Below, in pieces: positions 1 to 64,000 of a stretch of DNA of 64,000 bases. Where the stretch lies: the NCBI GenBank assembly GCA_937146765.1, contig CAKZRP010000037.1, positions 124,001-188,000 of the forward strand. The letters are read 5' to 3'. The notes under the pieces are model-generated. The model was not told the DNA's origin, searched no databases, and saw only the letters and a list, made by a program, of their open reading frames with translations. Position numbers and translations under genes: made by a program. This DNA comes from an uncultured Paracoccaceae bacterium (GTDB taxonomy: Bacteria > Pseudomonadota > Alphaproteobacteria > Rhodobacterales > Rhodobacteraceae). Every line of letters starts with the position of its first letter. Position 1 is the stretch's first letter.

Positions 1-324
1 GCCCCGCACCGCCGCGCGCTTTGCGGCGAGGTCGATCAGCACACGAGCCAGACCCGTGCCGCGCTGTGCCGCATCAACCGAGAGTTTACCGATATAGAAC
101 GCATCGGCCTTGGGCGTCAGCACCACGCAGGCCACCACGGGCGCACCAATCGCCCAGATCTCGCCATTCGTGGCCGCAGCGGCCAGATCCGCGACGGTCA
201 GCCGGTGCATGGAAGAGGGCGGGTCAATCCGCCCCTCCATATAGGCAAAGCTGCGCCGGATCAGGTCGAGCACCTCGGGCAGTTGCGCACTGTCGGGGGC
301 GATCTGAACCGGCGTCAGGTTCAT
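1..324 (-). CDS. GNAT family N-acetyltransferase, C-terminus beyond the window
   Basis: The first 108 residues are visible; the gene runs off the left edge. The reading frame begins at the ATG at 324, 7 bases downstream of the purD stop, so it is probably co-transcribed with purD. Residues 87-93 (QRGTGLA) match the acetyl-CoA-binding motif A of GNAT enzymes (Q/R-x-x-G-x-A), preceded by the usual beta strand (FYIGKLSVD). The substrate cannot be told from sequence. The family call is secure; a specific role is not. Confidence 0.85.
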   Translation of the reverse strand, partial: MNLTPVQIAPDSAQLPEVLDLIRRSFAYMEGRIDPPSSMHRLTVADLAAAATNGEIWAIGAPVVACVVLTPKADAFYIGKLSVDAAQRGTGLARVLIDLAAKRAAVRG

Positions 325-331
325 CTTCGGA

Positions 332-1594
332 TCACAGCGCGCGCCAGCCGATGTCGCGGCGGACAAAGCCCTCGGGCCAGTCGATCTGATCCACCATCGC
401 ATAGGCGCGGTCGCGGGCCTCTTGCAAACTGTCGCCGCGCGCGGTGACGTTCAGCACCCGACCGCCAGTGGCGAGGATCTTGTCGCCCTCAGCCTTGGTG
501 CCGGCGTGGAAGACCATGTTCATGCTGTCCTCGGGCAGGGCGGCGAGGCCCTTGATCTCGGTGCCCTTCTGGTAGTCGCCGGGATAGCCATTGGCCGCCA
601 TCACCACGGTGATCGCATGGTCGTCGGCCCAGTTCACCCGCGCCTCGGACAGGCGCCCTTCGGCGGCGGCCTGCATCAGGTCGAGCGCTTGTGCGCCAAG
701 GCGCATCATCAGCACCTGACACTCCGGATCGCCAAAACGCACGTTGTATTCCACCAGACGCGGCTCACCGTCCTTGATCATCAGACCGGCGTAGAGCACG
801 CCCTGATAGGGCATGCCGCGCTCTGCCATCACCCGCATTGTGGGCTTCACGATCTCTTCCAGCGCCTTGGCTTCGATCTCGGCACTCAGGACCGGAGCAG
901 GGGAGTAAGCGCCCATGCCGCCGGTATTGGGGCCAGTGTCGCCTTCGCCAACGCGCTTGTGGTCCTGCGCGGTGCCGATGGACAGGATTTCCTCGCCATC
1001 ACAGAGCACAAAGAGCGACGCTTCCTCACCTTCCATAAATTCTTCGATGACGACCTCGGCCCCCGCGCCACCAAAGGCGCCGCCGAACATATCGTCGATG
1101 GCATCGAGCGCGGTTTGCTCGTCCATCGCCACGATCACGCCCTTGCCGGCCGCAAGGCCATCGGCTTTGACCACGATCGGCGCGCCATTGGCGCGCACAT
1201 GGGCCTTGGCGGCCTCCGCATCGGTGAAATGGCCATAGCCTGCGGTGGGGGCTTTGGCTGCGTCGCAGATTTCCTTGGTAAAGCTCTTCGAGGCCTCAAG
1301 CCGCGCCGCCGCCTCGGAAGGGCCAAAGACCAACAGACCCGCCTCGCGCAGACGATCCGCCACCCCGGCGGCCAGGGGCGCCTCGGGGCCGACGATCACA
1401 AAGTCGATGGCATTTTCCTCGGCAAAGGTGGCCACGGCGCCGCCATCCTCAGCGTTGAGCGCGGCACATTCGGCGATCTGCGCGATGCCGGCATTGCCCG
1501 GCGCTACCACCAGACGGTCGCATTTCGGGTTCTGCATCACGGCCCAAGCCAACGCATGTTCACGTCCGCCGCTCCCAAGGATAAGGATATTCAT
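332..1594 (-). CDS. purD: Phosphoribosylamine--glycine ligase
   Basis: GAR synthetase joins glycine to 5-phosphoribosylamine using ATP, the second step of purine synthesis in the cytoplasm. The 420-residue length is normal for the family. The N-terminus (NILILGSGGREHALAW) is the diagnostic PurD start, and the ATP-grasp core follows with the conserved EEFMEGEEASL strand and the NVRFGDPECQ metal/ATP-site motif in the last third. The ATG at 1594 is the only sensible start. It is divergent from xseA and followed 7 bases later by a GNAT gene in the same orientation. Confidence 0.98.
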   Translation of the reverse strand: MNILILGSGGREHALAWAVMQNPKCDRLVVAPGNAGIAQIAECAALNAEDGGAVATFAEENAIDFVIVGPEAPLAAGVADRLREAGLLVFGPSEAAARLEASKSFTKEICDAAKAPTAGYGHFTDAEAAKAHVRANGAPIVVKADGLAAGKGVIVAMDEQTALDAIDDMFGGAFGGAGAEVVIEEFMEGEEASLFVLCDGEEILSIGTAQDHKRVGEGDTGPNTGGMGAYSPAPVLSAEIEAKALEEIVKPTMRVMAERGMPYQGVLYAGLMIKDGEPRLVEYNVRFGDPECQVLMMRLGAQALDLMQAAAEGRLSEARVNWADDHAITVVMAANGYPGDYQKGTEIKGLAALPEDSMNMVFHAGTKAEGDKILATGGRVLNVTARGDSLQEARDRAYAMVDQIDWPEGFVRRDIGWRAL

Positions 1595-1728
1595 GCCGCC
1601 ATTCTCCGATCTGCTTGGCCTTCGTTGCCGCGCGTTCTATGCTGGGTGCGCCATGAAAACAAGAACGCCTGCGCGCGTGGTGCGCGGTGAGAGCAGTCAA
1701 ATCCAAAGTCAAATCCAAAGAGTGTCCG

Positions 1729-3231
1729 ATGTCTGACCTTCTCGACGATCCCATGCCGGGGCAAAACGCGCCCGAATTCACCGTGTCCGAGATCTCCGGC
1801 GAGGTGAAGCGCACGCTCGAGGGCACCTTTGGCCGCATCCGGGTCAAGGGCGAGGTGGGCCGGGTGTTCAAGGCGCGCTCCGGGCATTTGTACTATGATA
1901 TCAAGGACGACCGCTCTGTTCTGGCCTGCACCACCTGGAAGGGGCAGATCCCCCACCTCGCCGTGGTGCCGGAAGAGGGGCTGGAGGTGGTGGTGACTGG
2001 CCGCCTCACTGCCTTTGGGGCGCAGTCCAAATACAATATGACCGTCGAGGAGGTCGCGGTCGCAGGCCAGGGCGCGCTGATGGCGCTCTTGGAAAAACGC
2101 AAGGCGCAGCTCGCCGCCGAGGGGCTGTTCGCGCCCGAGCGCAAGAAACCACTGCCCTATCTGCCGCAGATCATTGGCGTGGTGACCTCGCCCTCGGGGG
2201 CGGTGATCCGCGACATTCTGCACCGGTTGCGGGATCGTTTCCCGCGCAAGGTGCTGGTCTGGCCGGTCGCGGTGCAGGGCGTGAACTGCGCCCCGGAGGT
2301 GGCTCGCGCCATCGAGGGCTTCAATCGCCTGACACCGGGCGGCGCGCTGCCCAGGCCGGATCTGATCATTGTTGCGCGGGGCGGCGGCTCGATCGAGGAC
2401 CTCTGGGGCTTTAACGAAGAAATCGTGGCCCGTGCCGCCGCCAGCAGCCAGATCCCGCTGATCTCTGCCGTGGGGCATGAGACGGACACCACCCTGATCG
2501 ACTATGTCTCCGACCTGCGCGCACCGACCCCCACGGCGGCGGCGGAACATGCGGTGCCGGTGCGGCTGGATCTCTTGGCCTGGGTCGAAGGGCAGGGCGG
2601 TCGCATGACCCATGCCACCGCCCGCGCGGTGCAGTTGCGCCGCCAGCGCCTCGGCGATCTGGCGCGAGCGCTGCCGCGCCCGGATACGCTTCTGGAGACC
2701 CCGCGCCAAAGGCTCGACCGGGTCTCCGACCGGCTGCCCAATGCGCTGATCGCGGGGGTGCAACGGCGCAAACTGACCTTAAGCGAGCGCGCCGCCAGCC
2801 TGCGCCCCGCCACCCTGCGCAGCCTTGTCGAAGGGCGCAAGGACCGGCTGAAGAACCTGTCTTCCCGTCTCAGTCTGCGTCCCATCGCTCAGGAAACGGA
2901 GCGTAAGCGAAAGGCGCTAGATCAACTGTCCCAGCGCCTGAACGCGGCGCAAAACCTGCGAATCCAGCGCCACAGCGATCGGTTGAATGCCACCGGACGC
3001 CAGCTCGATATCCTCAGCTACAAGGCAACACTGGCGCGCGGCTATGCGGTGGTGCGAGATGGCACAACGCTCATCACCAACACAAAGGCCGCCAAAGGCG
3101 CCGAATCCCTGTCGATCGAATTTGCTGATGGTACTGTCACCCTTGGGCCAGATACTCCCAAAAGCACGCCTGCCAAACCCATATCCCCCAAGTCGGCACA
3201 GGGCCCGGGCGAACAAGGCTCGCTCTTCTGA
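1729..3231 (+). CDS. xseA: Exodeoxyribonuclease VII large subunit
   Basis: Large subunit of the single-strand-specific exonuclease VII (XseA/XseB), which degrades ssDNA to oligonucleotides in repair. The 500-residue product has an N-terminal OB fold (about residues 15-110) and the exonuclease VII core with GVVTSPSGAVIRD (about 149-161), ARGGGSIEDLWGFNEE (about 214-229) and RAPTPTAAAEHA (about 263-274), then a long coiled-coil-like region. I chose the ATG at 1729; an in-frame GTG at 1687 would add a Lys/Ser repeat tail without family support. xseB is not in the window. It is divergent from purD with a 134-base shared promoter region. Confidence 0.97.
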   Translation: MSDLLDDPMPGQNAPEFTVSEISGEVKRTLEGTFGRIRVKGEVGRVFKARSGHLYYDIKDDRSVLACTTWKGQIPHLAVVPEEGLEVVVTGRLTAFGAQSKYNMTVEEVAVAGQGALMALLEKRKAQLAAEGLFAPERKKPLPYLPQIIGVVTSPSGAVIRDILHRLRDRFPRKVLVWPVAVQGVNCAPEVARAIEGFNRLTPGGALPRPDLIIVARGGGSIEDLWGFNEEIVARAAASSQIPLISAVGHETDTTLIDYVSDLRAPTPTAAAEHAVPVRLDLLAWVEGQGGRMTHATARAVQLRRQRLGDLARALPRPDTLLETPRQRLDRVSDRLPNALIAGVQRRKLTLSERAASLRPATLRSLVEGRKDRLKNLSSRLSLRPIAQETERKRKALDQLSQRLNAAQNLRIQRHSDRLNATGRQLDILSYKATLARGYAVVRDGTTLITNTKAAKGAESLSIEFADGTVTLGPDTPKSTPAKPISPKSAQGPGEQGSLF

Positions 3232-3235
3232 GCCT

Positions 3236-3280
3236 CTTCATCTTCTTCCAAATATCCCGGAGCGCGAGGCAGAGCCTCGC
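3236..3280 (-). repeat. 3'-end hairpin plus ATATTT/AAGATGAAG element, copy 1
   Basis: Read on the minus strand, a 7-bp hairpin (GCGAGGC / GCCTCGC, 3-base loop, 3264-3280) is followed by a CCGGGATATTT tract and an AAGAAGATGAAG tract (3236-3260). The same order occurs on the plus strand at 12830-12880. It lies just after the minus-strand gene ending at 3295 and between convergent genes, so it may terminate transcription. The function is inferred. Confidence 0.6.
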
Positions 3281-3294
3281 ATCCGGACCTCGCC

Positions 3295-3705
3295 TCACAC
3301 ACCCACCTCGGGCCCAAGGCAGAGCATTTCCTCCTGCGGCGACGCCTGTTCGGTCAGGGTCAGCGGCGGGCCGTCTCGATCAATGCTGACGCTCAGGCCC
3401 TCGCCGGTGATCTGATAGGTCCAGCATTGTGCCGCTTCCCGACCTTCGTAGATAAAGCAGATCTCCGGCCCATTTGCGCTGTTCTGCGCATACCATTCAC
3501 CCTCGACACAGCGGCCATCCAGAAAGGACCAGATCACCCGCTGGCTGGGGAGGTAGCGCTCGGCCCCGTAGGGGGCACCGTTCCAGTCAAAGTGAATGGT
3601 GCGACCCTGCGTGTAGCTGTCGAACTCCCGCGCATCAGCGGCAAGCAGCGGCAGGGGGGCGGCGAGAAGGCATAAGCCGAGCGGGAGGAGAAACCTGTGG
3701 ATCAT
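3295..3705 (-). CDS. Small secreted protein of unknown function
   Basis: A 136-residue protein with a clear Sec signal peptide (MIHRFLLPLGLCLLAAPLPL, with a likely AxA cleavage site near residue 24-26). The mature part contains four cysteines (GRCVEGEW, EICFIYEG, AAQCWTY, MLCLGPE), suggesting two disulphides in the periplasm, and an aromatic-rich beta-type pattern. No catalytic motif was recognised. I took the ATG at 3705, because the longer upstream frame has no signal peptide at its start. It is convergent with xseA. Confidence 0.75.
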   Translation of the reverse strand: MIHRFLLPLGLCLLAAPLPLLAADAREFDSYTQGRTIHFDWNGAPYGAERYLPSQRVIWSFLDGRCVEGEWYAQNSANGPEICFIYEGREAAQCWTYQITGEGLSVSIDRDGPPLTLTEQASPQEEMLCLGPEVGV

Positions 3706-3846
3706 ACACCTATCCTGCCCGAGCCTTGCCGCCGCGCCAAGGCCCTGGTGGGCCGTGCCCGGCGGATCGGCGGGGTTGCGCAGGGTCAGCTTTGACCACA
3801 GGCCCTCCGCCGGGGCATCCTGACAAAAAGGCTGGAGGGATGAGGA

Positions 3847-4503
3847 TTGGGGACGGCATTGGACCTGACAGGGAGCCAGATGCTGGGGCTCGCCGTGGCG
3901 GCGCTCTGCGCGGGGGCCTATTTGGGTCGGGTGCACAGGCAGCCGAGCCTCGTGCGGTCCATGCTGAAACTTGCCTCGGTAGCGGTGCTGGCGGCACTGG
4001 CGGCAGGCCATGCCCCCGGTCTGTCGCTGGCACTTGCAGTCTCGGCACTGGGCGATCTGGCTTTGTCGCGACCGGGAGAACGGGCCTTTCTCGTCGGAGT
4101 GCTGGCCTTCGCGGTGGCACATTGTGTCTATGTGGTTCTCTTCCTCGGGTTGCCTGGGGCGGATCTTCTGAACCTCCTCGTCGCGCCACGGCTTTGGTAT
4201 TTTCTGGGTCTGTCGGCACTTGCGGCCCTGGTCGCGCGGATGTTGTTTCGGCACGCGGGCGCCCTGCGCTGGGCGGTTCTGGCCTATGTGCCCTTGATCC
4301 TCGCGATGACCCTGGCGGCTTTGGCGCAGGCGCGACCCGCGCTCTGGCTCGGCGCGACGATGTTCCTGAGCTCCGATCTGATCCTTGCGGTCGAGCGGTT
4401 TCTCCTTGCTCCGTCAAGCGGCTGGCGCAGGGCCAGCGCGCCTGCGATCTGGCTTCTTTACTGGGGGGCGCAGCTGGTGTTTTTTCTCGCCCTTGCCACC
4501 TGA
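3847..4503 (+). CDS. Lysoplasmalogenase (YhhN/TMEM86 family) membrane protein
   Basis: A 218-residue integral membrane protein with about eight hydrophobic segments and the YhhN hallmark ALGDLALS near residues 65-72, plus MFLSSDLILAVERF late in the chain. Family members hydrolyse the vinyl-ether bond of lysoplasmalogen, but bacterial substrates are mostly unproven. The TTG at 3847 is placed 6 bases after a GGAGGGA ribosome site (3834-3840) and is preferred; an internal ATG at 3880 is the alternative. It is 74 bases upstream of ftsY on the same strand. Confidence 0.8.
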   Translation: MGTALDLTGSQMLGLAVAALCAGAYLGRVHRQPSLVRSMLKLASVAVLAALAAGHAPGLSLALAVSALGDLALSRPGERAFLVGVLAFAVAHCVYVVLFLGLPGADLLNLLVAPRLWYFLGLSALAALVARMLFRHAGALRWAVLAYVPLILAMTLAALAQARPALWLGATMFLSSDLILAVERFLLAPSSGWRRASAPAIWLLYWGAQLVFFLALAT

Positions 4504-4520
4504 ATTTCCCGCATTGCACT

Positions 4521-4549
4521 TTGCAACCCCCGCCAAACCACATTAGGTG
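4521..4549 (+). promoter_or_regulatory. Candidate housekeeping promoter of ftsY
   Basis: TTGCAA (4521-4526) and TAGGTG (4544-4549) are separated by 17 bases, 28 bases before the ftsY start. The same TTGCAA...TAGG pattern precedes the esterase gene at 28901, which supports reading it as a sigma-70 promoter. Inference only. Confidence 0.45.
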
Positions 4550-4577
4550 AAGGTCAAACGACCCTGCGGAGACCCAG

Positions 4578-5654
4578 ATGGCGCTTTTTTCCAAGCTGAA
4601 GGACCGGTTGCTGAAATCCTCCTCCCGGCTCAGCCGCGAGGTGGATGCGATTGTGGAGGAGGGGGCAACGACTGCAGCCCCTGCCGAGCCGTCTTCGGTG
4701 GCAGGGGCGTCGACCCCGGCACCCGCCGCCCCCCCCGCGTCCGCCCCTGCAGCGCCGGCGGAGGTGTCCAGACCGGGCCTTCTCGGGCGGCTCATGGGCC
4801 GCAGTGCCCCTGCCGAGCCGCGCCGGGTGCTCGACGACGAGATGCTCGAAAGCCTCGAGGAAATGCTGATCGCCTCCGACATGGGGGTGGATACGGCGCT
4901 GCGGGTAACCTCGAACATCTCCGAAGGTCGGATGGGTCGCAGGGTCTCGGGGCGCGAGATCCGCGAGTTGCTGGCGCAGGAGATCGCCCGGGTGATGGAA
5001 CCGGTGGCAAAGCCCCTGCCGATCTATGCCACAAAGCCGCAGGTGGTGCTGGTGGTCGGGGTCAATGGCTCCGGCAAGACCACCACTATCGGCAAGCTCG
5101 CCAGCCAGTTCCGTGCCGCCGGCAAATCGGTGGTGATCGCCGCCGGTGACACCTTCCGTGCTGCCGCCGTCGAACAGTTGCAGGTCTGGGGCGACCGCGC
5201 CGGGGTGCCGGTGCTGACTGCGCCCGAGGGCTCCGATCCGGCCAGCCTGGCCTTTGATGCGATGACCAAGGCCGAGGCGGAGGGGGCCGACCTTCTGATG
5301 ATCGACACCGCCGGGCGTTTGCAGAACCGGACCGACCTGATGGAGGAATTGGCCAAGATCGTCCGGGTGATCCGCAAGAAGGACCCGAATGCGCCGCACA
5401 ACACGCTGCTGGTGCTCGATGCCACCACGGGTCAGAACGCGCTCAGCCAGGTGGAGACCTTCCGCCAGCTTGCCGATGTCTCCGGCCTCGTGATGACCAA
5501 GCTCGACGGCACCGCCAAGGGCGGTGTGCTGGTGGCTCTGGCCGACAAGTTTGGCCTGCCGATCCATGCCATCGGCGTCGGCGAGCAGATCGACGACCTC
5601 GCTCCCTTTGATCCCGAGGAATTTGCCGCCGCCCTCACCGGGCTCGAGACCTGA
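4578..5654 (+). CDS. ftsY: Signal recognition particle receptor FtsY
   Basis: SRP-receptor GTPase that docks ribosome-nascent-chain/SRP complexes at the inner membrane for co-translational insertion. The 358-residue protein has a short Ala/Pro-rich acidic A-region (about 1-75), an N domain, and the G domain with P-loop GVNGSGKTTTIGKLA (about 158-172), DTAGRLQNR (about 243-251) and TKLDGTAKGG (about 306-315). The ATG at 4578 begins MALFSKLKDRLLKSS, a typical amphipathic start. Its stop lies 24 bases from the stop of the convergent MgtC gene. Confidence 0.97.
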   Translation: MALFSKLKDRLLKSSSRLSREVDAIVEEGATTAAPAEPSSVAGASTPAPAAPPASAPAAPAEVSRPGLLGRLMGRSAPAEPRRVLDDEMLESLEEMLIASDMGVDTALRVTSNISEGRMGRRVSGREIRELLAQEIARVMEPVAKPLPIYATKPQVVLVVGVNGSGKTTTIGKLASQFRAAGKSVVIAAGDTFRAAAVEQLQVWGDRAGVPVLTAPEGSDPASLAFDAMTKAEAEGADLLMIDTAGRLQNRTDLMEELAKIVRVIRKKDPNAPHNTLLVLDATTGQNALSQVETFRQLADVSGLVMTKLDGTAKGGVLVALADKFGLPIHAIGVGEQIDDLAPFDPEEFAAALTGLET

Positions 5655-5678
5655 GCGGGCGCGGTCGGCACGAGGCTG

Positions 5679-6173
5679 TCACCGATGCGAGAGCAGCAAT
5701 CGCTCCACATGGCGCAGGACAAAGAGCACCGTGAGCACGAGACCGGTGGCCAGACAGGCCAGCGGCATCTGTCCGGCGCCGCAGCCAAGGCCGATGGCCC
5801 CGGCCAGCCAGAGCGAGGCGCCGGTGGTGACATTGCGCACCCGGTCGCCGGAGGTGAAGATCAAGCCGGCGGCCAGGAAGGCGACGCCTGCTGTCACCGC
5901 CTCGATCATGCGCAGCGGGTCATTGCGTTGCGCCTCGGCGCCGAAATCCAGCGCCGCGATCTCGCGCCCGAGGATGATGAAGAGACAGGCGGCAACGGAT
6001 ACCAGGATATGGGTCTTGAGCCCGGCCGGTTTGCCCAGCATTTCACGTTCCGCCCCGATCAGCGCGGCCAGGAGCGAGGCCGCAAGAAGGCGCACGAAGG
6101 CCACCGGCGCCGGCACGACCGAAAAAGTGCTGGTCAGCTCTCGCGTCATTTCCTCAAAGACGATGTCGAACAT
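5679..6173 (-). CDS. MgtC/SapB family membrane protein
   Basis: A 164-residue membrane protein with about five transmembrane helices and the MgtC-family motif ALIGAEREMLGKPAGLKTH near residues 35-53, followed by GLIFTSGDRVRNVTTGASLW. Family members are linked to magnesium homeostasis and intramacrophage survival in pathogens; here only the N-terminal membrane domain is present. I used the ATG at 6173 (MFDIVFEEM). The frame continues upstream but with an arginine-rich tail that is not family-like. The transport role is not proven for this subfamily. Confidence 0.85.
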   Translation of the reverse strand: MFDIVFEEMTRELTSTFSVVPAPVAFVRLLAASLLAALIGAEREMLGKPAGLKTHILVSVAACLFIILGREIAALDFGAEAQRNDPLRMIEAVTAGVAFLAAGLIFTSGDRVRNVTTGASLWLAGAIGLGCGAGQMPLACLATGLVLTVLFVLRHVERLLLSHR

Positions 6174-6316
6174 GGGGGCCTCGCGGTCTCGTTTGCGGTG
6201 GGTCTTCCTGCGACAACGGGCCCCAAGGGCAAAGGTTCCGCGACGGGCGGTGAGCCACAGCGCAGCTGTCCGCCGCATGTTCCGACGCCTGAACGCCCCA
6301 ACCTGCAGGAGGACCG

Positions 6317-7225
6317 ATGCTCAGCAGCTGGCTGATTTCGCTGGAGGGCACCGAAGAGGGGCATCGGGTGGCGCTGATCCTTGCGCTCTCGGCTGCCTTT
6401 CTGCACGCGGTCTTTGGTGCCTTGCAGAAGGGACGACACGATCCCTGGCTGTCGCGCGGAGCCATCGACGCCTCCTATGGTCTGATGGCGGCGCCCTTCG
6501 CCCTTTTTGTGGTGCCCTGGCCGGAGCCGCATATGTGGGTGATCTTCCTCGGCGCCTTTGTGATCCATGTGGCCTACAAGGTCTTGCAGGCCTCCGCCTA
6601 TACCAAGGGGGCCTATACGGTGGTCTATCCGGTGGTGCGCGGGACGGGTCCGTTGTTTGCGGTGATCGGTGCCTATGTGCTGTTCGGCGAAACCTTCACC
6701 TGGGTGCAATGGCTGGGCATCGGCGTGTTGCTGGCCGGGATCTTCGGGCTTGCGGTCTACAACTACATCTTTCTGGTGACTGCGCGAGACACGCTGGGGA
6801 TTGCGCTGCTGCTGGCGGCGATCACCGGGCTTTTTGTGGCGCTCTACACCACCTATGACGCCTATGGTATTCGGGCGACGGCCGATCCCTTCACCTTTCT
6901 CGCCTGGTTCTTCATGATCGACGGGCTGGCGATGCCGCCCTATGCCTATCTGCGCTGGCGCCGCATGGGAGACGCGCGCCCCGCTCCTGGCCCCTTGATG
7001 CTGCGTGGACTTGTCGGCGGGCTGGTGGCCTTTGCCTCCTTCGGCTCGGTGATGCTGGCGACCCGCCTCGACAAGGTGGGCGAGGCGGCGGTCCTGCGCG
7101 AAACATCGACGGTCTTTGCCGCGTTGATCGGCTGGCTGGTCCTGAAGGAGACGGTGGGGCCGCGCCGGATCGCCCTGATGGCGCTGATCGCGATCGGGGC
7201 GGTGATTGTTGAAATGGGCGGCTAG
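6317..7225 (+). CDS. EamA/DMT-family transporter
   Basis: A 302-residue protein with ten predicted membrane helices arranged as two EamA repeats (about 15-145 and 160-300). The second repeat ends with an EamA-like VLRETSTVFAALIGWLVLKE stretch near residues 257-276. Members are drug/metabolite exporters; the substrate here is unknown. The ATG at 6317 follows an AGGAGG-like ribosome site. It is divergent from MgtC and precedes yciB by 44 bases on the same strand. Confidence 0.85.
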   Translation: MLSSWLISLEGTEEGHRVALILALSAAFLHAVFGALQKGRHDPWLSRGAIDASYGLMAAPFALFVVPWPEPHMWVIFLGAFVIHVAYKVLQASAYTKGAYTVVYPVVRGTGPLFAVIGAYVLFGETFTWVQWLGIGVLLAGIFGLAVYNYIFLVTARDTLGIALLLAAITGLFVALYTTYDAYGIRATADPFTFLAWFFMIDGLAMPPYAYLRWRRMGDARPAPGPLMLRGLVGGLVAFASFGSVMLATRLDKVGEAAVLRETSTVFAALIGWLVLKETVGPRRIALMALIAIGAVIVEMGG

Positions 7226-7269
7226 AAGCGCCACATGCAAGCTTTGACTGGGACAAGACGGGACGGATC

Positions 7270-7923
7270 ATGACGCAACAGACTGAGGACGCAGGCCAAG
7301 AGACCGGCGCGGGGCGCAAGGTGAGCCCGCTGGTGAAGAACCTGCTGGAATTCGGCCCGGTGGTGCTGTTCTTCGTCGCCTACCTCAAGCTGAAGGGGGA
7401 GGTCTTCGAGATCGGCGGCACCGCCTATGAGGGCTTTATCGTGGTCACCGCGGGCTTCGTCCCCTTGATGGTCCTGTCGACACTGGCGCTCTGGCGGCTC
7501 ACCGGCAAGCTCTCCAAGATGCAGGTGCTGACGCTGGTGCTGATCGTCGTTTTCGGCGGGCTCTCGGTCTGGTTCAACGACGAGCGCTTCTTCAAGATGA
7601 AGCCGACGATGATCTACCTTCTATTCGGCGGCATGCTGGGTTTTGGTCTCATTCGGGGCGAGAGCTACCTGCGGGTGATGATGGAGGAAATGATGCCGCT
7701 CAAGCCAGAGGGCTGGATGATCCTGACCCGGCGGTTCTGCGCCTTTTTCTTCGCGCTGGCGCTGGCCAATGAGGTGATCTGGCGCCTGTTCACCACCGAG
7801 ACCTGGGTCTATTTCAAGACCTTCGGGCTGACGGTGGCGATGTTTCTCTTCTTCATGCTGCAAACAAAGCTGTTCCAGACCTACGGGGTCGAAGACACTA
7901 CCGAGCCCAAAGGGGATCTCTGA
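7270..7923 (+). CDS. yciB: Inner membrane-spanning protein YciB (septation protein A)
   Basis: A 217-residue YciB/IspZ protein with five to six membrane helices and the conserved LLEFGPVVLFFVAY start of the membrane domain (about 22-35), NDERFFKMKPTMIYLLFG (about 101-118) and NEVIWRLFTTETWVYFKTFG (about 172-191). The family is involved in envelope maintenance and interacts with elongation and division proteins. The hydrophilic N-terminal 15 residues are longer than in E. coli. It lies just downstream of the EamA gene and may be co-transcribed with it. Confidence 0.93.
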   Translation: MTQQTEDAGQETGAGRKVSPLVKNLLEFGPVVLFFVAYLKLKGEVFEIGGTAYEGFIVVTAGFVPLMVLSTLALWRLTGKLSKMQVLTLVLIVVFGGLSVWFNDERFFKMKPTMIYLLFGGMLGFGLIRGESYLRVMMEEMMPLKPEGWMILTRRFCAFFFALALANEVIWRLFTTETWVYFKTFGLTVAMFLFFMLQTKLFQTYGVEDTTEPKGDL

Positions 7924-7966
7924 CCCAGCGGAGATGCGCTGGCGCGCATCACAGATTTGAGGGATT

Positions 7967-8035
7967 GCGCTGCGCTGTGCGCAGCGCGGAGGGCGGGGGC
8001 CGCGCCAAAGGCGCGGCCCCCGCCCGGCCCAACGC
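7967..8035 (+). repeat. Double-hairpin repeat element, copy 1
   Basis: Two perfect hairpins in tandem: a 9-bp stem with 3-base loop (7967-7987), then a 16-bp stem with AAA loop (7991-8025), followed by CCCAAC. This architecture recurs at 48737-48820 and, inverted, at 51592-51681. It sits between the convergent yciB and hydrolase genes. Confidence 0.65.
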
Positions 8036-8147
8036 TTTTGGACCGCGGGGCCGTGAGGCCAAAGGTCCAGAAAGGGGCGGGAGCCCCCCCCCGCCCGCCG
8101 CAGGCGAATTGGTCTTCTTGAGGAATTGGGAAAAAGGTCAGACGCTC

Positions 8148-8181
8148 TGACCCATTGTTTCGCGTGCGAAACAATGGGTCA
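8148..8181. terminator. Perfect 16-bp inverted repeat between convergent genes
   Basis: Arms 8148-8163 and 8166-8181 are exact reverse complements with a 2-base centre (GT). No long T-run follows. It lies between yciB (ends 7923) and the hydrolase gene (ends 8280). A bidirectional terminator or a protein-binding palindrome are both possible. Confidence 0.5.
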
Positions 8182-8279
8182 CGGAGGCTGATACTTCTTA
8201 TGCGCGTTGCCGCTGCGGCGCGCGCATATATCTGGGTGCGGCACAACGGATCACAGGGATGTCAGCGGCAGAGAGCGCC

Positions 8280-9212
8280 TCAGATCCGTTGCCAGATCGG
8301 CATCGGCCCGGGCAGGGGGCGAAGCGCCAGCAGGCGGGACCAACGGCGCGCGGTCACTTCCGGCAGGACCTGTTGAATCAGGGGAAGAGGGGTGCGCTCC
8401 GGTTGGCGGATGAGGCGCTTGTAAAACCGCAGTGCACCGGGGCGCATGTAGGAGGACCAGTGACAGACCCGCCGTTCCGGCAGGCCGATCGGGTGCCCCA
8501 TCCCGGCCAGATGGTCCAGCGTATCAAGGCAATCGAGTTGCAGGGTGACCGCATTGGGCCCCTCGAACCCCTGACCCAGGGCGCGATCACCGCGCTCGGG
8601 GCTGCGGGTCAAGGTCTCGAACAGGAAGTCGAAAGCATCGTTTTCGCGACTGGTGACATTGAAGAACTCTGCCGTGCGCCCGGCCGGAGTGGCCAGCGCC
8701 CTGGCCGCGCGGCTCTGGTAGCTTGCGCCGGTGAGCGAGATCACCCGCCGCACCGTCCCAGCAGGCAGGTGGTGCAATGCCTCAAGGGCCACCTCGGTGC
8801 CGAGCGAGTGACCGAGAATATGGATGTCCCGCTCCGGGGCCTGATCGTGCAGCGCCTTTACCACTCGGGCCAGCGCTCGCCCGGCTCCCAGGGCGCGGGC
8901 CTGCGCCGAGACCAGCGTGCCGCGGGCATCCCAGCCGAAGGCCACCGCCAGCCCCTCGTCGCTACGCCCGAGACCAAAGCCAAGCTGACGCGGCCAGGAG
9001 GGGGCGCGCCAGGGCAGGTGCTGCGGGTCAAGCGACAGGATATGTCGATGCGGACAGTGATTGGGATTGCCGGGCTTGTATTTGTAGCCATGCACCATGA
9101 CCACCACGGGTCCGGCGACCCCGGCCACTGCGGTCAGGCCTTCGTCAATCCCAGTCAACCGTCCGTGCAGGACGGGCGTTTCCCCAATTGCATTGATGCG
9201 GATCATGGCCAT
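8280..9212 (-). CDS. Alpha/beta-hydrolase, lipase-like
   Basis: A 310-residue alpha/beta-hydrolase. The oxyanion-loop motif VVMVHGYKY lies near residues 37-45 and the nucleophile elbow GHSLG near 130-134. A downstream histidine in the C-terminal third (RRVCHWSSY) is the best candidate for the triad. There is no signal peptide. The ATG at 9212 is preceded by a GGGGG ribosome-like stretch; the second ATG two codons later is equally possible. The substrate is unknown. It stands alone, convergent with yciB. Confidence 0.75.
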   Translation of the reverse strand: MAMIRINAIGETPVLHGRLTGIDEGLTAVAGVAGPVVVMVHGYKYKPGNPNHCPHRHILSLDPQHLPWRAPSWPRQLGFGLGRSDEGLAVAFGWDARGTLVSAQARALGAGRALARVVKALHDQAPERDIHILGHSLGTEVALEALHHLPAGTVRRVISLTGASYQSRAARALATPAGRTAEFFNVTSRENDAFDFLFETLTRSPERGDRALGQGFEGPNAVTLQLDCLDTLDHLAGMGHPIGLPERRVCHWSSYMRPGALRFYKRLIRQPERTPLPLIQQVLPEVTARRWSRLLALRPLPGPMPIWQRI

Positions 9213-9563
9213 CACATGCCCCCAAGCGATGATTTTTCCCTGCGGTAGCCTGTTCTGGTGACGGCGGCGTGACGTTCCGGTAACGGGAGGGTGACTGTGG
9301 CAGCGACCCCACAACGGGGGCAGCACCCGACGTTGCCCTCTGGGCTTGCCCCTCCGGCCTTGCGTGAGGGGACGCGGCGGCGGCTTTCCAAGGAGGCTGT
9401 CTCTCCGGGACGATAAAGCGTCGATCGGGCTTGCCAGCATCCGGGTCAGATGCAAACGTCAGTTGTCATGCTGACTATCGGGGTCTGTCTCTGCTGCCCG
9501 GGTTCGGCAGGGGCGCGGTGCCGTCCAAGGCAAGCGAATACAACTATTTTAATAGGATGCATA
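9213..9563. other. Intergenic region, no gene seen
   Basis: A 351-base divergent region between the hydrolase and the lipoprotein genes. It holds several GTGAC repeats near 9258-9297 and no convincing coding frame, RNA gene or repeat. It probably carries both promoters. Confidence 0.5.
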
Positions 9564-9959
9564 ATGTTCTCGACCCCCGTCTCGCCGCTTCTGGCCGCCC
9601 TGTCCCTGTCGCTGCTGGCCGCCTGTGGCGGCGTCCCTCAGCCCAATCAATTGAACTTTGACAATGACGGAAACGGACGGTTCAGTGGCAGCGCCGGTGC
9701 GGATTGGAGCGCAGATGAGGTGCGCAATTATGCCATGCGAAATCACTGTGGCGGTGGCGCGGTTGAGGATTTCATCGTCAGGGTTATGTCCTCGGTTCCC
9801 GATGTCATGATCTTCTCCGGTCGCTGTGCCAACGGCGGCCTTTCTCTGCTCCCCGTCGCCTCCACCCCTGTGACCCTAGCCAGCGACAGTGCCGCGCCGA
9901 GCACCTATCAGCCCACCACGAGCAGTGGCTGGGATGGCTCCACCCCCTTTGTTGATTGA
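9564..9959 (+). CDS. Small lipoprotein of unknown function
   Basis: A 131-residue protein with a lipoprotein signal: a hydrophobic run followed by lipobox LLAAC, with the lipidated cysteine near residue 21. The mature part holds two more cysteines (NHCGGGAV, GRCANGG), probably a disulphide, and a Ser/Thr-rich tail. No known domain was recognised. The ATG at 9564 follows an AGGA site; the reading frame open further upstream lacks a signal peptide at its start. It is monocistronic as far as can be seen. Confidence 0.7.
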   Translation: MFSTPVSPLLAALSLSLLAACGGVPQPNQLNFDNDGNGRFSGSAGADWSADEVRNYAMRNHCGGGAVEDFIVRVMSSVPDVMIFSGRCANGGLSLLPVASTPVTLASDSAAPSTYQPTTSSGWDGSTPFVD

Positions 9960-10170
9960 CCCCTCGATTGGGGGCACTGCTCCGGCGGGTTGGGCGGGTT
10001 GTCCGACCGGGCCGGAGCGTCCGCGAGACTGAGCCCGCGAGACTGACCTTCAGTCTGAGCCCGCCAGCCTGCATCTCCAGTCCAGCCCGCGGGGCGGGCG
10101 GCCTCTTGACGCATGGGCGCGCGCGGAGTATCGGATCGGCAATGTCGCGCGCAATGTGCGTGGCAGCACA

Positions 10171-10224
10171 TCGTGGCGATTTGTTACCGGATTGCGGGCC
10201 ACGTAAAATAAACCGCTAAAGAGG
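10171..10224 (+). promoter_or_regulatory. SAM-II riboswitch (metA-type) upstream of metZ
   Basis: The segment has the SAM-II pattern: stem P1 CGTGG (10172-10176) with CCACG (10199-10203), the conserved GATTTG after the 5' strand, an A-rich connector, and CCGCTAAAGAGG (10213-10224), whose CCGC pairs with GCGG at 10194-10197 to form the pseudoknot. SAM-II riboswitches bind S-adenosylmethionine and repress methionine-synthesis genes in alphaproteobacteria. The downstream gene is metZ, as expected. Confidence 0.9.
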
Positions 10225-10233
10225 TCAGGACGA

Positions 10234-10270
10234 CGGGACTCCCTTTCGCTTGGCCGGACGGGAGTTTTTT
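10234..10270 (+). terminator. Terminator following the SAM-II riboswitch
   Basis: ACTCCC (10238-10243) pairs with GGGAGT (10260-10265) and is directly followed by a run of seven T residues, 10 bases after the riboswitch core and 33 bases before the metZ start. The arrangement suggests transcriptional attenuation rather than only ribosome-site masking. Confidence 0.65.
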
Positions 10271-10303
10271 TATGTCCGGAACAGATCCGGCGGAGGCAAG
10301 ACG

Positions 10304-11503
10304 ATGACTGACACGCGCAAAACTGGCTGGAACACACGCACCAAGCTGGTCCATGGCGGCACCCGACGCAGCCAGTACAATGAGGTAAGCGAGGCGATCT
10401 TCCTCACTCAGGGCTTTGTCTACGAGACCGCGGCCCAGGCTGAGGCTCGGTTCATCGAGATCGGCGAGGATGAATTCATCTATGCCCGCTACGGCAATCC
10501 GACGGTGGCGATGTTCGAGGAACGTATTGCGCTGCTGGAAGGTGCCGAAGATGCCTTTGCCACCGCCTCCGGCATGGCGGCGGTCAACGGCGCGCTGACC
10601 TCGCTCCTGAAAGCGGGCGATCATGTGGTTTCTGCCCGGGCGCTGTTCGGCTCCTGTCTTTACATCCTCGAAGGGATCCTGGCCCGTTTCGGCGTCGAGG
10701 TCACCTTTGTCGACGGCACCGACCTCGACCAGTGGCGCGCGGCGATGCGCCCGGACACCAAGGCGGTCTTCTTCGAGAGCATGTCGAACCCGACGCTGGA
10801 GGTGATCGACATCGCCGCCGTGGCCGAGATCGCCCATGCGGTCGGCGCCACCGTGGTGGTGGACAATGTCTTCTCCACCCCGGTCTTTTCCAACGCGATC
10901 GCGCAGGGCGCCGATGTTGTGGTCTATTCCGCGACCAAACATATCGACGGGCAGGGCCGGGCGCTGGGCGGTGTGGTGCTGGGGACGAAGGAGTTTATCC
11001 GCGGCACGCTGGAACCCTATATGAAGCACACCGGCGGTAGCTTGAGCCCGTTCCATGCCTGGCTCTTTGTCAAGGGGCTGGAGACCATCGACCTGCGGGT
11101 GAACGCACAGGCCGACAGCGCGCTGAAGATTGCCGAGGCGCTTGAGGGCCATCCGGCGCTGCTGCGCACCATCTATCCGGGCCTCAAGACCCATGCGCAG
11201 AACGATCTGGTGCAGCGCCAGCTGGGCGGCAAGGGCGGCACCGTGCTCTCGCTCGACCTCAAGGGCGGCAAGGCGGCGGCCTTTGCCTTCCTCGATGCGC
11301 TGACCATCCCGGTGATCTCAAACAACCTCGGCGATGCGAAATCCATCGCCACCCATCCGGCGACCACCACCCACCAGCGCCTGAGCGTCGAGCAGCGGGC
11401 GACTTTGGGAATCACCGAAGGCCTGGTGCGCTTCTCGGTGGGTCTGGAAGACGCGGACGACCTGATCGCCGATCTGACTCGGGCCTTGGCGGCTGCGGGC
11501 TGA
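10304..11503 (+). CDS. metZ: O-succinylhomoserine sulfhydrylase
   Basis: PLP enzyme of the Cys/Met-metabolism family that makes homocysteine from O-succinylhomoserine and sulphide. At 399 residues it has normal length. The PLP-lysine motif SATKHIDGQGR places the Schiff-base lysine at residue 212; YARYGNPTVAMFEERIA and SGMAAVNGAL are the N-terminal cofactor-site motifs. The ATG at 10304 follows GGAGG (10292-10296) by 7 bases. Control by the SAM-II riboswitch just upstream fits the role. Distinguishing succinyl- from acetyl-homoserine specificity from sequence alone is less certain. Confidence 0.93.
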   Translation: MTDTRKTGWNTRTKLVHGGTRRSQYNEVSEAIFLTQGFVYETAAQAEARFIEIGEDEFIYARYGNPTVAMFEERIALLEGAEDAFATASGMAAVNGALTSLLKAGDHVVSARALFGSCLYILEGILARFGVEVTFVDGTDLDQWRAAMRPDTKAVFFESMSNPTLEVIDIAAVAEIAHAVGATVVVDNVFSTPVFSNAIAQGADVVVYSATKHIDGQGRALGGVVLGTKEFIRGTLEPYMKHTGGSLSPFHAWLFVKGLETIDLRVNAQADSALKIAEALEGHPALLRTIYPGLKTHAQNDLVQRQLGGKGGTVLSLDLKGGKAAAFAFLDALTIPVISNNLGDAKSIATHPATTTHQRLSVEQRATLGITEGLVRFSVGLEDADDLIADLTRALAAAG

Positions 11504-11513
11504 ACGCAATGCC

Positions 11514-11557
11514 CCTTTTGCCCCGGCCTTCCCGTGTCGGCGGGCCGGGGCAAAAGG
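11514..11557 (+). terminator. Terminator after metZ
   Basis: A perfect 15-bp inverted repeat (11514-11528 with 11543-11557) with a 14-base loop, starting 10 bases after the metZ stop. The arms carry an A4/T4 tract at the outer end, as in bidirectional intrinsic terminators. Confidence 0.75.
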
Positions 11558-11598
11558 TCAGTTCTGTGACCTTTGGTGGCGTTTTTGTCTGATCCGCT

Positions 11599-11627
11599 TT
11601 GTTTTTCTTTGCGTAGTACCCTAGATG
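11599..11627 (+). promoter_or_regulatory. Candidate promoter of folE2
   Basis: TTGTTT (11599-11604), a 17-base spacer and TAGATG (11622-11627), 58 bases before the folE2 start codon. It sits after the metZ terminator, consistent with an independent transcript. Confidence 0.4.
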
Positions 11628-11685
11628 AGTGCAGGCGCGGCCAGAGCATCCGGTCGCCTCGCCGCAAGAACAGGAGTACGGGATC

Positions 11686-12789
11686 ATGAACATCCATTCT
11701 CGTGACGTGAACGACAGTCCCGATCGGTCGGAGGCCGAAGAGGCGCTGGCGGTTCTGCGGCAGTGGGCGGGGCGCGCCAGTGCCACAGAAGTTGCCGAGC
11801 TGGATCCCGCGATTGCCCGCCTGTTGCCCGGGCGCGCGGTGCAGAACTATCCGGAACTGAAGCGCCAGTATCCGGAAGATTTTGATGCCAACGAGGCCTA
11901 TCGGGCGTCATTGCCGGACCTGCAGAATGGCCCCGCCAGCCTGATTCGGGGGGCCAAGGAGCAGATCCAGCATGTCGGCATTTCCAATTTCCGCCTGCCG
12001 ATCCGCTTTCACACCCGCGACAATGGCGACCTGACGCTGGAGACCAGCGTCACCGGCACCGTCAGCCTCGATGCGGAGAAGAAGGGCATCAACATGTCCC
12101 GCATCATGCGCAGCTTCTACCGGCACGCGGAAAAGACCTTTTCCTTCGAGGTGATGGAAGCGGCGCTGGAGGACTATCTGAGCGATCTCGACAGCGGCGA
12201 TGCGCGGCTGCAGATGCGGTTCTCCTTCCCGGTGAAGGTGGAGAGCCTGCGGTCGGGGCTGATGGGCTATCAGTATTACGATGTGGCGCTTGAACTGGTG
12301 CAGACCCAGGGTCAGCGCCACAAGATCGTGCATCTGGATTATGTCTATTCCTCCACCTGTCCCTGTTCGCTGGAGCTGTCGGAGCACGCCCGCCAGTCGC
12401 GCGGCCAGCTGGCGACGCCGCATTCGCAGCGGTCGGTGGCGCGGATCTCGGTGGAAATGGAACCGGGCAGCGGCTGCCTCTGGTTCGAGGACCTGATCGA
12501 CCATTGCCGCCGCGCGGTGCCCACCGAGACGCAGGTGATGGTGAAGCGTGAGGATGAACAGGCCTTTGCCGAGCTGAACGCCGCCAATCCGATCTTTGTC
12601 GAGGATGCGGCGCGGCTGTTCTGCGAAGCTTTGCAAAGCGATCCGCGCATCGGCGATTTCCGCGTGGTGGCCAGCCATCAGGAAAGCCTGCACAGCCATG
12701 ATGCGGTCTCGGTCCTGACGCAAGGCGCGATGTTTGCCGGCAAGAGCCTTGATCCGCAGCTCTTTGCAACGCTGATTCACCGCGGCTGA
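11686..12789 (+). CDS. folE2: GTP cyclohydrolase FolE2 (type IB)
   Basis: Converts GTP to dihydroneopterin triphosphate, the first step of folate synthesis, in the zinc-independent COG1469 class. The 367-residue protein carries the typical SSTCPCSLELSEHA motif (about 225-238) holding the metal-site cysteine, and QHVGISNFRLPIRF near residues 93-106. The ATG at 11686 follows CAGGAG by 9 bases. No zinc-repressor (Zur) site was recognised upstream, though folE2 genes are often zinc-regulated. Confidence 0.95.
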   Translation: MNIHSRDVNDSPDRSEAEEALAVLRQWAGRASATEVAELDPAIARLLPGRAVQNYPELKRQYPEDFDANEAYRASLPDLQNGPASLIRGAKEQIQHVGISNFRLPIRFHTRDNGDLTLETSVTGTVSLDAEKKGINMSRIMRSFYRHAEKTFSFEVMEAALEDYLSDLDSGDARLQMRFSFPVKVESLRSGLMGYQYYDVALELVQTQGQRHKIVHLDYVYSSTCPCSLELSEHARQSRGQLATPHSQRSVARISVEMEPGSGCLWFEDLIDHCRRAVPTETQVMVKREDEQAFAELNAANPIFVEDAARLFCEALQSDPRIGDFRVVASHQESLHSHDAVSVLTQGAMFAGKSLDPQLFATLIHRG

Positions 12790-12829
12790 GGCCCGGAGAG
12801 CAGCCGGATTGCGCAGGCAGAGGGCAGGG

Positions 12830-12880
12830 CCGAGGGGCGCTGACCCTCGGGCTCCCCGGGATATTTATAAAAAGATGAAG
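12830..12880 (+). repeat. 3'-end hairpin plus ATATTT/AAGATGAAG element, copy 2
   Basis: A 7-bp stem CCGAGGG/CCCTCGG (12830-12850) is followed by CCCCGGGATATTT and AAAAAGATGAAG (to 12880). It is located 40 bases after the folE2 stop in the same orientation, matching copy 1 at 3236-3280 relative to its gene. Confidence 0.6.
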
Positions 12881-13051
12881 GGGTTGGCGGCGCTCTTGGG
12901 CGGGTTTTGGACTCTTGCCGCATTGCGGCAATTTTTCTGCTGATGCGAAGGCATTTCGTGCTAGGCTGCGGGCGAAGGGGCGTGTCGCGTCAATCTCGCG
13001 GGGCGTCGCCGGGCTTTTGAGTGCGCGAAGATTGAACGCCGAGGAGATCAC

Positions 13052-13780
13052 ATGATCCGGTTTGAAGGTTTCAAGGACATCCCCACCACCCCGCAGGCCC
13101 TGATCGGCCAGATGATGGGGCAACAGATGAAGATGGCGCGTTCCGTCGTTGCCTTTGCGGCGCAGATGCCGCAACGCCAGATGGACATGATGCATCTGAT
13201 GATGCGCATTCAGCAGGATATTCTGATCGGAGCACCGCTGGCGCTGCCGAGGCCAGCAGTCACCGAGGAGCCGAAGGTGGCGGCCAAGGCGGTGAGCAAG
13301 CCAGCGGCCACGCGCAAACCGCCGGTGCGCAAGGTAACCGCCAAACCCGCCGCAGAGGCTCCAGTTGCGGTCAAGGAGGCAAAAGCCGAGCCTGCTGCGG
13401 CCAAACCGGTTGCCTCGGGCACCGCTGCCGTTGCAGCGGCAGCGCCTGCAAAGACGGCAGCGCCGGTTGCGGGCAAGACCACCGGTCCATCCTCTGTAAA
13501 GGAGGCGGTGCCGCCGAGCAAACCCGCGCCCGCAGCGAAAGCGGACACGCCGAAGCCCACAGCCGCCAAGGTCGAGGAAGTCAAACCCGTCGCAGCGAAA
13601 CCGGCCGAGGCAAAAACGGCGGAAGCAAAAGCAGTGGAAGCGAAATCCGCAGTGGCCACGACCTCCGCTTCTGCCCCTGCGCCCGAGTCCGCCAGCAAGA
13701 CGGAAGCGCCGCGTCGTCCGCGCGCGCCCTCGACACCACCGGCGATGCCGGAAACCTCGGGTGCAAAAAGCGGCGAATGA
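13052..13780 (+). CDS. Lys/Ala/Pro-rich protein of unknown function
   Basis: A 242-residue protein in two parts. Residues 1-65 form a Met/Gln-rich segment (MMGQQMKMARSVVAFAAQMP, QRQMDMMHLMMRIQQD) that looks helical and amphipathic, somewhat like phasin-type helices. Residues 66-242 are a low-complexity tail of Ala, Lys, Pro and Glu with repeated PAxAK and EAKxVEAK units. The tail resembles disordered regions of granule- or DNA-associated proteins, but no domain is recognised. It ends 47 bases before trkH on the same strand. Confidence 0.65.
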   Translation: MIRFEGFKDIPTTPQALIGQMMGQQMKMARSVVAFAAQMPQRQMDMMHLMMRIQQDILIGAPLALPRPAVTEEPKVAAKAVSKPAATRKPPVRKVTAKPAAEAPVAVKEAKAEPAAAKPVASGTAAVAAAAPAKTAAPVAGKTTGPSSVKEAVPPSKPAPAAKADTPKPTAAKVEEVKPVAAKPAEAKTAEAKAVEAKSAVATTSASAPAPESASKTEAPRRPRAPSTPPAMPETSGAKSGE

Positions 13781-13827
13781 ACGCAATGACTTGACAGTCT
13801 GACTGGCGGTTGCCAACGCTGCGCCTC

Positions 13828-15276
13828 ATGTTGGATCTGCGCCCTGTCGGATATGTCATCGGCCTGCTCGTCACCATTCTGGGCGGGACCATGGTGTTGC
13901 CTCTGCTTCTTGACCTGCACGACGGGAATGGGGAGTGGCCGGTGTTTCTGGAGAGCGCGCTTTTCTGCCTTCTTGCGGGCGGCTTGCTTGCGCTTTCCTG
14001 TGCCAATGGAGTGGGGAAGGGACTGACGATCCGTCAGACCTTCCTGCTCACCACCTCGGTCTGGGTGGTGCTGCCGCTGTTCGGGGCTCTGCCGCTGATG
14101 CTTGGGGCCACGCAACTCAGCTTTACCGATGCTTTCTTTGAGGCGATGTCGGGGCTCACCACCACCGGGTCGACTGTGATTGTCGGCCTCGATGACCTGC
14201 CGCGCGGGCTGCTCTTGTGGCGTGGCATCCTGCAATGGCTCGGCGGCATCGGCATCATTGTGGTCGCCATGGTCTTTTTGCCGGAACTGCGGGTTGGCGG
14301 TATGCAGATCTTCCGCTCCGAAGCCTTTGAAACCATGGGAAAGATCCTGCCGCGTGCGCGGGAGATCGCCAAGCAGATCTCGGTCATCTACCTCGTGCTG
14401 ACGCTGGTCTGTGCGCTGACCTACACGGTGCTCGGCATGGGGCTTTTTGATGCCTTGGTCCATGCGATGACGACAATGTCCACCGGTGGGTTCTCCAATT
14501 ACGATGCCTCTTTCGGGCGGTTCTCCGGACCTGCGGAATATGCGGCTTCTTTCTTCATGATCCTGTCGGCCTTGCCCTATGTGCGGTTCGTTCAGCTGGT
14601 CAACGGTCACATGACCCCGCTGCTGAGGGACAGCCAGATCCAGACCTTTCTCGCCACCATTGCGGTGCTGGTGCTGATCACCTCTGGCGTGCTGGTCACT
14701 ATCTTCCCTCACCATCCGGAACAGGCGGTGCGGGAAGCCCTGTTCAACATTGTCTCCATCATGTCCGGGACCGGCTTTGCCAGCGTGGACTACATGAGCT
14801 GGGGACCGTTCCTGATCATGATCTTTTTCTTCGTTGGCCTCATCGGCGGCTGTGCGGGCTCCACCGCCTGTTCGGTGAAGATCTTCCGCTATCAGCTGCT
14901 CTTTGCCGCCATCCGGGTGCAGGTGCAGCGGATCCGATCGCCGCATGGGGTCTTTACCCTGCGTTATGACGGCCGACCGGTGACGCCGGATGTGCTGAGC
15001 TCGGTGATTTCCTTCTTCATGTTCTTTGTCCTCACGCTCGGCATCGTGGCCTGGGCGCTGGCACTGACCGGGCTCGACTTCATCACCGCCATTTCCGGCG
15101 CGGCGACGGCGGTGGCCAATATCGGCCCCGGGCTCGGCGACACCATCGGGCCGGCGGGGAATTTCGCCCCGCTCAACGACACCGCAAAATGGATTCTTGC
15201 CATTGCCATGTTGATCGGGCGGTTGGAACTGATGGCGGTCTACGCGATCCTGACGGTTCGTTTCTGGCGCAGCTGA
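13828..15276 (+). CDS. trkH: TrkH-family potassium uptake protein
   Basis: A 482-residue membrane protein with the four-fold membrane-pore-membrane plan of TrkH/KtrB channels: pore segments GLTTTGSTV (about 112-120), TMSTGGFSNYD (about 217-227), SGTGFASVDY and GAATAVANIGPGLG supply the K+ selectivity filter glycines. It imports K+ with a cytosolic TrkA partner, which is not in the window. I prefer the ATG at 13828; an in-frame TTG at 13810 is an alternative, and neither has a strong ribosome site. Confidence 0.92.
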   Translation: MLDLRPVGYVIGLLVTILGGTMVLPLLLDLHDGNGEWPVFLESALFCLLAGGLLALSCANGVGKGLTIRQTFLLTTSVWVVLPLFGALPLMLGATQLSFTDAFFEAMSGLTTTGSTVIVGLDDLPRGLLLWRGILQWLGGIGIIVVAMVFLPELRVGGMQIFRSEAFETMGKILPRAREIAKQISVIYLVLTLVCALTYTVLGMGLFDALVHAMTTMSTGGFSNYDASFGRFSGPAEYAASFFMILSALPYVRFVQLVNGHMTPLLRDSQIQTFLATIAVLVLITSGVLVTIFPHHPEQAVREALFNIVSIMSGTGFASVDYMSWGPFLIMIFFFVGLIGGCAGSTACSVKIFRYQLLFAAIRVQVQRIRSPHGVFTLRYDGRPVTPDVLSSVISFFMFFVLTLGIVAWALALTGLDFITAISGAATAVANIGPGLGDTIGPAGNFAPLNDTAKWILAIAMLIGRLELMAVYAILTVRFWRS

Positions 15277-15414
15277 GGGGGTGGTGGCGCATTTCCTTGC
15301 GCAAATCGCCGGTGCCTCTGAAATATAGGGCCTGCGCCATCTTGCTCTTGCCGGGGCGCTCGCCTAAGAACGCGCGAACCCTTAACCCCGCAAGCGGAGG
15401 GAGACCAAGGCCCT

Positions 15415-16674
15415 ATGCCCCTACTTGTGATGAAATTCGGCGGTACATCCGTCGCCAATCTGGACCGCATTCGCCGCGCTGCCAAACGCGTTGGTGTCGA
15501 GGTGGCCAAGGGCTATGACGTCATCGTCATCGTCTCCGCCATGTCCGGCAAGACCAACGAACTGGTCGGCTGGGTGGACGAGACTTCGCCGCTCTATGAT
15601 GCGCGGGAATATGATGCGGTTGTGTCCTCCGGCGAGAACGTGACCGCCGGCCTGATGGCGCTGACCCTGCAGGAGATGGATATTCCCGCCCGCAGCTGGC
15701 AGGGCTGGCAGGTGCCGCTGAAGACCAATTCGGCCCATAGCCAGGCCCGGATCGAGGAAATCGGCACCACCAATATCAACACCAAATTCGGCGAGGGCAT
15801 GAAGGTTGCCGTGGTTGCGGGCTTCCAGGGCGTCAGCCCCGAGGGCCGGATCACCACGCTGGGACGCGGTGGCTCCGACACCACGGCGGTGGCTTTTGCG
15901 GCGGCCTTTGAGGCCGAGCGTTGTGACATCTACACCGATGTGGACGGGGTCTATACCACCGATCCGCGCATCTGTGACAAGGCGCGCAAGCTCGAGAAGA
16001 TCTCTTTTGAAGAGATGCTGGAATTGGCCTCGCTTGGCGCCAAGGTGCTGCAGACCCGGTCTGTTGAATTGGCGATGCGGTACAAGGTGAAACTGCGCGT
16101 GCTCTCCAGCTTTGAAGAACAATCCGACGAGGCCGGCACTCTGGTCTGCGATGAGGAGGATATCATGGAATCGAAAGTTGTGGCCGGTGTGGCCTATTCT
16201 CGGGACGAGGCCAAGATGACCCTCGTGACAATTGCCGACCGCCCGGGCATCGCCTCGGCGATCTTTGGCACCCTGGCGGACGCGGGCGTGAACGTGGACA
16301 TGATCGTTCAGAACGTCTCCGAACTGAACTACAAGGGCCATGAAGGCGGCGTGACCGACATGACCTTCTCCTGTCCGGTGGATCAGGTGAAGCGCGCGGA
16401 AAAGGCGCTGAACGATGCCAAGGACGCGGGCAAGCTGAACTTCGACAAGCTCGAGTCTGAGACCAACGTGGCGAAAGTCTCGGTCGTGGGCATCGGTATG
16501 CGCTCCGCTGCGGGTGTGGCGGCCAAGATGTTCAAGGTCCTGTCGGATGAGAACGTCAACATTCAGGTCATCACCACTTCGGAGATCAAGATTTCGGTGC
16601 TGATCGAACGCAAATACATGGAGCTTGCGGTTCAGGCGCTGCATGACGCCTTTGAGCTCGACAAGGCCGAGTAA
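15415..16674 (+). CDS. lysC: Aspartate kinase
   Basis: Phosphorylates aspartate, the entry step to lysine, threonine and methionine. The 419-residue protein begins MPLLVMKFGGTSVANLDR with the KFGGTS catalytic motif at residues 7-12, has GRGGSDTTAVA near 152-162, and two C-terminal ACT domains (about 265-335 and 345-415) for feedback inhibition. The ATG follows GGAGGGAG. A strong terminator follows at 16699-16727, so it is probably a single-gene unit. Confidence 0.97.
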   Translation: MPLLVMKFGGTSVANLDRIRRAAKRVGVEVAKGYDVIVIVSAMSGKTNELVGWVDETSPLYDAREYDAVVSSGENVTAGLMALTLQEMDIPARSWQGWQVPLKTNSAHSQARIEEIGTTNINTKFGEGMKVAVVAGFQGVSPEGRITTLGRGGSDTTAVAFAAAFEAERCDIYTDVDGVYTTDPRICDKARKLEKISFEEMLELASLGAKVLQTRSVELAMRYKVKLRVLSSFEEQSDEAGTLVCDEEDIMESKVVAGVAYSRDEAKMTLVTIADRPGIASAIFGTLADAGVNVDMIVQNVSELNYKGHEGGVTDMTFSCPVDQVKRAEKALNDAKDAGKLNFDKLESETNVAKVSVVGIGMRSAAGVAAKMFKVLSDENVNIQVITTSEIKISVLIERKYMELAVQALHDAFELDKAE

Positions 16675-16698
16675 GCCAGGCTGGCTTCACGAATTGGA

Positions 16699-16727
16699 AA
16701 CGCCGGGGTCTTGCCCCGGCGTTTTTT
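16699..16727 (+). terminator. Intrinsic terminator of lysC
   Basis: A 10-bp GC-rich stem (16699-16708 with 16714-16723), 5-base loop, followed by a run of T residues. It begins 24 bases after the lysC stop. Confidence 0.9.
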
Positions 16728-17024
16728 CTTGGCGCGACTAAGGTGTTGACTTTGAGGGTAGAATTGCTGCGCTGCAGCTAAGATCATGGGCCGCGGTGTC
16801 CCGGGATTGGAAAATGAGCACTGGCCGTATCGACGTGCGGTTTTGCCGGAAAAGCCCTTGCCAGCGCCAGCGCCAGCCGACACATTGCCTTGACTTGGGC
16901 AGGTTGCGTTAAGGAGTTGATGCGGAGGAGCATCATCCCTTATCCATGGCCCAAGGCTCCTCCCGCCGCGGTCTTTGCATGGGCGCGGGTTGGGGGGCAG
17001 GGAACAACCCGGGAAAGGGCGGGC
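16728..17024. other. Leader/intergenic region before ptsP
   Basis: About 300 bases between the lysC terminator and the ptsP start. A short CAGCGC/CCAGCGCC repeat occurs near 16860-16876. No RNA gene or confident promoter was recognised. The ptsP frame is open upstream from 16890 but has no family similarity there. Confidence 0.45.
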
Positions 17025-19265
17025 ATGGTTGAGAACACAGAATCCGAAAGCCGGAAGCTTCTCGGGCGGCTGCGTGAGACCATGGCGAGCGATGTCGCCG
17101 GACAGGCGCGCCTCGACAAGATCACTCAGCTGATAGCCGACAGCATGGGCACCGAAGTGTGCTCGATCTATCTGTTTCGCGACGAGGAAACGCTGGAGCT
17201 TTGTGCCACCGAGGGCCTGAACCGCGAGTCCGTCCACCAGACGCGGATGCGGGTCGGCGAGGGGCTGGTGGGCCGGGTGGCTCGCACCGGCAAGGTGATC
17301 AATACCGCCGATGCGCCCAATGCGCGTGGCTTCCGCTACATGCCGGAAACGGGCGAGGAGCGTTATTCCTCCTTCCTCGGGATTCCGGTGCAGCGTCTGG
17401 GCGAGATGCTGGGCGTCTTGGTGGTGCAGTCCAAGGACCGGCGCAACTATTCCGCCGATGCGGTCTATGCGCTTGAGGTGGTCGCCATGGTGATCGCCGA
17501 GATGACCGAACTGGGCGCCTTTGTCGGCGAGGGCTCGGCGATGTCACCGCTGCACCAGCAATCGCTGCTGCTGAAAGGGACGACCGCGCAGGAGGGTGCA
17601 GCGGAGGGCCATATCTGGCTGCATGAGCCGCGCGTGGTGGTCACCAATCCGATCGCCGATGATCCGCAGCGCGAGTTGCAGCGCCTGAACGAGGCGGTGG
17701 ACGAACTGCGCGTGGGCGTGGACCGGATGCTCGAGGATACCAATGGTGGCGATAAGGAGCAGGCGCAAGTGCTTGAAACCTATCGCATGTTTGCCAACTC
17801 CAAGGGCTGGATGCGGCGCATGGAAGAGGACATCGCCCGCGGTCTCAGCGCCGAGGCTGCGGTGGAGAAGGAACAATCCCTCGCTCGCGGCCGCATGGCG
17901 CAGGTGCAGGATGCCTATCTGCGCGAACGGCTCAGCGATCTTGACGATCTCTCCAACCGGCTGCTGCGAATCCTGACCGGGCAGGGTAGGGACACCGGAG
18001 CCGAGCTGCCTGCGGACCCGATCCTTGTGGCGCGCAATATCGGCCCTGCCGAACTTCTGGAATATGGCCGCAAGCTCAAAGGGATCATCCTCGAGGAAGG
18101 TTCCGTCGGCTCCCATGCGGCCATCGTCGCGCGGGCCCTTGCGATTCCACTGGTGGTGCATGTGGGGCGGATCACCACCGAAGGGTTGAACGGCGATCAT
18201 GTTCTGGTCGACGGTGATCAGGGCGTCGTGCATCTGCGCCCCGACGATCCGGTTGTCAGCGCCTTTCGGGACAAGATCGCGATGCAGGCGCAGGCGCAGG
18301 AGCGCTATACCTCGATCCGTGAGAAACCGGCCATCACACGGGATGGCCAGCGTGTCCATCTGATGATGAATGCAGGCCTGATGGCGGATCTGCCCTCGCT
18401 CGTCAATTCCGGCGCCGAAGGGGTAGGCCTGTTCCGCACCGAGTTGCAGTTCCTCGTCCGCAACAAGATGCCGCGCCGCTCTGAACTGGTGGCGCTCTAC
18501 CAGCGGGTGCTGGAAGCGGCGGGGGGCAAGCGGGTTGTCTTCCGGACCCTCGACATCGGCTCCGACAAGGTGCTGCCCTATATGAAGCCGACCGATGAGC
18601 CGAACCCGGCCATGGGCTGGCGGGCGATCCGTGTCGGGCTCGACAAGCCGGGGGTGATGCGGATGCAGTTGCAGGCGCTGATCCGGGCGGCCAATGGCGG
18701 TCCCTTGACGGTGATGTTCCCCTTTGTCGCCCAGTTCGAGGAATACCGTCAGGCGCGCGAAGAAGTGAACAAGACCATCGAGCGCGAAAAACGCCTTGGC
18801 CATGTGCTGCCCTCCAGGATCGAGATCGGCGCCATGCTGGAAACGCCCTCGCTGGGCTTTGCGCCGCTCAAGTTCTTTGAGGAGGTCGATTTCCTCTCCA
18901 TCGGTGGCAATGATCTCAAGCAGTTCTTCTTTGCCGCCGACCGTGAGAACGAACGGGTGCGCAAACGCTACGATACGCTCAATGTCAGCTTTCTGAGCTT
19001 TATCGAGCGGATCGTGGAGCGCTGCGACATCTCCGGCACGCCGCTCAGTTTCTGCGGCGAGGATGCCGGGCGCCCGATCGAGGCGGTCTGTCTGGCCGCC
19101 ATGGGCATCCGCTATCTGTCAATGCGCCCGGCCTCGATCGGCCCGGTGAAATCGCTGCTGATGCGGGTGGATCTGGGCGAGATGCGCAAGATCATCGCTG
19201 ACGCACGTCACCGCGGCGAGCAGTCGGTCCGGCCAGCGGTGATGCAGTATCTGCGCGAAATCTGA
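17025..19265 (+). CDS. ptsP: Phosphoenolpyruvate-protein phosphotransferase PtsP (EI-Ntr)
   Basis: Enzyme I of the nitrogen PTS: takes phosphate from PEP and passes it to NPr, regulating nitrogen and potassium metabolism. The 746-residue protein has an N-terminal GAF domain (about 20-165), then the PTS N-terminal and phosphohistidine domains with GSVGSHAAIVARAL (about 360-373, active-site His), and the PEP-binding TIM barrel with LFRTELQFLV, FRTLDIGSDK and the catalytic CGEDAG near the end. The ATG at 17025 gives the usual family length. Confidence 0.96.
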   Translation: MVENTESESRKLLGRLRETMASDVAGQARLDKITQLIADSMGTEVCSIYLFRDEETLELCATEGLNRESVHQTRMRVGEGLVGRVARTGKVINTADAPNARGFRYMPETGEERYSSFLGIPVQRLGEMLGVLVVQSKDRRNYSADAVYALEVVAMVIAEMTELGAFVGEGSAMSPLHQQSLLLKGTTAQEGAAEGHIWLHEPRVVVTNPIADDPQRELQRLNEAVDELRVGVDRMLEDTNGGDKEQAQVLETYRMFANSKGWMRRMEEDIARGLSAEAAVEKEQSLARGRMAQVQDAYLRERLSDLDDLSNRLLRILTGQGRDTGAELPADPILVARNIGPAELLEYGRKLKGIILEEGSVGSHAAIVARALAIPLVVHVGRITTEGLNGDHVLVDGDQGVVHLRPDDPVVSAFRDKIAMQAQAQERYTSIREKPAITRDGQRVHLMMNAGLMADLPSLVNSGAEGVGLFRTELQFLVRNKMPRRSELVALYQRVLEAAGGKRVVFRTLDIGSDKVLPYMKPTDEPNPAMGWRAIRVGLDKPGVMRMQLQALIRAANGGPLTVMFPFVAQFEEYRQAREEVNKTIEREKRLGHVLPSRIEIGAMLETPSLGFAPLKFFEEVDFLSIGGNDLKQFFFAADRENERVRKRYDTLNVSFLSFIERIVERCDISGTPLSFCGEDAGRPIEAVCLAAMGIRYLSMRPASIGPVKSLLMRVDLGEMRKIIADARHRGEQSVRPAVMQYLREI

Positions 19266-19290
19266 ACCGGACCCCTCCTTCGTCAGGACA

Positions 19291-19325
19291 AAAAGATGGC
19301 GCTCCTTTGGGGGCGCCATCTGTCA
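19291..19325 (+). terminator. Terminator after ptsP
   Basis: Stem AGATGGCGC (19294-19302) with GCGCCATCT (19313-19321), extendable by two or three pairs, 28 bases after the ptsP stop and preceded by an A5 run. The T-run after it is poor. Confidence 0.65.
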
Positions 19326-19616
19326 TTTGTGTGGGTGGTTGGTTTTGAATATTCGACTTTAATTTCGATAACTTTGCGAAGATGTGAAATTTTTTTTCAA
19401 AATTCAACATTTCCAGCTTTTTCAGTCTCGTTTGGCTGGGACGCGCGCCAACCCCATGCGCAATGGTCTGTGTCAGGTGATGGGGTTGACGGACAACCCC
19501 AGGACCTTCCGACGGATTGGCGGGATTCCGTAAATCTGGCGAAATTGCCGTTTCAACCCCTAGGCGCAAGGTCCGCTTCGGATATGATCGCCGCGATTGA
19601 GGAGAGGAAACAAGCC
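19326..19616. other. AT-rich upstream region of the TPP enzyme gene
   Basis: Positions 19330-19430 are markedly AT-rich compared with the rest of the window (for example AAATTTTTTTTCAAAATTC at 19387-19405). No gene is recognised. The region probably holds the promoter of the TPP enzyme gene, or a binding site for a nucleoid protein. Confidence 0.45.
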
Positions 19617-21329
19617 ATGTCGAGTGATGCAGCACCGAGCCAAGCCGCTGAGGCCCGCAGTGGTGGACGGATTCTGGCGGACCAGCTGAGGATCCTGGGC
19701 GCGGATACCATCTATTGCGTGCCGGGGGAGAGCTATCTTGAGCTGCTCGACGGGCTCTTCGCTCATCAGGAGGCGATCAATGTGGTCACCTGCCGCCACG
19801 AATCCGGTGCCTCCAACATGGCGGATGCCTATGGCAAGCTCACTGGTCGACCGGGGATCTGCGCGGTGACGCGGGGGCCGGGGGCCACCAATGCCTCCAA
19901 CGGGGTGCATACCGCCTTTCAGGATTCGACGCCGATGATCCTGCTGATCGGGCAAGTCGGTCGTGACATGGTTGACCGTGAAGCCTTTCAGGAGATCGAC
20001 TATCGCCGCATGTTCGGTCAGATGGCGAAATGGGTGGCCCAGATCGACGATGCCGCCCGGATACCGGAATATATGGCCCGCGCCTGGAAAACCGCTTTGT
20101 CGGGGCGACCCGGGCCGGTCGTTCTGGCGCTGCCCGAAGACATGCTGACCGATGTGGTGAGTGTCGCGGATCTCCGGGTCACCCCGCGCGCCCGGCCGGC
20201 CCCGCAGGCGCAGGATATTGCCACCCTGCAAAAGATGATCGCCGCCGCAGAACGTCCGATGTTGATGGTGGGCGGCCCAGGCTGGAGCGCCGCCTGCGCC
20301 GCCAAGGCGATGGAGTTTGCCGAGCGGCTCGGCCTGCCGGTGACCACCTCGTTTCGCAGTCAGGACTATGTGGACAATGGCCACGACAACTATGTCGGAC
20401 CGGTGGGCATCGCGCCAATTCCCAATCTGCGCAAGAGGTTGCGCGAAGAGGTTGATCTGCTGATCGTGGTAGGCCCACGGCTGGGCGAGATGACCACCCA
20501 GGGCTATGCGCTGATCGACATCCCGCATCCGCAGATGACCTTCGTGCATGTGCATCCCGGCGCCGAGGAACTGGGACAGGTTTATCAACCGGACCTGTCG
20601 ATCCAGTCGGACCCGGAATTGTTCTTTGATGCCGCCGATGTGATCTCTGTGCCCGAGGGGCCCTATGTCTGGGCCGATTGGCTGCAGGCGCAACGGGCCG
20701 ACTACCTTCAGTTCCAGATCCCGACCGAGGTGCCCGGGCCGGTCAACATGGGCCATGTGGTGCGCCATATGAGCGAGGTTCTGCCGCAGGACACCATCTT
20801 TACCAACGGGGCCGGGAATTACACCGTCTGGCTGCATCGGTTCCACCAGCACCGCGCCTATCGCACCCAGCTGGCTCCGACCAGTGGCTCCATGGGCTAT
20901 GGGGTGCCGGCGGCGGTTGCGGCCAAGTTGCAGCATCCGGACCGCACGGTTGTGGCGATGGCGGGGGATGGTTGTTTCATGATGACCTCGCAGGAGCTGG
21001 CGACGGCGGCCCAGCATGGCGCTGATGTGATCTACATCGTGGTCAACAACGGCATGTATGGCACCATCCGAATGCATCAGGAGCGCCACCACCCCGGCAA
21101 GGTCATCGCCACTCAATTGGTGAACCCGGACTTCGTCGCCTATGCGGCGGCTTTCGGGATCGCTGGGGAGAGGGTTCTGGCGACCCAGGACTTCCCTGCC
21201 GCGCTGAAACGGGCCCAGGCCTGCAAAGGTGGGTATCTTATTGAGATCGTGGTCGACCCAGAGGCGTTGACGCCGGTGCAGTCGCTGTCCGCCATCCGGG
21301 CGGAAGGTGCCGCGCAGCAAAGGGGCTGA
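19617..21329 (+). CDS. Thiamine-diphosphate enzyme, acetolactate-synthase-like
   Basis: A 570-residue three-domain TPP enzyme of the acetolactate synthase/benzoylformate decarboxylase superfamily. The catalytic glutamate is in CRHESGASNMADAYGKLTG (near residue 63), and the TPP/Mg motif GDGCFMMTSQEL...NNGMYG begins near residue 450. It lacks a linked small regulatory subunit, so biosynthetic IlvB is unlikely. The actual substrate is unknown. The ATG at 19617 follows GAGGAGAGG. A GST gene follows on the same strand after 133 bases, which may hint at a detoxification or catabolic role (inference). Confidence 0.85.
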   Translation: MSSDAAPSQAAEARSGGRILADQLRILGADTIYCVPGESYLELLDGLFAHQEAINVVTCRHESGASNMADAYGKLTGRPGICAVTRGPGATNASNGVHTAFQDSTPMILLIGQVGRDMVDREAFQEIDYRRMFGQMAKWVAQIDDAARIPEYMARAWKTALSGRPGPVVLALPEDMLTDVVSVADLRVTPRARPAPQAQDIATLQKMIAAAERPMLMVGGPGWSAACAAKAMEFAERLGLPVTTSFRSQDYVDNGHDNYVGPVGIAPIPNLRKRLREEVDLLIVVGPRLGEMTTQGYALIDIPHPQMTFVHVHPGAEELGQVYQPDLSIQSDPELFFDAADVISVPEGPYVWADWLQAQRADYLQFQIPTEVPGPVNMGHVVRHMSEVLPQDTIFTNGAGNYTVWLHRFHQHRAYRTQLAPTSGSMGYGVPAAVAAKLQHPDRTVVAMAGDGCFMMTSQELATAAQHGADVIYIVVNNGMYGTIRMHQERHHPGKVIATQLVNPDFVAYAAAFGIAGERVLATQDFPAALKRAQACKGGYLIEIVVDPEALTPVQSLSAIRAEGAAQQRG

Positions 21330-21462
21330 GCGCAAAGCCTTTGCTGTTCTCCTGCGGCCCGCGCACCTCGGGCCCGTGTCCCTTTGACCATTGACGTCGC
21401 GGGCATGTCGGCATCATGCTGCGCCGCAGGGCACCACCCCTGCTGCCCCGGAGAGCTGCCCG

Positions 21463-22086
21463 ATGATTGACCTTTACACCTGGAATACGCCGAATGGCCG
21501 CAAGGTCTCGATCCTGCTGGAGGAATTGGGGGTGCCTTATTCCGTGCATCCCATCGATATCACCAAGGGCGAGCAGATGGAGCCGGAGTTCCTCGCGCTC
21601 AGCCCGAACAACAAGATCCCGGCGATCCGCGACCGCGAAACCGGCGTGCGCCTGATGGAATCGGGGGCGATCCTGATCTATCTGGCGGAGAAATACGGCC
21701 AGTTCCTGCCTTCGGAACAACGGATCGAGATCTACGAATGGCTGATGTGGCAAATGGCCGGTTTCGGCCCGATGCTGGGTCAAGCCCACCATTTCCTGAA
21801 GTACAATCCCGGCAAGGCGCCCTATGCCGAGACCCGATATGCCGAAGAAGCCCGGCGTCTCTATGGCGTACTTGACCGCCATCTGGAGGGAAGGGACTAT
21901 ATCGTTGGCGATTATTGCATTGCGGATATCGCCTGCTGGCCCTGGGCCTCGCGCCACGAGTGGCAGCAGATCGACCTGCGTGACTACCCGCAGGTGCGCA
22001 AGTGGTACCAGAGGATCGCCGCCCGCCCGGCCGTGCAGCGCGGCTACCACGTGCCCGACCATGTGAACGAGATCCCGGTCGGCTAG
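21463..22086 (+). CDS. Glutathione S-transferase, YfcG/YghU-like
   Basis: A 207-residue GST: thioredoxin-like N-terminal domain (1-80) beginning MIDLYTWNTPNGRKVSILLE, cis-proline region NNKIPAI (about 47-53), and SGAILIYLAEKYG (about 67-79) for glutathione binding; all-helical C-terminal domain with the IADIACWPW motif (about 153-161). The TWNTPNGRK start is characteristic of nu-class (YfcG-type) disulphide-bond reductases. The ATG at 21463 is clear. The gene is the last one before the scrambled segment at 22.1-23.6 kb. Confidence 0.92.
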   Translation: MIDLYTWNTPNGRKVSILLEELGVPYSVHPIDITKGEQMEPEFLALSPNNKIPAIRDRETGVRLMESGAILIYLAEKYGQFLPSEQRIEIYEWLMWQMAGFGPMLGQAHHFLKYNPGKAPYAETRYAEEARRLYGVLDRHLEGRDYIVGDYCIADIACWPWASRHEWQQIDLRDYPQVRKWYQRIAARPAVQRGYHVPDHVNEIPVG

Positions 22087-22094
22087 GGGCCCGC

Positions 22095-22109
22095 TCCCTG
22101 TCACAGGGA
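22095..22109. terminator. Short hairpin after the GST gene
   Basis: TCCCTGT (22095-22101) and ACAGGGA (22103-22109) form a 7-bp stem 8 bases after the GST stop and 15 bases before the end of the minus-strand acyltransferase fragment. No T-run. Confidence 0.4.
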
Positions 22110-22123
22110 CCGGAGGTCGTAGA

Positions 22124-22278
22124 TCAGCTCTTGCGCACCAGAGGGGCTGCCGGATTGCCTACCACCGTGGCATTGGCGGGGACGCTCTTGGTGACGACGG
22201 CGCCCATGCCAACCACTGCCCCGGCGCCAATAACGGTGGGGTTATCGGGCGTGCCTTGTTTGATCACTGTCTCTGGAC
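22124..22278 (-). pseudogene. C-terminal fragment of a hexapeptide-repeat acyltransferase
   Basis: The last ~50 codons of a left-handed beta-helix acyltransferase (TVIGAGAVVGMGAVVTKSVP, then ANATVVGNPAAPLVRKS and stop at 22124). The hexapeptide pattern and VVGNPAAPL ending are typical of sugar O/N-acyltransferases of the NeuD/PglD/LpxA kind. The 5' part is missing: the dead insertion sequence starts at about 22279 and its far side holds unrelated integrase sequence. Such genes often belong to surface-polysaccharide clusters, so this may be the remains of one. Confidence 0.75.
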
Positions 22279-23009
22279 GTTGTTGCAGAACTGCTGGCTG
22301 AGGGGTGAGTGTCCCTTTCCCGTTCAGGTTTAGGCCACGCGGACGACCTCGGCGGTGCCGAGCACGTTGAAGCGGTTGATGAGTGCGACGCGGATGTGGA
22401 TTTCGGCGGTCTGGCGGTCTGGGTCTCTCGCGGCGATGCGCTCCCCGAAGGCTTTCAGGCATCGCATCTTGGCCTCCACGCGGCTGCGGGCGTGGTATCC
22501 GGTCCACCGCTTCCAGAACGCCCGACCGAAGTGACGCCTGGCGCGGAGGGTTTCGTTGCGCGCCTTGGCAGCCGGGCAGTCTTCTTTCCAAGCCCGACCG
22601 TTCCTTCGGATGGGTATGATCGCCGTGCCGCCACGTGCGATGATGGCGCCATGGCAGCGACGCGTGTCCTAGGCTCCATCGGCAGTTACGGTGCCGATGT
22701 CCTCGTCCTCGGGGATCTGGCCCAACAGGTCCGGCAGGACGGGGCTGTCCACTGCCCGGCAGTGGTTTGCGCAGCACAACCATGAGAGGGCGCCGTCGCC
22801 AAGAAACTTGATGCCGGTGCTGTCCACCAGCAGGTTCAGCGGCCCGCCGGCGCGGCGATAGGGGATCTGCACCTTGAGGGTTCGATGGGCTTACGCGGCC
22901 CCACTGGGGCCACGGTCCCATCTCACTCTGTCTGCGGCACAGCGTCGAGTAGTCCGGAACGGGCCAGTCCAGCCCTGCCAAGCGCAGGAGGCTCGCGACC
23001 ATCCCGTTC

Positions 23010-23043
23010 GCCAGTGGGCTCGGACCAATGGCGCCTCACTGGC
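23010..23043. repeat. 34-bp hairpin insert, copy A, in the dead transposase
   Basis: Stem GCCAGTG/CACTGGC (23010-23016 with 23037-23043) around a conserved GCTCGGACCAATGGCGC centre. Removing 37 bases (23009-23045) restores the transposase frame. Copy B lies exactly 205 bases away. Confidence 0.7.
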
Positions 23044-23214
23044 TCACTCTGCCTGAGCGGCAACTTGAACAGAACCTTGATGGATAGGCAGAACTGGATC
23101 GCGGCATTCGAAAAGACCGGCGGGCGCCCCGGGCGTCCCTCATCCGGCGCGAGCCAAGTCATCTCCTTGTCCAGCCAGATCAGCAGTGACCCGCGCTTCC
23201 TGAGCGCATCCCTC

Positions 23215-23248
23215 GCCATTGTGCTCGGACCAATGGCGCATCAATGGC
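23215..23248. repeat. 34-bp hairpin insert, copy B, in the dead transposase
   Basis: Stem GCCATTG/CAATGGC (23215-23221 with 23242-23248) with the same centre as copy A. All four differences from copy A fall in two base-paired positions and keep pairing. It interrupts the transposase between its STY and RDALRKRG segments. Confidence 0.7.
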
Positions 23249-23365
23249 TCGATAGGTGGACCAGTTCGTAGTGCGGTAGCGGGCGGGCTTGGGCTTGCTC
23301 ATGCCGCTCGTCTAACCGAATGGATTCGTGATGTGAATCCTTCACGGTAGAAGTTCTGCAACACC

Positions 23366-23533
23366 ACCACGCGCTTGCTTCGGGTTGGTCTTTCACTGTC
23401 GCAAATTGCGGGCTGCATGGGGTGGTCGCTGCGCACGGCGGCGGCAATGATCGAGCGCTATGCGCAGGTTTCGCCGAGCGAAACGGATGACGTCTTGACG
23501 CTGCTGAGTGCCGAGCGAAAGGGCAGAGCATGA
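23366..23533 (+). pseudogene. C-terminal tail of a tyrosine-type integrase
   Basis: An open frame with no start, entering from the IS end and stopping at TGA 23531-23533. It reads GLSLSQIAGCMGWSLRTAAA, then MIERYAQVSPSETDD and ...LLSAERKGRA. The G-W-S...A..MIxRYA pattern resembles the last helix and catalytic-tyrosine region of phage/island integrases of alphaproteobacteria. It ends 73 bases from the 3' end of tRNA-Cys, the usual position of an island integrase. The assignment rests on pattern memory of a short stretch. Confidence 0.6.
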
Positions 23534-23606
23534 ACAAAAATATAAAACGGATTGTAAAATGCCCTTTTGTGTCCGGGCGCTTAAAGTCTAAGTGCTTGAT
23601 TTTGTT

Positions 23607-23680
23607 TGGAGGCGAGTACCGGAATCGAACCGGTGTACACGGATTTGCAATCCGCTGCGTCACCACTCCGCCAACTCGCC
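23607..23680 (-). tRNA. tRNA-Cys (GCA)
   Basis: Minus-strand cloverleaf: acceptor stem GGCGAGT (from 23680) with ACTCGCC (23617-23611), anticodon loop TTGCAAA with GCA, T-loop GGTTCGATTCC, and an encoded CCA (23609-23607). Its 3' end faces the integrase tail and the dead IS, which suggests it served as an attachment site. Confidence 0.96.
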
Positions 23681-23753
23681 TGACCGATGGTGTGAGGCGT
23701 GATTAATCATATGCCGCCGACCGGCGCAAGGGGCCAATTGCATTTTGCAGGCT

Positions 23754-24491
23754 TCACGTGACGGGGGAGGTTCCCGGGCGTGTCTCTGCCATCGTCGCTG
23801 GGGAGGAGGCTGTCGCGCGGATGGCGTCGGCGATCAGTCTTGGCGTGCCGGGGAGGGCACCAAGGACGGGCAGGATTTCCCCTCGGAAACCGGCCTTGGC
23901 AAGAGCGGTGGGAATATCCTCGCGGACATGGGCGCCGGATTGGGCAAAAAACGGCAGGCAGAGGGCGCGCGCGGCAAGGGGACGGGCTGACTCTGCGATG
24001 AAAGGAGCTTGCTCCACAAAGCCGGTGCTCAGGCGCAAGTCGGGGACAAGTCGCCGCAAGCGCGCGGCGAAATCCTCTGCCGCCTCGGCTGCGCGCGGGC
24101 CACGGGCGGACCCATGGGCCGCCAGCAGTATCTCTGTGTCTTCCAAGCACCAGCCGCGGGTCGTCAGGGCCTCATGCAGGGCCGTGACGGTCATCTGCGC
24201 CAAGGCGGGGTCGAGCCCGAAGGGCGTTGCCATCTGGTAGCTGTAACCCTTGAGACGCTCAGGCAGGACCCGGGCGGTAAACCAGCCCCTCGCCATGAAG
24301 AAGGGATAGATCACTGCCCCCTCGGCCATGGCTGCTTCGAGGAAGCCACGGGAGGAAAGCGTGGCGGAACGGACTTCCCAGCCGGGCAAATGGTCCTGCA
24401 CCGCGGCTGCAACCGCCGCAAGATGGATCTCGGGCGGGGCAGGGGCCGAGGGCTGGCCGTGAGAGGTAAGGAGGGCGATCGGGCGTGTCAT
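23754..24491 (-). CDS. CbiX/sirohydrochlorin-chelatase-like protein
   Basis: A 245-residue protein of the CbiX superfamily with two half-domains: the first begins RPIALLTSHGQPS (His near residue 10), the second has LLAAHGSARGPRA (about 123-135). CbiX-type enzymes insert cobalt or iron into sirohydrochlorin for B12 or siroheme. No cobalamin or nitrite-reductase gene is nearby, so the substrate is open. I used the ATG at 24491 (MTRPIALL); the upstream part of the frame is not family-like. It lies between tRNA-Cys and tRNA-Gly. Confidence 0.72.
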   Translation of the reverse strand: MTRPIALLTSHGQPSAPAPPEIHLAAVAAAVQDHLPGWEVRSATLSSRGFLEAAMAEGAVIYPFFMARGWFTARVLPERLKGYSYQMATPFGLDPALAQMTVTALHEALTTRGWCLEDTEILLAAHGSARGPRAAEAAEDFAARLRRLVPDLRLSTGFVEQAPFIAESARPLAARALCLPFFAQSGAHVREDIPTALAKAGFRGEILPVLGALPGTPRLIADAIRATASSPATMAETRPGTSPVT

Positions 24492-24654
24492 GGGGTCTGT
24501 TTGCAGGAGGTCTCCGGCAAATCTAGGGGCGGACCTCGGGAAAGGAAAGCCGTGCAGGCCGGCCCTCTGGCCACCGGAAGGGGCAAGAGCGGTCAAAAAC
24601 GCCGCTTAGGTGGTTGACGGCGAAAAATCCTTCACTTAAACAGCGCGATACGAA

Positions 24655-24728
24655 GCGGGTATGGTGAAATGGTATCATAAGAGCCTTCCAAGCTTAAGGC
24701 GCGGGTTCGATTCCCGCTACCCGCTCCA
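24655..24728 (+). tRNA. tRNA-Gly (TCC)
   Basis: Cloverleaf with acceptor GCGGGTA/TACCCGC, D-loop GGTGAAATGGTATC, anticodon loop CTTCCAA with TCC, T-loop GGGTTCGATTCCC and encoded CCA (24726-24728). Three direct copies of GACAGATCCAA follow at 24740-24777. Confidence 0.97.
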
Positions 24729-24739
24729 AACCTTCCCCC

Positions 24740-24777
24740 GACAGATCCAAGCAGACAGATCCAAACTGACAGATCCA
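24740..24777 (+). repeat. Three short direct repeats after tRNA-Gly
   Basis: GACAGATCCAA occurs three times, with starts 14-15 bases apart, directly downstream of the tRNA. No T-rich terminator follows. It may be a slippage product or a remnant of tRNA-proximal insertion. The function is unknown. Confidence 0.5.
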
Positions 24778-24944
24778 ATAAGTCCTGATCGAAAGGTCAG
24801 CCCGCCGGCAGTTCGCCCCTGCGGCGATTGTTCCCGGCAGGTTGGGCAATGTGGCCTTGACCTGCGGCAGGGGGGCGGCCATGACACTGCGGGACGGGGT
24901 GCGGGCGTCTGACGTCCCGGCCGGAAGAGACTGAAGGAACCCTC

Positions 24945-26756
24945 ATGGCACGACGCGCGGCGCAAACCCCCGGTGGACATCCAGGTGGCAGTGAAGAGCG
25001 GGAAGGCTCTCGCAAGATCGGCGTGCTGCGCGCGCTCTGGCCTTTTATGCGGCCCTATCGGGGGATGATCCTCGCCGCCCTCGCGGCGCTGACGCTGACA
25101 GCGGGGGTTTCCCTGTCTTTGCCCTTGGCCGTGCGCCGGGTGGTGGACAATTTCCGCATCACCGATGCCGCACTGCTGAATCAATACTTCTCGGCGGCGA
25201 TGGTGATGGCGGCACTGCTCGCGCTTGGCACCGGGCTGCGCTATGCGTTGGTCACCAAACTGGGCGAGCGGGTGGTTGCGGATATTCGCAAGGCGGTGTT
25301 TGACCGGATCATCGGCATGAGCCCGGCGTTCTTTGAACGCATCATGACCGGCGAGGTGCTGAGCCGGATCACCACGGATACCACGCTGATCCAATCGGTG
25401 CTGGGATCCTCCGCCTCCGTTGCGCTGCGTAACCTCTTGATTTTCCTTGGCGGTCTGGTGCTGATGCTGTTCACTTCCGCCAAGTTGACAGTAATGGTGC
25501 TGCTGATCGTACCGGCGGTGATCGTGCCGATCCTGGTGCTGGGGCGGCGGCTGCGGGCGATCTCGAAAGAGAACCAGGATTGGATCGCGGCTTCTTCTGG
25601 CAATGCGGGCGAAGCTTTGGGGGCGGTGCAGACCGTGCAGAGTTTCACCCATGAGACCCTGAGTCGGCGGCAGTTCTCCGATATGACCGAAACCGCCTAT
25701 CAGGTTTCGCGCCGCCGCATCCAGACGCGGGCCTGGCTCACGGTCATCGTGATTTTCCTTGTGTTTTCGGGCGTGGTCGGGGTCCTCTGGATCGGGGCGA
25801 ATGACGTGCGCTTTGGTGACATGAGCGAAGGCGCGCTGGTGCAATTCGTGATCTACTCGGTGATGGTGGCGGGTTCTGTTGCGGCCCTGTCGGAAATCTG
25901 GAGCGAGTTGCAGCGCGCGGCGGGCGCAACCGAACGTCTGGTCGAGCTGCTGCAGGCCGTGGACGGGGTCCAGGATCCGGCTCAGCCCCGGAGCTTGCCC
26001 GCACCGGTGCGTGGCGAGATCATCTTTGACGATGTCTCTTTCACCTACCCATCGCGCCCCGGAATCTCTGCGCTGGATCAAGTCAGTCTGACGATCGCGC
26101 CGGGTGAGACCGTGGCCTTTGTTGGCCCTTCGGGGGCGGGCAAGACGACCATCATTCAGATGATCCAGCGCTTTTATGACCCGCAATCCGGTCAGGTGAA
26201 GCTCGACGGTGTGGCACTGAGCGACCTCGCGCGCGATGACTTCCGCCGCCATATCGCGATGGTGCCGCAGGATCCGGTGATCTTTGCCGCCACGGCCCGC
26301 GAGAACATCCGGTTTGGCCGCCCCGATGCGACCGACGCGGAGGTGGAGGCCGCCGCCAAGGCCGCCGCCGCCCATGACTTCATCATGGCGCTGCCAGAAG
26401 GCTATGATGCCTATGTGGGCGAGCGCGGTGTGATGTTGTCGGGCGGTCAAAAGCAGCGGATCGCGATTGCCCGCGCCATCCTGCGCGATGCGCCGGTCCT
26501 GTTGCTGGACGAGGCGACCTCGGCTCTCGATGCCGAGAGCGAGCGTCTGGTGCAGGCCGCGTTCGAGGATATCAGCCGCGACCGCACCACAATCGTGGTG
26601 GCGCACCGTCTGGCGACGGTGAAAAAGGCGGACCGTATCGTGGTGATGGATCAGGGCCGTATCGTTGCGGTGGGCACCCATGACAGCCTTGTCGCCGAGG
26701 GCGGGCTTTATGCGCGTCTGGCGCGGCTGCAATTCACCGATGGGGCCGTGGCCTGA
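24945..26756 (+). CDS. ABC exporter, fused membrane and ATPase domains
   Basis: A 603-residue half-transporter of the MsbA/lipid-multidrug class. Six membrane helices (about 30-330) form the ABC-type-1 domain; the ATPase follows with Walker A GPSGAGKTT (about 395-403), Q-loop QDPVIF, signature LSGGQKQRIAIARA (about 499-512) and Walker B VLLLDEATSALDAESE. It works as a homodimer in the inner membrane, exporting lipid or drug. The substrate is not deducible. A hydrophilic 25-residue N-terminus precedes the first helix. No partner gene is adjacent. Confidence 0.93.
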   Translation: MARRAAQTPGGHPGGSEEREGSRKIGVLRALWPFMRPYRGMILAALAALTLTAGVSLSLPLAVRRVVDNFRITDAALLNQYFSAAMVMAALLALGTGLRYALVTKLGERVVADIRKAVFDRIIGMSPAFFERIMTGEVLSRITTDTTLIQSVLGSSASVALRNLLIFLGGLVLMLFTSAKLTVMVLLIVPAVIVPILVLGRRLRAISKENQDWIAASSGNAGEALGAVQTVQSFTHETLSRRQFSDMTETAYQVSRRRIQTRAWLTVIVIFLVFSGVVGVLWIGANDVRFGDMSEGALVQFVIYSVMVAGSVAALSEIWSELQRAAGATERLVELLQAVDGVQDPAQPRSLPAPVRGEIIFDDVSFTYPSRPGISALDQVSLTIAPGETVAFVGPSGAGKTTIIQMIQRFYDPQSGQVKLDGVALSDLARDDFRRHIAMVPQDPVIFAATARENIRFGRPDATDAEVEAAAKAAAAHDFIMALPEGYDAYVGERGVMLSGGQKQRIAIARAILRDAPVLLLDEATSALDAESERLVQAAFEDISRDRTTIVVAHRLATVKKADRIVVMDQGRIVAVGTHDSLVAEGGLYARLARLQFTDGAVA

Positions 26757-26945
26757 TCTGGACCGCCGCGCCGCAAATGGCGCAGCGTCACAGGTTGCCT
26801 TCCTTTACGTGAGGCGGCGGCTTTGCTTGCGCGCGATCTGAAATACACTCATTTTGACCCGAAGGGATGACCTGTCCCCGCCCCGAAAACGCGCCCCCTG
26901 TTGCGCCGGACGTGGGAGCGGCAGGTTTGGCAAGGGAGGAGATCT

Positions 26946-28835
26946 ATGGCTTTTGCAACCACCGCGGATGTCGCGGCGATTGAACAGGAGTCGTCCTGGG
27001 CGGACCGGGACATTCCAAAGACGCTTTACGGGCTGCTGTCACGCACGGCGGGGCGCTTTCCGAACAACAAGGCGGTGAGCTATCAGATCTTTTCCGGCCC
27101 CAGCGACAAGGCCGAAACCCTGACCTGGTCCGAGCTGAAGGACAAGGTCACGCAGGCGGCGAACCTGTTCCGTTCGCTCGGGATCGGGGAAAAGGACGTG
27201 GTGGCCTATGTGCTACCCAATGCCAATGAAACGCTGATCACCATGCTCGGCGGTGCGGTGGCGGGGATCGTGAACCCGATCAACCCGCTCCTTGAGCCTG
27301 AGCAGATCGCCTCGATCCTGCGCGAGACCGGCGCCAAGGTGGTGGTGACGCTGAAAGGCTTTCCCAAGACCGATGTGCCGCAAAAGGTGGCCGAGGCGGT
27401 GGCCCATGCGCCCAGCGTCAAGACGGTGCTGGAGGTCGACCTCAACCGCTATCTGACGCCGCCGAAGTCGTGGATCGTGCCCTTGATCCGGCCCAAGGTG
27501 AACAAGGCCCATGCCCATGCGGATTACAAATGCTTCCGCCGCGAGATGGCCAAGCAGCCGACCACGCTGACCTTTGCCGACAGTGACGGCGACCGGGTGG
27601 CTTGCTATTTCCACACCGGCGGCACCACCGGTATGCCCAAGGTTGCGCAGCACACCTATCAGGGCCTCATCTACAACGGCTGGGTCGGTCACACGCTCCT
27701 CTTCACCGAGGAGGACAACATCATGTGTCCGCTGCCCCTGTTCCACGTCTTTGCCTGCCATGTGATCGTGATGGCGGCGGTCTCCTCGGGGGCGCATGTG
27801 GTCTTCCCGACCCCGCAGGGCTACCGGGGCGAGGGGGTGTTCGACAACTTCTGGAAGCTCTGCGAGCGCTGGAAGATCACCTTTATCATCACCGTGCCCA
27901 CCGCGATTTCCGCCAAGATGCAGCGGCCGGTAAATGCGGATATCTCGACCATCAAAACCGCCTTCTCCGGCTCGGCCCCTTTGCCGCTGGAGCTGTTCCG
28001 CCGGTTTGAAAAGGCCACTGGCATCACGCTGGTCGAAGGCTATGGCCTGACCGAGGCGACGTGCCTTGTGTCCTGCAACCCGGTCGAGGGGCAGAAGAAG
28101 GTCGGCTCCATCGGCATTCCTTTCCCCTATTCCGACGTCAGAATCGTGAAGGGCACGCCCGAGGGGCTGAAGGAATGCGGCGTGGACGAGATCGGCGAGA
28201 TCTGCGTCTACACCCCCGGCGTCTATCCCGGTCACACCTATACCGAGGCCGAGAAGAACATCGACCTTTATTACCAGGAGAAATACCTGCGTACCGGCGA
28301 TCTCGGCCGCAAGGACGCCGACGGCTACCTCTGGATCACCGGGCGCGCCAAGGATCTCATCATCCGTGGCGGCCACAATATCGACCCGGCGGAGATCGAA
28401 GAGGCGCTCCTGGGTCATGACGCGGTGGCCTTTGCCGGCGCCATCGGCCAGCCGGATGCCCATTCGGGCGAGCTGCCTTGTGCCTTTGTCGAATTGGTCA
28501 GCGGAGCCAGCGTCACCGAAGAAGAGCTTATGGACTATTGCAAGCGCCATATCCACGAGCGCGCCGCCATTCCCAAGCACATGACCATCCTGCCGGAGTT
28601 GCCAAAGACCGCGGTGGGCAAGGTCTTCAAACCGGATCTGCGCCGCCATGCGATCATCCGCGTCTATGACGAGGCACTGAAAAAGGCCGGGCTTGCTGCA
28701 CGGGTGACCTCGGTCATCGATGACAAGAAACGCGGGCTGGTGGCACAGGTCACCCTCCATGGCAGTACAACCGAGGATGTGGCTGCGGTGCTCGGCGCCT
28801 TCACCCGTCCCTGGGAAGAAGCCAAGGCCGCCTGA
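26946..28835 (+). CDS. Acyl-CoA synthetase (AMP-forming)
   Basis: A 629-residue ANL-superfamily enzyme activating a carboxylate with ATP to acyl-AMP and then acyl-CoA. P-loop-like YFHTGGTTGMPK lies near residues 219-230, GYGLTEAT near 364-371, TGDLGRKDADGYLWITGRAK near 450-469, and the A10 lysine motif PKTAVGKVFKPD near 552-563. It is longer than many relatives because of an insert after residue 170 (DLNRYLTPPKSWIVPLIRPK). The ATG at 26946 follows GGGAGGAG. The acyl specificity is unknown. An esterase gene follows downstream. Confidence 0.92.
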   Translation: MAFATTADVAAIEQESSWADRDIPKTLYGLLSRTAGRFPNNKAVSYQIFSGPSDKAETLTWSELKDKVTQAANLFRSLGIGEKDVVAYVLPNANETLITMLGGAVAGIVNPINPLLEPEQIASILRETGAKVVVTLKGFPKTDVPQKVAEAVAHAPSVKTVLEVDLNRYLTPPKSWIVPLIRPKVNKAHAHADYKCFRREMAKQPTTLTFADSDGDRVACYFHTGGTTGMPKVAQHTYQGLIYNGWVGHTLLFTEEDNIMCPLPLFHVFACHVIVMAAVSSGAHVVFPTPQGYRGEGVFDNFWKLCERWKITFIITVPTAISAKMQRPVNADISTIKTAFSGSAPLPLELFRRFEKATGITLVEGYGLTEATCLVSCNPVEGQKKVGSIGIPFPYSDVRIVKGTPEGLKECGVDEIGEICVYTPGVYPGHTYTEAEKNIDLYYQEKYLRTGDLGRKDADGYLWITGRAKDLIIRGGHNIDPAEIEEALLGHDAVAFAGAIGQPDAHSGELPCAFVELVSGASVTEEELMDYCKRHIHERAAIPKHMTILPELPKTAVGKVFKPDLRRHAIIRVYDEALKKAGLAARVTSVIDDKKRGLVAQVTLHGSTTEDVAAVLGAFTRPWEEAKAA

Positions 28836-28900
28836 ACGCAACCCGCGCCCTCAGTTGGAAAAAGCGCGTCCGCCGTGGCGTGATTTTTTCATTTTGTCAT

Positions 28901-28928
28901 TTGCAACCGCGACCGCCGGTCCTAGGCT
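28901..28928 (+). promoter_or_regulatory. Candidate promoter of the HSL-type esterase
   Basis: TTGCAA (28901-28906), 16-base spacer, TAGGCT (28923-28928), 34 bases before the ATG. The same pattern as at ftsY. Confidence 0.45.
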
Positions 28929-28962
28929 TTGCTGCAACGGGGCAGGCCAGACGGTGACGGAC

Positions 28963-29892
28963 ATGGATTATGAAAAGCTGATAGACGAGGAAACCTGGAG
29001 CTTCATCCGCGAGACGGGCAGTTATTATCCTGACGAGGCGGTGGAGCTTTCGATCGAGGAGCAACGCGAGCATTACAACCGCATGGCCGCGGCCTTTCGC
29101 AAGGCTCGGGGCGACATCGTCGAGGTCTCCGAACGCTCGGTGAACCATGTAACGGTGCGGATCTACGAGGCAGGCGATCCCACCCGCACGGTGATGTACT
29201 GTCATGGCGGCGGCTTTGTGGTCGGCGACCTCAACAGTCACGACGATGTCTGCTCGGAGATCTGTGAACAGACCGGCTATCGGGTGGTCTCGGTGGACTA
29301 CCGGCTTGCGCCGGAGAATGCGCATCCGGCCCAGTTTGACGATGCCTGGACAGTGCTGAAGTGGATTGCCGCGACCTATGAGGGCGGCGTGGTCCTGGCT
29401 GGCGACAGTGCGGGTGGTACGCTCAGCGCCTGTATCGCCCATCACGCACGCGATCACCTGCCGGGGGTGGTCCTCGGGCAGGTGCTGATCTACCCGGCGC
29501 TCGGGGGCAGCCTTTCGCTGCCCTCCTATACCGAGCACGCCCATGCGCCGATGCTGACCCGCGAGGATATCAAGTTCTATATGGGCATCCGCTCCGGCGG
29601 GGTGGTGCCTGACAAGGACCCGACCTATGCGCCGCTCCAGGACCGCAGGTTCAAGGACCTGCCGCCCACTGTCCTGTTCTCGGCCGATTGCGATCCGATC
29701 CGGGATGATTGCGGCGCCTATCGCGATGCCATCCTGGCCGCTGGCGGGCAGGCGCATTGGATCAATGAGGCAGGGCTGGTGCATGGCTATCTGCGTGCCC
29801 GCCACAGCGCGCACCGTGCCCGCGACAGTTTCGAGCGCATCACCCTCGCGATCGAAGGGCTGGGGCAGGAAATCTGGCCCTACGACGACTAG
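28963..29892 (+). CDS. Alpha/beta-hydrolase, hormone-sensitive-lipase family
   Basis: A 309-residue carboxylesterase of the HSL (family IV) type. The oxyanion motif HGGGF lies near residues 81-85, the nucleophile GDSAGG near 147-152 (Ser), the acidic residue probably in SADCDPIRDD near 241-250, and the triad His in LVHGYLR near 272-278. The substrate is unknown. A GTG three codons upstream (28954) has a better ribosome site (GGGGCAGG) and may be the true start. It has its own promoter-like sequence and is followed by a terminator shared with the convergent phosphodiesterase gene. Confidence 0.9.
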   Translation: MDYEKLIDEETWSFIRETGSYYPDEAVELSIEEQREHYNRMAAAFRKARGDIVEVSERSVNHVTVRIYEAGDPTRTVMYCHGGGFVVGDLNSHDDVCSEICEQTGYRVVSVDYRLAPENAHPAQFDDAWTVLKWIAATYEGGVVLAGDSAGGTLSACIAHHARDHLPGVVLGQVLIYPALGGSLSLPSYTEHAHAPMLTREDIKFYMGIRSGGVVPDKDPTYAPLQDRRFKDLPPTVLFSADCDPIRDDCGAYRDAILAAGGQAHWINEAGLVHGYLRARHSAHRARDSFERITLAIEGLGQEIWPYDD

Positions 29893-29900
29893 GGAGCCTA

Positions 29901-29941
29901 AGACGAAATCCGGCGCCGGAGGTCTCCTTCCGGCGCCGTCT
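29901..29941. terminator. Bidirectional terminator between convergent genes
   Basis: A 10-bp stem CGGCGCCGGA/TCCGGCGCCG (29911-29920 with 29929-29938) flanked by AGAC/GTCT, located between the stops at 29892 (+) and 29969 (-). Confidence 0.7.
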
Positions 29942-29968
29942 TGTGGACCGAGCCTTGCCAGAGGAAGG

Positions 29969-30805
29969 TCACCGCAAGAAGGGCGTGGCTCTCATCGTCT
30001 CCGCCGCCGGCGCGCCGAGGCGCGACAGGATGGTGGGGGCGAGCTGCAACTGGTCGATGACCTCGCCCGCTGCAGGGCCTTGGCCCGCGCCGAAATAATA
30101 GAGCGCGGTTTCCTGCTGCAGCGGGTCGCGCCCGCCGTGGTGGCCGCGTTCGTCCTGACCGTGATCGGCGGTGACGATGACCTCATAGCCCATCGCCCGC
30201 CAGCGCGGGATGAAGGGGGCGAGCATCTCGTCCATCACGAAACAGGCATGGTCCATCTCCTGACAGTCGTGGAAAAACCGGTGCCCCATGCTGTCGAGGG
30301 TGCAGGTGTGCAGCATCCCGTAATTGAGGGCAAACCGCGTGCAGAGGTTGGTCAGCGTGCCAAAGAGATCCACGTCTGAGGGCGTCATCTGGTTGATGAG
30401 GCCATAGCCGGTCATGGTGTGAAAGCGCCCATGGTTGATGGTCGTGCTTTCGGGTTCGTCATATTCGATATCGCGGACCACATCAAAGGGCGAGCGGTTG
30501 AAGAACTGCGACCAGAAGCTATGCGCCACCGCCCCGGTGGTGCCGCCGGCCTTGCGGACCTGGGCAAAGACATCGTCCTGTTTCAGGCGAAAGACATTGG
30601 CATTGCCGGTGCAGCCGTGCTCCTGCGGGGTGACACCGGTGTGGATCGAGGCATAGCAACTCGCGGAGGTCGAGGGTAGCACCGAGCGGTGTTTCCAGAC
30701 CCGCGCCTCGCCCGAGGCGACCCAGCCTTCGAGGTTGCCAAACAGGCGGCGGAAATTGCGGTAGGGCACGCCGTCGAGGATGATGAGCAGGAGTTTGCGG
30801 TCCAT
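29969..30805 (-). CDS. Type I phosphodiesterase/nucleotide pyrophosphatase-like protein
   Basis: A 278-residue alkaline-phosphatase-superfamily protein. Metal-site motifs are visible: LIILDGVPYR (Asp near residue 10), the nucleophile region LPSTSASCYASIHTG near 45-59, and the C-terminal TADHGQDERGHHGG (about 207-220). The lack of a signal peptide points to a cytoplasmic phosphodiesterase or phosphonate/phosphate-ester hydrolase. I took the ATG at 30805, preceded by GAGGTG at good spacing; a GTG three codons upstream is the alternative. It lies downstream of the peptide ABC operon but is separated from it by a terminator. Confidence 0.82.
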   Translation of the reverse strand: MDRKLLLIILDGVPYRNFRRLFGNLEGWVASGEARVWKHRSVLPSTSASCYASIHTGVTPQEHGCTGNANVFRLKQDDVFAQVRKAGGTTGAVAHSFWSQFFNRSPFDVVRDIEYDEPESTTINHGRFHTMTGYGLINQMTPSDVDLFGTLTNLCTRFALNYGMLHTCTLDSMGHRFFHDCQEMDHACFVMDEMLAPFIPRWRAMGYEVIVTADHGQDERGHHGGRDPLQQETALYYFGAGQGPAAGEVIDQLQLAPTILSRLGAPAAETMRATPFLR

Positions 30806-30841
30806 GAGAAACACCTCACGATTGACAGTGATTTGTCCCGA

Positions 30842-30920
30842 GGACAGCGCTCGACCCTGGGTGGGGGCGAAGCGCCCTCCCGGGGGGAGGGTCGGGCGCT
30901 GTCCGGCCTCCCGGCCGGAC
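30842..30920 (-). repeat. Large GC-rich stem-loop between the ABC operon and the phosphodiesterase gene
   Basis: An outer 17-bp stem with one G-T pair (30842-30858 with 30888-30904) encloses a further GGGTGGGGGCG/CGCCCTCCC hairpin, and a second hairpin GTCCGGCC/GGCCGGAC (30901-30920) abuts it. It would form in the 5' leader of the phosphodiesterase transcript or act as a repeat element. Confidence 0.5.
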
Positions 30921-30946
30921 GCAGCATCATTGCGGCCTTTCCGCAG

Positions 30947-30974
30947 AAAAGCCTCCCGATACCGGGAGGCTTTT
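30947..30974 (-). terminator. Terminator of the peptide ABC operon
   Basis: A perfect 12-bp stem AAAAGCCTCCCG/CGGGAGGCTTTT with a 4-base loop, 24 bases after the last gene of the operon on the minus strand. Confidence 0.9.
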
Positions 30975-30997
30975 GTTGAAAGGAGGCGGGGTAAGGC

Positions 30998-32635
30998 TTA
31001 GTTGCCCGCGCTCTCCATCTTGCGGTTGGCGATCACCTCTTCCAGCCAGCCGAGCCGCATCTCTGGCACGGAACTGAGCAGGAGGTCGGTGTAATCGTCA
31101 AACGGCGGGCTCAGCACCTGGGTCTTACCGCCATAGCGTTGCACTTTGCCCTTATACATCACCGCGATATTGTCGGAGATCGCCCGCACCGTTGCCAGAT
31201 CGTGGGTGATGAACAGATAGGCCACGTTCTCGATTTTCTGCAGGTTGAGCAGAAGCTTGAGAATGCCATCCGCCACCAGAGGATCGAGCGCCGAGGTGAC
31301 CTCGTCGCAGATGATCATCTTGGGCTTGGCGGCCAGAGCACGGGCAATGCAAACCCGCTGTTTCTGCCCGCCCGACAGCTCTGCCGGGTAGCGGTCGATG
31401 AACTTCTCACCAAGCTCGATCTCGTCCAACAGCTCGATAATCCGCTTCTTCTTCTCCGCGCCGCGCAGGCCGAAGTAGAATTCGAGCGGCCGACCGATGA
31501 TGGTGCCCACCGTCTGGCGCGGGTTCATCGCCACATCCGCCATCTGGTAGATCATCTGCAATTCGCGCAGATCCTCGCGGGTCCGGTGTTTGAAGTCAGG
31601 CGTCAGGGTGCGGCCGGCAAAGGAGATCTCGCCCTCGCGCGGCGGCAACAGGCCGGTAATCACCCGCGCAAGTGTCGATTTGCCCGAGCCCGACTCGCCC
31701 ACCACAGCCAGCGTTTGACCGGGGTAGAGGTCGACGTTGACGTTGTGCAGCACATCGAACTTGGTGCCCTTGTAGCGCGCGGTGATATTGCGCACCGACA
31801 GCACAGGCTCGGCGGTGGGGGATTTCTCCTCATGCTCGATCGAGCGCACCGAGACTAGCGCCTGCGTATATTCTTCCTGCGGGCGGTTGATGATCTGATC
31901 CACCGAGCCGTATTCCACCATATCGCCATTGCGCAGCACCATGATGTCATCGGAGACCTGCGCCACCACCGCAAGGTCGTGGGTGATATAGAGGGCGGCC
32001 ACGCCGGTGTCACGAATGGCTTCCTTGATCGCCATCAGAACGTCGATCTGGGTGGTCACGTCGAGCGCGGTTGTCGGCTCGTCAAACACCACCAGATCGG
32101 GTTCCGGGCAAAGCGCCAGCGCGGTCATGCAGCGTTGCAGCTGCCCACCGGAGACCTGATGCGGATAGCGCGACCCGATGTTGTCGGGATCGGGCAGGCC
32201 GAGCTTGGCAAACAGCGCTCGGGCGCGGGCCTCGGCATTGCGGCGGGAGAACTTGCCCTGCTCGACCGAGGCTTCGATCACCTGCTCCATGATGGTCTTG
32301 GCCGGGTTGAAGGAGGCGGCCGCGGATTGCGACACATAGGTCACCTCGCCGCCGCGCAGCTTGCGGATATCGCCCAGCTTGGACTTGAGGATATCGCGTC
32401 CATTGACCCAAACCTCGCCGCCGGTGATCTTCACGCCGCCGCGGCCATAGGCCATGGACGACAGACCAATGGTGGACTTGCCTGCACCGGACTCGCCGAT
32501 CAGACCCAGCACCTTGCCCGGCATCAGGTCAAAGCTGACCCCATGCACGATCTCGATGTCATGCGGCTTTTCCCCCGGCGGATAGACGGTGGCGCCGATT
32601 TTCAGGTCGCGGACCTTGAGAAGTGGCTCGCTCAT
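30998..32635 (-). CDS. Peptide-type ABC transporter, dual ATPase
   Basis: A 545-residue protein with two complete ABC ATPase domains, equivalent to DppD and DppF joined in one chain. Domain 1 has GESGAGKST (about 47-55), VSGGQLQR (about 164-171) and LVVFDEPTTALD; domain 2 has GESGSGKST (about 319-327), LSGGQKQRVCIARA (about 442-455) and MIICDEVTSALD. It energises import through the two upstream permeases. Its ATG at 32635 overlaps the stop of the permease gene by 4 bases (ATGA), showing translational coupling. Confidence 0.95.
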   Translation of the reverse strand: MSEPLLKVRDLKIGATVYPPGEKPHDIEIVHGVSFDLMPGKVLGLIGESGAGKSTIGLSSMAYGRGGVKITGGEVWVNGRDILKSKLGDIRKLRGGEVTYVSQSAAASFNPAKTIMEQVIEASVEQGKFSRRNAEARARALFAKLGLPDPDNIGSRYPHQVSGGQLQRCMTALALCPEPDLVVFDEPTTALDVTTQIDVLMAIKEAIRDTGVAALYITHDLAVVAQVSDDIMVLRNGDMVEYGSVDQIINRPQEEYTQALVSVRSIEHEEKSPTAEPVLSVRNITARYKGTKFDVLHNVNVDLYPGQTLAVVGESGSGKSTLARVITGLLPPREGEISFAGRTLTPDFKHRTREDLRELQMIYQMADVAMNPRQTVGTIIGRPLEFYFGLRGAEKKKRIIELLDEIELGEKFIDRYPAELSGGQKQRVCIARALAAKPKMIICDEVTSALDPLVADGILKLLLNLQKIENVAYLFITHDLATVRAISDNIAVMYKGKVQRYGGKTQVLSPPFDDYTDLLLSSVPEMRLGWLEEVIANRKMESAGN

Positions 32636-33447
32636 CCCCGGCCTCCTTTCAACGAAGTGGTTCGGTTGAGGACCCAATCGGCCACCAGGTTCACCGAGAT
32701 CGCAAGCGTCGCGATGGCGAAGGCGGGGATCAGGGCGGCGGGGATGCCGTAGACGATGCCGTCCTTGTTCTCTTTCACGATACCGCCCCAGTCGGCTTCG
32801 GGCGGTTGTACGCCAAGACCGAGGAAGGAGAGGGTGGAGACAAAGAGCACCATGAAGATGAAGCGCAGGCCCATTTCCGCCACCAGCGGCGACAGGGCGT
32901 TGGGCAGGATCTCGCGGAAGATGATCCATGCAGTCCGCTCACCCCTCAGACGGGCGGCTTCTACAAAATCCATCACCTCGATGTCTACGGCGACCGCACG
33001 GGCCAGACGATAGACGCGGGTGGAGTCCAAAAGACCCATCACGAGGATCAGCATTGGCACGGTCACCGGGGTCACCGAAAGCACCACAAGCGCGAAGATC
33101 AGCGTCGGGATCGACATGATGAGGTCGACAAAGCGCGACAGGCACTGGTCGATCCAGCCGCCAGAGACCGCAGCAAAGATGCCGAGGATGGAGCCGGTGG
33201 TGAAGGAGATCACCGTCGCCATGGTGGCGATGAAGATCGTGGTGCGCCCGCCGTAGATCATCCGGGTCAGAAGATCCCGGCCGATATTGTCGGTGCCAAG
33301 AAGGAACTCAGCGCTGGAGGGTTCCCAGACGTCGCCCACCACCTCTGCCATGCCATAGGGGGCCAGGAGCGGCGCAAAGATCGCGGCAAGGAAATAGAGC
33401 GCGGTAAAGAACAGCCCGATGAGGGCGGATACAGGAATGTTTTTCAT
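32632..33447 (-). CDS. Peptide-type ABC transporter permease (DppC-like)
   Basis: A 271-residue inner-membrane permease with five to six helices, a long first periplasmic loop (SSAEFLLGTDNIGRDLLTR, typical of DppC/OppC), and the EAA coupling motif EAARLRGERTAWIIFREILP near residues 169-188. It forms a heterodimer with the DppB-like protein encoded 10 bases upstream. The start at 33447 begins MKNIPVSALIGLFFTALYFL. Confidence 0.95.
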   Translation of the reverse strand: MKNIPVSALIGLFFTALYFLAAIFAPLLAPYGMAEVVGDVWEPSSAEFLLGTDNIGRDLLTRMIYGGRTTIFIATMATVISFTTGSILGIFAAVSGGWIDQCLSRFVDLIMSIPTLIFALVVLSVTPVTVPMLILVMGLLDSTRVYRLARAVAVDIEVMDFVEAARLRGERTAWIIFREILPNALSPLVAEMGLRFIFMVLFVSTLSFLGLGVQPPEADWGGIVKENKDGIVYGIPAALIPAFAIATLAISVNLVADWVLNRTTSLKGGRG

Positions 33448-33457
33448 GTTCCAGACC

Positions 33458-34414
33458 TCACTTCGGGTGCCGCAGACGCGGGTTCGACAGGATCGACACG
33501 ATATCGGCGATCATGTTGAGCCCGATGTAGACGGCGGCGAAGATCAACCCGCAGGCCTGCACCACAGGCACGTCGCGTTTGGACACATGGTCGACCAGAT
33601 ATTGGCCCATGCCGGGATAGACAAAGACCACCTCGATCACCACGACGCCCACAACCAGATAGGCGAGGTTGAGCATTACCACGTTCACGATCGGCGAAAC
33701 GGAGTTCGGAAAGGCGTGACGCCAGATGATCTTGAACGAGGAAAGGCCCTTCAACTCGGCGGTTTCGATATAGGCGGATTGCATCACGTTGAGGATGGCC
33801 GCGCGGGTCATGCGCATCATATGCGCCAGCACCACGAGGGTCAGAACCGCAACCGGCAGGGCGATGGAATTCAGCTTCTGCCAGAGGTTCATGCCGTCGT
33901 TGATCATCGCCACCGAGGGGAACCAGCGCAGTTTGACCGCGATGAGATACATCAGCACGTAGCCGATGAGAAATTCCGGGATCGAGATCGAGGCAAGCGT
34001 AACGGCAGAGATCAGCTTGTCCGGCCAGCGGTCCTTGTAGCGCACCGCCAGCAGGCCAAGGAAGATCGCCAGCGGCACCGCCACAACGGCGGCCCAGAAG
34101 GCAAGGAAAAGCGTGTTGGACAGTCGGCTGCCAATCGCGGCGGTGATGTCCTGACCTGAAGTCAGGGCGGTGCCCAGATCGCCCTGCAGCGCGCCGAAGA
34201 GCCATTGGAAATAGCGGGTGAGAGGCGGATCGTTGAGGCCAAGTTCGGCCCTGAGGTTCGCCAGCGCTTCCGGTGTTGCAGACTGGCCGAGGATGGACTG
34301 CGCCACATCGCCGGGCAGGATCATCGTGCCGACAAAGATCAGCACGGAGATCATCAACAGGAGAAGCAGGCTCAGCGCAACGCGCTGAGCCACAAGTTTC
34401 ACGATAGGGTTCAT
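33458..34414 (-). CDS. Peptide-type ABC transporter permease (DppB-like)
   Basis: A 318-residue permease with the usual DppB layout: an N-terminal helix (VAQRVALSLLLLLMISVLIF), a periplasmic loop, and five more helices with the coupling motif ETAELKGLSSFKIIWRHAFP near residues 205-224. It starts at 34414 directly after the binding-protein gene (1 base between genes), so the operon is tightly packed. It forms the channel with the DppC-like partner. Confidence 0.95.
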   Translation of the reverse strand: MNPIVKLVAQRVALSLLLLLMISVLIFVGTMILPGDVAQSILGQSATPEALANLRAELGLNDPPLTRYFQWLFGALQGDLGTALTSGQDITAAIGSRLSNTLFLAFWAAVVAVPLAIFLGLLAVRYKDRWPDKLISAVTLASISIPEFLIGYVLMYLIAVKLRWFPSVAMINDGMNLWQKLNSIALPVAVLTLVVLAHMMRMTRAAILNVMQSAYIETAELKGLSSFKIIWRHAFPNSVSPIVNVVMLNLAYLVVGVVVIEVVFVYPGMGQYLVDHVSKRDVPVVQACGLIFAAVYIGLNMIADIVSILSNPRLRHPK

Positions 34415-34415
34415 A

Positions 34416-35999
34416 TCAGGCTTTGACCCACATCTTCAGCGGGGCATAGGCGTTCATCAGGGCATGGCCCTTGACGCCGTCTTTCCAGCCGTCGATCCGG
34501 TCCGAGGTTGCATCGACGAAGTCGTTGAACATCGGGCAGATCAAGCCGCCTTCGTCGCGCACGATGGTCGACATATCGGCATACATCTGCGTCCGCTTGG
34601 CCTCGTCCAGCTCGCCTCGGGCGGCGATCAGCAGCTGGTCAAACTGTTCGTTGTTGAACTTGGTGTCGTTCCAGTCTGCGGTGGAGAGATAAGCGGTGGT
34701 GAACATCTGGTCCTGGGTCGGACGGCCCCCCCAGTAGCTGGTGCAGAAGGGCTGGACGTTCCAGACTTCGGACCAGTAGCCATCGTTCGGCTCGCGCTTG
34801 ATCTCGAGGTTGATGCCTGCTTCCGCGCAGGACTGCTGGAACAGGGCTGCCGCATCCGGCGCGCCGGGGAAGGAGTTGTCGGAGGTGCGCAGCAGGATCG
34901 AGCCCTCATAGCCGGATTTCTGCATGTGGAACTTGGCCTTGTCCGGATCGTATTCGCGCTGCTCTGCCTCGACGAACAGCGGATAGGAGCTGTTGATCGG
35001 GCTGTCGTTGCCGACGGAGCCGTAGCCGTTCAGGATCTTGTCCACCATGTCCTGACGGTTGATGCCGTATTTCAGCGCCATCCGCACGTCGTTGTTGGAG
35101 AAGGGATCTGCATTGCAATGGGCGATGAACACGTAGTGGCCCGGACCAGAGGTCGAGTGCACGGTGATGTTCGGCGCACGGTCCACCAGTTTCGCGGTGC
35201 GCGGCGGAACGCGGTCGATCATGTCCACCTGACCGGCCTGCAGCGCAGCGACGCGGGCGGTGTTGTCGTTGATGACCACATATTCGATGGTCTCTGCATT
35301 GCCGAGATCGCCCCAGTAGTTCGGGTTCTTCTCAGCCACAAAACGCACGCCCATGTCGACGGACTTCAGGATGTAGGGGCCGGTGCCGATCGCGGCGTCG
35401 GGCGCATCCTTGCCACCGCCCGGCTGGATCACCAGGTGGTAGTCGGTCAAGAGGTAAGGCAGGTCGGCGTTGGCGTTTTCCAGTTCAAAGACAACGGTGT
35501 CGCCTTCGGCCTTGATGCTGGTGATCGAGCGCATGATGCCGAGCGCACCGGATTTGGTGTCCTCGCCAGAGTGACGCTCCATGGTGGCGACCACGTCTTC
35601 GGCGGTGACCGACTGACCGTTGGAGAAGGTCAGGCCGGAGCGCAGTTTGAAGGTCCAGGTCTTGGCATCGGCAGAGGCTTCAAAGCTCTCTGCAACCATG
35701 CCGACGAGACCGCCGTCTTCGCCGAGCTCGACCAGCGGCTCGCCCCAGAGGCGGATCACCGAGAGGGCGACCTGGTTGGTGGCCAGCGCGGGGTCAAGGC
35801 TGTCGGTGGTGGAGCCGCCCTGCAGGCCGACCTTGAGGGTGCCGCCTTTCTGTGCGCCCTGCGCCTTTGCCGCCGAGGCCAGGAGCGAGTTCGCCCCCAG
35901 TGCGGTGACACCCAGCGCCGCCGCGCGGCCGAGGAATTCGCGGCGGCTCATCCGGCCGAGCGCGGCTTCCAATGCGAGGTGTTTCAGTTGATCGTTCAT
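34416..35999 (-). CDS. Peptide-type ABC transporter, Tat-exported substrate-binding protein
   Basis: A 527-residue family-5 solute-binding protein (DppA/OppA fold). The signal peptide carries a twin-arginine motif, MSRREFLGRAAALGVTALGA (residues 16-35), so export in folded form via Tat is likely. The mature start QKGGTLKVGLQGGSTTDSLD is typical of family 5. The ligand could be a peptide, opine or other small molecule and cannot be told here. It is the first gene of a four-gene operon (binding protein, two permeases, dual ATPase), with a paired GTGATCAC motif upstream. Confidence 0.95.
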   Translation of the reverse strand: MNDQLKHLALEAALGRMSRREFLGRAAALGVTALGANSLLASAAKAQGAQKGGTLKVGLQGGSTTDSLDPALATNQVALSVIRLWGEPLVELGEDGGLVGMVAESFEASADAKTWTFKLRSGLTFSNGQSVTAEDVVATMERHSGEDTKSGALGIMRSITSIKAEGDTVVFELENANADLPYLLTDYHLVIQPGGGKDAPDAAIGTGPYILKSVDMGVRFVAEKNPNYWGDLGNAETIEYVVINDNTARVAALQAGQVDMIDRVPPRTAKLVDRAPNITVHSTSGPGHYVFIAHCNADPFSNNDVRMALKYGINRQDMVDKILNGYGSVGNDSPINSSYPLFVEAEQREYDPDKAKFHMQKSGYEGSILLRTSDNSFPGAPDAAALFQQSCAEAGINLEIKREPNDGYWSEVWNVQPFCTSYWGGRPTQDQMFTTAYLSTADWNDTKFNNEQFDQLLIAARGELDEAKRTQMYADMSTIVRDEGGLICPMFNDFVDATSDRIDGWKDGVKGHALMNAYAPLKMWVKA

Positions 36000-36116
36000 T
36001 CGTAGTCTCCCTGTCGAGGTTTCGGGTTGGCCCCGATTTTCTTGAATGGTGAATCAAGATTTGCCGATTTGGCTCTGTGGGGCAAGAAATATTGCCAGAA
36101 ATTTCGCGGCCGATAT

Positions 36117-36144
36117 GTGATCACAAGTGCTCTAACGTGATCAC
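36117..36144 (-). promoter_or_regulatory. Paired GTGATCAC palindromes upstream of the peptide ABC operon
   Basis: Two identical 8-bp palindromes (36117-36124 and 36137-36144) are centred 20 bases apart, about two helical turns, 118-145 bases upstream of the binding-protein start. The first extends to TGTGATCACA. This looks like an operator for a dimeric regulator, possibly of the GntR family. No regulator gene is adjacent. Confidence 0.6.
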
Positions 36145-36193
36145 TAAATTTTCCGCGACGCATTGCTTGCATGAAGGGGCGTTTTTGATCTGG

Positions 36194-36655
36194 TCACTCC
36201 GCCTTGCGCTGACGCTCTTCGGTGTCGAGCCAGATTGTAACGGGACCGTCATTCACCAGTGAAACTTTCATGTCAGCCCCGAAGCTTCCGGTCTGTACGG
36301 GCAAGCCGGCTTCGCGCATTTTCTCGCAAAAACAATGATAAAGCCTTTCTCCTTCTGTTGGTGGTGCGGCGCGGGAAAAGCCTGGTCTCGTGCCGCTTCT
36401 GGTGTCTGCGCCAAGGGTGAACTGACTGACCACAAGCACCTCACCGCCAATATCTGCGACTGAGCGGTTCATCTTGCCTTCTGCATCCCGAAAAATGCGC
36501 AGACGTGAAATCTTGTGCACCAGATGGGCCGCTTCGGCCTCGCTGTCGCCCTGCATGGCGCAGATCAGCACCAGCAAACCCGGACCGATCTCTCCCAGAA
36601 GGACAGAGTCGCTGGTGACTTTGGCCTCGCTCACCCGTTGCAGGAGCGCGCGCAT
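36194..36655 (-). CDS. dtd: D-aminoacyl-tRNA deacylase
   Basis: Hydrolyses D-amino acids wrongly attached to tRNA, and glycine from tRNA-Ala. The 153-residue protein has the two active-site motifs: SQFTL (about 81-85) and [12 protein letters not shown] near residues 136-147 (the family's NxGPVT with the cross-subunit cis-Pro region). [13 protein letters not shown] is the classic Dtd start, fixing the ATG at 36655. It lies 22 bases downstream of the nitroreductase gene in the same direction, so the two are probably co-transcribed. Confidence 0.96.
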
Positions 36656-36677
36656 TCTTGGTCCTTCCTGCGCAGGG

Positions 36678-37385
36678 TCACGCCCCGCGCCAATCCGTAA
36701 ATTCGTCCGCAGTCGCCCGGCTGGTGCGGAATTGGTTCGCCGGATGGGACGCGTCCTCATAGCCAAAACTGATTGCACAAAGGATCAACCGGTCCTCGGG
36801 GATCTCCAGCATCCGGTGCAGGAGCGGCGCATAGGAGGCGACCGCAGCCTGCGGAATTGTCGCCACGCCCAGCGACTCAGCCGCCAGGGTGAAGGCCGCG
36901 ACAAAGCCGCCGCAATCCATCGCGCCATAGGGGCCAAGCTCCGCCGGGCTCGACAGGATCGCGCAATGGGGCGCGCCAAAAAGGGAGAAATTCTCCATCA
37001 TCTGCCGGGCCGAGCCCTCGCGGTCGCCCTTGGTCACTCCCACCGCTTCATAAAGCGCCCAGCCGCAGTCGCGCCGCCGCTGCTGTAACACGCCGCTATA
37101 GCCGGTCGGAAAGGGCAGGTCTGGCGCCGCCGTATCGCCCTGTGCCGCCACTGTCAGGGCGTGGCGCAAGCGCTCCGTCTCCCCCCCGCTGGTGATGGTC
37201 AGCCCCCAGGGCTGCGCATTGCACCAGGAGGGCACCTTGCGGGCAGCGTTCAGGATTGCTTCGATGGTGTCCCTGGGCACCGGATCGGGTTTGAACCCGC
37301 GACAGCTGTGCCGGGTACTCAGGAGCCTGTCCAACTCGCCGAAAGCGCGGTCTGGCAATGTGATTTCTCCCCTTGCTCGGGTCAA
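36678..37385 (-). CDS. Nitroreductase-family flavoprotein
   Basis: A 235-residue FMN-dependent nitroreductase. [15 protein letters not shown] (about 23-37) is the N-terminal FMN-phosphate motif (RRSxRxF type), [15 protein letters not shown] (about 46-60) is the second FMN-binding region, and [14 protein letters not shown] (about 180-193) is the C-terminal one. Such enzymes reduce nitro compounds, quinones or flavins with NAD(P)H. The physiological substrate is unknown. It precedes dtd by 22 bases. Confidence 0.92.
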
Positions 37386-37427
37386 ACATGCAAGGGGAGC
37401 ATTGGAAAAGCAAGTAGTTAGCGGAAA

Positions 37428-38561
37428 TTACTTCTGTGAGGCGATATAGGCGACCCCCGCCGCGAGGATTAGCCCGAGGAGCACCGCAAGAGCGATCTTC
37501 CAGGCGGAATAGGGGCGCTCCCCCTGAACCCGTCCGGTCTGGCCATTGACGATGAAGCGGTAGCTCTGGCCGCGGTACTTGTAGGCGGCCATCCAGACCG
37601 GCAGCAGGATATGCTTGAAGGTCACGGCACTCACTTCGGTGTCAACCGAGGCGATCCGCTGCCGGTCGCCGCCGATGTCGAACTTGATATCCCGCTCGAT
37701 CACCCGGTCCATCTTGGCGCGCGCGTCCTGAAAGCCGTCCTCGAGGTCAATCGTGTAGGCTTCGGCCCGAAAGCCCGCCAGGAACTTCGGCTGGTATGGC
37801 GCCAGCTGCGACAGGTCCCAGGGTTCCAGCCCTTCGGCATAGGGCCGGGGCAGGCTCCTGGAGGCCAGCACAAGCACATCGTCAAAGAACCGCTGCACCC
37901 GGCCGCGCACATCGGACCAGCGCACCTTGATCTCGGTGCGGATCTGCGGCTTGCCATCGACCATAACGGTGCGGTTGACGGTGTACTCCGTGCCGCGCTG
38001 GCCGGTGTAGCGGCTCCGGGTCTGGGCGTCATAGGTCCAGTAGGGGACGTAGATCCCATCCATCTTGCGTCCCTTGCGGGCGTAGCTGCGCAGACCGTTT
38101 GGCGCGAACCATAGGCCTCCGAGCCAGTCCTCCATCGCCTTGTGCGCGGCCCGCTCGTCGAGCTGGAAGGGCAAGACGCCCTTTGGCTTGATGTGGCGGT
38201 TCTCGCCGGTGTCGGCCACCACCGGGGTGGCGCAGAACGGGCATTCCAGCGCGTGCACGGCCGGGTCGAATTCCACCTGCGCGGCGCAATTGGGGCAGTG
38301 GGAGACGCGGGTGATCTCCATTTCCGCAGCGGGTAATTGCTGGCGCAGGGCGGTCAGGAAATCGAGCTCCTTCAGGGCAGTGCCGCCCCAGGGGCTGTCC
38401 TGCATCGGTTTCTGATGGCCGCAATGATCGCAGATCAAAGCGTTCTGCGACGGGGAAAACCGGTAGTCCGCGCCACATTGCTCACAGGGAAAGCGGTGGT
38501 TCTCCTCGGTTTGGCGTGGGGTGACGTCGAGGGGCGGCGGGGGCGGCAGGTCAGAAGTCAT
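37428..38561 (-). CDS. Zinc-ribbon membrane-anchored protein, YdjG-like
   Basis: A 377-residue protein with two CxxC-type zinc ribbons: CEQCGAD (about 24-30) paired with CDHCGHQ (about 44-50), and CPNCAAQ (about 88-94) paired with CPFCATP (about 106-112). A beta-rich region follows (YVPYWTYDAQTRSRYTG), then a single C-terminal membrane helix (IALAVLLGLILAAGVAYIA, about 355-373). Such proteins are often mislabelled as primosomal-helicase-like; a better parallel is YdjG of Bacillus, which helps recruit an SPFH protein to the membrane. The SPFH gene two positions upstream supports this (inference). Confidence 0.8.
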   Translation of the reverse strand: MTSDLPPPPPLDVTPRQTEENHRFPCEQCGADYRFSPSQNALICDHCGHQKPMQDSPWGGTALKELDFLTALRQQLPAAEMEITRVSHCPNCAAQVEFDPAVHALECPFCATPVVADTGENRHIKPKGVLPFQLDERAAHKAMEDWLGGLWFAPNGLRSYARKGRKMDGIYVPYWTYDAQTRSRYTGQRGTEYTVNRTVMVDGKPQIRTEIKVRWSDVRGRVQRFFDDVLVLASRSLPRPYAEGLEPWDLSQLAPYQPKFLAGFRAEAYTIDLEDGFQDARAKMDRVIERDIKFDIGGDRQRIASVDTEVSAVTFKHILLPVWMAAYKYRGQSYRFIVNGQTGRVQGERPYSAWKIALAVLLGLILAAGVAYIASQK

Positions 38562-38569
38562 CCAGATCC

Positions 38570-39022
38570 TCAGAGGTATTTGTGCAGGACGCGCGGGACC
38601 ATGAGGTGTTGCGCGTTGTCTTCCAAAAAGACATGCCGCCAGAGATGGAAAGCCACATAGAGGACGATCACCACAAGCAGCGCATCAAGGGCCCTGATGG
38701 CAAAAGGGGCGAGCAGACCGGCGAGGGCACCGGTGGCGACCATGACCGGCAGAGCGATGTGCAGGACCTGATGCTTCAGGCGGTGAAACCTTTTCGCCCG
38801 GCCCGGCAGGTGCGGCCCTGCGCGCCCCGCGAGTTCCTTGAACTTGGTCCTCGCGGTCCAAGCGGGTACCACAAGGGCAAGGATCAGCCCGACACCGGCT
38901 TGGGTTGCCAGGGCAAGGTCGGGATCAGCGCCGTTTCCAGCCGGTTCGACCATAAAGAAACAGAGAATGAAGCCGAGTCTCACCCAGTGGAGCCATTGCA
39001 GCGCATTGCGTCGTGTCATCAT
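38570..39022 (-). CDS. Four-helix membrane protein, cytochrome b561-like
   Basis: A 150-residue protein with four hydrophobic segments (about 12-28, 38-56, 86-106, 111-130). Histidines sit at helix edges: H12 (LHWV), H84 and H88 (RLKHQVLHIA), H126 and H130 (FHLWRH), a pattern that could bind b-type haem as in cytochrome b561. The haem role is inferred. Adjacent ATGs at 39022 and 39019 lack a clear ribosome site, so the start is uncertain. It is placed between the SPFH and zinc-ribbon genes, where Bacillus has the membrane protein YdjH. Confidence 0.7.
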   Translation of the reverse strand: MMTRRNALQWLHWVRLGFILCFFMVEPAGNGADPDLALATQAGVGLILALVVPAWTARTKFKELAGRAGPHLPGRAKRFHRLKHQVLHIALPVMVATGALAGLLAPFAIRALDALLVVIVLYVAFHLWRHVFLEDNAQHLMVPRVLHKYL

Positions 39023-39130
39023 CGGGAACGAGGCTTTCGTACTTAAGCGGCGTGGGTGCAAAGAAAGCAGGCGAAGCACTCGGCAAAGGCCGGGCGCACC
39101 GACTGGCACGCCCTTGACGTCTACTCAGTA

Positions 39131-40327
39131 TCAGGCAGCAGGAGGTGGTGGCGGCGGTGGCGGCATCACCGTGAAGAGTTGCGCCAGTTCGGTCACCTCA
39201 CCTGCGCGCATCCAGCCGTCCTGTCCCGGGGTCCAGACATGGGTCTCCCGGCTGAGGGTTCCCTCCTGCGCCATGCGCCCCAAACGGGCCTTGGAATAAG
39301 GGCCGGAGGTCTGCCCGTTCTCGGCAATGTGCCAGACATGTTCGACGGGCGGCGGCGGCGGAGCCAGCGGTGCGGCCTGCACAGGGGTCTGCGCAGCAGC
39401 GGGTGCGGGCCGCGCGCCCCAGGGACCGGTGGTCTGACCCGCTGCCGCCGATGTTGGTGCCTGGTGCGACCCTGGGTTCAGCGCGTGTGACATCTGTTGC
39501 GCCATCGCCATGCCCATCCCCATGCCAAGCCCTGCGCCCATACCGCTGTTGGGCGTACGGGCGGCGGCTTCCATCGCCTCGGCCGCCTTGAACTGCGTAT
39601 ACCGGCCGAGATCGCCGATGATCCCCATCTGGGTGCGTTTGTCCATCGCCTCTTCGACGGCCGGCGGCAAGGAGATGTTCTCGACATAAAGCTCGGGAAT
39701 CGCGAGGCCGTATTCCGCGATGGTGGGCGCGATCTCCGCCGCCACCAGCTTGCCGAGGTCGGCGGTATTGGCGGCCATGTCGAGCACCGGGATGCCCGAG
39801 CCGGCAATCGCGCGGGAAAATTCCTGCACGATGATGTTGCGGATCTGGTAGGAGATCTCGTCCATGGTGAACTCGCCATCGGTGCCGACGATCTCGGTCA
39901 GGAAGCGGGCCGGATCCGCCACCCGGATCGAATAGGTGCCAAAGGCGCGCAGGCGCACCGGGCCGAACTCGGGGTCACGGCACATGATCGGGTTCTTGGT
40001 GCCCCATTTGAGGTCGCTGAACCGGGTGGTGGCGACAAAATAGATCTCGGATTTGAACGGCGATTTGAACCCGTGATCCCAGTGCTGCAGCGTCGTCAGC
40101 ACCGGCATGTTGTTGGTCTCGAGCATGTAGAGACCGGGGGTGAAGACATCCGCCAGTTGCCCCTCATGCACGAAGACCGCCGCCTGACCCTCGCGCACGG
40201 TCAGCTTGGCCCCGTATTTGATGGCATGGCCCTCGCGTTCGAAACGTGTGACCATCGTGTCCCGGGTGTCATCCGTCCAGTGGATGACGTCGATGAACTC
40301 CCCCTTGAGGAAATCGAAAATACCCAC
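39131..40327 (-). CDS. SPFH-domain protein with C-terminal GYF_2 domain, YdjI-like
   Basis: A 398-residue protein beginning MGIFDFLKGEFIDVIHWTDD from a GTG at 40327, placed 7 bases after AGGAGG (40335-40340). Residues about 25-255 are the YdjI-type SPFH (virion-core-like) domain with AVFVHEGQLADVFTPGLYML. A Met/Gly-rich linker (GMGAGLGMGMGMAMAQQM) and a Pro/Ala linker lead to a GYF_2 domain (WHIAENGQTSGPYSKARL, about 333-385), a proline-peptide-binding module, and a final polyproline run. SPFH proteins form membrane-associated assemblies. Its neighbours suggest a membrane-stress role. Confidence 0.88.
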   Translation of the reverse strand: MGIFDFLKGEFIDVIHWTDDTRDTMVTRFEREGHAIKYGAKLTVREGQAAVFVHEGQLADVFTPGLYMLETNNMPVLTTLQHWDHGFKSPFKSEIYFVATTRFSDLKWGTKNPIMCRDPEFGPVRLRAFGTYSIRVADPARFLTEIVGTDGEFTMDEISYQIRNIIVQEFSRAIAGSGIPVLDMAANTADLGKLVAAEIAPTIAEYGLAIPELYVENISLPPAVEEAMDKRTQMGIIGDLGRYTQFKAAEAMEAAARTPNSGMGAGLGMGMGMAMAQQMSHALNPGSHQAPTSAAAGQTTGPWGARPAPAAAQTPVQAAPLAPPPPPVEHVWHIAENGQTSGPYSKARLGRMAQEGTLSRETHVWTPGQDGWMRAGEVTELAQLFTVMPPPPPPPPAA

Positions 40328-40526
40328 AGCGCGTCCTCCTGCTGATCTTTCCAAAGATGTAGCAACCGAGAGGGCTCGAAACCAGAGCTCTGTCCCCTGA
40401 CGGAGCGATTCTGCGCGACATAGGCAGGATTTCCCCCCTCAAGGTCGCTGGGCAGGGGGCTCGGGACGGAGGAGGAGGGGCAGACAGCCCCCGCGCTTGG
40501 GCGGGCGCGGCCCTTGCCCCGGGTCG

Positions 40527-40946
40527 TCAGTCGGCAGGACCGGGGTTTGCCGCCGCCATCATGCGCTTGCAAACCAGGGTGTAGAGCGCGCCCCAGGCGT
40601 GCTCCTGCTCTTCAGTCCAGCCGGTCACGCTCTCGCGGAGTGCGGCGATGAGGGCCTTGCCCACCGCATCGTAATGGGCGGGAACGGCCCCGAGATCACC
40701 ATGTGCCTGACCGAGTTCGTCGAGCACCGGAAACAGGGTCTCGGGATCATTCATCGTGCTGAGGATATAGACCAGCATCTGTTCCAACTTGACCACCTGC
40801 GGCGACATTTGCGGCGGGAACATCTCGCGCACTGAGGGCGATGCGGCAAAGAGATGCTGGTAAAAGCAGGCGGCAAGCTGGCGGGTAGTGCAGCTCAGGT
40901 GTTCCACACTCATCTGGATGGTGTGGACGTGGTCGGAACTCAACAT
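40527..40946 (-). CDS. Single-domain bacterial globin
   Basis: A 139-residue globin of the flavohaemoglobin-like type without a reductase domain. Y29 (ACFYQHLF) fits the distal B10 tyrosine, F43 (REMF) the CD1 phenylalanine, and H82 (LGQAHGDLGAVPAHY) the proximal F8 histidine. Such proteins bind O2 or NO for protection or sensing. The ATG at 40946 follows a GAGG-like site; the frame continues four codons upstream to a TTG. It lies inside the SPFH/TelA block on the same strand but with roughly 200-base gaps on both sides. Confidence 0.88.
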   Translation of the reverse strand: MLSSDHVHTIQMSVEHLSCTTRQLAACFYQHLFAASPSVREMFPPQMSPQVVKLEQMLVYILSTMNDPETLFPVLDELGQAHGDLGAVPAHYDAVGKALIAALRESVTGWTEEQEHAWGALYTLVCKRMMAAANPGPAD

Positions 40947-41184
40947 GGGCAACCTCAAAAACCACTGTCAGGGTCTGTGACCCTTCTTGCCGCAAAAAGG
41001 TTGAGATCCGGGAAAGATGCGGGGCCACCAAGGCATGGCGTGCCCTCGGCTGGTGGACAGATGGCTGCGACGGAATTGCGGCATGTGCTGGTCGATGGCT
41101 GACGACGATGGAGGCGGGCAGGCCATGGGGTCTCGCTCCCAGGGGCTGCCGCAAGGCGGCCATGTCCGGGATCACAAGGCGCGA

Positions 41185-42144
41185 TCACAAGGCGAGGTCA
41201 CCCATCAGTTCCGCCGCGAGCCCCTCGACGATGGGGCGGGCCTCGTCGGGCGACATGCCGATGCGCAGACGCGGATCATAGAGGATCCGCAACAGCTTCT
41301 CGTCATGGCTGGTCAGCCGGGCAAACTCATCGTCGTCATTGAAGATCGACGGACGTGCCCTTGGGCTGTCGTTGCGCATTCCCAACCCCTGGGCGATTTC
41401 CTCATGGATGCAGCTTTCGCGCATGAGGTCTGGCTGCTCGCTGCGGATCAGCGCCACGCCGCGGCTGTAGTTCAGCGGGTCGCGCTGGGGTCCTCCGGCG
41501 ATGACAAAGCAATAGAACTTGCGCGGCGGCGTCACGAAGAGCGCGAGATCCGTCGCGGCCAGATTGGGCAGCAGCCGACGCACGCGGTCTTCGACAAAAT
41601 CGGCATCGTCGAGGCCGGCAAAGATCACCGTGAAATTGCCGCTGTTGCCAACGGAAACCGGATGGCCGGTGATACGGGTCAGCCGGGCGGCGAATTCTTC
41701 CAGCCGGGTTCGATCGAGCACTCGCTGCGCCGCACTGACCGAGGGGGCAAAGACCGGTACCAGTTGCACCGGCTGCTCCCAGCGCCCGAGACCGCCGGCA
41801 CCGGCATCGGCCCCATTGGCGTATTCGTCAAAGAATGCCAGTGTTTCGAAGCGTTTCGCCAAGTCCTCGGCGTCATAGGGGGTGTCTGGTCCGCCCCCAT
41901 CGGTGCGCAACAATCCCCGGATCAGGAGGTCTTTCTGCAGATCGGCGTAATATTGTGCCAGTTCCCGGGAGGCGACCGAGGGTTCCGGCTGTTGCAGCGG
42001 CGCCGACACCGCCGGTCGCAGGGCTGGCCGCGGCGTGGATTTCGGACCGGGCGCAAAGGCCAGACAGCCGCCAAGCGCGGCAGCCGCGCCCAGCAGGGTC
42101 ACGGGGCGCAGGGCCCGTAGCAGGTGCCGCCCCGCCGTCGTCAC
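41185..42144 (-). CDS. DUF2927 lipoprotein
   Basis: A 319-residue protein with an apparent lipoprotein signal (LLGAAAALGGC, lipobox cysteine near residue 27) when started at the GTG at 42144. The DUF2927 domain covers about 110-300 and contains SCIHEEIAQGLGMRND near 244-259, an HExxxQGLG pattern that recalls zinc-peptidase helices. The catalytic status is unknown. The GTG start is chosen because it gives a clean signal peptide and sits 10 bases after the telA stop. It probably belongs to the TelA/XpaC operon. Confidence 0.82.
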   Translation of the reverse strand: MTTAGRHLLRALRPVTLLGAAAALGGCLAFAPGPKSTPRPALRPAVSAPLQQPEPSVASRELAQYYADLQKDLLIRGLLRTDGGGPDTPYDAEDLAKRFETLAFFDEYANGADAGAGGLGRWEQPVQLVPVFAPSVSAAQRVLDRTRLEEFAARLTRITGHPVSVGNSGNFTVIFAGLDDADFVEDRVRRLLPNLAATDLALFVTPPRKFYCFVIAGGPQRDPLNYSRGVALIRSEQPDLMRESCIHEEIAQGLGMRNDSPRARPSIFNDDDEFARLTSHDEKLLRILYDPRLRIGMSPDEARPIVEGLAAELMGDLAL

Positions 42145-42154
42145 GTGCGCCAGC

Positions 42155-43345
42155 TCAGCGCGGCACGGAGGTGGCGGCGGTATCGCCGACGCCATCCTTG
42201 CGCGCCTTGGCCGCGGCCAGCGTGTCACGCAGCTCGGCTTCCATCTTCTTCAGGTCCGCCTCGGCTTCGGCGCGTTTGCGCTTGCCCTCGTCGGCGATCT
42301 GCAGGCTCTCCTCGATGGTGCCGATCAGATCCGCATTGGCCTTCTTCACCGCCTCGATGTCGAAGACGCCGCGCTCCATCTCCTGACGGATCATCTTGTT
42401 GCTCTCGCGCAGATTGGCGGCATTGGCGGTCAGGAGTTCGTTCGTGAGGTCATTGGCGTCCCGCACCGCTGCTGCCGCCTCGGCGGAGCGCTGGATGGTC
42501 ACCGCCTGCGCCAGCTGGGTTTCCCAGAGCGGCACGGTGTTGACGAGGGTCGAATTGATCTTGGTCACAAGGCTCTTGTCGTTCTCCTGCACCAACCGGA
42601 TCGAGGGCAGCGACTGCATGGTGACCTGGCGGGTCAGCTTGAGGTCATGCACCCGGCGCTCCAGATCGTCGCGGGCCGCGCGCAGGTCGCGCAGCTCCTG
42701 CGCCTTGATCACCTGCTGGTCTTCTGCCGCCGCCTGAACCGCCGCCTCCAGCGCCGGGATCTCGCGACTGTCGAGCTCCGCCAGCTTGGCCTCGCCCGCA
42801 GCGATGTAGAGCGCAAGTTCGTCGTAGAAATCCAGGGTCTTTTCATAGAGAAGGTCGAGGGACTTGATGTCCTTCAACAGCCGATGCTCATGGCTGAGCA
42901 GGCTGTCCGTGATCTTGTCGATCTGCGCCTGCACGGTCTCGTACCGGGCGGTGAACTTGGCAAAGGGGGCAGCCCGGCCCAGGAGACGCTCCCAGAAGGT
43001 CGGCTTGCGCCGAACATCCAGTTCGGAAACCGAAAAGCCGCGAATGGTGGTGACGATGTCGCGCAGGCTATCGCCCGCCGGTCCGACATCCTTGTTGCGC
43101 ACATCCGTCAGCATTGCCTGCGAGATCTGCTGCAACTCGCCCTGGGCGGCGGAGCCGAAGGCAATGATCGAATTGGTATCGCCCATGTCGATCTCGCCGA
43201 TACGCTTGCGGATCGCTTCCGAGGTCACCGGATCGGCCGTTTCCAGCGGCGCCACCTCTGCCTTTGGTTCGGGCAGGGTCACATTGGTGACTTCCTGGAC
43301 CAGAATCTCGGTCTGGGCAGCTTTGTTCTGAATGGTCTCGGACAT
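42155..43345 (-). CDS. Toxic-anion-resistance protein TelA family
   Basis: A 396-residue TelA/KlaA-type protein, largely helical and coiled-coil, with typical stretches GFSVSELDVRRKPTFWERLL (about 108-127) and VQAQIDKITDSLLSHEHRLL (about 140-159). Relatives include KlaA of IncP plasmids and YaaN of Bacillus. A link with tellurite resistance is historical and the general function is probably envelope stress. It lies 22 bases downstream of the XpaC gene, matching the xpaC-yaaN pair of Bacillus, and upstream of DUF2927. Confidence 0.92.
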   Translation of the reverse strand: MSETIQNKAAQTEILVQEVTNVTLPEPKAEVAPLETADPVTSEAIRKRIGEIDMGDTNSIIAFGSAAQGELQQISQAMLTDVRNKDVGPAGDSLRDIVTTIRGFSVSELDVRRKPTFWERLLGRAAPFAKFTARYETVQAQIDKITDSLLSHEHRLLKDIKSLDLLYEKTLDFYDELALYIAAGEAKLAELDSREIPALEAAVQAAAEDQQVIKAQELRDLRAARDDLERRVHDLKLTRQVTMQSLPSIRLVQENDKSLVTKINSTLVNTVPLWETQLAQAVTIQRSAEAAAAVRDANDLTNELLTANAANLRESNKMIRQEMERGVFDIEAVKKANADLIGTIEESLQIADEGKRKRAEAEADLKKMEAELRDTLAAAKARKDGVGDTAATSVPR

Positions 43346-43367
43346 GGGCCAGGCCTTTCCTGTAAGG

Positions 43368-44282
43368 TTAAGAGGGGCGGTCGAGCTGGACGCCTTCACG
43401 TTCCAGCCGGGCCCGCAATACGTCGATTTCAATGGTGAGGTCGCCTCGGTCCTCGCGCAGCAGGGCTTCGGTGCGGGCGGCAAAATTCTGTTCGAGGTCA
43501 TCGAGCAGGGCGAGGTAATCGGCGCGCGCTTCGGCATTGCCGCTGCGGGCATAGATATCGGCGAATTTCACCGAGGCATCGCGGGCACCCATCAGGTAGA
43601 CGGTCAGGTACTTGCGCGCGGCGGTCAGGTCACGGGGATCTTCCTCGACCGTACGGCAGAGATCGCGGGCCACGGCCTGAAACTGGTCCACACGCAGTTC
43701 CACCTGGCGGTCGCGGGCGCGCAGAACCGCGTCCTTCATCGCGGCGAGATAGGCCTCGGCCTCCTCGACCACGCGGGCGACGCGGGCGCTCTGGAAATCG
43801 TCAAGGCCCTCGGTGCCCTTGTCGCGGAGGGGATCAAGGCCGAAGGCGGCCAGATGCAGGCCCGCGCAGGCGAGGCCGTAGAGACCGGCGGAGATCAGCC
43901 CGGGCGCGCTGGTCCAGGCCCCCACCGCGCCGCCGAGCCCGCAGAGGGCCGCGGCGAGGATCTTGCGGGGCAGGGCGGGACGGCGCGCGACCTTGCGGGC
44001 CCCATAGGCGGCTTCAGCCTTCAGCCCCTCGCGCAACAGCAGGGCCGCAGCGGTCCAGAGACCGGCCCCGACCAACCCGCCGACCAGCGTTGTCACGCCG
44101 CCAAAGAGCGAGAAGAGCATCAGGATCGCAGGTGGCACGAACATCAGGTTGGCGCGCAGACCCACCGGGTTCACCTGCGCGGTCTGCATCCCGCGCGCAC
44201 CGGATGTGGGCCGCCCGTCAGGGCGGGGGCCCGCCTGCGGAGCGCCCGAGGGGCTGTATTTGCCGCCGAACCGCTGTGCCAT
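43368..44282 (-). CDS. XpaC-family membrane protein
   Basis: A 304-residue protein of the 5-bromo-4-chloroindolyl phosphate hydrolysis (XpaC) family. A Gly/Pro-rich N-terminus is followed by two pairs of hydrophobic segments (about 46-84 and 107-145) and a soluble helical C-terminal half with ARVARVVEEAEAYLAAM. XpaC proteins pair with TelA/YaaN in many bacteria; the enzyme activity implied by the name is not established. The start at 44282 is 3 bases after a 33-codon membrane ORF, suggesting coupled translation. Confidence 0.88.
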   Translation of the reverse strand: MAQRFGGKYSPSGAPQAGPRPDGRPTSGARGMQTAQVNPVGLRANLMFVPPAILMLFSLFGGVTTLVGGLVGAGLWTAAALLLREGLKAEAAYGARKVARRPALPRKILAAALCGLGGAVGAWTSAPGLISAGLYGLACAGLHLAAFGLDPLRDKGTEGLDDFQSARVARVVEEAEAYLAAMKDAVLRARDRQVELRVDQFQAVARDLCRTVEEDPRDLTAARKYLTVYLMGARDASVKFADIYARSGNAEARADYLALLDDLEQNFAARTEALLREDRGDLTIEIDVLRARLEREGVQLDRPS

Positions 44283-44285
44283 GCT

Positions 44286-44387
44286 TCAGACCCCGACGAT
44301 CCAGCCGGTGCCGATGCCCAGCATCAGAATGAACAGCGCCACATAAGCGATGGTTTGCAAGCCTTTGACCCCCCGGAGAGACCTCAT
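44286..44387 (-). CDS. Putative 33-residue membrane microprotein
   Basis: A short frame, MRSLRGVKGLQTIAYVALFI and then LMLGIGTGWIVGV. It has three positive residues at the N-terminus and one hydrophobic helix with a GxGxG segment. The stop is 3 bases before the XpaC start, a spacing typical of coupled operon genes. No strong ribosome site is seen upstream of 44387, which lowers certainty. If real it would be an inner-membrane single-span protein, N-terminus inside, heading the XpaC-TelA operon. Confidence 0.55.
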   Translation of the reverse strand: MRSLRGVKGLQTIAYVALFILMLGIGTGWIVGV

Positions 44388-44448
44388 CCGCCAAGAAAGG
44401 TAGGGGATCAGCTGCGCTCGTACTAGGGGGAAGTCCGCCTAAGCGTGC

Positions 44449-45708
<1,260 letters not shown>

Positions 45709-45834
45709 AGGGCTGCCATAGCCTATTCGCGGGACCTGTGAAAGCACCCTTATCGGTGGCCAACTATGCGGCGATCGCGGGCGGGCGGTGGCGCGCCGCG
45801 CAGAGGGCGCGGAGACAAAGCGAGGGCAAGAGAG

Positions 45835-46284
45835 ATGTTCCGATCCTTCATGGCGGAGGCGCTGGATGAGGCCCGGGCGGCGGGGGCGCGTGGCGAGGTG
45901 CCGGTGGGCGCGGTGCTGGTGAGCCCTGCGGGCGACATCCTGGCCCGCGCGGGCAACCGCACCCGCGAGCTGAATGACCCGACCGCCCATGCGGAAATGC
46001 TGGTGATCCGCGCCGCCTGCGCCGATCTCGCCAGCGAGCGCTTGCCAGGCTGTGATCTCTACGTGACGCTGGAACCCTGTGCCATGTGCGCTGCCGCCAT
46101 TGCCGCCGCACGGATGGCGCGGGTCTACTACGGGGCCTCGGATCCAAAATCCGGCGGCGTCGCCCATGGCGCTTGTGTCTTTGACCACCCGCAGGCGCAT
46201 CACGTGCCGGAGGTCTACGAGGGGTTCTCCGCCCTTGAATCCGAAGCCCTGCTGCGGTCCTTCTTTGCCGCGCGGCGGCTGTGA
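45835..46284 (+). CDS. tadA: tRNA-specific adenosine deaminase
   Basis: Zinc deaminase that converts A34 of tRNA-Arg(ACG) to inosine. At 149 residues it is normal length. The catalytic motifs are HAEM (about 53-56) and PCAMCAAAI (about 82-90), supplying His, Glu and two Cys. [12 protein letters not shown] is the usual tail of the fold. The ATG at 45835 follows AAGAGAG; the frame is open further upstream without similarity. It is followed 6 bases later by a kinase-like gene. Confidence 0.93.
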
Positions 46285-46290
46285 CCGCTG

Positions 46291-47121
46291 GTGGATGACG
46301 CGGATCCCCCCGCCGCGGTGATGCGGCAGTTTTCCCTTCGTGAAGCGGTTCCGCTGGCGCAGACGCCACGGGCCCGGCTCTGGACCGCCCGCGCGGACTC
46401 CGGCGCGCCCGTGGTGCTGAAACTCTACGTCAGGGGCGACATGGGAAACGAGGCCAGCGGTGCCCAGTATCTGGAGCGACTGGCAGGGCGCGCGGCGGTT
46501 CGGATCCTGGCGCGCAGCGGCGTGGCATTGGTGATGGAGCATCTCGCCGGCCCCTCGCTCGGCGATCATGCGCGGGCGGGGGCGATGCAGGAGGCGGACG
46601 AAAAGCTGGGGCAGGTGGCGGTGCAGCTTTGTGCGGCCGGGATCCCGATTGCGGAGATGCTGCCGGTGGAACGGCTCTTTGCGCCACTGCTGCAGGCCCG
46701 GGACCTCGGCGGGGAGATGCGGCGGGCGCAGGACCTTGGACGGACCCTGCTGCGGGCGATCGAGCAGGATCCGAGTGCGCAGGTCGCCCTGCATGGGGAT
46801 CTGCACCATGACAATGTCATCCTCACCCGCGCCGGGCCGCGCGCCTTTGACGCCAAGGGTCTGGCAGGGCCGCCAGCCTATGAGCTCGCCAATGCCTTTC
46901 GCCATCCGCGCGGCCTCGCGTCGCGCGCCTGCGACCCGGAGGTGATCCGCTGGCGAGCACGGATCTGGTCCAGAGCCTGCGGCTCTTCTGCCAGCGACCT
47001 GCTGCGCTGGGCGGTGGCAAAGGTCGCTCTGTCGATTCTCTGGGCAGAGCAGGACAGCGCGGCGGATCAGAGGCTTCTGAAACATCTCCTGCAGGTGGCG
47101 GATCAAGGCTTGCGGGATTAG
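46291..47121 (+). CDS. Aminoglycoside/hydroxyurea-kinase-like phosphotransferase
   Basis: A 276-residue protein of the APH/StrB kinase superfamily. The catalytic loop [10 protein letters not shown] lies near residues 168-177 and the metal-binding segment AFDAKGLAG near 186-194, as in StrB (which has DPKG). The N-lobe contains VVLKLY. It could phosphorylate a small alcohol or sugar; a resistance role is unproven. The GTG at 46291 keeps it 6 bases from the tadA stop; an ATG at 46321 is the alternative start. Probably co-transcribed with tadA. Confidence 0.82.
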
Positions 47122-47161
47122 GTCAGTTGTCCTAATGTCACATTTGGGGCAATTGTCCTAA
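47118..47161 (+). promoter_or_regulatory. Probable operator of the TetR gene
   Basis: TTGTCCTAA occurs twice (47127-47135 and 47153-47161, 26 bases apart), and TTAGG at 47118-47122 makes an inverted repeat with the first copy. The sites end 24 bases before the TetR start, suggesting autoregulation. Confidence 0.5.
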
Positions 47162-47185
47162 CCTGCTGCCGAGGGACCTGCCGCT

Positions 47186-47764
47186 ATGACCGCCACCCGT
47201 GACCGCATTGTCGAGACCGCCGATGCGCTGTTTTACGAGAAGGGGTTCGCCGCCACCTCCTTTGCCGACATCGCCCAGCCGCTGGGCCTGTCGCGGGGGA
47301 ATTTCTACTATCATTTCAAAAGCAAGGACGAAATCCTTGAGGCGGTGATCGCCCGCCGCCTGACCCATACCGCCGACCTGCTGGCCACCTGGCGGGGCGA
47401 GGGGCAGACCCCACTGGACCGGATCACCTGTTTCATCCGCATCCTGATCCGCAACCAAAGCAAGATCATGGCCTGGGGCTGCCCGGTGGGCTCTCTGGTG
47501 GGCGAGCTTGCGAAGCTCGAGCATCACGCGCAGGGGCGGGCGGCGGCGCTGTTCACGCTGTTCATTGATTGGCTCGCGGAGGAGCTTAAGGCGGCCGGGG
47601 TGACGGAGGGGGCGGAGGATCTGGCACGGCATTTGCTGGCCCGCAGCCAGGGGGTGGCTGTGCTGGCGCAGGCCTTTGGCGATGAGCGGTTCATCGCGGC
47701 AGAGGTCGAAGAGATGGCCCGTTGGGCCGAGGCGCAGATCGCGGCGGCGCAGCCCGCACAGTAG
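47186..47764 (+). CDS. TetR-family transcriptional regulator
   Basis: A 192-residue repressor with an N-terminal helix-turn-helix (about 7-53): TADALFYEKGFAATSFADIA and GLSRGNFYYHFKSKDEIL. The C-terminal ligand-binding part (about 80-190) contains CPVGSLVGELAK, a feature of the AcuR/YxaF-like branch (TetR_C_16/LmrA-like). The ligand is unknown. Repeats directly upstream look like its operator. YciI and tag genes follow, 38 bases and then a 4-base overlap away, so the three may form one transcript. Confidence 0.93.
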   Translation: MTATRDRIVETADALFYEKGFAATSFADIAQPLGLSRGNFYYHFKSKDEILEAVIARRLTHTADLLATWRGEGQTPLDRITCFIRILIRNQSKIMAWGCPVGSLVGELAKLEHHAQGRAAALFTLFIDWLAEELKAAGVTEGAEDLARHLLARSQGVAVLAQAFGDERFIAAEVEEMARWAEAQIAAAQPAQ

Positions 47765-47802
47765 ATCTGACAACCGAATTGGATCCGGGAGGAGAGAGAA
47801 AG

Positions 47803-48096
47803 ATGTTTGTCGTGTTCCTGAAGTTCACCGAGAAGAAACCGCTGGCCGCCGCTCATATGGAGGCCCACCAGGCCTGGTTGCAGCAGGGTTTTGACGAAGG
47901 CGCCTTTCTGGCGGCCGGATCGCTGGAGGGCGGACAGGGCGGGGCCATCCTCGCTGCCGCACAGGCGCGCGAAGCGCTGGAGGCGCGGATCGCAGCCGAT
48001 CCCTTTGTGGAATTTGGAGTGGTCGCGGCGGACATCACCGGCTTTTCCCTCGCCCGGACCGATCCGAAGCTGGCCTTCCTGAGGCAGGCGGCATGA
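47803..48096 (+). CDS. YciI-family protein
   Basis: A 97-residue dimeric ferredoxin-like alpha/beta protein of the YciI family, MFVVFLKFTEKKPLAAAHME at the start with the conserved His of AHMEAHQAWL and a C-terminal DPFVEFGVVAADI. Members carry a putative His/Asp active site, with few known reactions. The ATG at 47803 follows GGGAGGAG. It overlaps the next gene (tag) by 4 bases (ATGA), showing translational coupling. Confidence 0.9.
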   Translation: MFVVFLKFTEKKPLAAAHMEAHQAWLQQGFDEGAFLAAGSLEGGQGGAILAAAQAREALEARIAADPFVEFGVVAADITGFSLARTDPKLAFLRQAA

Positions 48097-48695
48097 GCCG
48101 CATTGTCCTCTCCGCGGATGGTCACAGCCGTTGCGCCTGGTCAGGATCCGCGCCGGAGTTTGACGCCTATCACGATGCCGAATGGGGCTTTCCGGTCGGC
48201 GATGACCGCCGCCTGTTCGAGAAGATCTGCCTCGAAAGCTTCCAGTCCGGCCTGAGCTGGCGCACGATCCTGGCCAAGCGGGAGAATTTCCGGGCCGCTT
48301 TTGACGGGTTCGACTTTCACAGGATGGCGCAATTCGGCCCCGAACGGGTGCAGGCGCTGTTGCAGGACGCGGGCATCATCCGCCATCGCGGCAAGATCGA
48401 GGCGGTGATCAACAATGCCGCCCGGGCGGTGGAGATGCAGGCGGCGGAAGGCTCGCTGGCGGCATTCTTCTGGCGTTACGAGATCAAGGTGCCGCCGGTG
48501 CCGCAGACCGTCTCCACCTGCGCGGACTCTGTGGCGCTGTCCAAGGAACTGAAACGGCGCGGTTGGAAATTCGTTGGCCCCACCACCTGTTTTGCCTTCA
48601 TGCAGGCCATGGGGCTGGTCAATGACCATGCGGAAGGGTGTTACTGCCGTCCCCTGGCAACGCAGGCCCGGCAGGCCTTTACGCCGCCGACTTGA
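48093..48695 (+). CDS. tag: DNA-3-methyladenine glycosylase I
   Basis: Removes 3-methyladenine from alkylated DNA. The 200-residue protein shows the Tag family layout: CAWSGSAPEFDAYHDAEWG (about 14-32), with the zinc ligands Cys near 14 and His near 28, FEKICLESFQSGLSW (about 45-59), and the C-terminal NDHAEGCYCR carrying the remaining His/Cys ligands. It is coupled to the YciI gene by a 4-base overlap. The TetR regulator heading the unit suggests control of a small stress-response operon (inference). Confidence 0.95.
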   Translation: MSRIVLSADGHSRCAWSGSAPEFDAYHDAEWGFPVGDDRRLFEKICLESFQSGLSWRTILAKRENFRAAFDGFDFHRMAQFGPERVQALLQDAGIIRHRGKIEAVINNAARAVEMQAAEGSLAAFFWRYEIKVPPVPQTVSTCADSVALSKELKRRGWKFVGPTTCFAFMQAMGLVNDHAEGCYCRPLATQARQAFTPPT

Positions 48696-48736
48696 CCCTC
48701 CGGCGGACGGCATAAGCTGGCAAGACCTGTGATGGG

Positions 48737-48820
48737 GAGCGGTTTCGCTTCGGGCTTTGCCCGAAGCGACCGGCGCGGCGCGGGCCTTTGGCCCGCGCCG
48801 CGCTCCGCTCAACTGGAAAC
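48737..48820 (+). repeat. Double-hairpin repeat element, copy 2
   Basis: Hairpin 1: 11-bp stem TCGCTTCGGGC/GCCCGAAGCGA, loop TTT (48745-48769). Hairpin 2: 14-bp stem with loop TTT (48773-48803). It then ends with CAACTGGAAAC. It shares about 37 of 40 bases with copy 3 (51642-51681, inverted) across hairpin 1. It lies between the convergent tag and M24 genes. Confidence 0.8.
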
Positions 48821-48892
48821 GGCAGCTTTTTCACCAACCCCGGACAGGCGAGGTTGCGCGCGTCCCGCTGCCATGAAACGGCGCTATGGGCC

Positions 48893-50068
48893 TCAGCGGT
48901 CCTTCACCACGATTTCACGCGGCACATCGGCCAGCGCCTCGCCGCCCCTAGGAGTGACCACAAAAGTCTCGGTGATCGCCATGCCCCAATCCGGGGTCCA
49001 GAGGCCCGGCATCAGGTGGAAGGTCATGTTTTCCTCGAGCTTGGTGGTATCGCCGGGGCGCAGCGACATGGTGCGCTCGCCCCAGTCCGGCGGGTAGCTG
49101 AGGCCGACGGGATAGCCGGTGCGATTGCCCTTGATATAGCCCGCGCGGCCAAAACTCTCGTAGACGCAGGCGGCGACCTCCTCGCAGGTGACACCGGGCT
49201 TGGCGACAGCGAATGTATCCTCGATCGCCTGCAGGATCGCCGCCTCGCCGCGGCGGATGTCTTCGGGCGGGCTGCCCAAGAACAGCGTGCGGCTGATCGG
49301 GCAATGATAGCGGCGCACGCAGCCGGAGATCTCGAAATAGGTCGCCTCGCCCTGCGCCAGGGGGCGGTCGTTCCAGGTGATATGCGAGGCCGAGGCCTCT
49401 ATCCCCGAAGGCGCGATGGGGGCAATGGCGGCATAGTCGCCGGGCAGGTCCGGCAGGCCTTCGATGCCCGCCGCCTGCACCCGCGCCACCAGCGCGTTCT
49501 TGGCGATGCCTTCGTTGAACTCCGCCCGCAGGACCCCGTGCATATGGGCCGAAAGCCGCCCGGCGCTACGCATCAGCTGCAATTCCTGCTCGCTCTTGAC
49601 CGCACGCTGCCAATTCACCAGGCCGGTGGCATCGGCAATGCTGTCACGCCCGAGCCCGGCCTCGAGGATCTGATGGCTGCGCGCGGAATAATAGTAGTTG
49701 TCCATCTCGACACCCACCGCCTCGGTCCAGCCGAAGTCCCTCAGCAGGGTGACCAGCGAGTCGAAGGGATGGTGCTCGGTATGCTGGACATGTTCCTCGG
49801 GCCAGTCGAACAGGTGGTCCTGTTCGAGCCAGGTGGTCAGGGCCGCCCCCGGTTTGTCCTGGGTGCGCCCCCACCAGAGCGGCATGCCCGTCTCATGCAG
49901 GATCACCGCCTGCGGGACATAAAAGCTCCAGCCGTCATAGCCGGTGAGCCAGGCCATATTGGAGGGATCGCAGATCACCAATGTCTTGAACCCGCGCGCC
50001 GCCATGGCGCTGCGGGTCTTTTGCAATCTGCGGGCGTATTCCGTGGTGGTAAAATCGTTTGCTGGCAT
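48893..50068 (-). CDS. M24-family protein resembling ectoine hydrolase (DoeA/EutD)
   Basis: A 391-residue creatinase/aminopeptidase-fold protein. DPSNMAWLTGYDGWSFYVPQ (about 34-53), EMDNYYYSARSHQ, YPVGLSYPPDWGERTMSLRP and HLMPGLWTPDWG match ectoine hydrolases closely. The two aspartates that bind metal in M24 peptidases are replaced (YFEISGCVRRYHCPISRT has Glu and His/Cys), as in ectoine hydrolases, so a metal-independent reaction on a cyclic amidine or amide is likely. No other ectoine-catabolism gene is nearby. It overlaps the upstream hydrolase gene by 1 base. Confidence 0.85.
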   Translation of the reverse strand: MPANDFTTTEYARRLQKTRSAMAARGFKTLVICDPSNMAWLTGYDGWSFYVPQAVILHETGMPLWWGRTQDKPGAALTTWLEQDHLFDWPEEHVQHTEHHPFDSLVTLLRDFGWTEAVGVEMDNYYYSARSHQILEAGLGRDSIADATGLVNWQRAVKSEQELQLMRSAGRLSAHMHGVLRAEFNEGIAKNALVARVQAAGIEGLPDLPGDYAAIAPIAPSGIEASASHITWNDRPLAQGEATYFEISGCVRRYHCPISRTLFLGSPPEDIRRGEAAILQAIEDTFAVAKPGVTCEEVAACVYESFGRAGYIKGNRTGYPVGLSYPPDWGERTMSLRPGDTTKLEENMTFHLMPGLWTPDWGMAITETFVVTPRGGEALADVPREIVVKDR

Positions 50069-50760
50069 CAGAACTCGATCGCTTTCAGGACTTCCGGTTC
50101 GATGACCGTGACGCCGGGAAGCCCGTCGATCAAGTCCTGTGCGTCCTGTGCCAGCAAAGGGAAGGTGCGATAGTGGCAGGGAATGACGTATTTGAAGTCA
50201 AAATAGCGCTTGGCCGCATAGGCCGCCGCCGTCATGTCCATGGTGAAATGGCCCCCGGCGGAAAGGATGCCGATGTCGGGTTTGTAGTAATCCCCCATCC
50301 AGTCCATGTCGGCCATGATATCGGTGTCGCCGGAGACATAGATCATATGCCCCTCGGCGGCGATCATATAGCCGACCTCGCTGCCCGCTGTGCGCAGGCC
50401 GTCGCGGGTGGAAAAGGTGTTGGAATGCGAGGCTGGCACCATGGAGATGCGGATCTCGTCCACCGCGATGGTGCCACCCTTGTTGAACCCCGTGGTCTCC
50501 ACCCCCTCGGTCTCGCCCCAGAACCCCATCAGGTCGTATTGGCCGATGATCGGGATCGAAAGATGCTTGGCGAGTCCAAGCACATCGGCAACGTGATCGA
50601 AATGCGCATGGGTCAACAGAATGTGAGTCGCCCCCTCGCGGGCGGTGGCGGCCTGGGCTTCGCTCAGCATCGGATTGCCGGTCAGCCAGGGGTCGATCAA
50701 CAGGACGGTCTTGCCGGTTTCCAGCCGAAAACCGCCATGCCCAAGCCAGATCAGTTTCAT
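50068..50760 (-). CDS. Metal-dependent hydrolase, UPF0173/metallo-beta-lactamase fold
   Basis: A 230-residue beta-lactamase-fold hydrolase with the metal motif LTHAHFDHVADV (HxHxDH, about 49-60) and later ligands in SGDTDIMADM and CHYRTFPLL near the end. It matches the UPF0173 family (YtkL-like); reactions are not established. MKLIWLGHGGFRLETGKTVL is the typical start. Its stop overlaps the M24 start by 1 base (TGATG), so the two products are made together and may act in one pathway. Confidence 0.92.
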   Translation of the reverse strand: MKLIWLGHGGFRLETGKTVLLIDPWLTGNPMLSEAQAATAREGATHILLTHAHFDHVADVLGLAKHLSIPIIGQYDLMGFWGETEGVETTGFNKGGTIAVDEIRISMVPASHSNTFSTRDGLRTAGSEVGYMIAAEGHMIYVSGDTDIMADMDWMGDYYKPDIGILSAGGHFTMDMTAAAYAAKRYFDFKYVIPCHYRTFPLLAQDAQDLIDGLPGVTVIEPEVLKAIEF

Positions 50761-50875
50761 GATGTCTCTCTCCCGTTTTATCCTGTGCTGGCCGGAGCCT
50801 CTCCGACCGGGGTGGTTTTGCTGCCAAGCCTAGCGTGAGATGAGAAAAAATCCATGGAGTTGACACGGGGCTGAT

Positions 50876-51541
50876 ATGGATCTGACGCGCGCCATCGACG
50901 GTTACTGCGAGCGCCTCGGGCCGGGGCTCTGGGCGGAGCCTCTCAATGCACTGAGCAATCTGGCCTTCCTGCTGGCGGCGCTGGTGATGTGGCGGCGCTG
51001 TCGCCGGCCCGGGGGGAAGAGCAAGGGTTCGACGCGGCTCCTGTGCCTGCTTCTGGCGCTGATCGGCATCGGTAGCGGAGTGTTTCATACCTTTGCCCAA
51101 GGCTGGGCGGCGCTGGCGGATGTGGTGCCGATCGGTATGTTCATCCTGACCTATCTCTTTGCGGTCAACCGGGATGTGCTTGGGCTCTCCAGCGGGATGG
51201 CGCTGGGCGCGACCGCCTTTTTCCTGCCCTATGCGGGGGTGAGCGGGGCGCTCTTTGCGCGCCTGCCCTGGCTTGGCGCGTCGGCGGGCTATGCGCCAGT
51301 GCCGCTTCTGATCCTGATCTATGCTGTTGTGCTCTGGCGGCGGTGTCCACGTCTGGCGCGCGGATTTGGCCTCGGCGCGACGCTCCTGCTGCTCTCGCTC
51401 ACCGCGCGCACACTCGACCTGCCTCTCTGCGGGCTTTGGCCGCCGGGGACTCATGTCTATTGGCATCTCCTCAATGCGGGGATGCTGGCCTGGATGATCG
51501 AAACCTATCGCTGCCACCTTGCCGAGGTCCGCAAGACCTGA
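50876..51541 (+). CDS. Ceramidase-domain membrane protein
   Basis: A 221-residue protein with about seven membrane helices and the alkaline-ceramidase (CREST) pattern: YCERLGPGLWAEPLNALSNL (about 10-29), SGVFHTFAQGWAALADVVPI (about 64-83) and HVYWHLLNAGMLAWMIE (about 191-207) provide the Zn-site His and Asp residues. Eukaryotic relatives hydrolyse ceramides; in bacteria the substrate is unknown but could be an N-acyl lipid such as an ornithine lipid (speculation). It is divergent from the UPF0173 gene. Confidence 0.85.
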   Translation: MDLTRAIDGYCERLGPGLWAEPLNALSNLAFLLAALVMWRRCRRPGGKSKGSTRLLCLLLALIGIGSGVFHTFAQGWAALADVVPIGMFILTYLFAVNRDVLGLSSGMALGATAFFLPYAGVSGALFARLPWLGASAGYAPVPLLILIYAVVLWRRCPRLARGFGLGATLLLLSLTARTLDLPLCGLWPPGTHVYWHLLNAGMLAWMIETYRCHLAEVRKT

Positions 51542-51591
51542 GCCGGGACGGGGGCGCTCCCGCCTGTCTCCCGTGCCGCCTCCGGCGACCC

Positions 51592-51681
51592 GGTTTGCAG
51601 TTGGGCCCGGCGCCGCGCGCGCCCCGCAGGGGCGCGCGCGGCGCCGGTCGCTTCGGGCAGGGCCCGAAGCGAAACCGCTCA
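51592..51681 (-). repeat. Double-hairpin repeat element, copy 3
   Basis: Inverted relative to copy 2. Hairpin 1: 11-bp stem (51648-51658 with 51662-51672). Hairpin 2: 19-bp perfect GC stem (51607-51625 with 51629-51647), 3-base loop. GTTTGCAGTTG at the other end corresponds to the CAACTG.AAAC end of copy 2. It lies between the ceramidase-like gene and gatC. Confidence 0.8.
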
Positions 51682-51796
51682 AAATCGCCCGGCTTTGGTT
51701 CTTGTCGCCGGTGAAGGGGCGCAGAAATCCCAAGGCAGGCTTGCAGCGCGCAGGCGCGGGCGGTAAACGCGGAGACAAGACGAGATGAGGGTTTCC

Positions 51797-52084
51797 ATGT
51801 CGATTGACCAAAGCACGGCCGCGAAAGTGGCGAAACTGGCCCGGATCAAGGTCGAAGAGGACGCTCTGCCCGCGCTGGCAGAAGAGTTCAACACGATCCT
51901 CGGGTTCATCGAGCAACTGAACGAAGTCGATGTCGAAGGCGTCGAGCCGATGACCTCGGTGACGCCGCAGCGCCTGAAGCGCCGCGCCGATGAGGTCACC
52001 GACGGCAACCAGCAGGCCAAGGTCCTGGCCAATGCCCCCGACGCCCGCGAAGGCTTTTTCGCCGTGCCCAAGGTTGTGGAGTAA
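51797..52084 (+). CDS. gatC: Asp/Glu-tRNA amidotransferase subunit C
   Basis: Small subunit of the GatCAB complex that converts Glu-tRNA(Gln) and Asp-tRNA(Asn) to the amide forms. The 95-residue length is typical. VAKLARIKVEEDALPALAEE (about 10-29) and VEGVEPMTSV (about 47-56) are the GatC signature segments. The ATG at 51797 follows GAGG by 8 bases; the ATG at 51785 would add four residues and has a weaker site. gatA follows after 3 bases. gatB is not in the window. Confidence 0.96.
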   Translation: MSIDQSTAAKVAKLARIKVEEDALPALAEEFNTILGFIEQLNEVDVEGVEPMTSVTPQRLKRRADEVTDGNQQAKVLANAPDAREGFFAVPKVVE

Positions 52085-52087
52085 GAC

Positions 52088-53575
52088 ATGACGGATCTGA
52101 ACAAACTGGGTCTTGCCGAGGCCCGCGACCTCTTGCGCAAGGGCGAAACCACCTCGGTTGCGCTGACCGAGGCCTGTCTCGCCGCGATCGACTCCGCCGG
52201 TGCGCTCAACGCTTTTGTGCACAAGACCCCGGAGATCGCGCTGGAACGCGCCCGTGCGGCGGATGCCCGGATCGCCGCAGGCGACGCACCTGCCATGTGC
52301 GGCCTGCCCATCGGCATCAAGGATCTGTTCTGCACCAAGGGGGTGGAGAGCCAGGCGGCCTCGAACATCCTCAAGGGCTTCAAGCCCGAATATGAATCCA
52401 CCGTCTCGCAGAAGCTGCAGGACGCGGGCGCGGTCATGCTCGGCAAGCTCAATATGGACGAATTCGCCATGGGGTCTTCCAACGAGACCTCCGCCTATGG
52501 CGCGGCGATCAGCCCCTGGCGGCGTGGCAACGAGGAAACCCCGCTGACGCCGGGCGGCTCCTCCGGCGGCTCCGCAGCCGCCGTGGCGGCGGACCTCTGC
52601 CTCGCGGCGACCGGCACCGACACCGGCGGCTCGATCCGCCAGCCTGCGGCCTTCACCGGCACCGTCGGCATCAAGCCGACCTACGGGCGCTGCTCGCGCT
52701 GGGGCATCGTCGCCTTTGCCTCCTCGCTCGACCAGGCTGGCCCGATGACCAAGAATGTCCGCGATGCTGCGATCATGCTTGAGGCCATGTGCGGCCATGA
52801 CGCCAAGGATTCGACCTCCGCTGACCTCGCCGTGCCGAATTTCGAGGCGATGCTGACCGGCGACATCAAGGGCAAGAAGATCGGCATTCCGCGCGAATAC
52901 CGCATGGAGGGCATGCCCGCCGAGATCGCCAAGCTTTGGGACGAGGGCGCCGCGATGCTCAAGGGGGCCGGTGCCGAGATCGTCGACATCTCGCTGCCGC
53001 ACACCAAATACGCGCTGCCTGCCTATTACGTGATCGCCCCGGCCGAGGCCTCCTCGAACCTCGCCCGCTACGACGGGGTGCGCTATGGCCACCGCGCCAG
53101 CCTCGCGCAGGGCGACGGCATCACCGAGATGTATGAAAAGACCCGCGCCGAAGGCTTTGGCCATGAGGTGCAGCGCCGCGTGATGGTCGGCACCTATGTG
53201 CTCTCGGCCGGTTTCTACGACGCCTATTACAACCGCGCCCGCCGGGTGCGCACCCTGATCAAGCAGGACTTCGAGCAGGCTTTCGCCGCCGGAGTGGATG
53301 CGATCCTGACCCCGGCCACGCCCTCGGCCGCCTTTGGCCTCGGCGAGATGACGGATGAGGATCCGGTCAAGATGTATCTCAACGACGTCTTCACCGTCAC
53401 CGTGAACCTCGCTGGCCTGCCGGGCATCTCGGTGCCGACCGGGGTGGACAGCCAGGGCCTGCCGCTGGGGCTGCAGCTGATCGGACGTCCCTGGGAAGAG
53501 GGCGATCTCCTGAATACCGCCTATGCGTTGGAGCAGGCGGCGGGCTTTGTGGCCAAACCGGCGCGCTGGTGGTAA
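52088..53575 (+). CDS. gatA: Asp/Glu-tRNA amidotransferase subunit A
   Basis: Amidase subunit of GatCAB that releases ammonia from glutamine. The 495-residue protein has the Ser-cisSer-Lys triad of the amidase-signature family: PIGIKDLFC (Lys near 77), [20 protein letters not shown] (about 157-176) and [16 protein letters not shown] with the nucleophile Ser near 181. [10 protein letters not shown] and SLDQAGPMT follow. It is translated just after gatC (3-base gap). Confidence 0.98.
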
Positions 53576-53621
53576 CCCTGAGCACATCATCACAGAGCTT
53601 TAGCAGGTACAGGTGAGACCG

Positions 53622-54440
53622 ATGGCAATCGACGGGCGTGATCTGAAACGGGGCTTTCTGGCGATGCTGGGGGCGGGGGCGCTGGTGCTCTCCGCCTGCG
53701 GCCCGCAGGTGCCGGACAGCGCGGCGGGGGTGGGGGATGACACCAGCCCCTTCAACGCGCCGCCCGCGATCGAGACCGGGCAGACCCTGAACGGTGATCC
53801 TCTGATCCCGCCGGTGCGCCTCTCGGAGGAAAGCCTCGGTGCAAATGCGAACTGGCAGCAACCTCTGCCGGCACCGACCCAGGTGGCGAGCGCCAATGTG
53901 GCAAGCTCCGCCAATGTGGGCAGCAATGATGACATCGCCCGCGAGGCGGCGGCAGCCATTGCCGCCTCCTCGCAGAATTCCGGTCAGGCACCGCTGGAAG
54001 CCAGCCCGGGCAATCCGGCGCCGGTGCTGCAGGATCATGTCGGGATTTCCGACGAAAACGACTTTCAGGCGGTGGCCTCGCGCCAGTCCATCGAAAGCGA
54101 TGCCGAGCGTCTGCAGCGCCAGCGCGCGCAGTATCAGGTGGTGGCTCCGACCGCGGTGCCGGACCGGCCGAGTGACCTCGCGCCCAATATCGTGAGCTAT
54201 GCGCTCTCGACCTCGAACCCGCGCGGACAGAAGATCTACAGCCGGGCGGGGATCAACCTGCAGGCCCGCTCGCAGCGCAATTGCGCCGCCTATGCCTCGC
54301 CGGACCTGGCCCAGATCGATTTCCTCGAGCAGGGCGGGCCAAAGCGGGACCGGTTGGCACTGGACCCCGATGGCGATGGCTATGCCTGCGGCTGGGACCC
54401 GGCGCCCTTCCGCGCCGCGGTGCGCGCCCAGGGCAACTGA
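53622..54440 (+). CDS. Lipoprotein with C-terminal excalibur-like calcium-binding domain
   Basis: A 272-residue protein with a lipoprotein signal (MLGAGALVLSAC, cysteine near 27), a long Ala/Ser/Pro-rich linker and a C-terminal domain (about 220-265) of excalibur type: RNCAAYASPDLAQIDFL ... LDPDGDGYACGWDPAPFR, with the DxDxDGxxC calcium loop and a matching upstream Cys. The ATG at 53622 follows AGGTGAG. It stands 7 bases before an N-acetylmuramoyl-alanine amidase gene, so a role at the cell wall is plausible (inference). Confidence 0.85.
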   Translation: MAIDGRDLKRGFLAMLGAGALVLSACGPQVPDSAAGVGDDTSPFNAPPAIETGQTLNGDPLIPPVRLSEESLGANANWQQPLPAPTQVASANVASSANVGSNDDIAREAAAAIAASSQNSGQAPLEASPGNPAPVLQDHVGISDENDFQAVASRQSIESDAERLQRQRAQYQVVAPTAVPDRPSDLAPNIVSYALSTSNPRGQKIYSRAGINLQARSQRNCAAYASPDLAQIDFLEQGGPKRDRLALDPDGDGYACGWDPAPFRAAVRAQGN

Positions 54441-54447
54441 CGCACCG

Positions 54448-55107
54448 ATGACGGCAGCAGAGCCTCTCTGGCATCCGAGCCCGAATTTCGGGCCACGGCG
54501 GCAGGGGCGCGCGCCCGCGCTGATCGTGCTGCACTATACCGCGATGGAGACTGCGGCAGCGGCGCTGGAGCGGCTCTGTGATCCGGTGCATGAGGTCTCC
54601 GCCCATTATCTGATCGGCAAGGACGGTCGGCTCTGGCAGCTGGTCGCCGAGGACCAGCGGGCCTGGCACGCGGGGGCGGGCGAATGGGCCGGGCAGGGGG
54701 ATGTCAATTCCCGCTCCATCGGCATCGAACTCGACAATCGCGGTACCCACCCCTTTCCGGAGCCGCAGATGCGCTGTCTTGAGGGGCTGCTGGGGCAGAT
54801 CATGACCCGCTGGCGGATCCCGCCGGAGGGGGTGATCGGCCATTCCGACATGGCGCCGGGGCGCAAGCTGGATCCGGGGCCGCGCTTCGACTGGCAGCGG
54901 CTGTCGAGGGGCGGTCTTGCGCGGGCCGCAGGTGTGGCGTCGGCCGCGGCCGACCCTTCGCCGCAGGCCTTCCGGCAAGCGGCACGGCAGCGGGGCTTCA
55001 CCGCCGAAGTCGATGATGCCACCCTTCTGGAGACCGTGCGCCTGCGCTATCGCCCCTGGGGCCGGGGCGCGCTCTGCGCCGCCGATCTGGCACCACTCCT
55101 CGACTGA
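54448..55107 (+). CDS. N-acetylmuramoyl-L-alanine amidase (Amidase_2)
   Basis: A 219-residue zinc amidase of the AmiD/AmpD type that cleaves between N-acetylmuramate and the stem peptide. Zn ligands: LIVLHYTAME (His near 29), GHSDMAPGRKLDPGPRF (His near 132; DPG triad region near 142), with SIGIELDN before it. A C-terminal peptidoglycan-binding-like helical region (about 165-219) follows. No signal peptide is evident, so it may act on recycled muropeptides in the cytoplasm. It lies 7 bases after the excalibur lipoprotein gene. Confidence 0.93.
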   Translation: MTAAEPLWHPSPNFGPRRQGRAPALIVLHYTAMETAAAALERLCDPVHEVSAHYLIGKDGRLWQLVAEDQRAWHAGAGEWAGQGDVNSRSIGIELDNRGTHPFPEPQMRCLEGLLGQIMTRWRIPPEGVIGHSDMAPGRKLDPGPRFDWQRLSRGGLARAAGVASAAADPSPQAFRQAARQRGFTAEVDDATLLETVRLRYRPWGRGALCAADLAPLLD

Positions 55108-55213
55108 CCCTGGTCTTTGGGTGGTTAGAAGCCGCGACCGATCCAGCTGGCTGCTGGTTCTGCCGCCACGCTGCACCTTGACGCGCCGCCTCCTCAGGCG
55201 TAGGCACGACCCC

Positions 55214-55646
55214 GCACAGAGAGCCGGATGGCCGCGTTGGGGGCACCCGCCCCCTGCGAGGAAAGTCCGGACTCCCTGAAACGACGGTGCCGGGTAACGC
55301 CCGGGCAGGGCAACCTGACGGAAAGCGCCACAGAAATGAAACCGCCTCGTCGAACCGGAGGTTCGCCAAAGGAGCACTTCGCGGGGTAAGGATGAAACGG
55401 TGGGGTAAGAGCCCACCGCACCGCTGGCAACAGGGGTGGCACGGCAAGCCCCACCGGGAGCAATGCCAAATAGGGCCTCCGCGCGGGCCGGGTCGGGCAA
55501 CCGATACCGCCGCTAGGGTTGTTTCACCCGAGAGAGGCCGGGTTGGCAGCTAGAGGCGTCCGGCAACGGGCGTCCCAGAAGAATGGTCATCGAACCCTGG
55601 CTTTCGGGTCAGGGGGAACAAGATCCGGCTTACAGGCTCTCTGTGC
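55214..55646 (+). ncRNA. rnpB: RNase P RNA, class A
   Basis: The catalytic RNA that matures tRNA 5' ends. The terminal helix P1 pairs GCACAGAGAGCC (55214-55225) with GGCTCTCTGTGC (55635-55646). Universally conserved blocks are present: GAGGAAAGTCCGGACT (55258-55273), the CAGGGCAACCTGACGG segment, and the 3' core ACAAGATCCGGCTTACAG. The length of about 433 bases fits bacterial class A. Confidence 0.97.
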
Positions 55647-55743
55647 AAATTCCCGCCGCCTTCCCGAAGGCGCGGGCGCATCGCAACCCACCGCAGGGAC
55701 AGGCGATTTCAAGGCGGGGCGCAATTTAGCCGGGCGAATCCTA

Positions 55744-55771
55744 TTGACACTCGCCACCACAGAGGTAAAAG
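55744..55771 (+). promoter_or_regulatory. Candidate promoter of rpmG
   Basis: TTGACA (55744-55749), 16-base spacer, TAAAAG (55766-55771), 62 bases before the rpmG ATG. The -35 is perfect, the -10 is weak. Confidence 0.4.
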
Positions 55772-55832
55772 CGCACGCTCATAGGAATTAGACCCGAGAG
55801 GCCCCTGCCTTTTCGGACGCAGGAGAAGCACC

Positions 55833-56000
55833 ATGGCGAAGCCGACGACTATCAAAATCCGCCTGAACTCGACCGCGGGCACGGGCCACTTCTACGTGAC
55901 CAAGAAAAACGCCCGCACCATGACCGAGAAGATGACCGTGCGGAAGTACGACCCGGTTGTGCGCAAGCACGTCGAATACAAGGAAGGCAAGATCAAGTAA
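55833..56000 (+). CDS. rpmG: 50S ribosomal protein L33
   Basis: A 55-residue ribosomal protein of the large subunit. The full sequence is typical: [20 protein letters not shown] at the start, then [20 protein letters not shown] and a lysine-rich end. It is the non-zinc form, lacking the CxxC pairs of the C+ type. The ATG follows AGGAG. It has its own terminator at 56036-56070 and is probably transcribed alone. Confidence 0.98.
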
Positions 56001-56035
56001 GCCTTTCGGGAGCCCGCAAGGGATCTCTGGACTTG

Positions 56036-56070
56036 AGAAAAAGGGCCACGCAGTGCGTGGCCCTTTTTCT
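56036..56070 (+). terminator. Intrinsic terminator of rpmG
   Basis: A perfect 17-bp inverted repeat (56036-56052 with 56054-56070) containing AAAAAGGGCCACGC and a T5 run, 35 bases after the rpmG stop. Confidence 0.92.
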
Positions 56071-56353
56071 GTCTGCCTGCCCGCGCATGGCTCCTGATCG
56101 TCACGGGCGTATCCACAGGCGCATCTATTGGCGCAGCGGCCCCCACCCGGACCCAGGTTCGGGCCGCCGCGGCGACGGAAACCCGCGCCCCCCGCGTATC
56201 ATTCCAGAGATCTCAAACGGGTCTGAACCCCCGGGCATTTTGCTAAAATCGGCAAGGAAGGCCCCGTCTCAGGTCCTGCTGGCGGCAAAATCCTGCCACA
56301 TTTGCCCCGCAGGCTTGAGCGCGGTGTGAGTGACGTTGTAAGGGGTGTGTACC
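56071..56353. other. Intergenic region after rpmG, no gene seen
   Basis: About 283 bases with no convincing coding frame, hairpin or repeat. The bases before 56354 probably carry the promoter of the small secreted ORF. Confidence 0.45.
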
Positions 56354-56479
56354 ATGAAGAAACTTATCGTCTTGTCCGTTGTCGTCCTTGTCCTGCCGGC
56401 CGCTGCTGCGGTGACGCGGGACCCGGAGCCGCAAGTGGCCTTCACGGCCCCGGTGCCGGTTCTGGTGCAGGCGCTTTGA
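56354..56479 (+). CDS. Putative 41-residue secreted peptide
   Basis: A short frame encoding MKKLIVLSVVVLVLPAAAAV and a short Pro-rich tail ending in VPVLVQAL. The Lys-Lys start, hydrophobic core and AAA region form a good Sec signal peptide, leaving a mature peptide of only ~20 residues. There is no clear ribosome site beyond a GGGGTG stretch. A hairpin follows at 56514-56540. Possibly real, but chance cannot be excluded. Confidence 0.45.
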   Translation: MKKLIVLSVVVLVLPAAAAVTRDPEPQVAFTAPVPVLVQAL

Positions 56480-56513
56480 TCCGGATTTTCCCCCGAATGC
56501 AGCTCTGACAAGT

Positions 56514-56540
56514 CTCGGGACCTTGTGGTGGGGTCCCGAG
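56514..56540. terminator. Hairpin between convergent genes
   Basis: CTCGGGACC (56514-56522) and GGTCCCGAG (56532-56540) form a 9-bp stem with a 9-base loop, between the small ORF (+) and the GNAT gene (-). A bidirectional terminator is likely. Confidence 0.6.
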
Positions 56541-56573
56541 GCATGGCACCTGCAAGCTGCCGCAAGTGGTGCT

Positions 56574-57101
56574 CTAGGCCTGAGGCTGCTCCTCTGCCGC
56601 TGCAGGGATAGTCTGTGCGGCTTGCGATGGGGGCCGCCACTCCGCATAGACCAGCGTGGGCGAGAGCCCCATGCCCTGCATCAGCGCCGCTGAGGCCGCG
56701 TTGAAGGTGGCATAGGTGGTGGCGATGACATCAACCCCCTGCGCGCAGGCCCGAGCCTTCATGGCGCTCATCAGGGCCTTGCCGACCCCGATCCGGCGAA
56801 ACGGGGCATCAACCGCGATATGATGCACCATGGCCCGTCTTTCCGCCGCCCGTACGGGCAGGGCGGCACGCTCTTCGATCTCCCAGATCAGATAGCCCAT
56901 CACGACCCCCTTGGGGCTGCGGGCGACGAGGGCCTCAGTGCGGTCGCTGGCCAGCCATTCCCTGAGCCAGTCTGTCAGCGCCTCCGCCGCTGGGTCGGCC
57001 AGATAGCGCGCGGGAAGATGATCCACATGCAGGGCGTGGAGGTCCTGCAGGAGCGGCACGAGGCAGGCCGCCTCCTGCGCGGCGATGGGGGTGATTTCCA
57101 T
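56574..57101 (-). CDS. GNAT family N-acetyltransferase
   Basis: A 175-residue acetyltransferase. The acetyl-CoA loop RRIGVGKALM (R-x-x-G-x-G/A, about 111-120) follows the strand MVHHIAVDAPF, and ATFNAASAALMQGMGL (about 138-153) is the usual C-terminal helix. The Ala/Glu/Gln-rich tail (AAEEQPQA) is probably disordered. The substrate is unknown. It lies downstream of the Bax-inhibitor-1 gene, but the terminator at 57155-57177 separates them. Confidence 0.88.
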   Translation of the reverse strand: MEITPIAAQEAACLVPLLQDLHALHVDHLPARYLADPAAEALTDWLREWLASDRTEALVARSPKGVVMGYLIWEIEERAALPVRAAERRAMVHHIAVDAPFRRIGVGKALMSAMKARACAQGVDVIATTYATFNAASAALMQGMGLSPTLVYAEWRPPSQAAQTIPAAAEEQPQA

Positions 57102-57154
57102 AATGGGAGTCCTTGCAAAAAAAGCGTCAATAGGTCTGGCCGGACAAAGAAAAA

Positions 57155-57177
57155 GGGCGGATCTTTATGATCCGCCC
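57155..57177 (-). terminator. Terminator of the Bax-inhibitor-1 gene
   Basis: On the minus strand GGGCGGATC pairs with GATCCGCCC (57169-57177 with 57155-57163, 5-base loop), followed by CTTTTTCTTTG. It starts 30 bases after the stop of the gene. Confidence 0.9.
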
Positions 57178-57206
57178 CGCCTGTCTGTGATGTGGGAGGT
57201 CAGCGT

Positions 57207-57986
57207 TTATTCGCGGTTCCCAAGCAGGTTCAGCAGCATCATGAACATGTTGATGAAGTCCAGATAGAGGCTCAGCGCGCCCATGATCGCGGATTTCGCC
57301 AGCCACTCCTGATCGCCCGCATAGGCCATCTGCAGGTAGTCGTTCTTGATCCGCTGGGTGTCATAGGCGGTGAGGCCCGCGAAGATCAGAACACCGATCA
57401 CGGAAACGGCAAAGGCCAGCGCCGAAGAGGCGAGGAAGATGTTCACCACCGAGGCGACGATCAGGCCGATCACCCCCATGATGAGGAACGATCCCATGCC
57501 GGAGAGGTCTTTCTTGGTGGTGTAACCCACCAGCGACAGGCCGGCGAAGGCGATCGAGGTCACCAGGAAGACCTGCGCGATGCTCTCACCGGTGAAAGTG
57601 ACGAAGATCGAGGAGATCGACAGGCCCATCAGCGCGGCAAAGACGTAGAACACCAGCTGCACGCCAGCGGCGGAGAGGCGGTTCACGGCGGCACCAAAGC
57701 CGAGGAAGATGAAGGCCAGCGGGGCGAGCATGATCACCCATTTCAGCGGCGAGCCGTAGATCGCATAGCCGAAGTTGGTCAGGTAGCTGTCGGAGCTGAT
57801 CTGCGCCACCGCACCCGACGGGTCGGAGGTGACGGCAAGCCCGGCGATGGCCCAGGCCGCCAGGAAGGTTATCAGCGTGCCTACGGACATGGTGCCGTAG
57901 ACCTTGTTCATATGGGCGCGCAGCCCGGCATCGATCTCGGCGCTGCGGGCGCCTGTAGCCGTGCGAATTGTGTCAAACTGTGCCAT
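57207..57986 (-). CDS. Bax inhibitor-1/YccA family membrane protein
   Basis: A 259-residue membrane protein with seven helices, the BI-1 pattern: IRTATGARSAEIDAGLRAHM at the start, a MNKVYGTMSVGTLITFLAAW first helix (about 27-46), GLTAYDTQRIKNDYL (about 205-219) with the pH-sensing Asp region, and LSLYLDFINMFMMLLNLLGN near the end. Bacterial homologues are calcium-leak channels or protease-associated (YccA inhibits FtsH). The gene has its own terminator. Confidence 0.93.
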   Translation of the reverse strand: MAQFDTIRTATGARSAEIDAGLRAHMNKVYGTMSVGTLITFLAAWAIAGLAVTSDPSGAVAQISSDSYLTNFGYAIYGSPLKWVIMLAPLAFIFLGFGAAVNRLSAAGVQLVFYVFAALMGLSISSIFVTFTGESIAQVFLVTSIAFAGLSLVGYTTKKDLSGMGSFLIMGVIGLIVASVVNIFLASSALAFAVSVIGVLIFAGLTAYDTQRIKNDYLQMAYAGDQEWLAKSAIMGALSLYLDFINMFMMLLNLLGNRE

Positions 57987-58227
57987 GTCTCATGGTCTCC
58001 GTCTAAAGTCTCCCTCAGGGCAGGTCGCGGCCTTCTTCAGGCGCACTTTCCCTTTGTGTCAAATATTGGCTTTTGTGCCCGCCCATTCAAGAGGTTCCGA
58101 GCGTTTCGCGGCACAAAACAGGAGTCTGGATGACATGTTTTTTACCGGATCCGGCAGCCTTCGATCAGGCGCGCCGGATCCGGTCCAGAGGGTGAGCCCC
58201 ACAGCGACGGCACACGGGCATTTCGCC

Positions 58228-58440
58228 TCAGCTGATCCAATAGTGGGGCGCGTCCCAAAGGCGGCGGCGCGATTCAGCCTCGGCCTGGGTGCGGGTCAGA
58301 CCAAGGTCGGCCAGCTGGTGGTCGCTGAGTTCGCCCAGTTGGCGACGCTGACGGCGAACGGCAAAGGCTTGCATGATAAGGGAAAACACCGAAAACCGAC
58401 GGCGTCGCAGGGCGGCTGGGCGGGACAGGGTGGTGGCCAT
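58228..58440 (-). CDS. DUF1127 (YjiS-like) small protein
   Basis: A 70-residue basic protein ending with the DUF1127 domain: RRQRRQLGELSDHQLADLGL (about 30-49) then TRTQAEAESRRRLWD. Such small arginine-rich proteins in alphaproteobacteria are linked to stress, phosphate and carbon metabolism and can bind RNA. It is divergent from the LysR gene; the 131 bases between them may be controlled by that LysR regulator (inference). Confidence 0.92.
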   Translation of the reverse strand: MATTLSRPAALRRRRFSVFSLIMQAFAVRRQRRQLGELSDHQLADLGLTRTQAEAESRRRLWDAPHYWIS

Positions 58441-58571
58441 GACAGGACTCCATTAGAAAGTTGTTTTCGTGATGGATGCGCTTCATTGCATCACTGGTGT
58501 TGATCTATATGGGGAGAATGTGCCATTCTCAAAACGAATGATTTTGAACCTGTCCATCAAGGGATGTGATG

Positions 58572-59486
58572 ATGAGAAACCTCGACATAACCACGCTGCG
58601 CTCTTTCGTCGCGGTGGCAGACACCGGCGGCGTCACCCGTGCCGCCTCCTTCCTGCATCTCACCCAATCGGCGGTCTCCATGCAGCTCAAGCGGCTGGAG
58701 GAGATGCTGGGGGTGGAACTCCTCGACCGCTCCGGGCGCAATATCGGCCTCACGGCGGCCGGCGAGCAGCTCTTGGGTTTTGCCCGTAAGATGCTGAGCC
58801 TCAATGACGAGATCATCACCCGGCTGACCGATCAGGCCTTTGAGGGCGAGGTGACGCTGGGTGTGCCGCATGACGTGGTGCATCCGGTGGTGCCGATGGT
58901 GCTGCAGCGATTCAACGTGCAGTTTCCCCGGGTGAAGGTGAATCTGGTCACCTCCAACACCCGCAGCCTGAAGACGGAATTCGACCAGGGTCGCTTTGAC
59001 CTTATCGTCACCACTGAAACCGGCGCCGGGGCCGGGGGAGAGACCATCCACCAGATGCCGCTGCGCTGGATTGGCGCGCTCAACGGTCATACCTGGCGCC
59101 AGCGGCCCTTGCGGATCGGCTTCTGCCGGTCCTGCATTTTCCGCGGGGTGGCCACGGCGGCGCTGGATGAGGCCGGTATCCCCTGGGAGATGGCGGTGGA
59201 CAGCGAATCCGACCGCACGGTGGAAGCAACTGTCAGTGCCGACCTCGCAGTGGGGGTCCTGCTTGAGGGCACCCAGCCCGCGCACCAGCAGGTGATCGAC
59301 CACAGCGGCAGCCTGCCGGTGCTGCCGGTGCAGCACATCAACCTCTACGGTGGTGACCGCACGCGGGCGCAATATGTCGACCATCTCGCCGGGCTGATCC
59401 GGCAGGGCTTTGCCGGCCTGTCTCAGCCCGGTCTGCGTGCGGTGGGAACCGAGATGCTCAGCGACACCCGGCTTGGGGTAGCATGA
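58572..59486 (+). CDS. LysR-family transcriptional regulator
   Basis: A 304-residue LTTR. The N-terminal winged helix (about 4-64) contains LRSFVAVADTGGVTRAASFL and LTQSAVSMQLKRLEEMLGVE; the C-terminal effector domain spans about 90-290. Three possible starts lie in a row (GTG 58566, ATG 58569, ATG 58572); AAGGG at 58559-58563 favours 58569 or 58572. Its 3' end overlaps the convergent oxidoreductase gene by 29 bases. It is divergent from the DUF1127 gene, its most likely target. Confidence 0.93.
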   Translation: MRNLDITTLRSFVAVADTGGVTRAASFLHLTQSAVSMQLKRLEEMLGVELLDRSGRNIGLTAAGEQLLGFARKMLSLNDEIITRLTDQAFEGEVTLGVPHDVVHPVVPMVLQRFNVQFPRVKVNLVTSNTRSLKTEFDQGRFDLIVTTETGAGAGGETIHQMPLRWIGALNGHTWRQRPLRIGFCRSCIFRGVATAALDEAGIPWEMAVDSESDRTVEATVSADLAVGVLLEGTQPAHQQVIDHSGSLPVLPVQHINLYGGDRTRAQYVDHLAGLIRQGFAGLSQPGLRAVGTEMLSDTRLGVA

Positions 59487-60429
59487 CCACCTTGCCGGTG
59501 GCCTTCCGGCTGCGCAGGAGTTCCAGCCCCCGTGCGGTCTCGCTCAGCGGCAGGCGGTGGCTGATATGCGGGCTGATCCGCCCCTCTGCCAGCCACTGCA
59601 TCAACCTGTCAAAGGTCGCGCGCCCGACATCGGGGCGCAGCTTTACCAGTCCACCGAGATAGAAACCGATCACCGTGAGGTTCTTGACCAGCAGGTGATT
59701 GGCGGGGATCTGCGGCACCTCGCCCCCGGCAAAGCCGATCGGCAAGAGCCGTCCGCCGGGGTTGGTGGCGCGGAAGGCCGCGGTCCAGGTCTCGCCGCCC
59801 ACCGCATCATAGACCACGTCCGCACCGCCCAGATCCTTGACCCGCTGGCGCAGATCCTCGGAGGCATCGATCAGGTGGTCCGCGCCCGCCGCCTCGGCCA
59901 CCGCCAGCTTTTCCGCACCGCGCGCCTGTGCGATCACCCGCGCACCGAGAAGCTTGCCGATTTCCACCGCCGTCAAACCGACCCCGCCGGCCGCTCCGGT
60001 GACCAGCAGAGTCTCGCCCGGTTGCAGGCGGGCCTGGCTCTCCAGGGCGAGCAGGCTGGTGCCGTAGGCGATCAGCGAGGCTGCGGCGGCCTCATAGCTC
60101 ACCGCATCCGGGATGCGGATCGCCCGCCCGACGTCAAACACGCCCATTTCGGCCAGCCCGCCTTGGGGCGCAAAGACGGCCACGCGATCTCCGATTTTGA
60201 AATCTGAAATGTCATCCCCGAGGGCAACAATCCGCCCGGCCGCCTCCAGTCCGGGTGTGAAGGGCAGGGGTGGTGTGTCCTGATACCGGCCCTCCACCAT
60301 CAGCAGATCGGCAAAGTTCAATGCAGATGCATGAATTTCCAGCAGCAGTTCACCGCTGCCCGGGGAGGGGACTTCAAGGTTTAAAAGATGCCCCTCAGAC
60401 CCATGTTTTCCTATACGAAAGGATAGCAT
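59458..60429 (-). CDS. NADPH:quinone oxidoreductase-type MDR protein
   Basis: A 323-residue zinc-free medium-chain dehydrogenase/reductase. The N-terminal GroES-like domain has ALNFADLLMVEGRYQDTPPL (about 36-55) and PGLEAAGRIVALG; the nucleotide-binding motif GAAGGVGLTAVEIGKLLGA lies near 145-163. NADPH preference is expected, as in other quinone reductases. The substrate may be a quinone or an enone. It overlaps tail-to-tail with the LysR gene by 29 bases. Confidence 0.93.
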   Translation of the reverse strand: MLSFRIGKHGSEGHLLNLEVPSPGSGELLLEIHASALNFADLLMVEGRYQDTPPLPFTPGLEAAGRIVALGDDISDFKIGDRVAVFAPQGGLAEMGVFDVGRAIRIPDAVSYEAAAASLIAYGTSLLALESQARLQPGETLLVTGAAGGVGLTAVEIGKLLGARVIAQARGAEKLAVAEAAGADHLIDASEDLRQRVKDLGGADVVYDAVGGETWTAAFRATNPGGRLLPIGFAGGEVPQIPANHLLVKNLTVIGFYLGGLVKLRPDVGRATFDRLMQWLAEGRISPHISHRLPLSETARGLELLRSRKATGKVVMLPQAGCR

Positions 60430-60798
60430 ATGTTTTTTCGACCTCCGATTCCCTGATCTCTGATTCGGTTTAAAATTGACCCGTCAGATTACAAAACCGC
60501 ACCTCGCCATTTGTGGTGAGGGCTTGGCTACCGTAGTCCTACCGTCTTTCGCGATGTTTTTTGATGCATTAAATCATATATTTGCAATGAAGGGCTCTCG
60601 TTGCGCGTAAGGCTTTACTTGAATTCAACCACGAAGGTCGTACACTTTCCACAATACTAATACTCTGACCCGAAACCCGAACCCGCCTTACAACAGATGA
60701 TAAGACAGCCCATGGCGTCGCGAGCGCCCTGGGCCGGTGGTTCCAGAACCGGTTATCGTGGCAGGCTTCTGGAATGCCGTTACTGGGAGATAAACAAA
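60430..60798. other. Long divergent intergenic region
   Basis: 369 bases between the divergent oxidoreductase and XRE genes. It is less GC-rich than its neighbours and has a candidate promoter at 60619-60646. No coding frame or RNA gene is recognised. Confidence 0.45.
60619..60646 (+). promoter_or_regulatory. Candidate promoter of the XRE regulator gene
   Basis: TTGAAT (60619-60624), 16-base spacer, TACACT (60641-60646). The 5' leader to the ATG would be about 145 bases, unusually long, which leaves room for post-transcriptional control. Confidence 0.4.
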
Positions 60799-61170
60799 AT
60801 GGCACATCCCGTTGACACTCATGTGGGAAAACGCATTCGCCACCGTCGTTGGCTGATTGGAATGACCCAGCAGCAACTGGCGGAGAAGGTTGGAATCAAG
60901 TTTCAGCAAATTCAGAAGTACGAGACCGGCGCAAACCGCGTCAGTGCGTCTCGCCTCTGGGATATTTCAGATGCCCTCGATGTGAATGTCGCCTTTTTCT
61001 TTGAAGGTCTGCAAGATGAGGACAAGACCTTTGCCGAAAAGGCCCGGGTTCCGGCGGATCTGATGGGCGACAAGGAAGCCCTGGATCTGGTGCGGTCCTA
61101 CTATGCAATCCCGGAAAACCAGCGTCGTCGGCTGTTCGAACTGGCCCGGGTGCTGAGCGACGTGGCCTGA
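60799..61170 (+). CDS. XRE-family transcriptional regulator
   Basis: A 123-residue single-domain regulator. The Cro/CI-type helix-turn-helix (about 9-63) contains GKRIRHRRWLIGMTQQQLAE and KVGIKFQQIQKYETGANRVS; the rest is helical and ends with RRRLFELARVLSDVA. The FQQIQKYETGANRVSASRL string is characteristic of an alphaproteobacterial group of small XRE regulators. The ATG at 60799 follows TGGGAGA. A terminator follows at 61337-61364. No target is evident. Confidence 0.93.
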   Translation: MAHPVDTHVGKRIRHRRWLIGMTQQQLAEKVGIKFQQIQKYETGANRVSASRLWDISDALDVNVAFFFEGLQDEDKTFAEKARVPADLMGDKEALDLVRSYYAIPENQRRRLFELARVLSDVA

Positions 61171-61651
61171 GGGCACGATCACCAGAACACGATCAAAAGG
61201 GCTCGATCCACAGTGCCCGATCCAAAGGGCGGCGCCACAAGAGCGGGCCACAAGACTGGGCCACAGGATCGGATCTGTCGGGGCCGCAGGGCACGGAAGA
61301 TCTGGACAGGCCTCATGTCGGGCCGATCATCACGGGAAAAGGGCGGGGTCATCTCCGCCTTTTTCTTTGTCCGGATCAGCGGTTGCGGTGACCACCGCCC
61401 GCCGCCAAAGGGCACTCCCCCGATGGCCCTGGCCAGGTCGACCCGAAAAGGCCCGAGAAGGCCCGAGAAGGAAGGCCCGCGTTTTGGGGCCCGGCTCCCG
61501 TCAGGCGGTCGGGTGCACCGGGTCGAACGGCGTGATTGCCGCAGCTGCCGTGAATTCGGCCCGAGGCGGAGCTTTTCGCCTTGAATGGCAGCGCCGCCCG
61601 TGGCACCCGCAGTGTCATTGCCTGATCAGATCTGACCGGAACCGACCTGCC
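61171..61651. other. Intergenic region between the XRE and phosphatase genes
   Basis: 481 bases containing four closely spaced CGATC words (61177-61225) and the terminator at 61337-61364. The frame of the phosphatase gene is open upstream to 61367 but shows no family similarity there. A duplicated GGCCCGAGAA occurs near 61450-61469. Confidence 0.45.
61337..61364 (+). terminator. Intrinsic terminator after the XRE gene
   Basis: AAAAGGGCGG (61337-61346) pairs with CCGCCTTTTT (61355-61364), one G-T pair, 8-base loop, followed by CTTTG. Confidence 0.75.
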
Positions 61652-62434
61652 ATGACACTCTCCGATCTCGAGGTTGCCCGCCGCCTTGCCGCCGCCGCAC
61701 GTGACGTGATCCTGCCGCATTTCCGCAATGCCCGGACCGCGGCGGAGAACAAGCTCGAAGGCGGTTTTGACCCGGTCACGGTTGCGGATCGCGCCGCCGA
61801 GGATGCCATGCGGCGCCTGCTGGCGGAGCTGCGACCCGAAGACGGCATTCTGGGCGAGGAATTTGACCCCAAGCCCGGCACCAGCGGCCGCACCTGGGTT
61901 CTGGACCCGATCGATGGCACCCGTGGCTTCATCAGCGGCACCCCCACTTGGGGCGTTCTGATCGCCCTGTCGGAGGCGCAGGGTCCGATCCTCGGGGTGA
62001 TCGACCAGCCCTATATCGGCGAGCGGTTCGAAGGCACCCGAAACCAGGCGCAGGTGGTCGGCCCCCATGGCACCCGTCCGCTGCTGACCCGCAAGACTGC
62101 CCAGCTCGACGAGGCGATCCTCTTCACCACCTTCCCCGAAGTGGGCACCAGCGATGATCGCGCCGGTTTTGAACGGGTGGCGCGGCAGGTGAAACTCACC
62201 CGCTATGGCATGGATTGCTACGCCTATGCGCTGCTGGCGGCAGGCACGGTGGATCTGGTGATCGAAGCCGGGCTCAAGGCCTATGACATCCAGGCCCCGA
62301 TTGCAGTGATCGAGGCCGCAGGGGGGCTCGTCACCGATTGGGACGGCGGCCCCGCGCATGAGGGCGGCCGTGTGCTGGCCGCCGCCAACCCGCAGATCCA
62401 CGCTGCGGCGCTCTCCGCCCTGACGTCCGCCTGA
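61652..62434 (+). CDS. hisN: Histidinol-phosphatase, inositol-monophosphatase family
   Basis: A 260-residue Mg-dependent phosphatase. The IMPase motifs are GEEF (about 69-72, metal Glu), WVLDPIDGTRGFISGTPTWG (about 84-103, metal Asp residues) and the C-terminal GLKAYDIQAPIAVIEAAGG (about 208-226), where DIQA replaces the DxAA of classic IMPases, as in HisN-type enzymes. It would remove phosphate from L-histidinol phosphate in histidine synthesis. An IMPase or CysQ role cannot be fully excluded. The ATG at 61652 was chosen over the longer frame. Confidence 0.85.
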   Translation: MTLSDLEVARRLAAAARDVILPHFRNARTAAENKLEGGFDPVTVADRAAEDAMRRLLAELRPEDGILGEEFDPKPGTSGRTWVLDPIDGTRGFISGTPTWGVLIALSEAQGPILGVIDQPYIGERFEGTRNQAQVVGPHGTRPLLTRKTAQLDEAILFTTFPEVGTSDDRAGFERVARQVKLTRYGMDCYAYALLAAGTVDLVIEAGLKAYDIQAPIAVIEAAGGLVTDWDGGPAHEGGRVLAAANPQIHAAALSALTSA

Positions 62435-62657
62435 ACCTGGCTGCAGTCCGAGCCCGACGGCCCGATCCCGACCGCTAGGGCCACCGCAACCGGTGTATTA
62501 TCAGAGATCTGGAGAAGGTCTCTTCCGGATCGCCTGACTTGTCTGCGCGTCCTTGAGGTTGTATTTACACGGTCGCGCCCGAGTCCTTTTGCCCGTCTTC
62601 TGTCGGTGCGCCTTCACCTCCATTGACCGAAGCGGGCACGTTCAGGAGAGTGAAGTC

Positions 62658-64000
62658 ATGTCTGATATACTTATCAAGAACATTGAAACCGTGCTGACCA
62701 TGGATGAGGCGCGGCAGGTGCTGAAGAACGTGGATCTGCGCCTTCGGGGCGGGGTGATTGCGGAAATCGGCCCTGATCTGCCCGCAGGAAACGCGGGAGA
62801 GCGGCGCATCGACGGTCGCGGGACCGTGCTGACACCGGGGCTGGTGAACACCCATCACCATCTCTACCAGAACCTGACCCGGGCGGTGCCCGGGGGGCAG
62901 GACGCGCTGCTCTTCGGCTGGCTGCGGACACTCTATCCGATCTGGGCGCGCATGGGGCCGGAGCATCTGCAGGTCTCGACCCAGTTGGGGCTGGCGGAGC
63001 TGGCGCTTTCGGGCTGCACCCTTACCTCGGACCATCTCTATCTCTTTCCCAACGGGGCGCGGCTCGAGGATACCATCCACGCGGCGGCGGAGGTGGGCCT
63101 GCGCTTCCAGCCCACCCGCGGCGCGATGAGCATCGGCGAAAGCGCCGGCGGCCTGCCGCCGGATGCGCTGGTGGAACGGGAGGGCGCGATCCTCGACGAC
63201 ATGATCCGGGTGGTGGATTCCTTCCACGATGCCAGCGAGGCCTCCATGTGCCGGGTGGGTCTGGCCCCCTGTTCGCCCTTCTCGGTCAGCCGGGAGCTGA
63301 TGCGGGACACGGCCCTGCTGGCCCGCGACAAGGGCGTGATGCTGCACACCCATCTCGCCGAGAATGACGAGGACGTCGCCTATAGCGAGGCACAGTTCGG
63401 CTGCCGCCCGGGACAATATGCCGAGGATCTGGGCTGGACCGGTGCCGATGTCTGGCACGCCCATTGCGTGAAACTGGACGGGCAAGAGATTGATCTCTTT
63501 GCCAGAACCCGCACCGGCGTCGCCCATTGCCCCTGCTCGAACTGCCGCCTCGGCAGCGGTATTGCCCCAGTACGGGCGATGCGCGACGCGGGCGTCAAGG
63601 TCGGCCTCGGGGTGGATGGCTCCGCCAGCAACGACATCGCTAACCTCTGGGAGGAGGCACGGCAGGCGATGCTGTTGCAGCGGGTCGCCAATGGGGCGGA
63701 TGCCATGTCGGCCTATGAGGCGCTGGAGATGGCCACCCGTGGCGGTGCCGATGTGCTGGGGCGCCCGGAATGCGGCCGCATCGCGGTTGGCAAACGTGCC
63801 GACCTGGCGATCTGGGATATCTCCGGCCTGGCCTCCAGCGGCAGCTGGGATCCGGCGGCGCTGGTGCTTGTAGGCCCGCGACAGGTGCGCGATCTCATCG
63901 TCGAGGGGCGTCAGGTCGTGGCCAATGGGCAGGTGACCACCCTTGACCTGCCGCAGGTGATCCGCCGCCATGGTGAGATGACCCGCGCCCTCGCAAACGG
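62658..64000 (+). CDS. 8-oxoguanine-deaminase-like amidohydrolase, 3' end beyond the window
   Basis: 447 codons are visible with no stop before the window end; relatives are about 450 residues, so almost the whole gene is here. Amidohydrolase metal motifs: NTHHHLYQNLTR (about 64-75), HTHLAEND (about 230-237), HAHCVKLDG (about 267-275) and GLGVDGSASND (about 315-325). The LYQNLTR, SDHLYLFPNG and APCSPFSVS strings fit the 8-oxoguanine/S-triazine deaminase branch. It would deaminate an oxidised or catabolised purine. The ATG at 62658 follows AGGAGAG. The exact substrate is inferred. Confidence 0.88.
   Translation, partial: MSDILIKNIETVLTMDEARQVLKNVDLRLRGGVIAEIGPDLPAGNAGERRIDGRGTVLTPGLVNTHHHLYQNLTRAVPGGQDALLFGWLRTLYPIWARMGPEHLQVSTQLGLAELALSGCTLTSDHLYLFPNGARLEDTIHAAAEVGLRFQPTRGAMSIGESAGGLPPDALVEREGAILDDMIRVVDSFHDASEASMCRVGLAPCSPFSVSRELMRDTALLARDKGVMLHTHLAENDEDVAYSEAQFGCRPGQYAEDLGWTGADVWHAHCVKLDGQEIDLFARTRTGVAHCPCSNCRLGSGIAPVRAMRDAGVKVGLGVDGSASNDIANLWEEARQAMLLQRVANGADAMSAYEALEMATRGGADVLGRPECGRIAVGKRADLAIWDISGLASSGSWDPAALVLVGPRQVRDLIVEGRQVVANGQVTTLDLPQVIRRHGEMTRALAN

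What the first reader, a model, noticed from the sequence alone, without database searches (positions are those of the whole stretch)
23009..23250. A 34-bp hairpin element inserted twice in a dead transposase, with compensatory stem changes
Seen directly: two 37-base copies (23009-23045 and 23214-23250) differ at only four positions. These four are two paired positions (G-C in copy A, T-A in copy B, at 23014/23039 vs 23219/23244 and 23017/23035 vs 23222/23240), so the hairpin is kept while its sequence drifts. Both copies break the IS5 transposase frame, and removing copy A restores LRQ-SNG-MVASLL. Inference: these are insertions of a small mobile palindrome, or the hairpin is selected as a structure. 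The conserved centre GCTCGGACCAATGGCGC may be what an enzyme recognises.
Basis: partly seen in the sequence, partly recalled or inferred. Interest (0 to 1): 0.72.

Follow-up and report, generated by a model that had tools for sequence, protein, structure and literature searches.

The report
Mobile hairpin that swaps five bases
Two hairpins in a broken transposon gene are copies of a 42-base element scattered through one family of bacteria, where each copy stands in place of about five bases of its target; it is likely a tiny mobile element, moved by an enzyme that has not been identified.

Summary
The two segments are copies (42 nt, window 23006-23047 and 23211-23252, minus strand) of a dispersed hairpin family. 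A covariance model finds it in 193 of 394 genomes of the host's family (E 1e-3); a class-wide draw gave 2 of 289, both in that family (E 1e-5). The 15-nt loop CGCCATTGGTCCGAG is kept while the stem changes on both sides (13 of 14 pairs). Many copies have a foot NYGA...GARN, a tandem G.A mismatch closed by two covarying pairs (57 and 50 of 58 copies). Filled against empty sites show a swap, not a target duplication: net +36 to +38 in 31 of 34 comparisons, so about 5 nt of target are lost. Copies sit inside one another and at unrelated sites of one genome. Copy A recurs, identical or nearly so, in four other IS5 genes with flanks 60-86% like the window's; this is unexplained. RAYT, reverse transcriptase and TnpB are missing from some element-bearing genomes. 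Best reading: a REP-like, non-autonomous mobile hairpin of new anatomy. Its enzyme is unknown and movement was not observed.

The parts
23006..23047 (-). Copy A: family-1 hairpin, GTGA foot, 7-bp stem, loop CGCCATTGGTCCGAG, GAAC foot, 42 nt; at site A (LRQ|TAG of the transposase)
   Evidence: R1 58.7 bits, E 1.8e-13; net +37 against empty relatives
23211..23252 (-). Copy B: family-1 hairpin, TCGA foot, 7-bp stem, same loop, GAGG foot, 42 nt; at site B (WSxY|N)
   Evidence: R1 59.0 bits, E 1.6e-13; net +38 against empty relatives
22880..22926 (-). Family-2 hairpin: GTGA, stem GATGGG/CCCATC, another loop, GAAC, 47 nt
   Evidence: Net +43 against the empty relative; same feet in 6 of 14 fetched family-2 members
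22753..22789 (+). Family-3 hairpin, TGCCCGGCA...GAGAGG
   Evidence: Pattern hit at G000:C37:146753-146789; insertion seen
22330..23302 (-). Remains of the IS5-type transposase gene that carries the hairpins
   Evidence: tblastn pieces of an intact relative in three frames; that relative matches DDE_Tnp_1_5 and DDE_Tnp_1

Best explanation
The two segments are copies of a 42-nt hairpin that is likely a non-autonomous mobile element, predicted to be recognised as a folded single strand through its fixed 15-nt loop and its tandem G.A foot, and each copy stands in place of about five bases of its target. Shown: dispersal within one bacterial family, a fixed loop with covarying stem and feet, about 5 nt lost at filled sites, nesting, and near-identical copies at unrelated sites of one genome. 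Inferred: that the folded strand is what moves, that a trans-acting enzyme of this family moves it, and that old transposase genes hold so many because hits there are tolerated. Predicted cycle: the hairpin folds from exposed single strand, the enzyme excises or copies it, the target is opened, and joining drops the bases between the cuts. Not tested: whether the strand is DNA or RNA, and which enzyme acts.
For: Exact 17-mer in 64 of 394 family genomes, reversed-pattern control 0 in the rows printed; model R1 in 193 of 394. Stem: 13 of 14 pairs with changes on both sides, covariation score 0.256 against 0.109 in shuffles, 0 of 500 as high. Feet: inner pair 57 of 58 (37 expected), outer pair 50 of 58 plus 7 wobbles (26 expected, 0 of 20,000 permutations). 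Net change +36 to +38 in 31 of 34 filled/empty comparisons. Nested copies with the uninterrupted copy in the same genome, L185 against L187, L189 and L190 of G312. Eleven pairs in six genomes at least 93% identical with flanks under 50%. Up to 41 loop matches in a genome, controls 0 or 1.
Against: No movement was seen. No enzyme was found. At site A the insert is far more alike than its flanks, which neither plain inheritance nor random insertion predicts. Energy support for the fold is weak, and copy B prefers another fold. Copies were first collected by the exact centre, so the fixed loop is partly by design; matches with a changed loop exist but were not surveyed evenly. The one same-genus genome (G293) has no R1 match at E 1e-3, though two loop matches with one mismatch. 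Template switching could mimic compensatory change.
Confidence: 0.6

Rival explanations
1. The hairpin works in place, as RNA: it is tolerated in transposase messages because it is bypassed, removed or read through, and its structure is selected there so that IS copies carrying it keep moving.
For: Identical arms at site A in IS genes with diverged flanks; an IS3 transposase frame of 460 aa stays open with hairpins inside; 52 of 86 distinct type-1 elements are open in all six frames, against 151 of 1,720 shuffles.
Against: Copies lie on both strands of transposase genes (site C is antisense) and outside genes; net +37 and +38 need different frame corrections; the window gene has further lesions.
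Confidence: 0.12
2. Compensatory changes come from replication slipping between the arms (quasipalindrome correction), not from recognition of a structure; the element is an old scar that spreads inside IS copies and by recombination.
For: In some genomes loop and right arm changed together: 7 of 10 TC-loop copies have a TC right arm against 4 of 192 TT-loop copies (not independent). Several IS copies of G046 share the same inserts.
Against: Stems with no resemblance to each other still pair around the same loop; nested copies and unrelated sites need insertion events; the feet covary beyond the tandem mismatch.
Confidence: 0.13
3. It is a REP moved by a RAYT (TnpA-REP, Y1 transposase).
For: Small hairpins, tens of copies per genome, both strands; RAYTs read loop and stem irregularities of a folded single strand (passages of PMC8266576).
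Against: No GTAG foot; loop of 15 nt; no Y1_Tnp match in element-bearing G046, G312, G018, G208, G366, G065, G125 or in the host genome.
Confidence: 0.07

Closest known systems
GTAG-tagged REPs and REPtrons (RAYT)
   Same: Short single-unit hairpins, many copies, in spacers; likely recognised folded
   Different: No GTAG foot, a 15-nt fixed loop with a free stem, no resident Y1 transposase in several element-bearing genomes
CGTC-tagged repeats of alphaproteobacteria, including Rickettsia RPE-4 and RPE-6
   Same: Alphaproteobacterial palindromes without a known transposase (PMC3733652)
   Different: Those have 8-9 bp stems, 4-5 nt loops, an unpaired CGTC end and often a CCA tail; here the loop is 15 nt and GTC pairs with GAC
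Rickettsia palindromic elements (RPE)
   Same: Palindromes found inside genes, some in frame
   Different: RPEs are 105-146 bp (passages of PMC2229807); here 41-42 nt with a five-base swap
RUP of pneumococcus
   Same: Small element that fills IS transposase genes of several families (passages of PMC2229807)
   Different: RUP has terminal repeats like IS630-Spn1, TA targets and target duplication
MITEs such as MITEPye1 of Paracoccus
   Same: Non-autonomous, same bacterial group
   Different: MITEPye1 has 18-bp terminal repeats of IS1182 type and 4-bp direct repeats (passages of PMC11578231); here the arms are not of fixed sequence and no duplication is seen

Membership tests
GTAG REP | Conserved GTAG tetranucleotide at the 5' foot | tested here: not met
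   Feet are NYGA/GARN or GTY/GAC
GTAG REP | RAYT (Y1_Tnp) as partner in the genome | tested here: not met
   Match in 5 of 16 genomes; none in the host genome or in G046, G312, G018, G208, G366, G065, G125
CGTC REP | Unpaired CGTC end, stem 8-9 bp, loop 4-5 nt | tested here: not met
   Loop 15 nt; in type 1 the terminal GTC pairs with GAC
RPE | 105-146 bp long | tested here: not met
   41-42 nt in 97 of 143 typed copies
RPE | Sits in frame inside protein genes | tested here: inconclusive
   In frame in an IS3 ORF and by size where net +36; out of frame at sites A and B
MITE | Target site duplication | tested here: not met
   About 5 nt lost in 31 of 34 comparisons
MITE | Fixed terminal inverted repeats shared with an autonomous IS | tested here: inconclusive
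   Arms vary widely; no search for an IS with these ends was made
Known structured RNA | Match to an Rfam family | tested here: not met
   No family reached its gathering score in window 22200-23450; best 19.8 bits, E 0.08. In 12 loci only three tRNAs did
RUP-like IS filler | Mobilised by the transposase of a resident IS | not tested
   No candidate IS identified

The most novel reading that the evidence does not exclude
A new class of mobile hairpin: a folded strand with a covarying tandem G.A foot, shared by at least two families with unrelated loops, is pasted over about five bases of target by an enzyme that is neither RAYT, reverse transcriptase nor TnpB.
Probability: 0.3. Interest if true: 0.82.

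Novelty: new variant of a known kind. Interest (0 to 1): 0.62.

Why it matters
How very small palindromes spread without a transposase of their own is open for CGTC-type repeats (PMC3733652). This family offers insertion events that can be read base by base (nested copies, filled and empty sites, size changes of 36-38), and a lineage boundary, one bacterial family, within which the enzyme can be sought in organisms that grow in the laboratory. It may also account for part of the decay of IS5 and IS3 genes in this group.

Tried and rejected
Target duplication: AATGA on both sides of the copies at site C (L063, L096, L145) looked like a 5-bp repeat; alignment to empty sites showed a loss of about 5 nt instead. 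Palindromic target preference: no sign of it in 28 distinct sites (permutation p 0.62). RAYT, reverse transcriptase and TnpB as resident drivers: Y1_Tnp in 5 of 16 genomes, RVT_1 in 4 of 13 (3 over cut-off), PF07282 in 8 of 13 at E 1e-3 but only 2 over cut-off; G000, G046 and G125 match none of the three. Alignment A2 was out of register between types and was dropped; A1 holds short type-2 rows shifted by one pair, which lowers its paired percentage. Counting copies inside genes by open frames was given up because GC-rich frames are open by chance. A first count of the outer foot pair demanded pairing in its own filter and was replaced by an unfiltered one. Literature: no held paper has the loop or its near variants in either strand; searches on palindromic elements in Rhodobacteraceae or Roseobacter, on target deletion, and on repeats in Paracoccus and Rhodobacter listed no description of this family that I could recognise. 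Most subscription papers are not held.

Full report
Check of the observation. One changed pair is in register in the stem; the other pairs across one bulged base. Energy alone is weak evidence: z between -1.5 and -2.8, and copy B prefers a fold in which the centre pairs with one arm. Both score about 59 bits with a model built from relatives that includes them.

The unit. On the minus strand copy A is GTGA-GCCAGTG-AG-GCGCCATTGGTCCGAGC-C-CACTGGC-GAAC and copy B is TCGA-GCCATTG-AT-GCGCCATTGGTCCGAGC-A-CAATGGC-GAGG, 42 nt each. Copies collected by the exact 17-mer centre in family genomes and in GTDB contigs gave 179 distinct hairpins, 157 of them with the exact centre. By their feet 112 are type 1 (GTY...GAC; 41 nt in 75), 31 are type 2 (42 nt in 22) and 36 were not assigned. 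The loop CGCCATTGGTCCGAG stays, in part because it was the bait, while the stem takes quite different sequences (GGGGCG/CGCCCC in L143, AGCGTCGC/GCGATGCT in L050). On 50 chosen copies 13 of 14 pairs have changes on both sides.

The feet. Among copies with NYGA before and GARN after a paired stem, with no demand that the two outer letters pair, 58 distinct ones gave GTGA/GAAC 32, ATGA/GAAT 8, TCGA/GAGG 7, CTGA/GAAG 4, GCGA/GAGC 4 and three single others. The inner pair is Watson-Crick in 57 of 58; the outer in 50 of 58, with 7 wobbles. The GA on each side would form a tandem sheared G.A step; that name is recalled and the geometry is inferred. A second family with another loop has such feet in 6 of 14 fetched members, all six paired (GTGA/GAAC 4, GCGA/GAGC 1, ATGA/GAAT 1). 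One member interrupts the window gene at 22880-22926 (net +43).

Filled and empty sites. Of 174 copies queried against the fetched loci 37 had a candidate empty homologue, and 34 could be measured: net +37 in 16, +36 in 8, +38 in 7, and +34, +35 and +39 once each. They stand for 28 distinct sites. With an element of 41-42 nt this is a loss of about 5 nt. Examples (boundaries set by eye): CGACG|CCAAT|GGCGC in L140 against L117; the loop of another copy, CTCGGA|CCAAT|GGCGC, in L167 against L060; GCG|CCATT|GGTCC in L185 against relatives in the same genome. The base after the element is G in 26 of 30 type-2 sites, also where the empty site has another letter (L033, L217, by eye), so the unit may be a base longer at that end. 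Targets are no more palindromic than their surroundings.

Movement. In genome G312 the uninterrupted repeat is present beside the interrupted one. Eleven within-genome pairs in six genomes are at least 93% identical with flanks under 50% alike. The family is lineage-bound: 193 of 394 family genomes at E 1e-3 (only 16 candidates per genome were scored, so its copy counts saturate), against 2 of 289 in a class-wide draw at E 1e-5, both in the host's family. The cut-offs differ, so the contrast is qualitative. By the loop with up to one mismatch 20 of 25 chosen genomes have a match, from single hits that chance can give to 41 in G321; the control counts are 0 or 1.

Where it sits. Seven peptides that looked like transposases were picked from the 28; with one whole IS5 relative and the ORF of L271, 9 of 9 match a transposase or integrase family at E 0.01, two of them only below the curated cut-off. 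Other copies follow a terminator-like repeat AAATAYYCCGGGG: 19 such places hold a copy within 45 nt and 16 do not, of which at least four hold a variant, nested or more distant copy. No fraction of copies in genes is claimed. In plasmids, copies like A lie in Paracoccus, Ruegeria, Leisingera and Tritonibacter (12 records). Two of them have the stem of A, or nearly, at another site (L264, L265), so that stem is not confined to site A.

What does not fit. Site A holds the same insert in the window, L117, L128, L063 and L084: arms identical, 0.96 for L084, with flanks 0.60-0.86 against the window. Neutral inheritance should have worn the insert as much as its flanks. Repeated hits of one site, constraint in place, or continued copying between inserts are open. 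In some genomes loop and right arm changed together (7 of 10 TC-loop copies against 4 of 192 TT-loop copies, not independent), which may reflect the alternative fold or template switching.

Driver. Y1_Tnp is in 5 of 16 genomes, RVT_1 in 4 of 13, PF07282 in 8 of 13 at E 1e-3 but over its cut-off in 2. The host genome, G046 and G125 match none of the three, so none is needed as a resident; a lost driver is not excluded. RUP of pneumococcus is a precedent for a small element that fills IS genes (passages of PMC2229807).

Verdict. Ordinary in kind, a small mobile palindrome; unusual in anatomy (fixed loop, free stem, covarying G.A feet, five-base swap) and in its unknown driver. Papers seen: PMC3733652 (abstract, background, start of results, section 6, passages); PMC2229807, PMC11578231 and PMC8266576 (passages); all others only as search listings.

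Noticed in passing
window 22753-22789 (+); genome G007: A third hairpin family, TGCCCGGCA-stem-GAGAGG, with fixed feet and freely varying complementary stems: 35 pattern hits in G007, control 0; also in the window gene and in L157, L158 and L160. Its insertions do not show the clear five-base loss.
   Followed up: partly
L063, L145, L140: A fourth hairpin insert around GAAACGATCCCCCGGATCGTTTCC in IS5 genes.
   Followed up: no
L271, 330-1712: An IS3 transposase ORF of 460 aa on a Paracoccus marcusii plasmid stays open although a family-2 hairpin and, by eye, further hairpin-like inserts lie in frame in it.
   Followed up: partly
L054, L069, L089, L108, L132, L136: A repeat context that recurs between AGCGCC and GGGGGCGG holds the hairpin in some places and GCCCCAT in others.
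   Followed up: partly
window about 23609-23680; L140, L063, L226: A sequence that reads like a tRNA-Cys gene (by eye) lies beside the IS5 remnant; three loci with such IS remnants also hold a tRNA.
   Followed up: no
L244-L248 (genome G312): The hairpin is part of a longer repeat, with about 100-250 bp alike, at the ends of several contigs.
   Followed up: no
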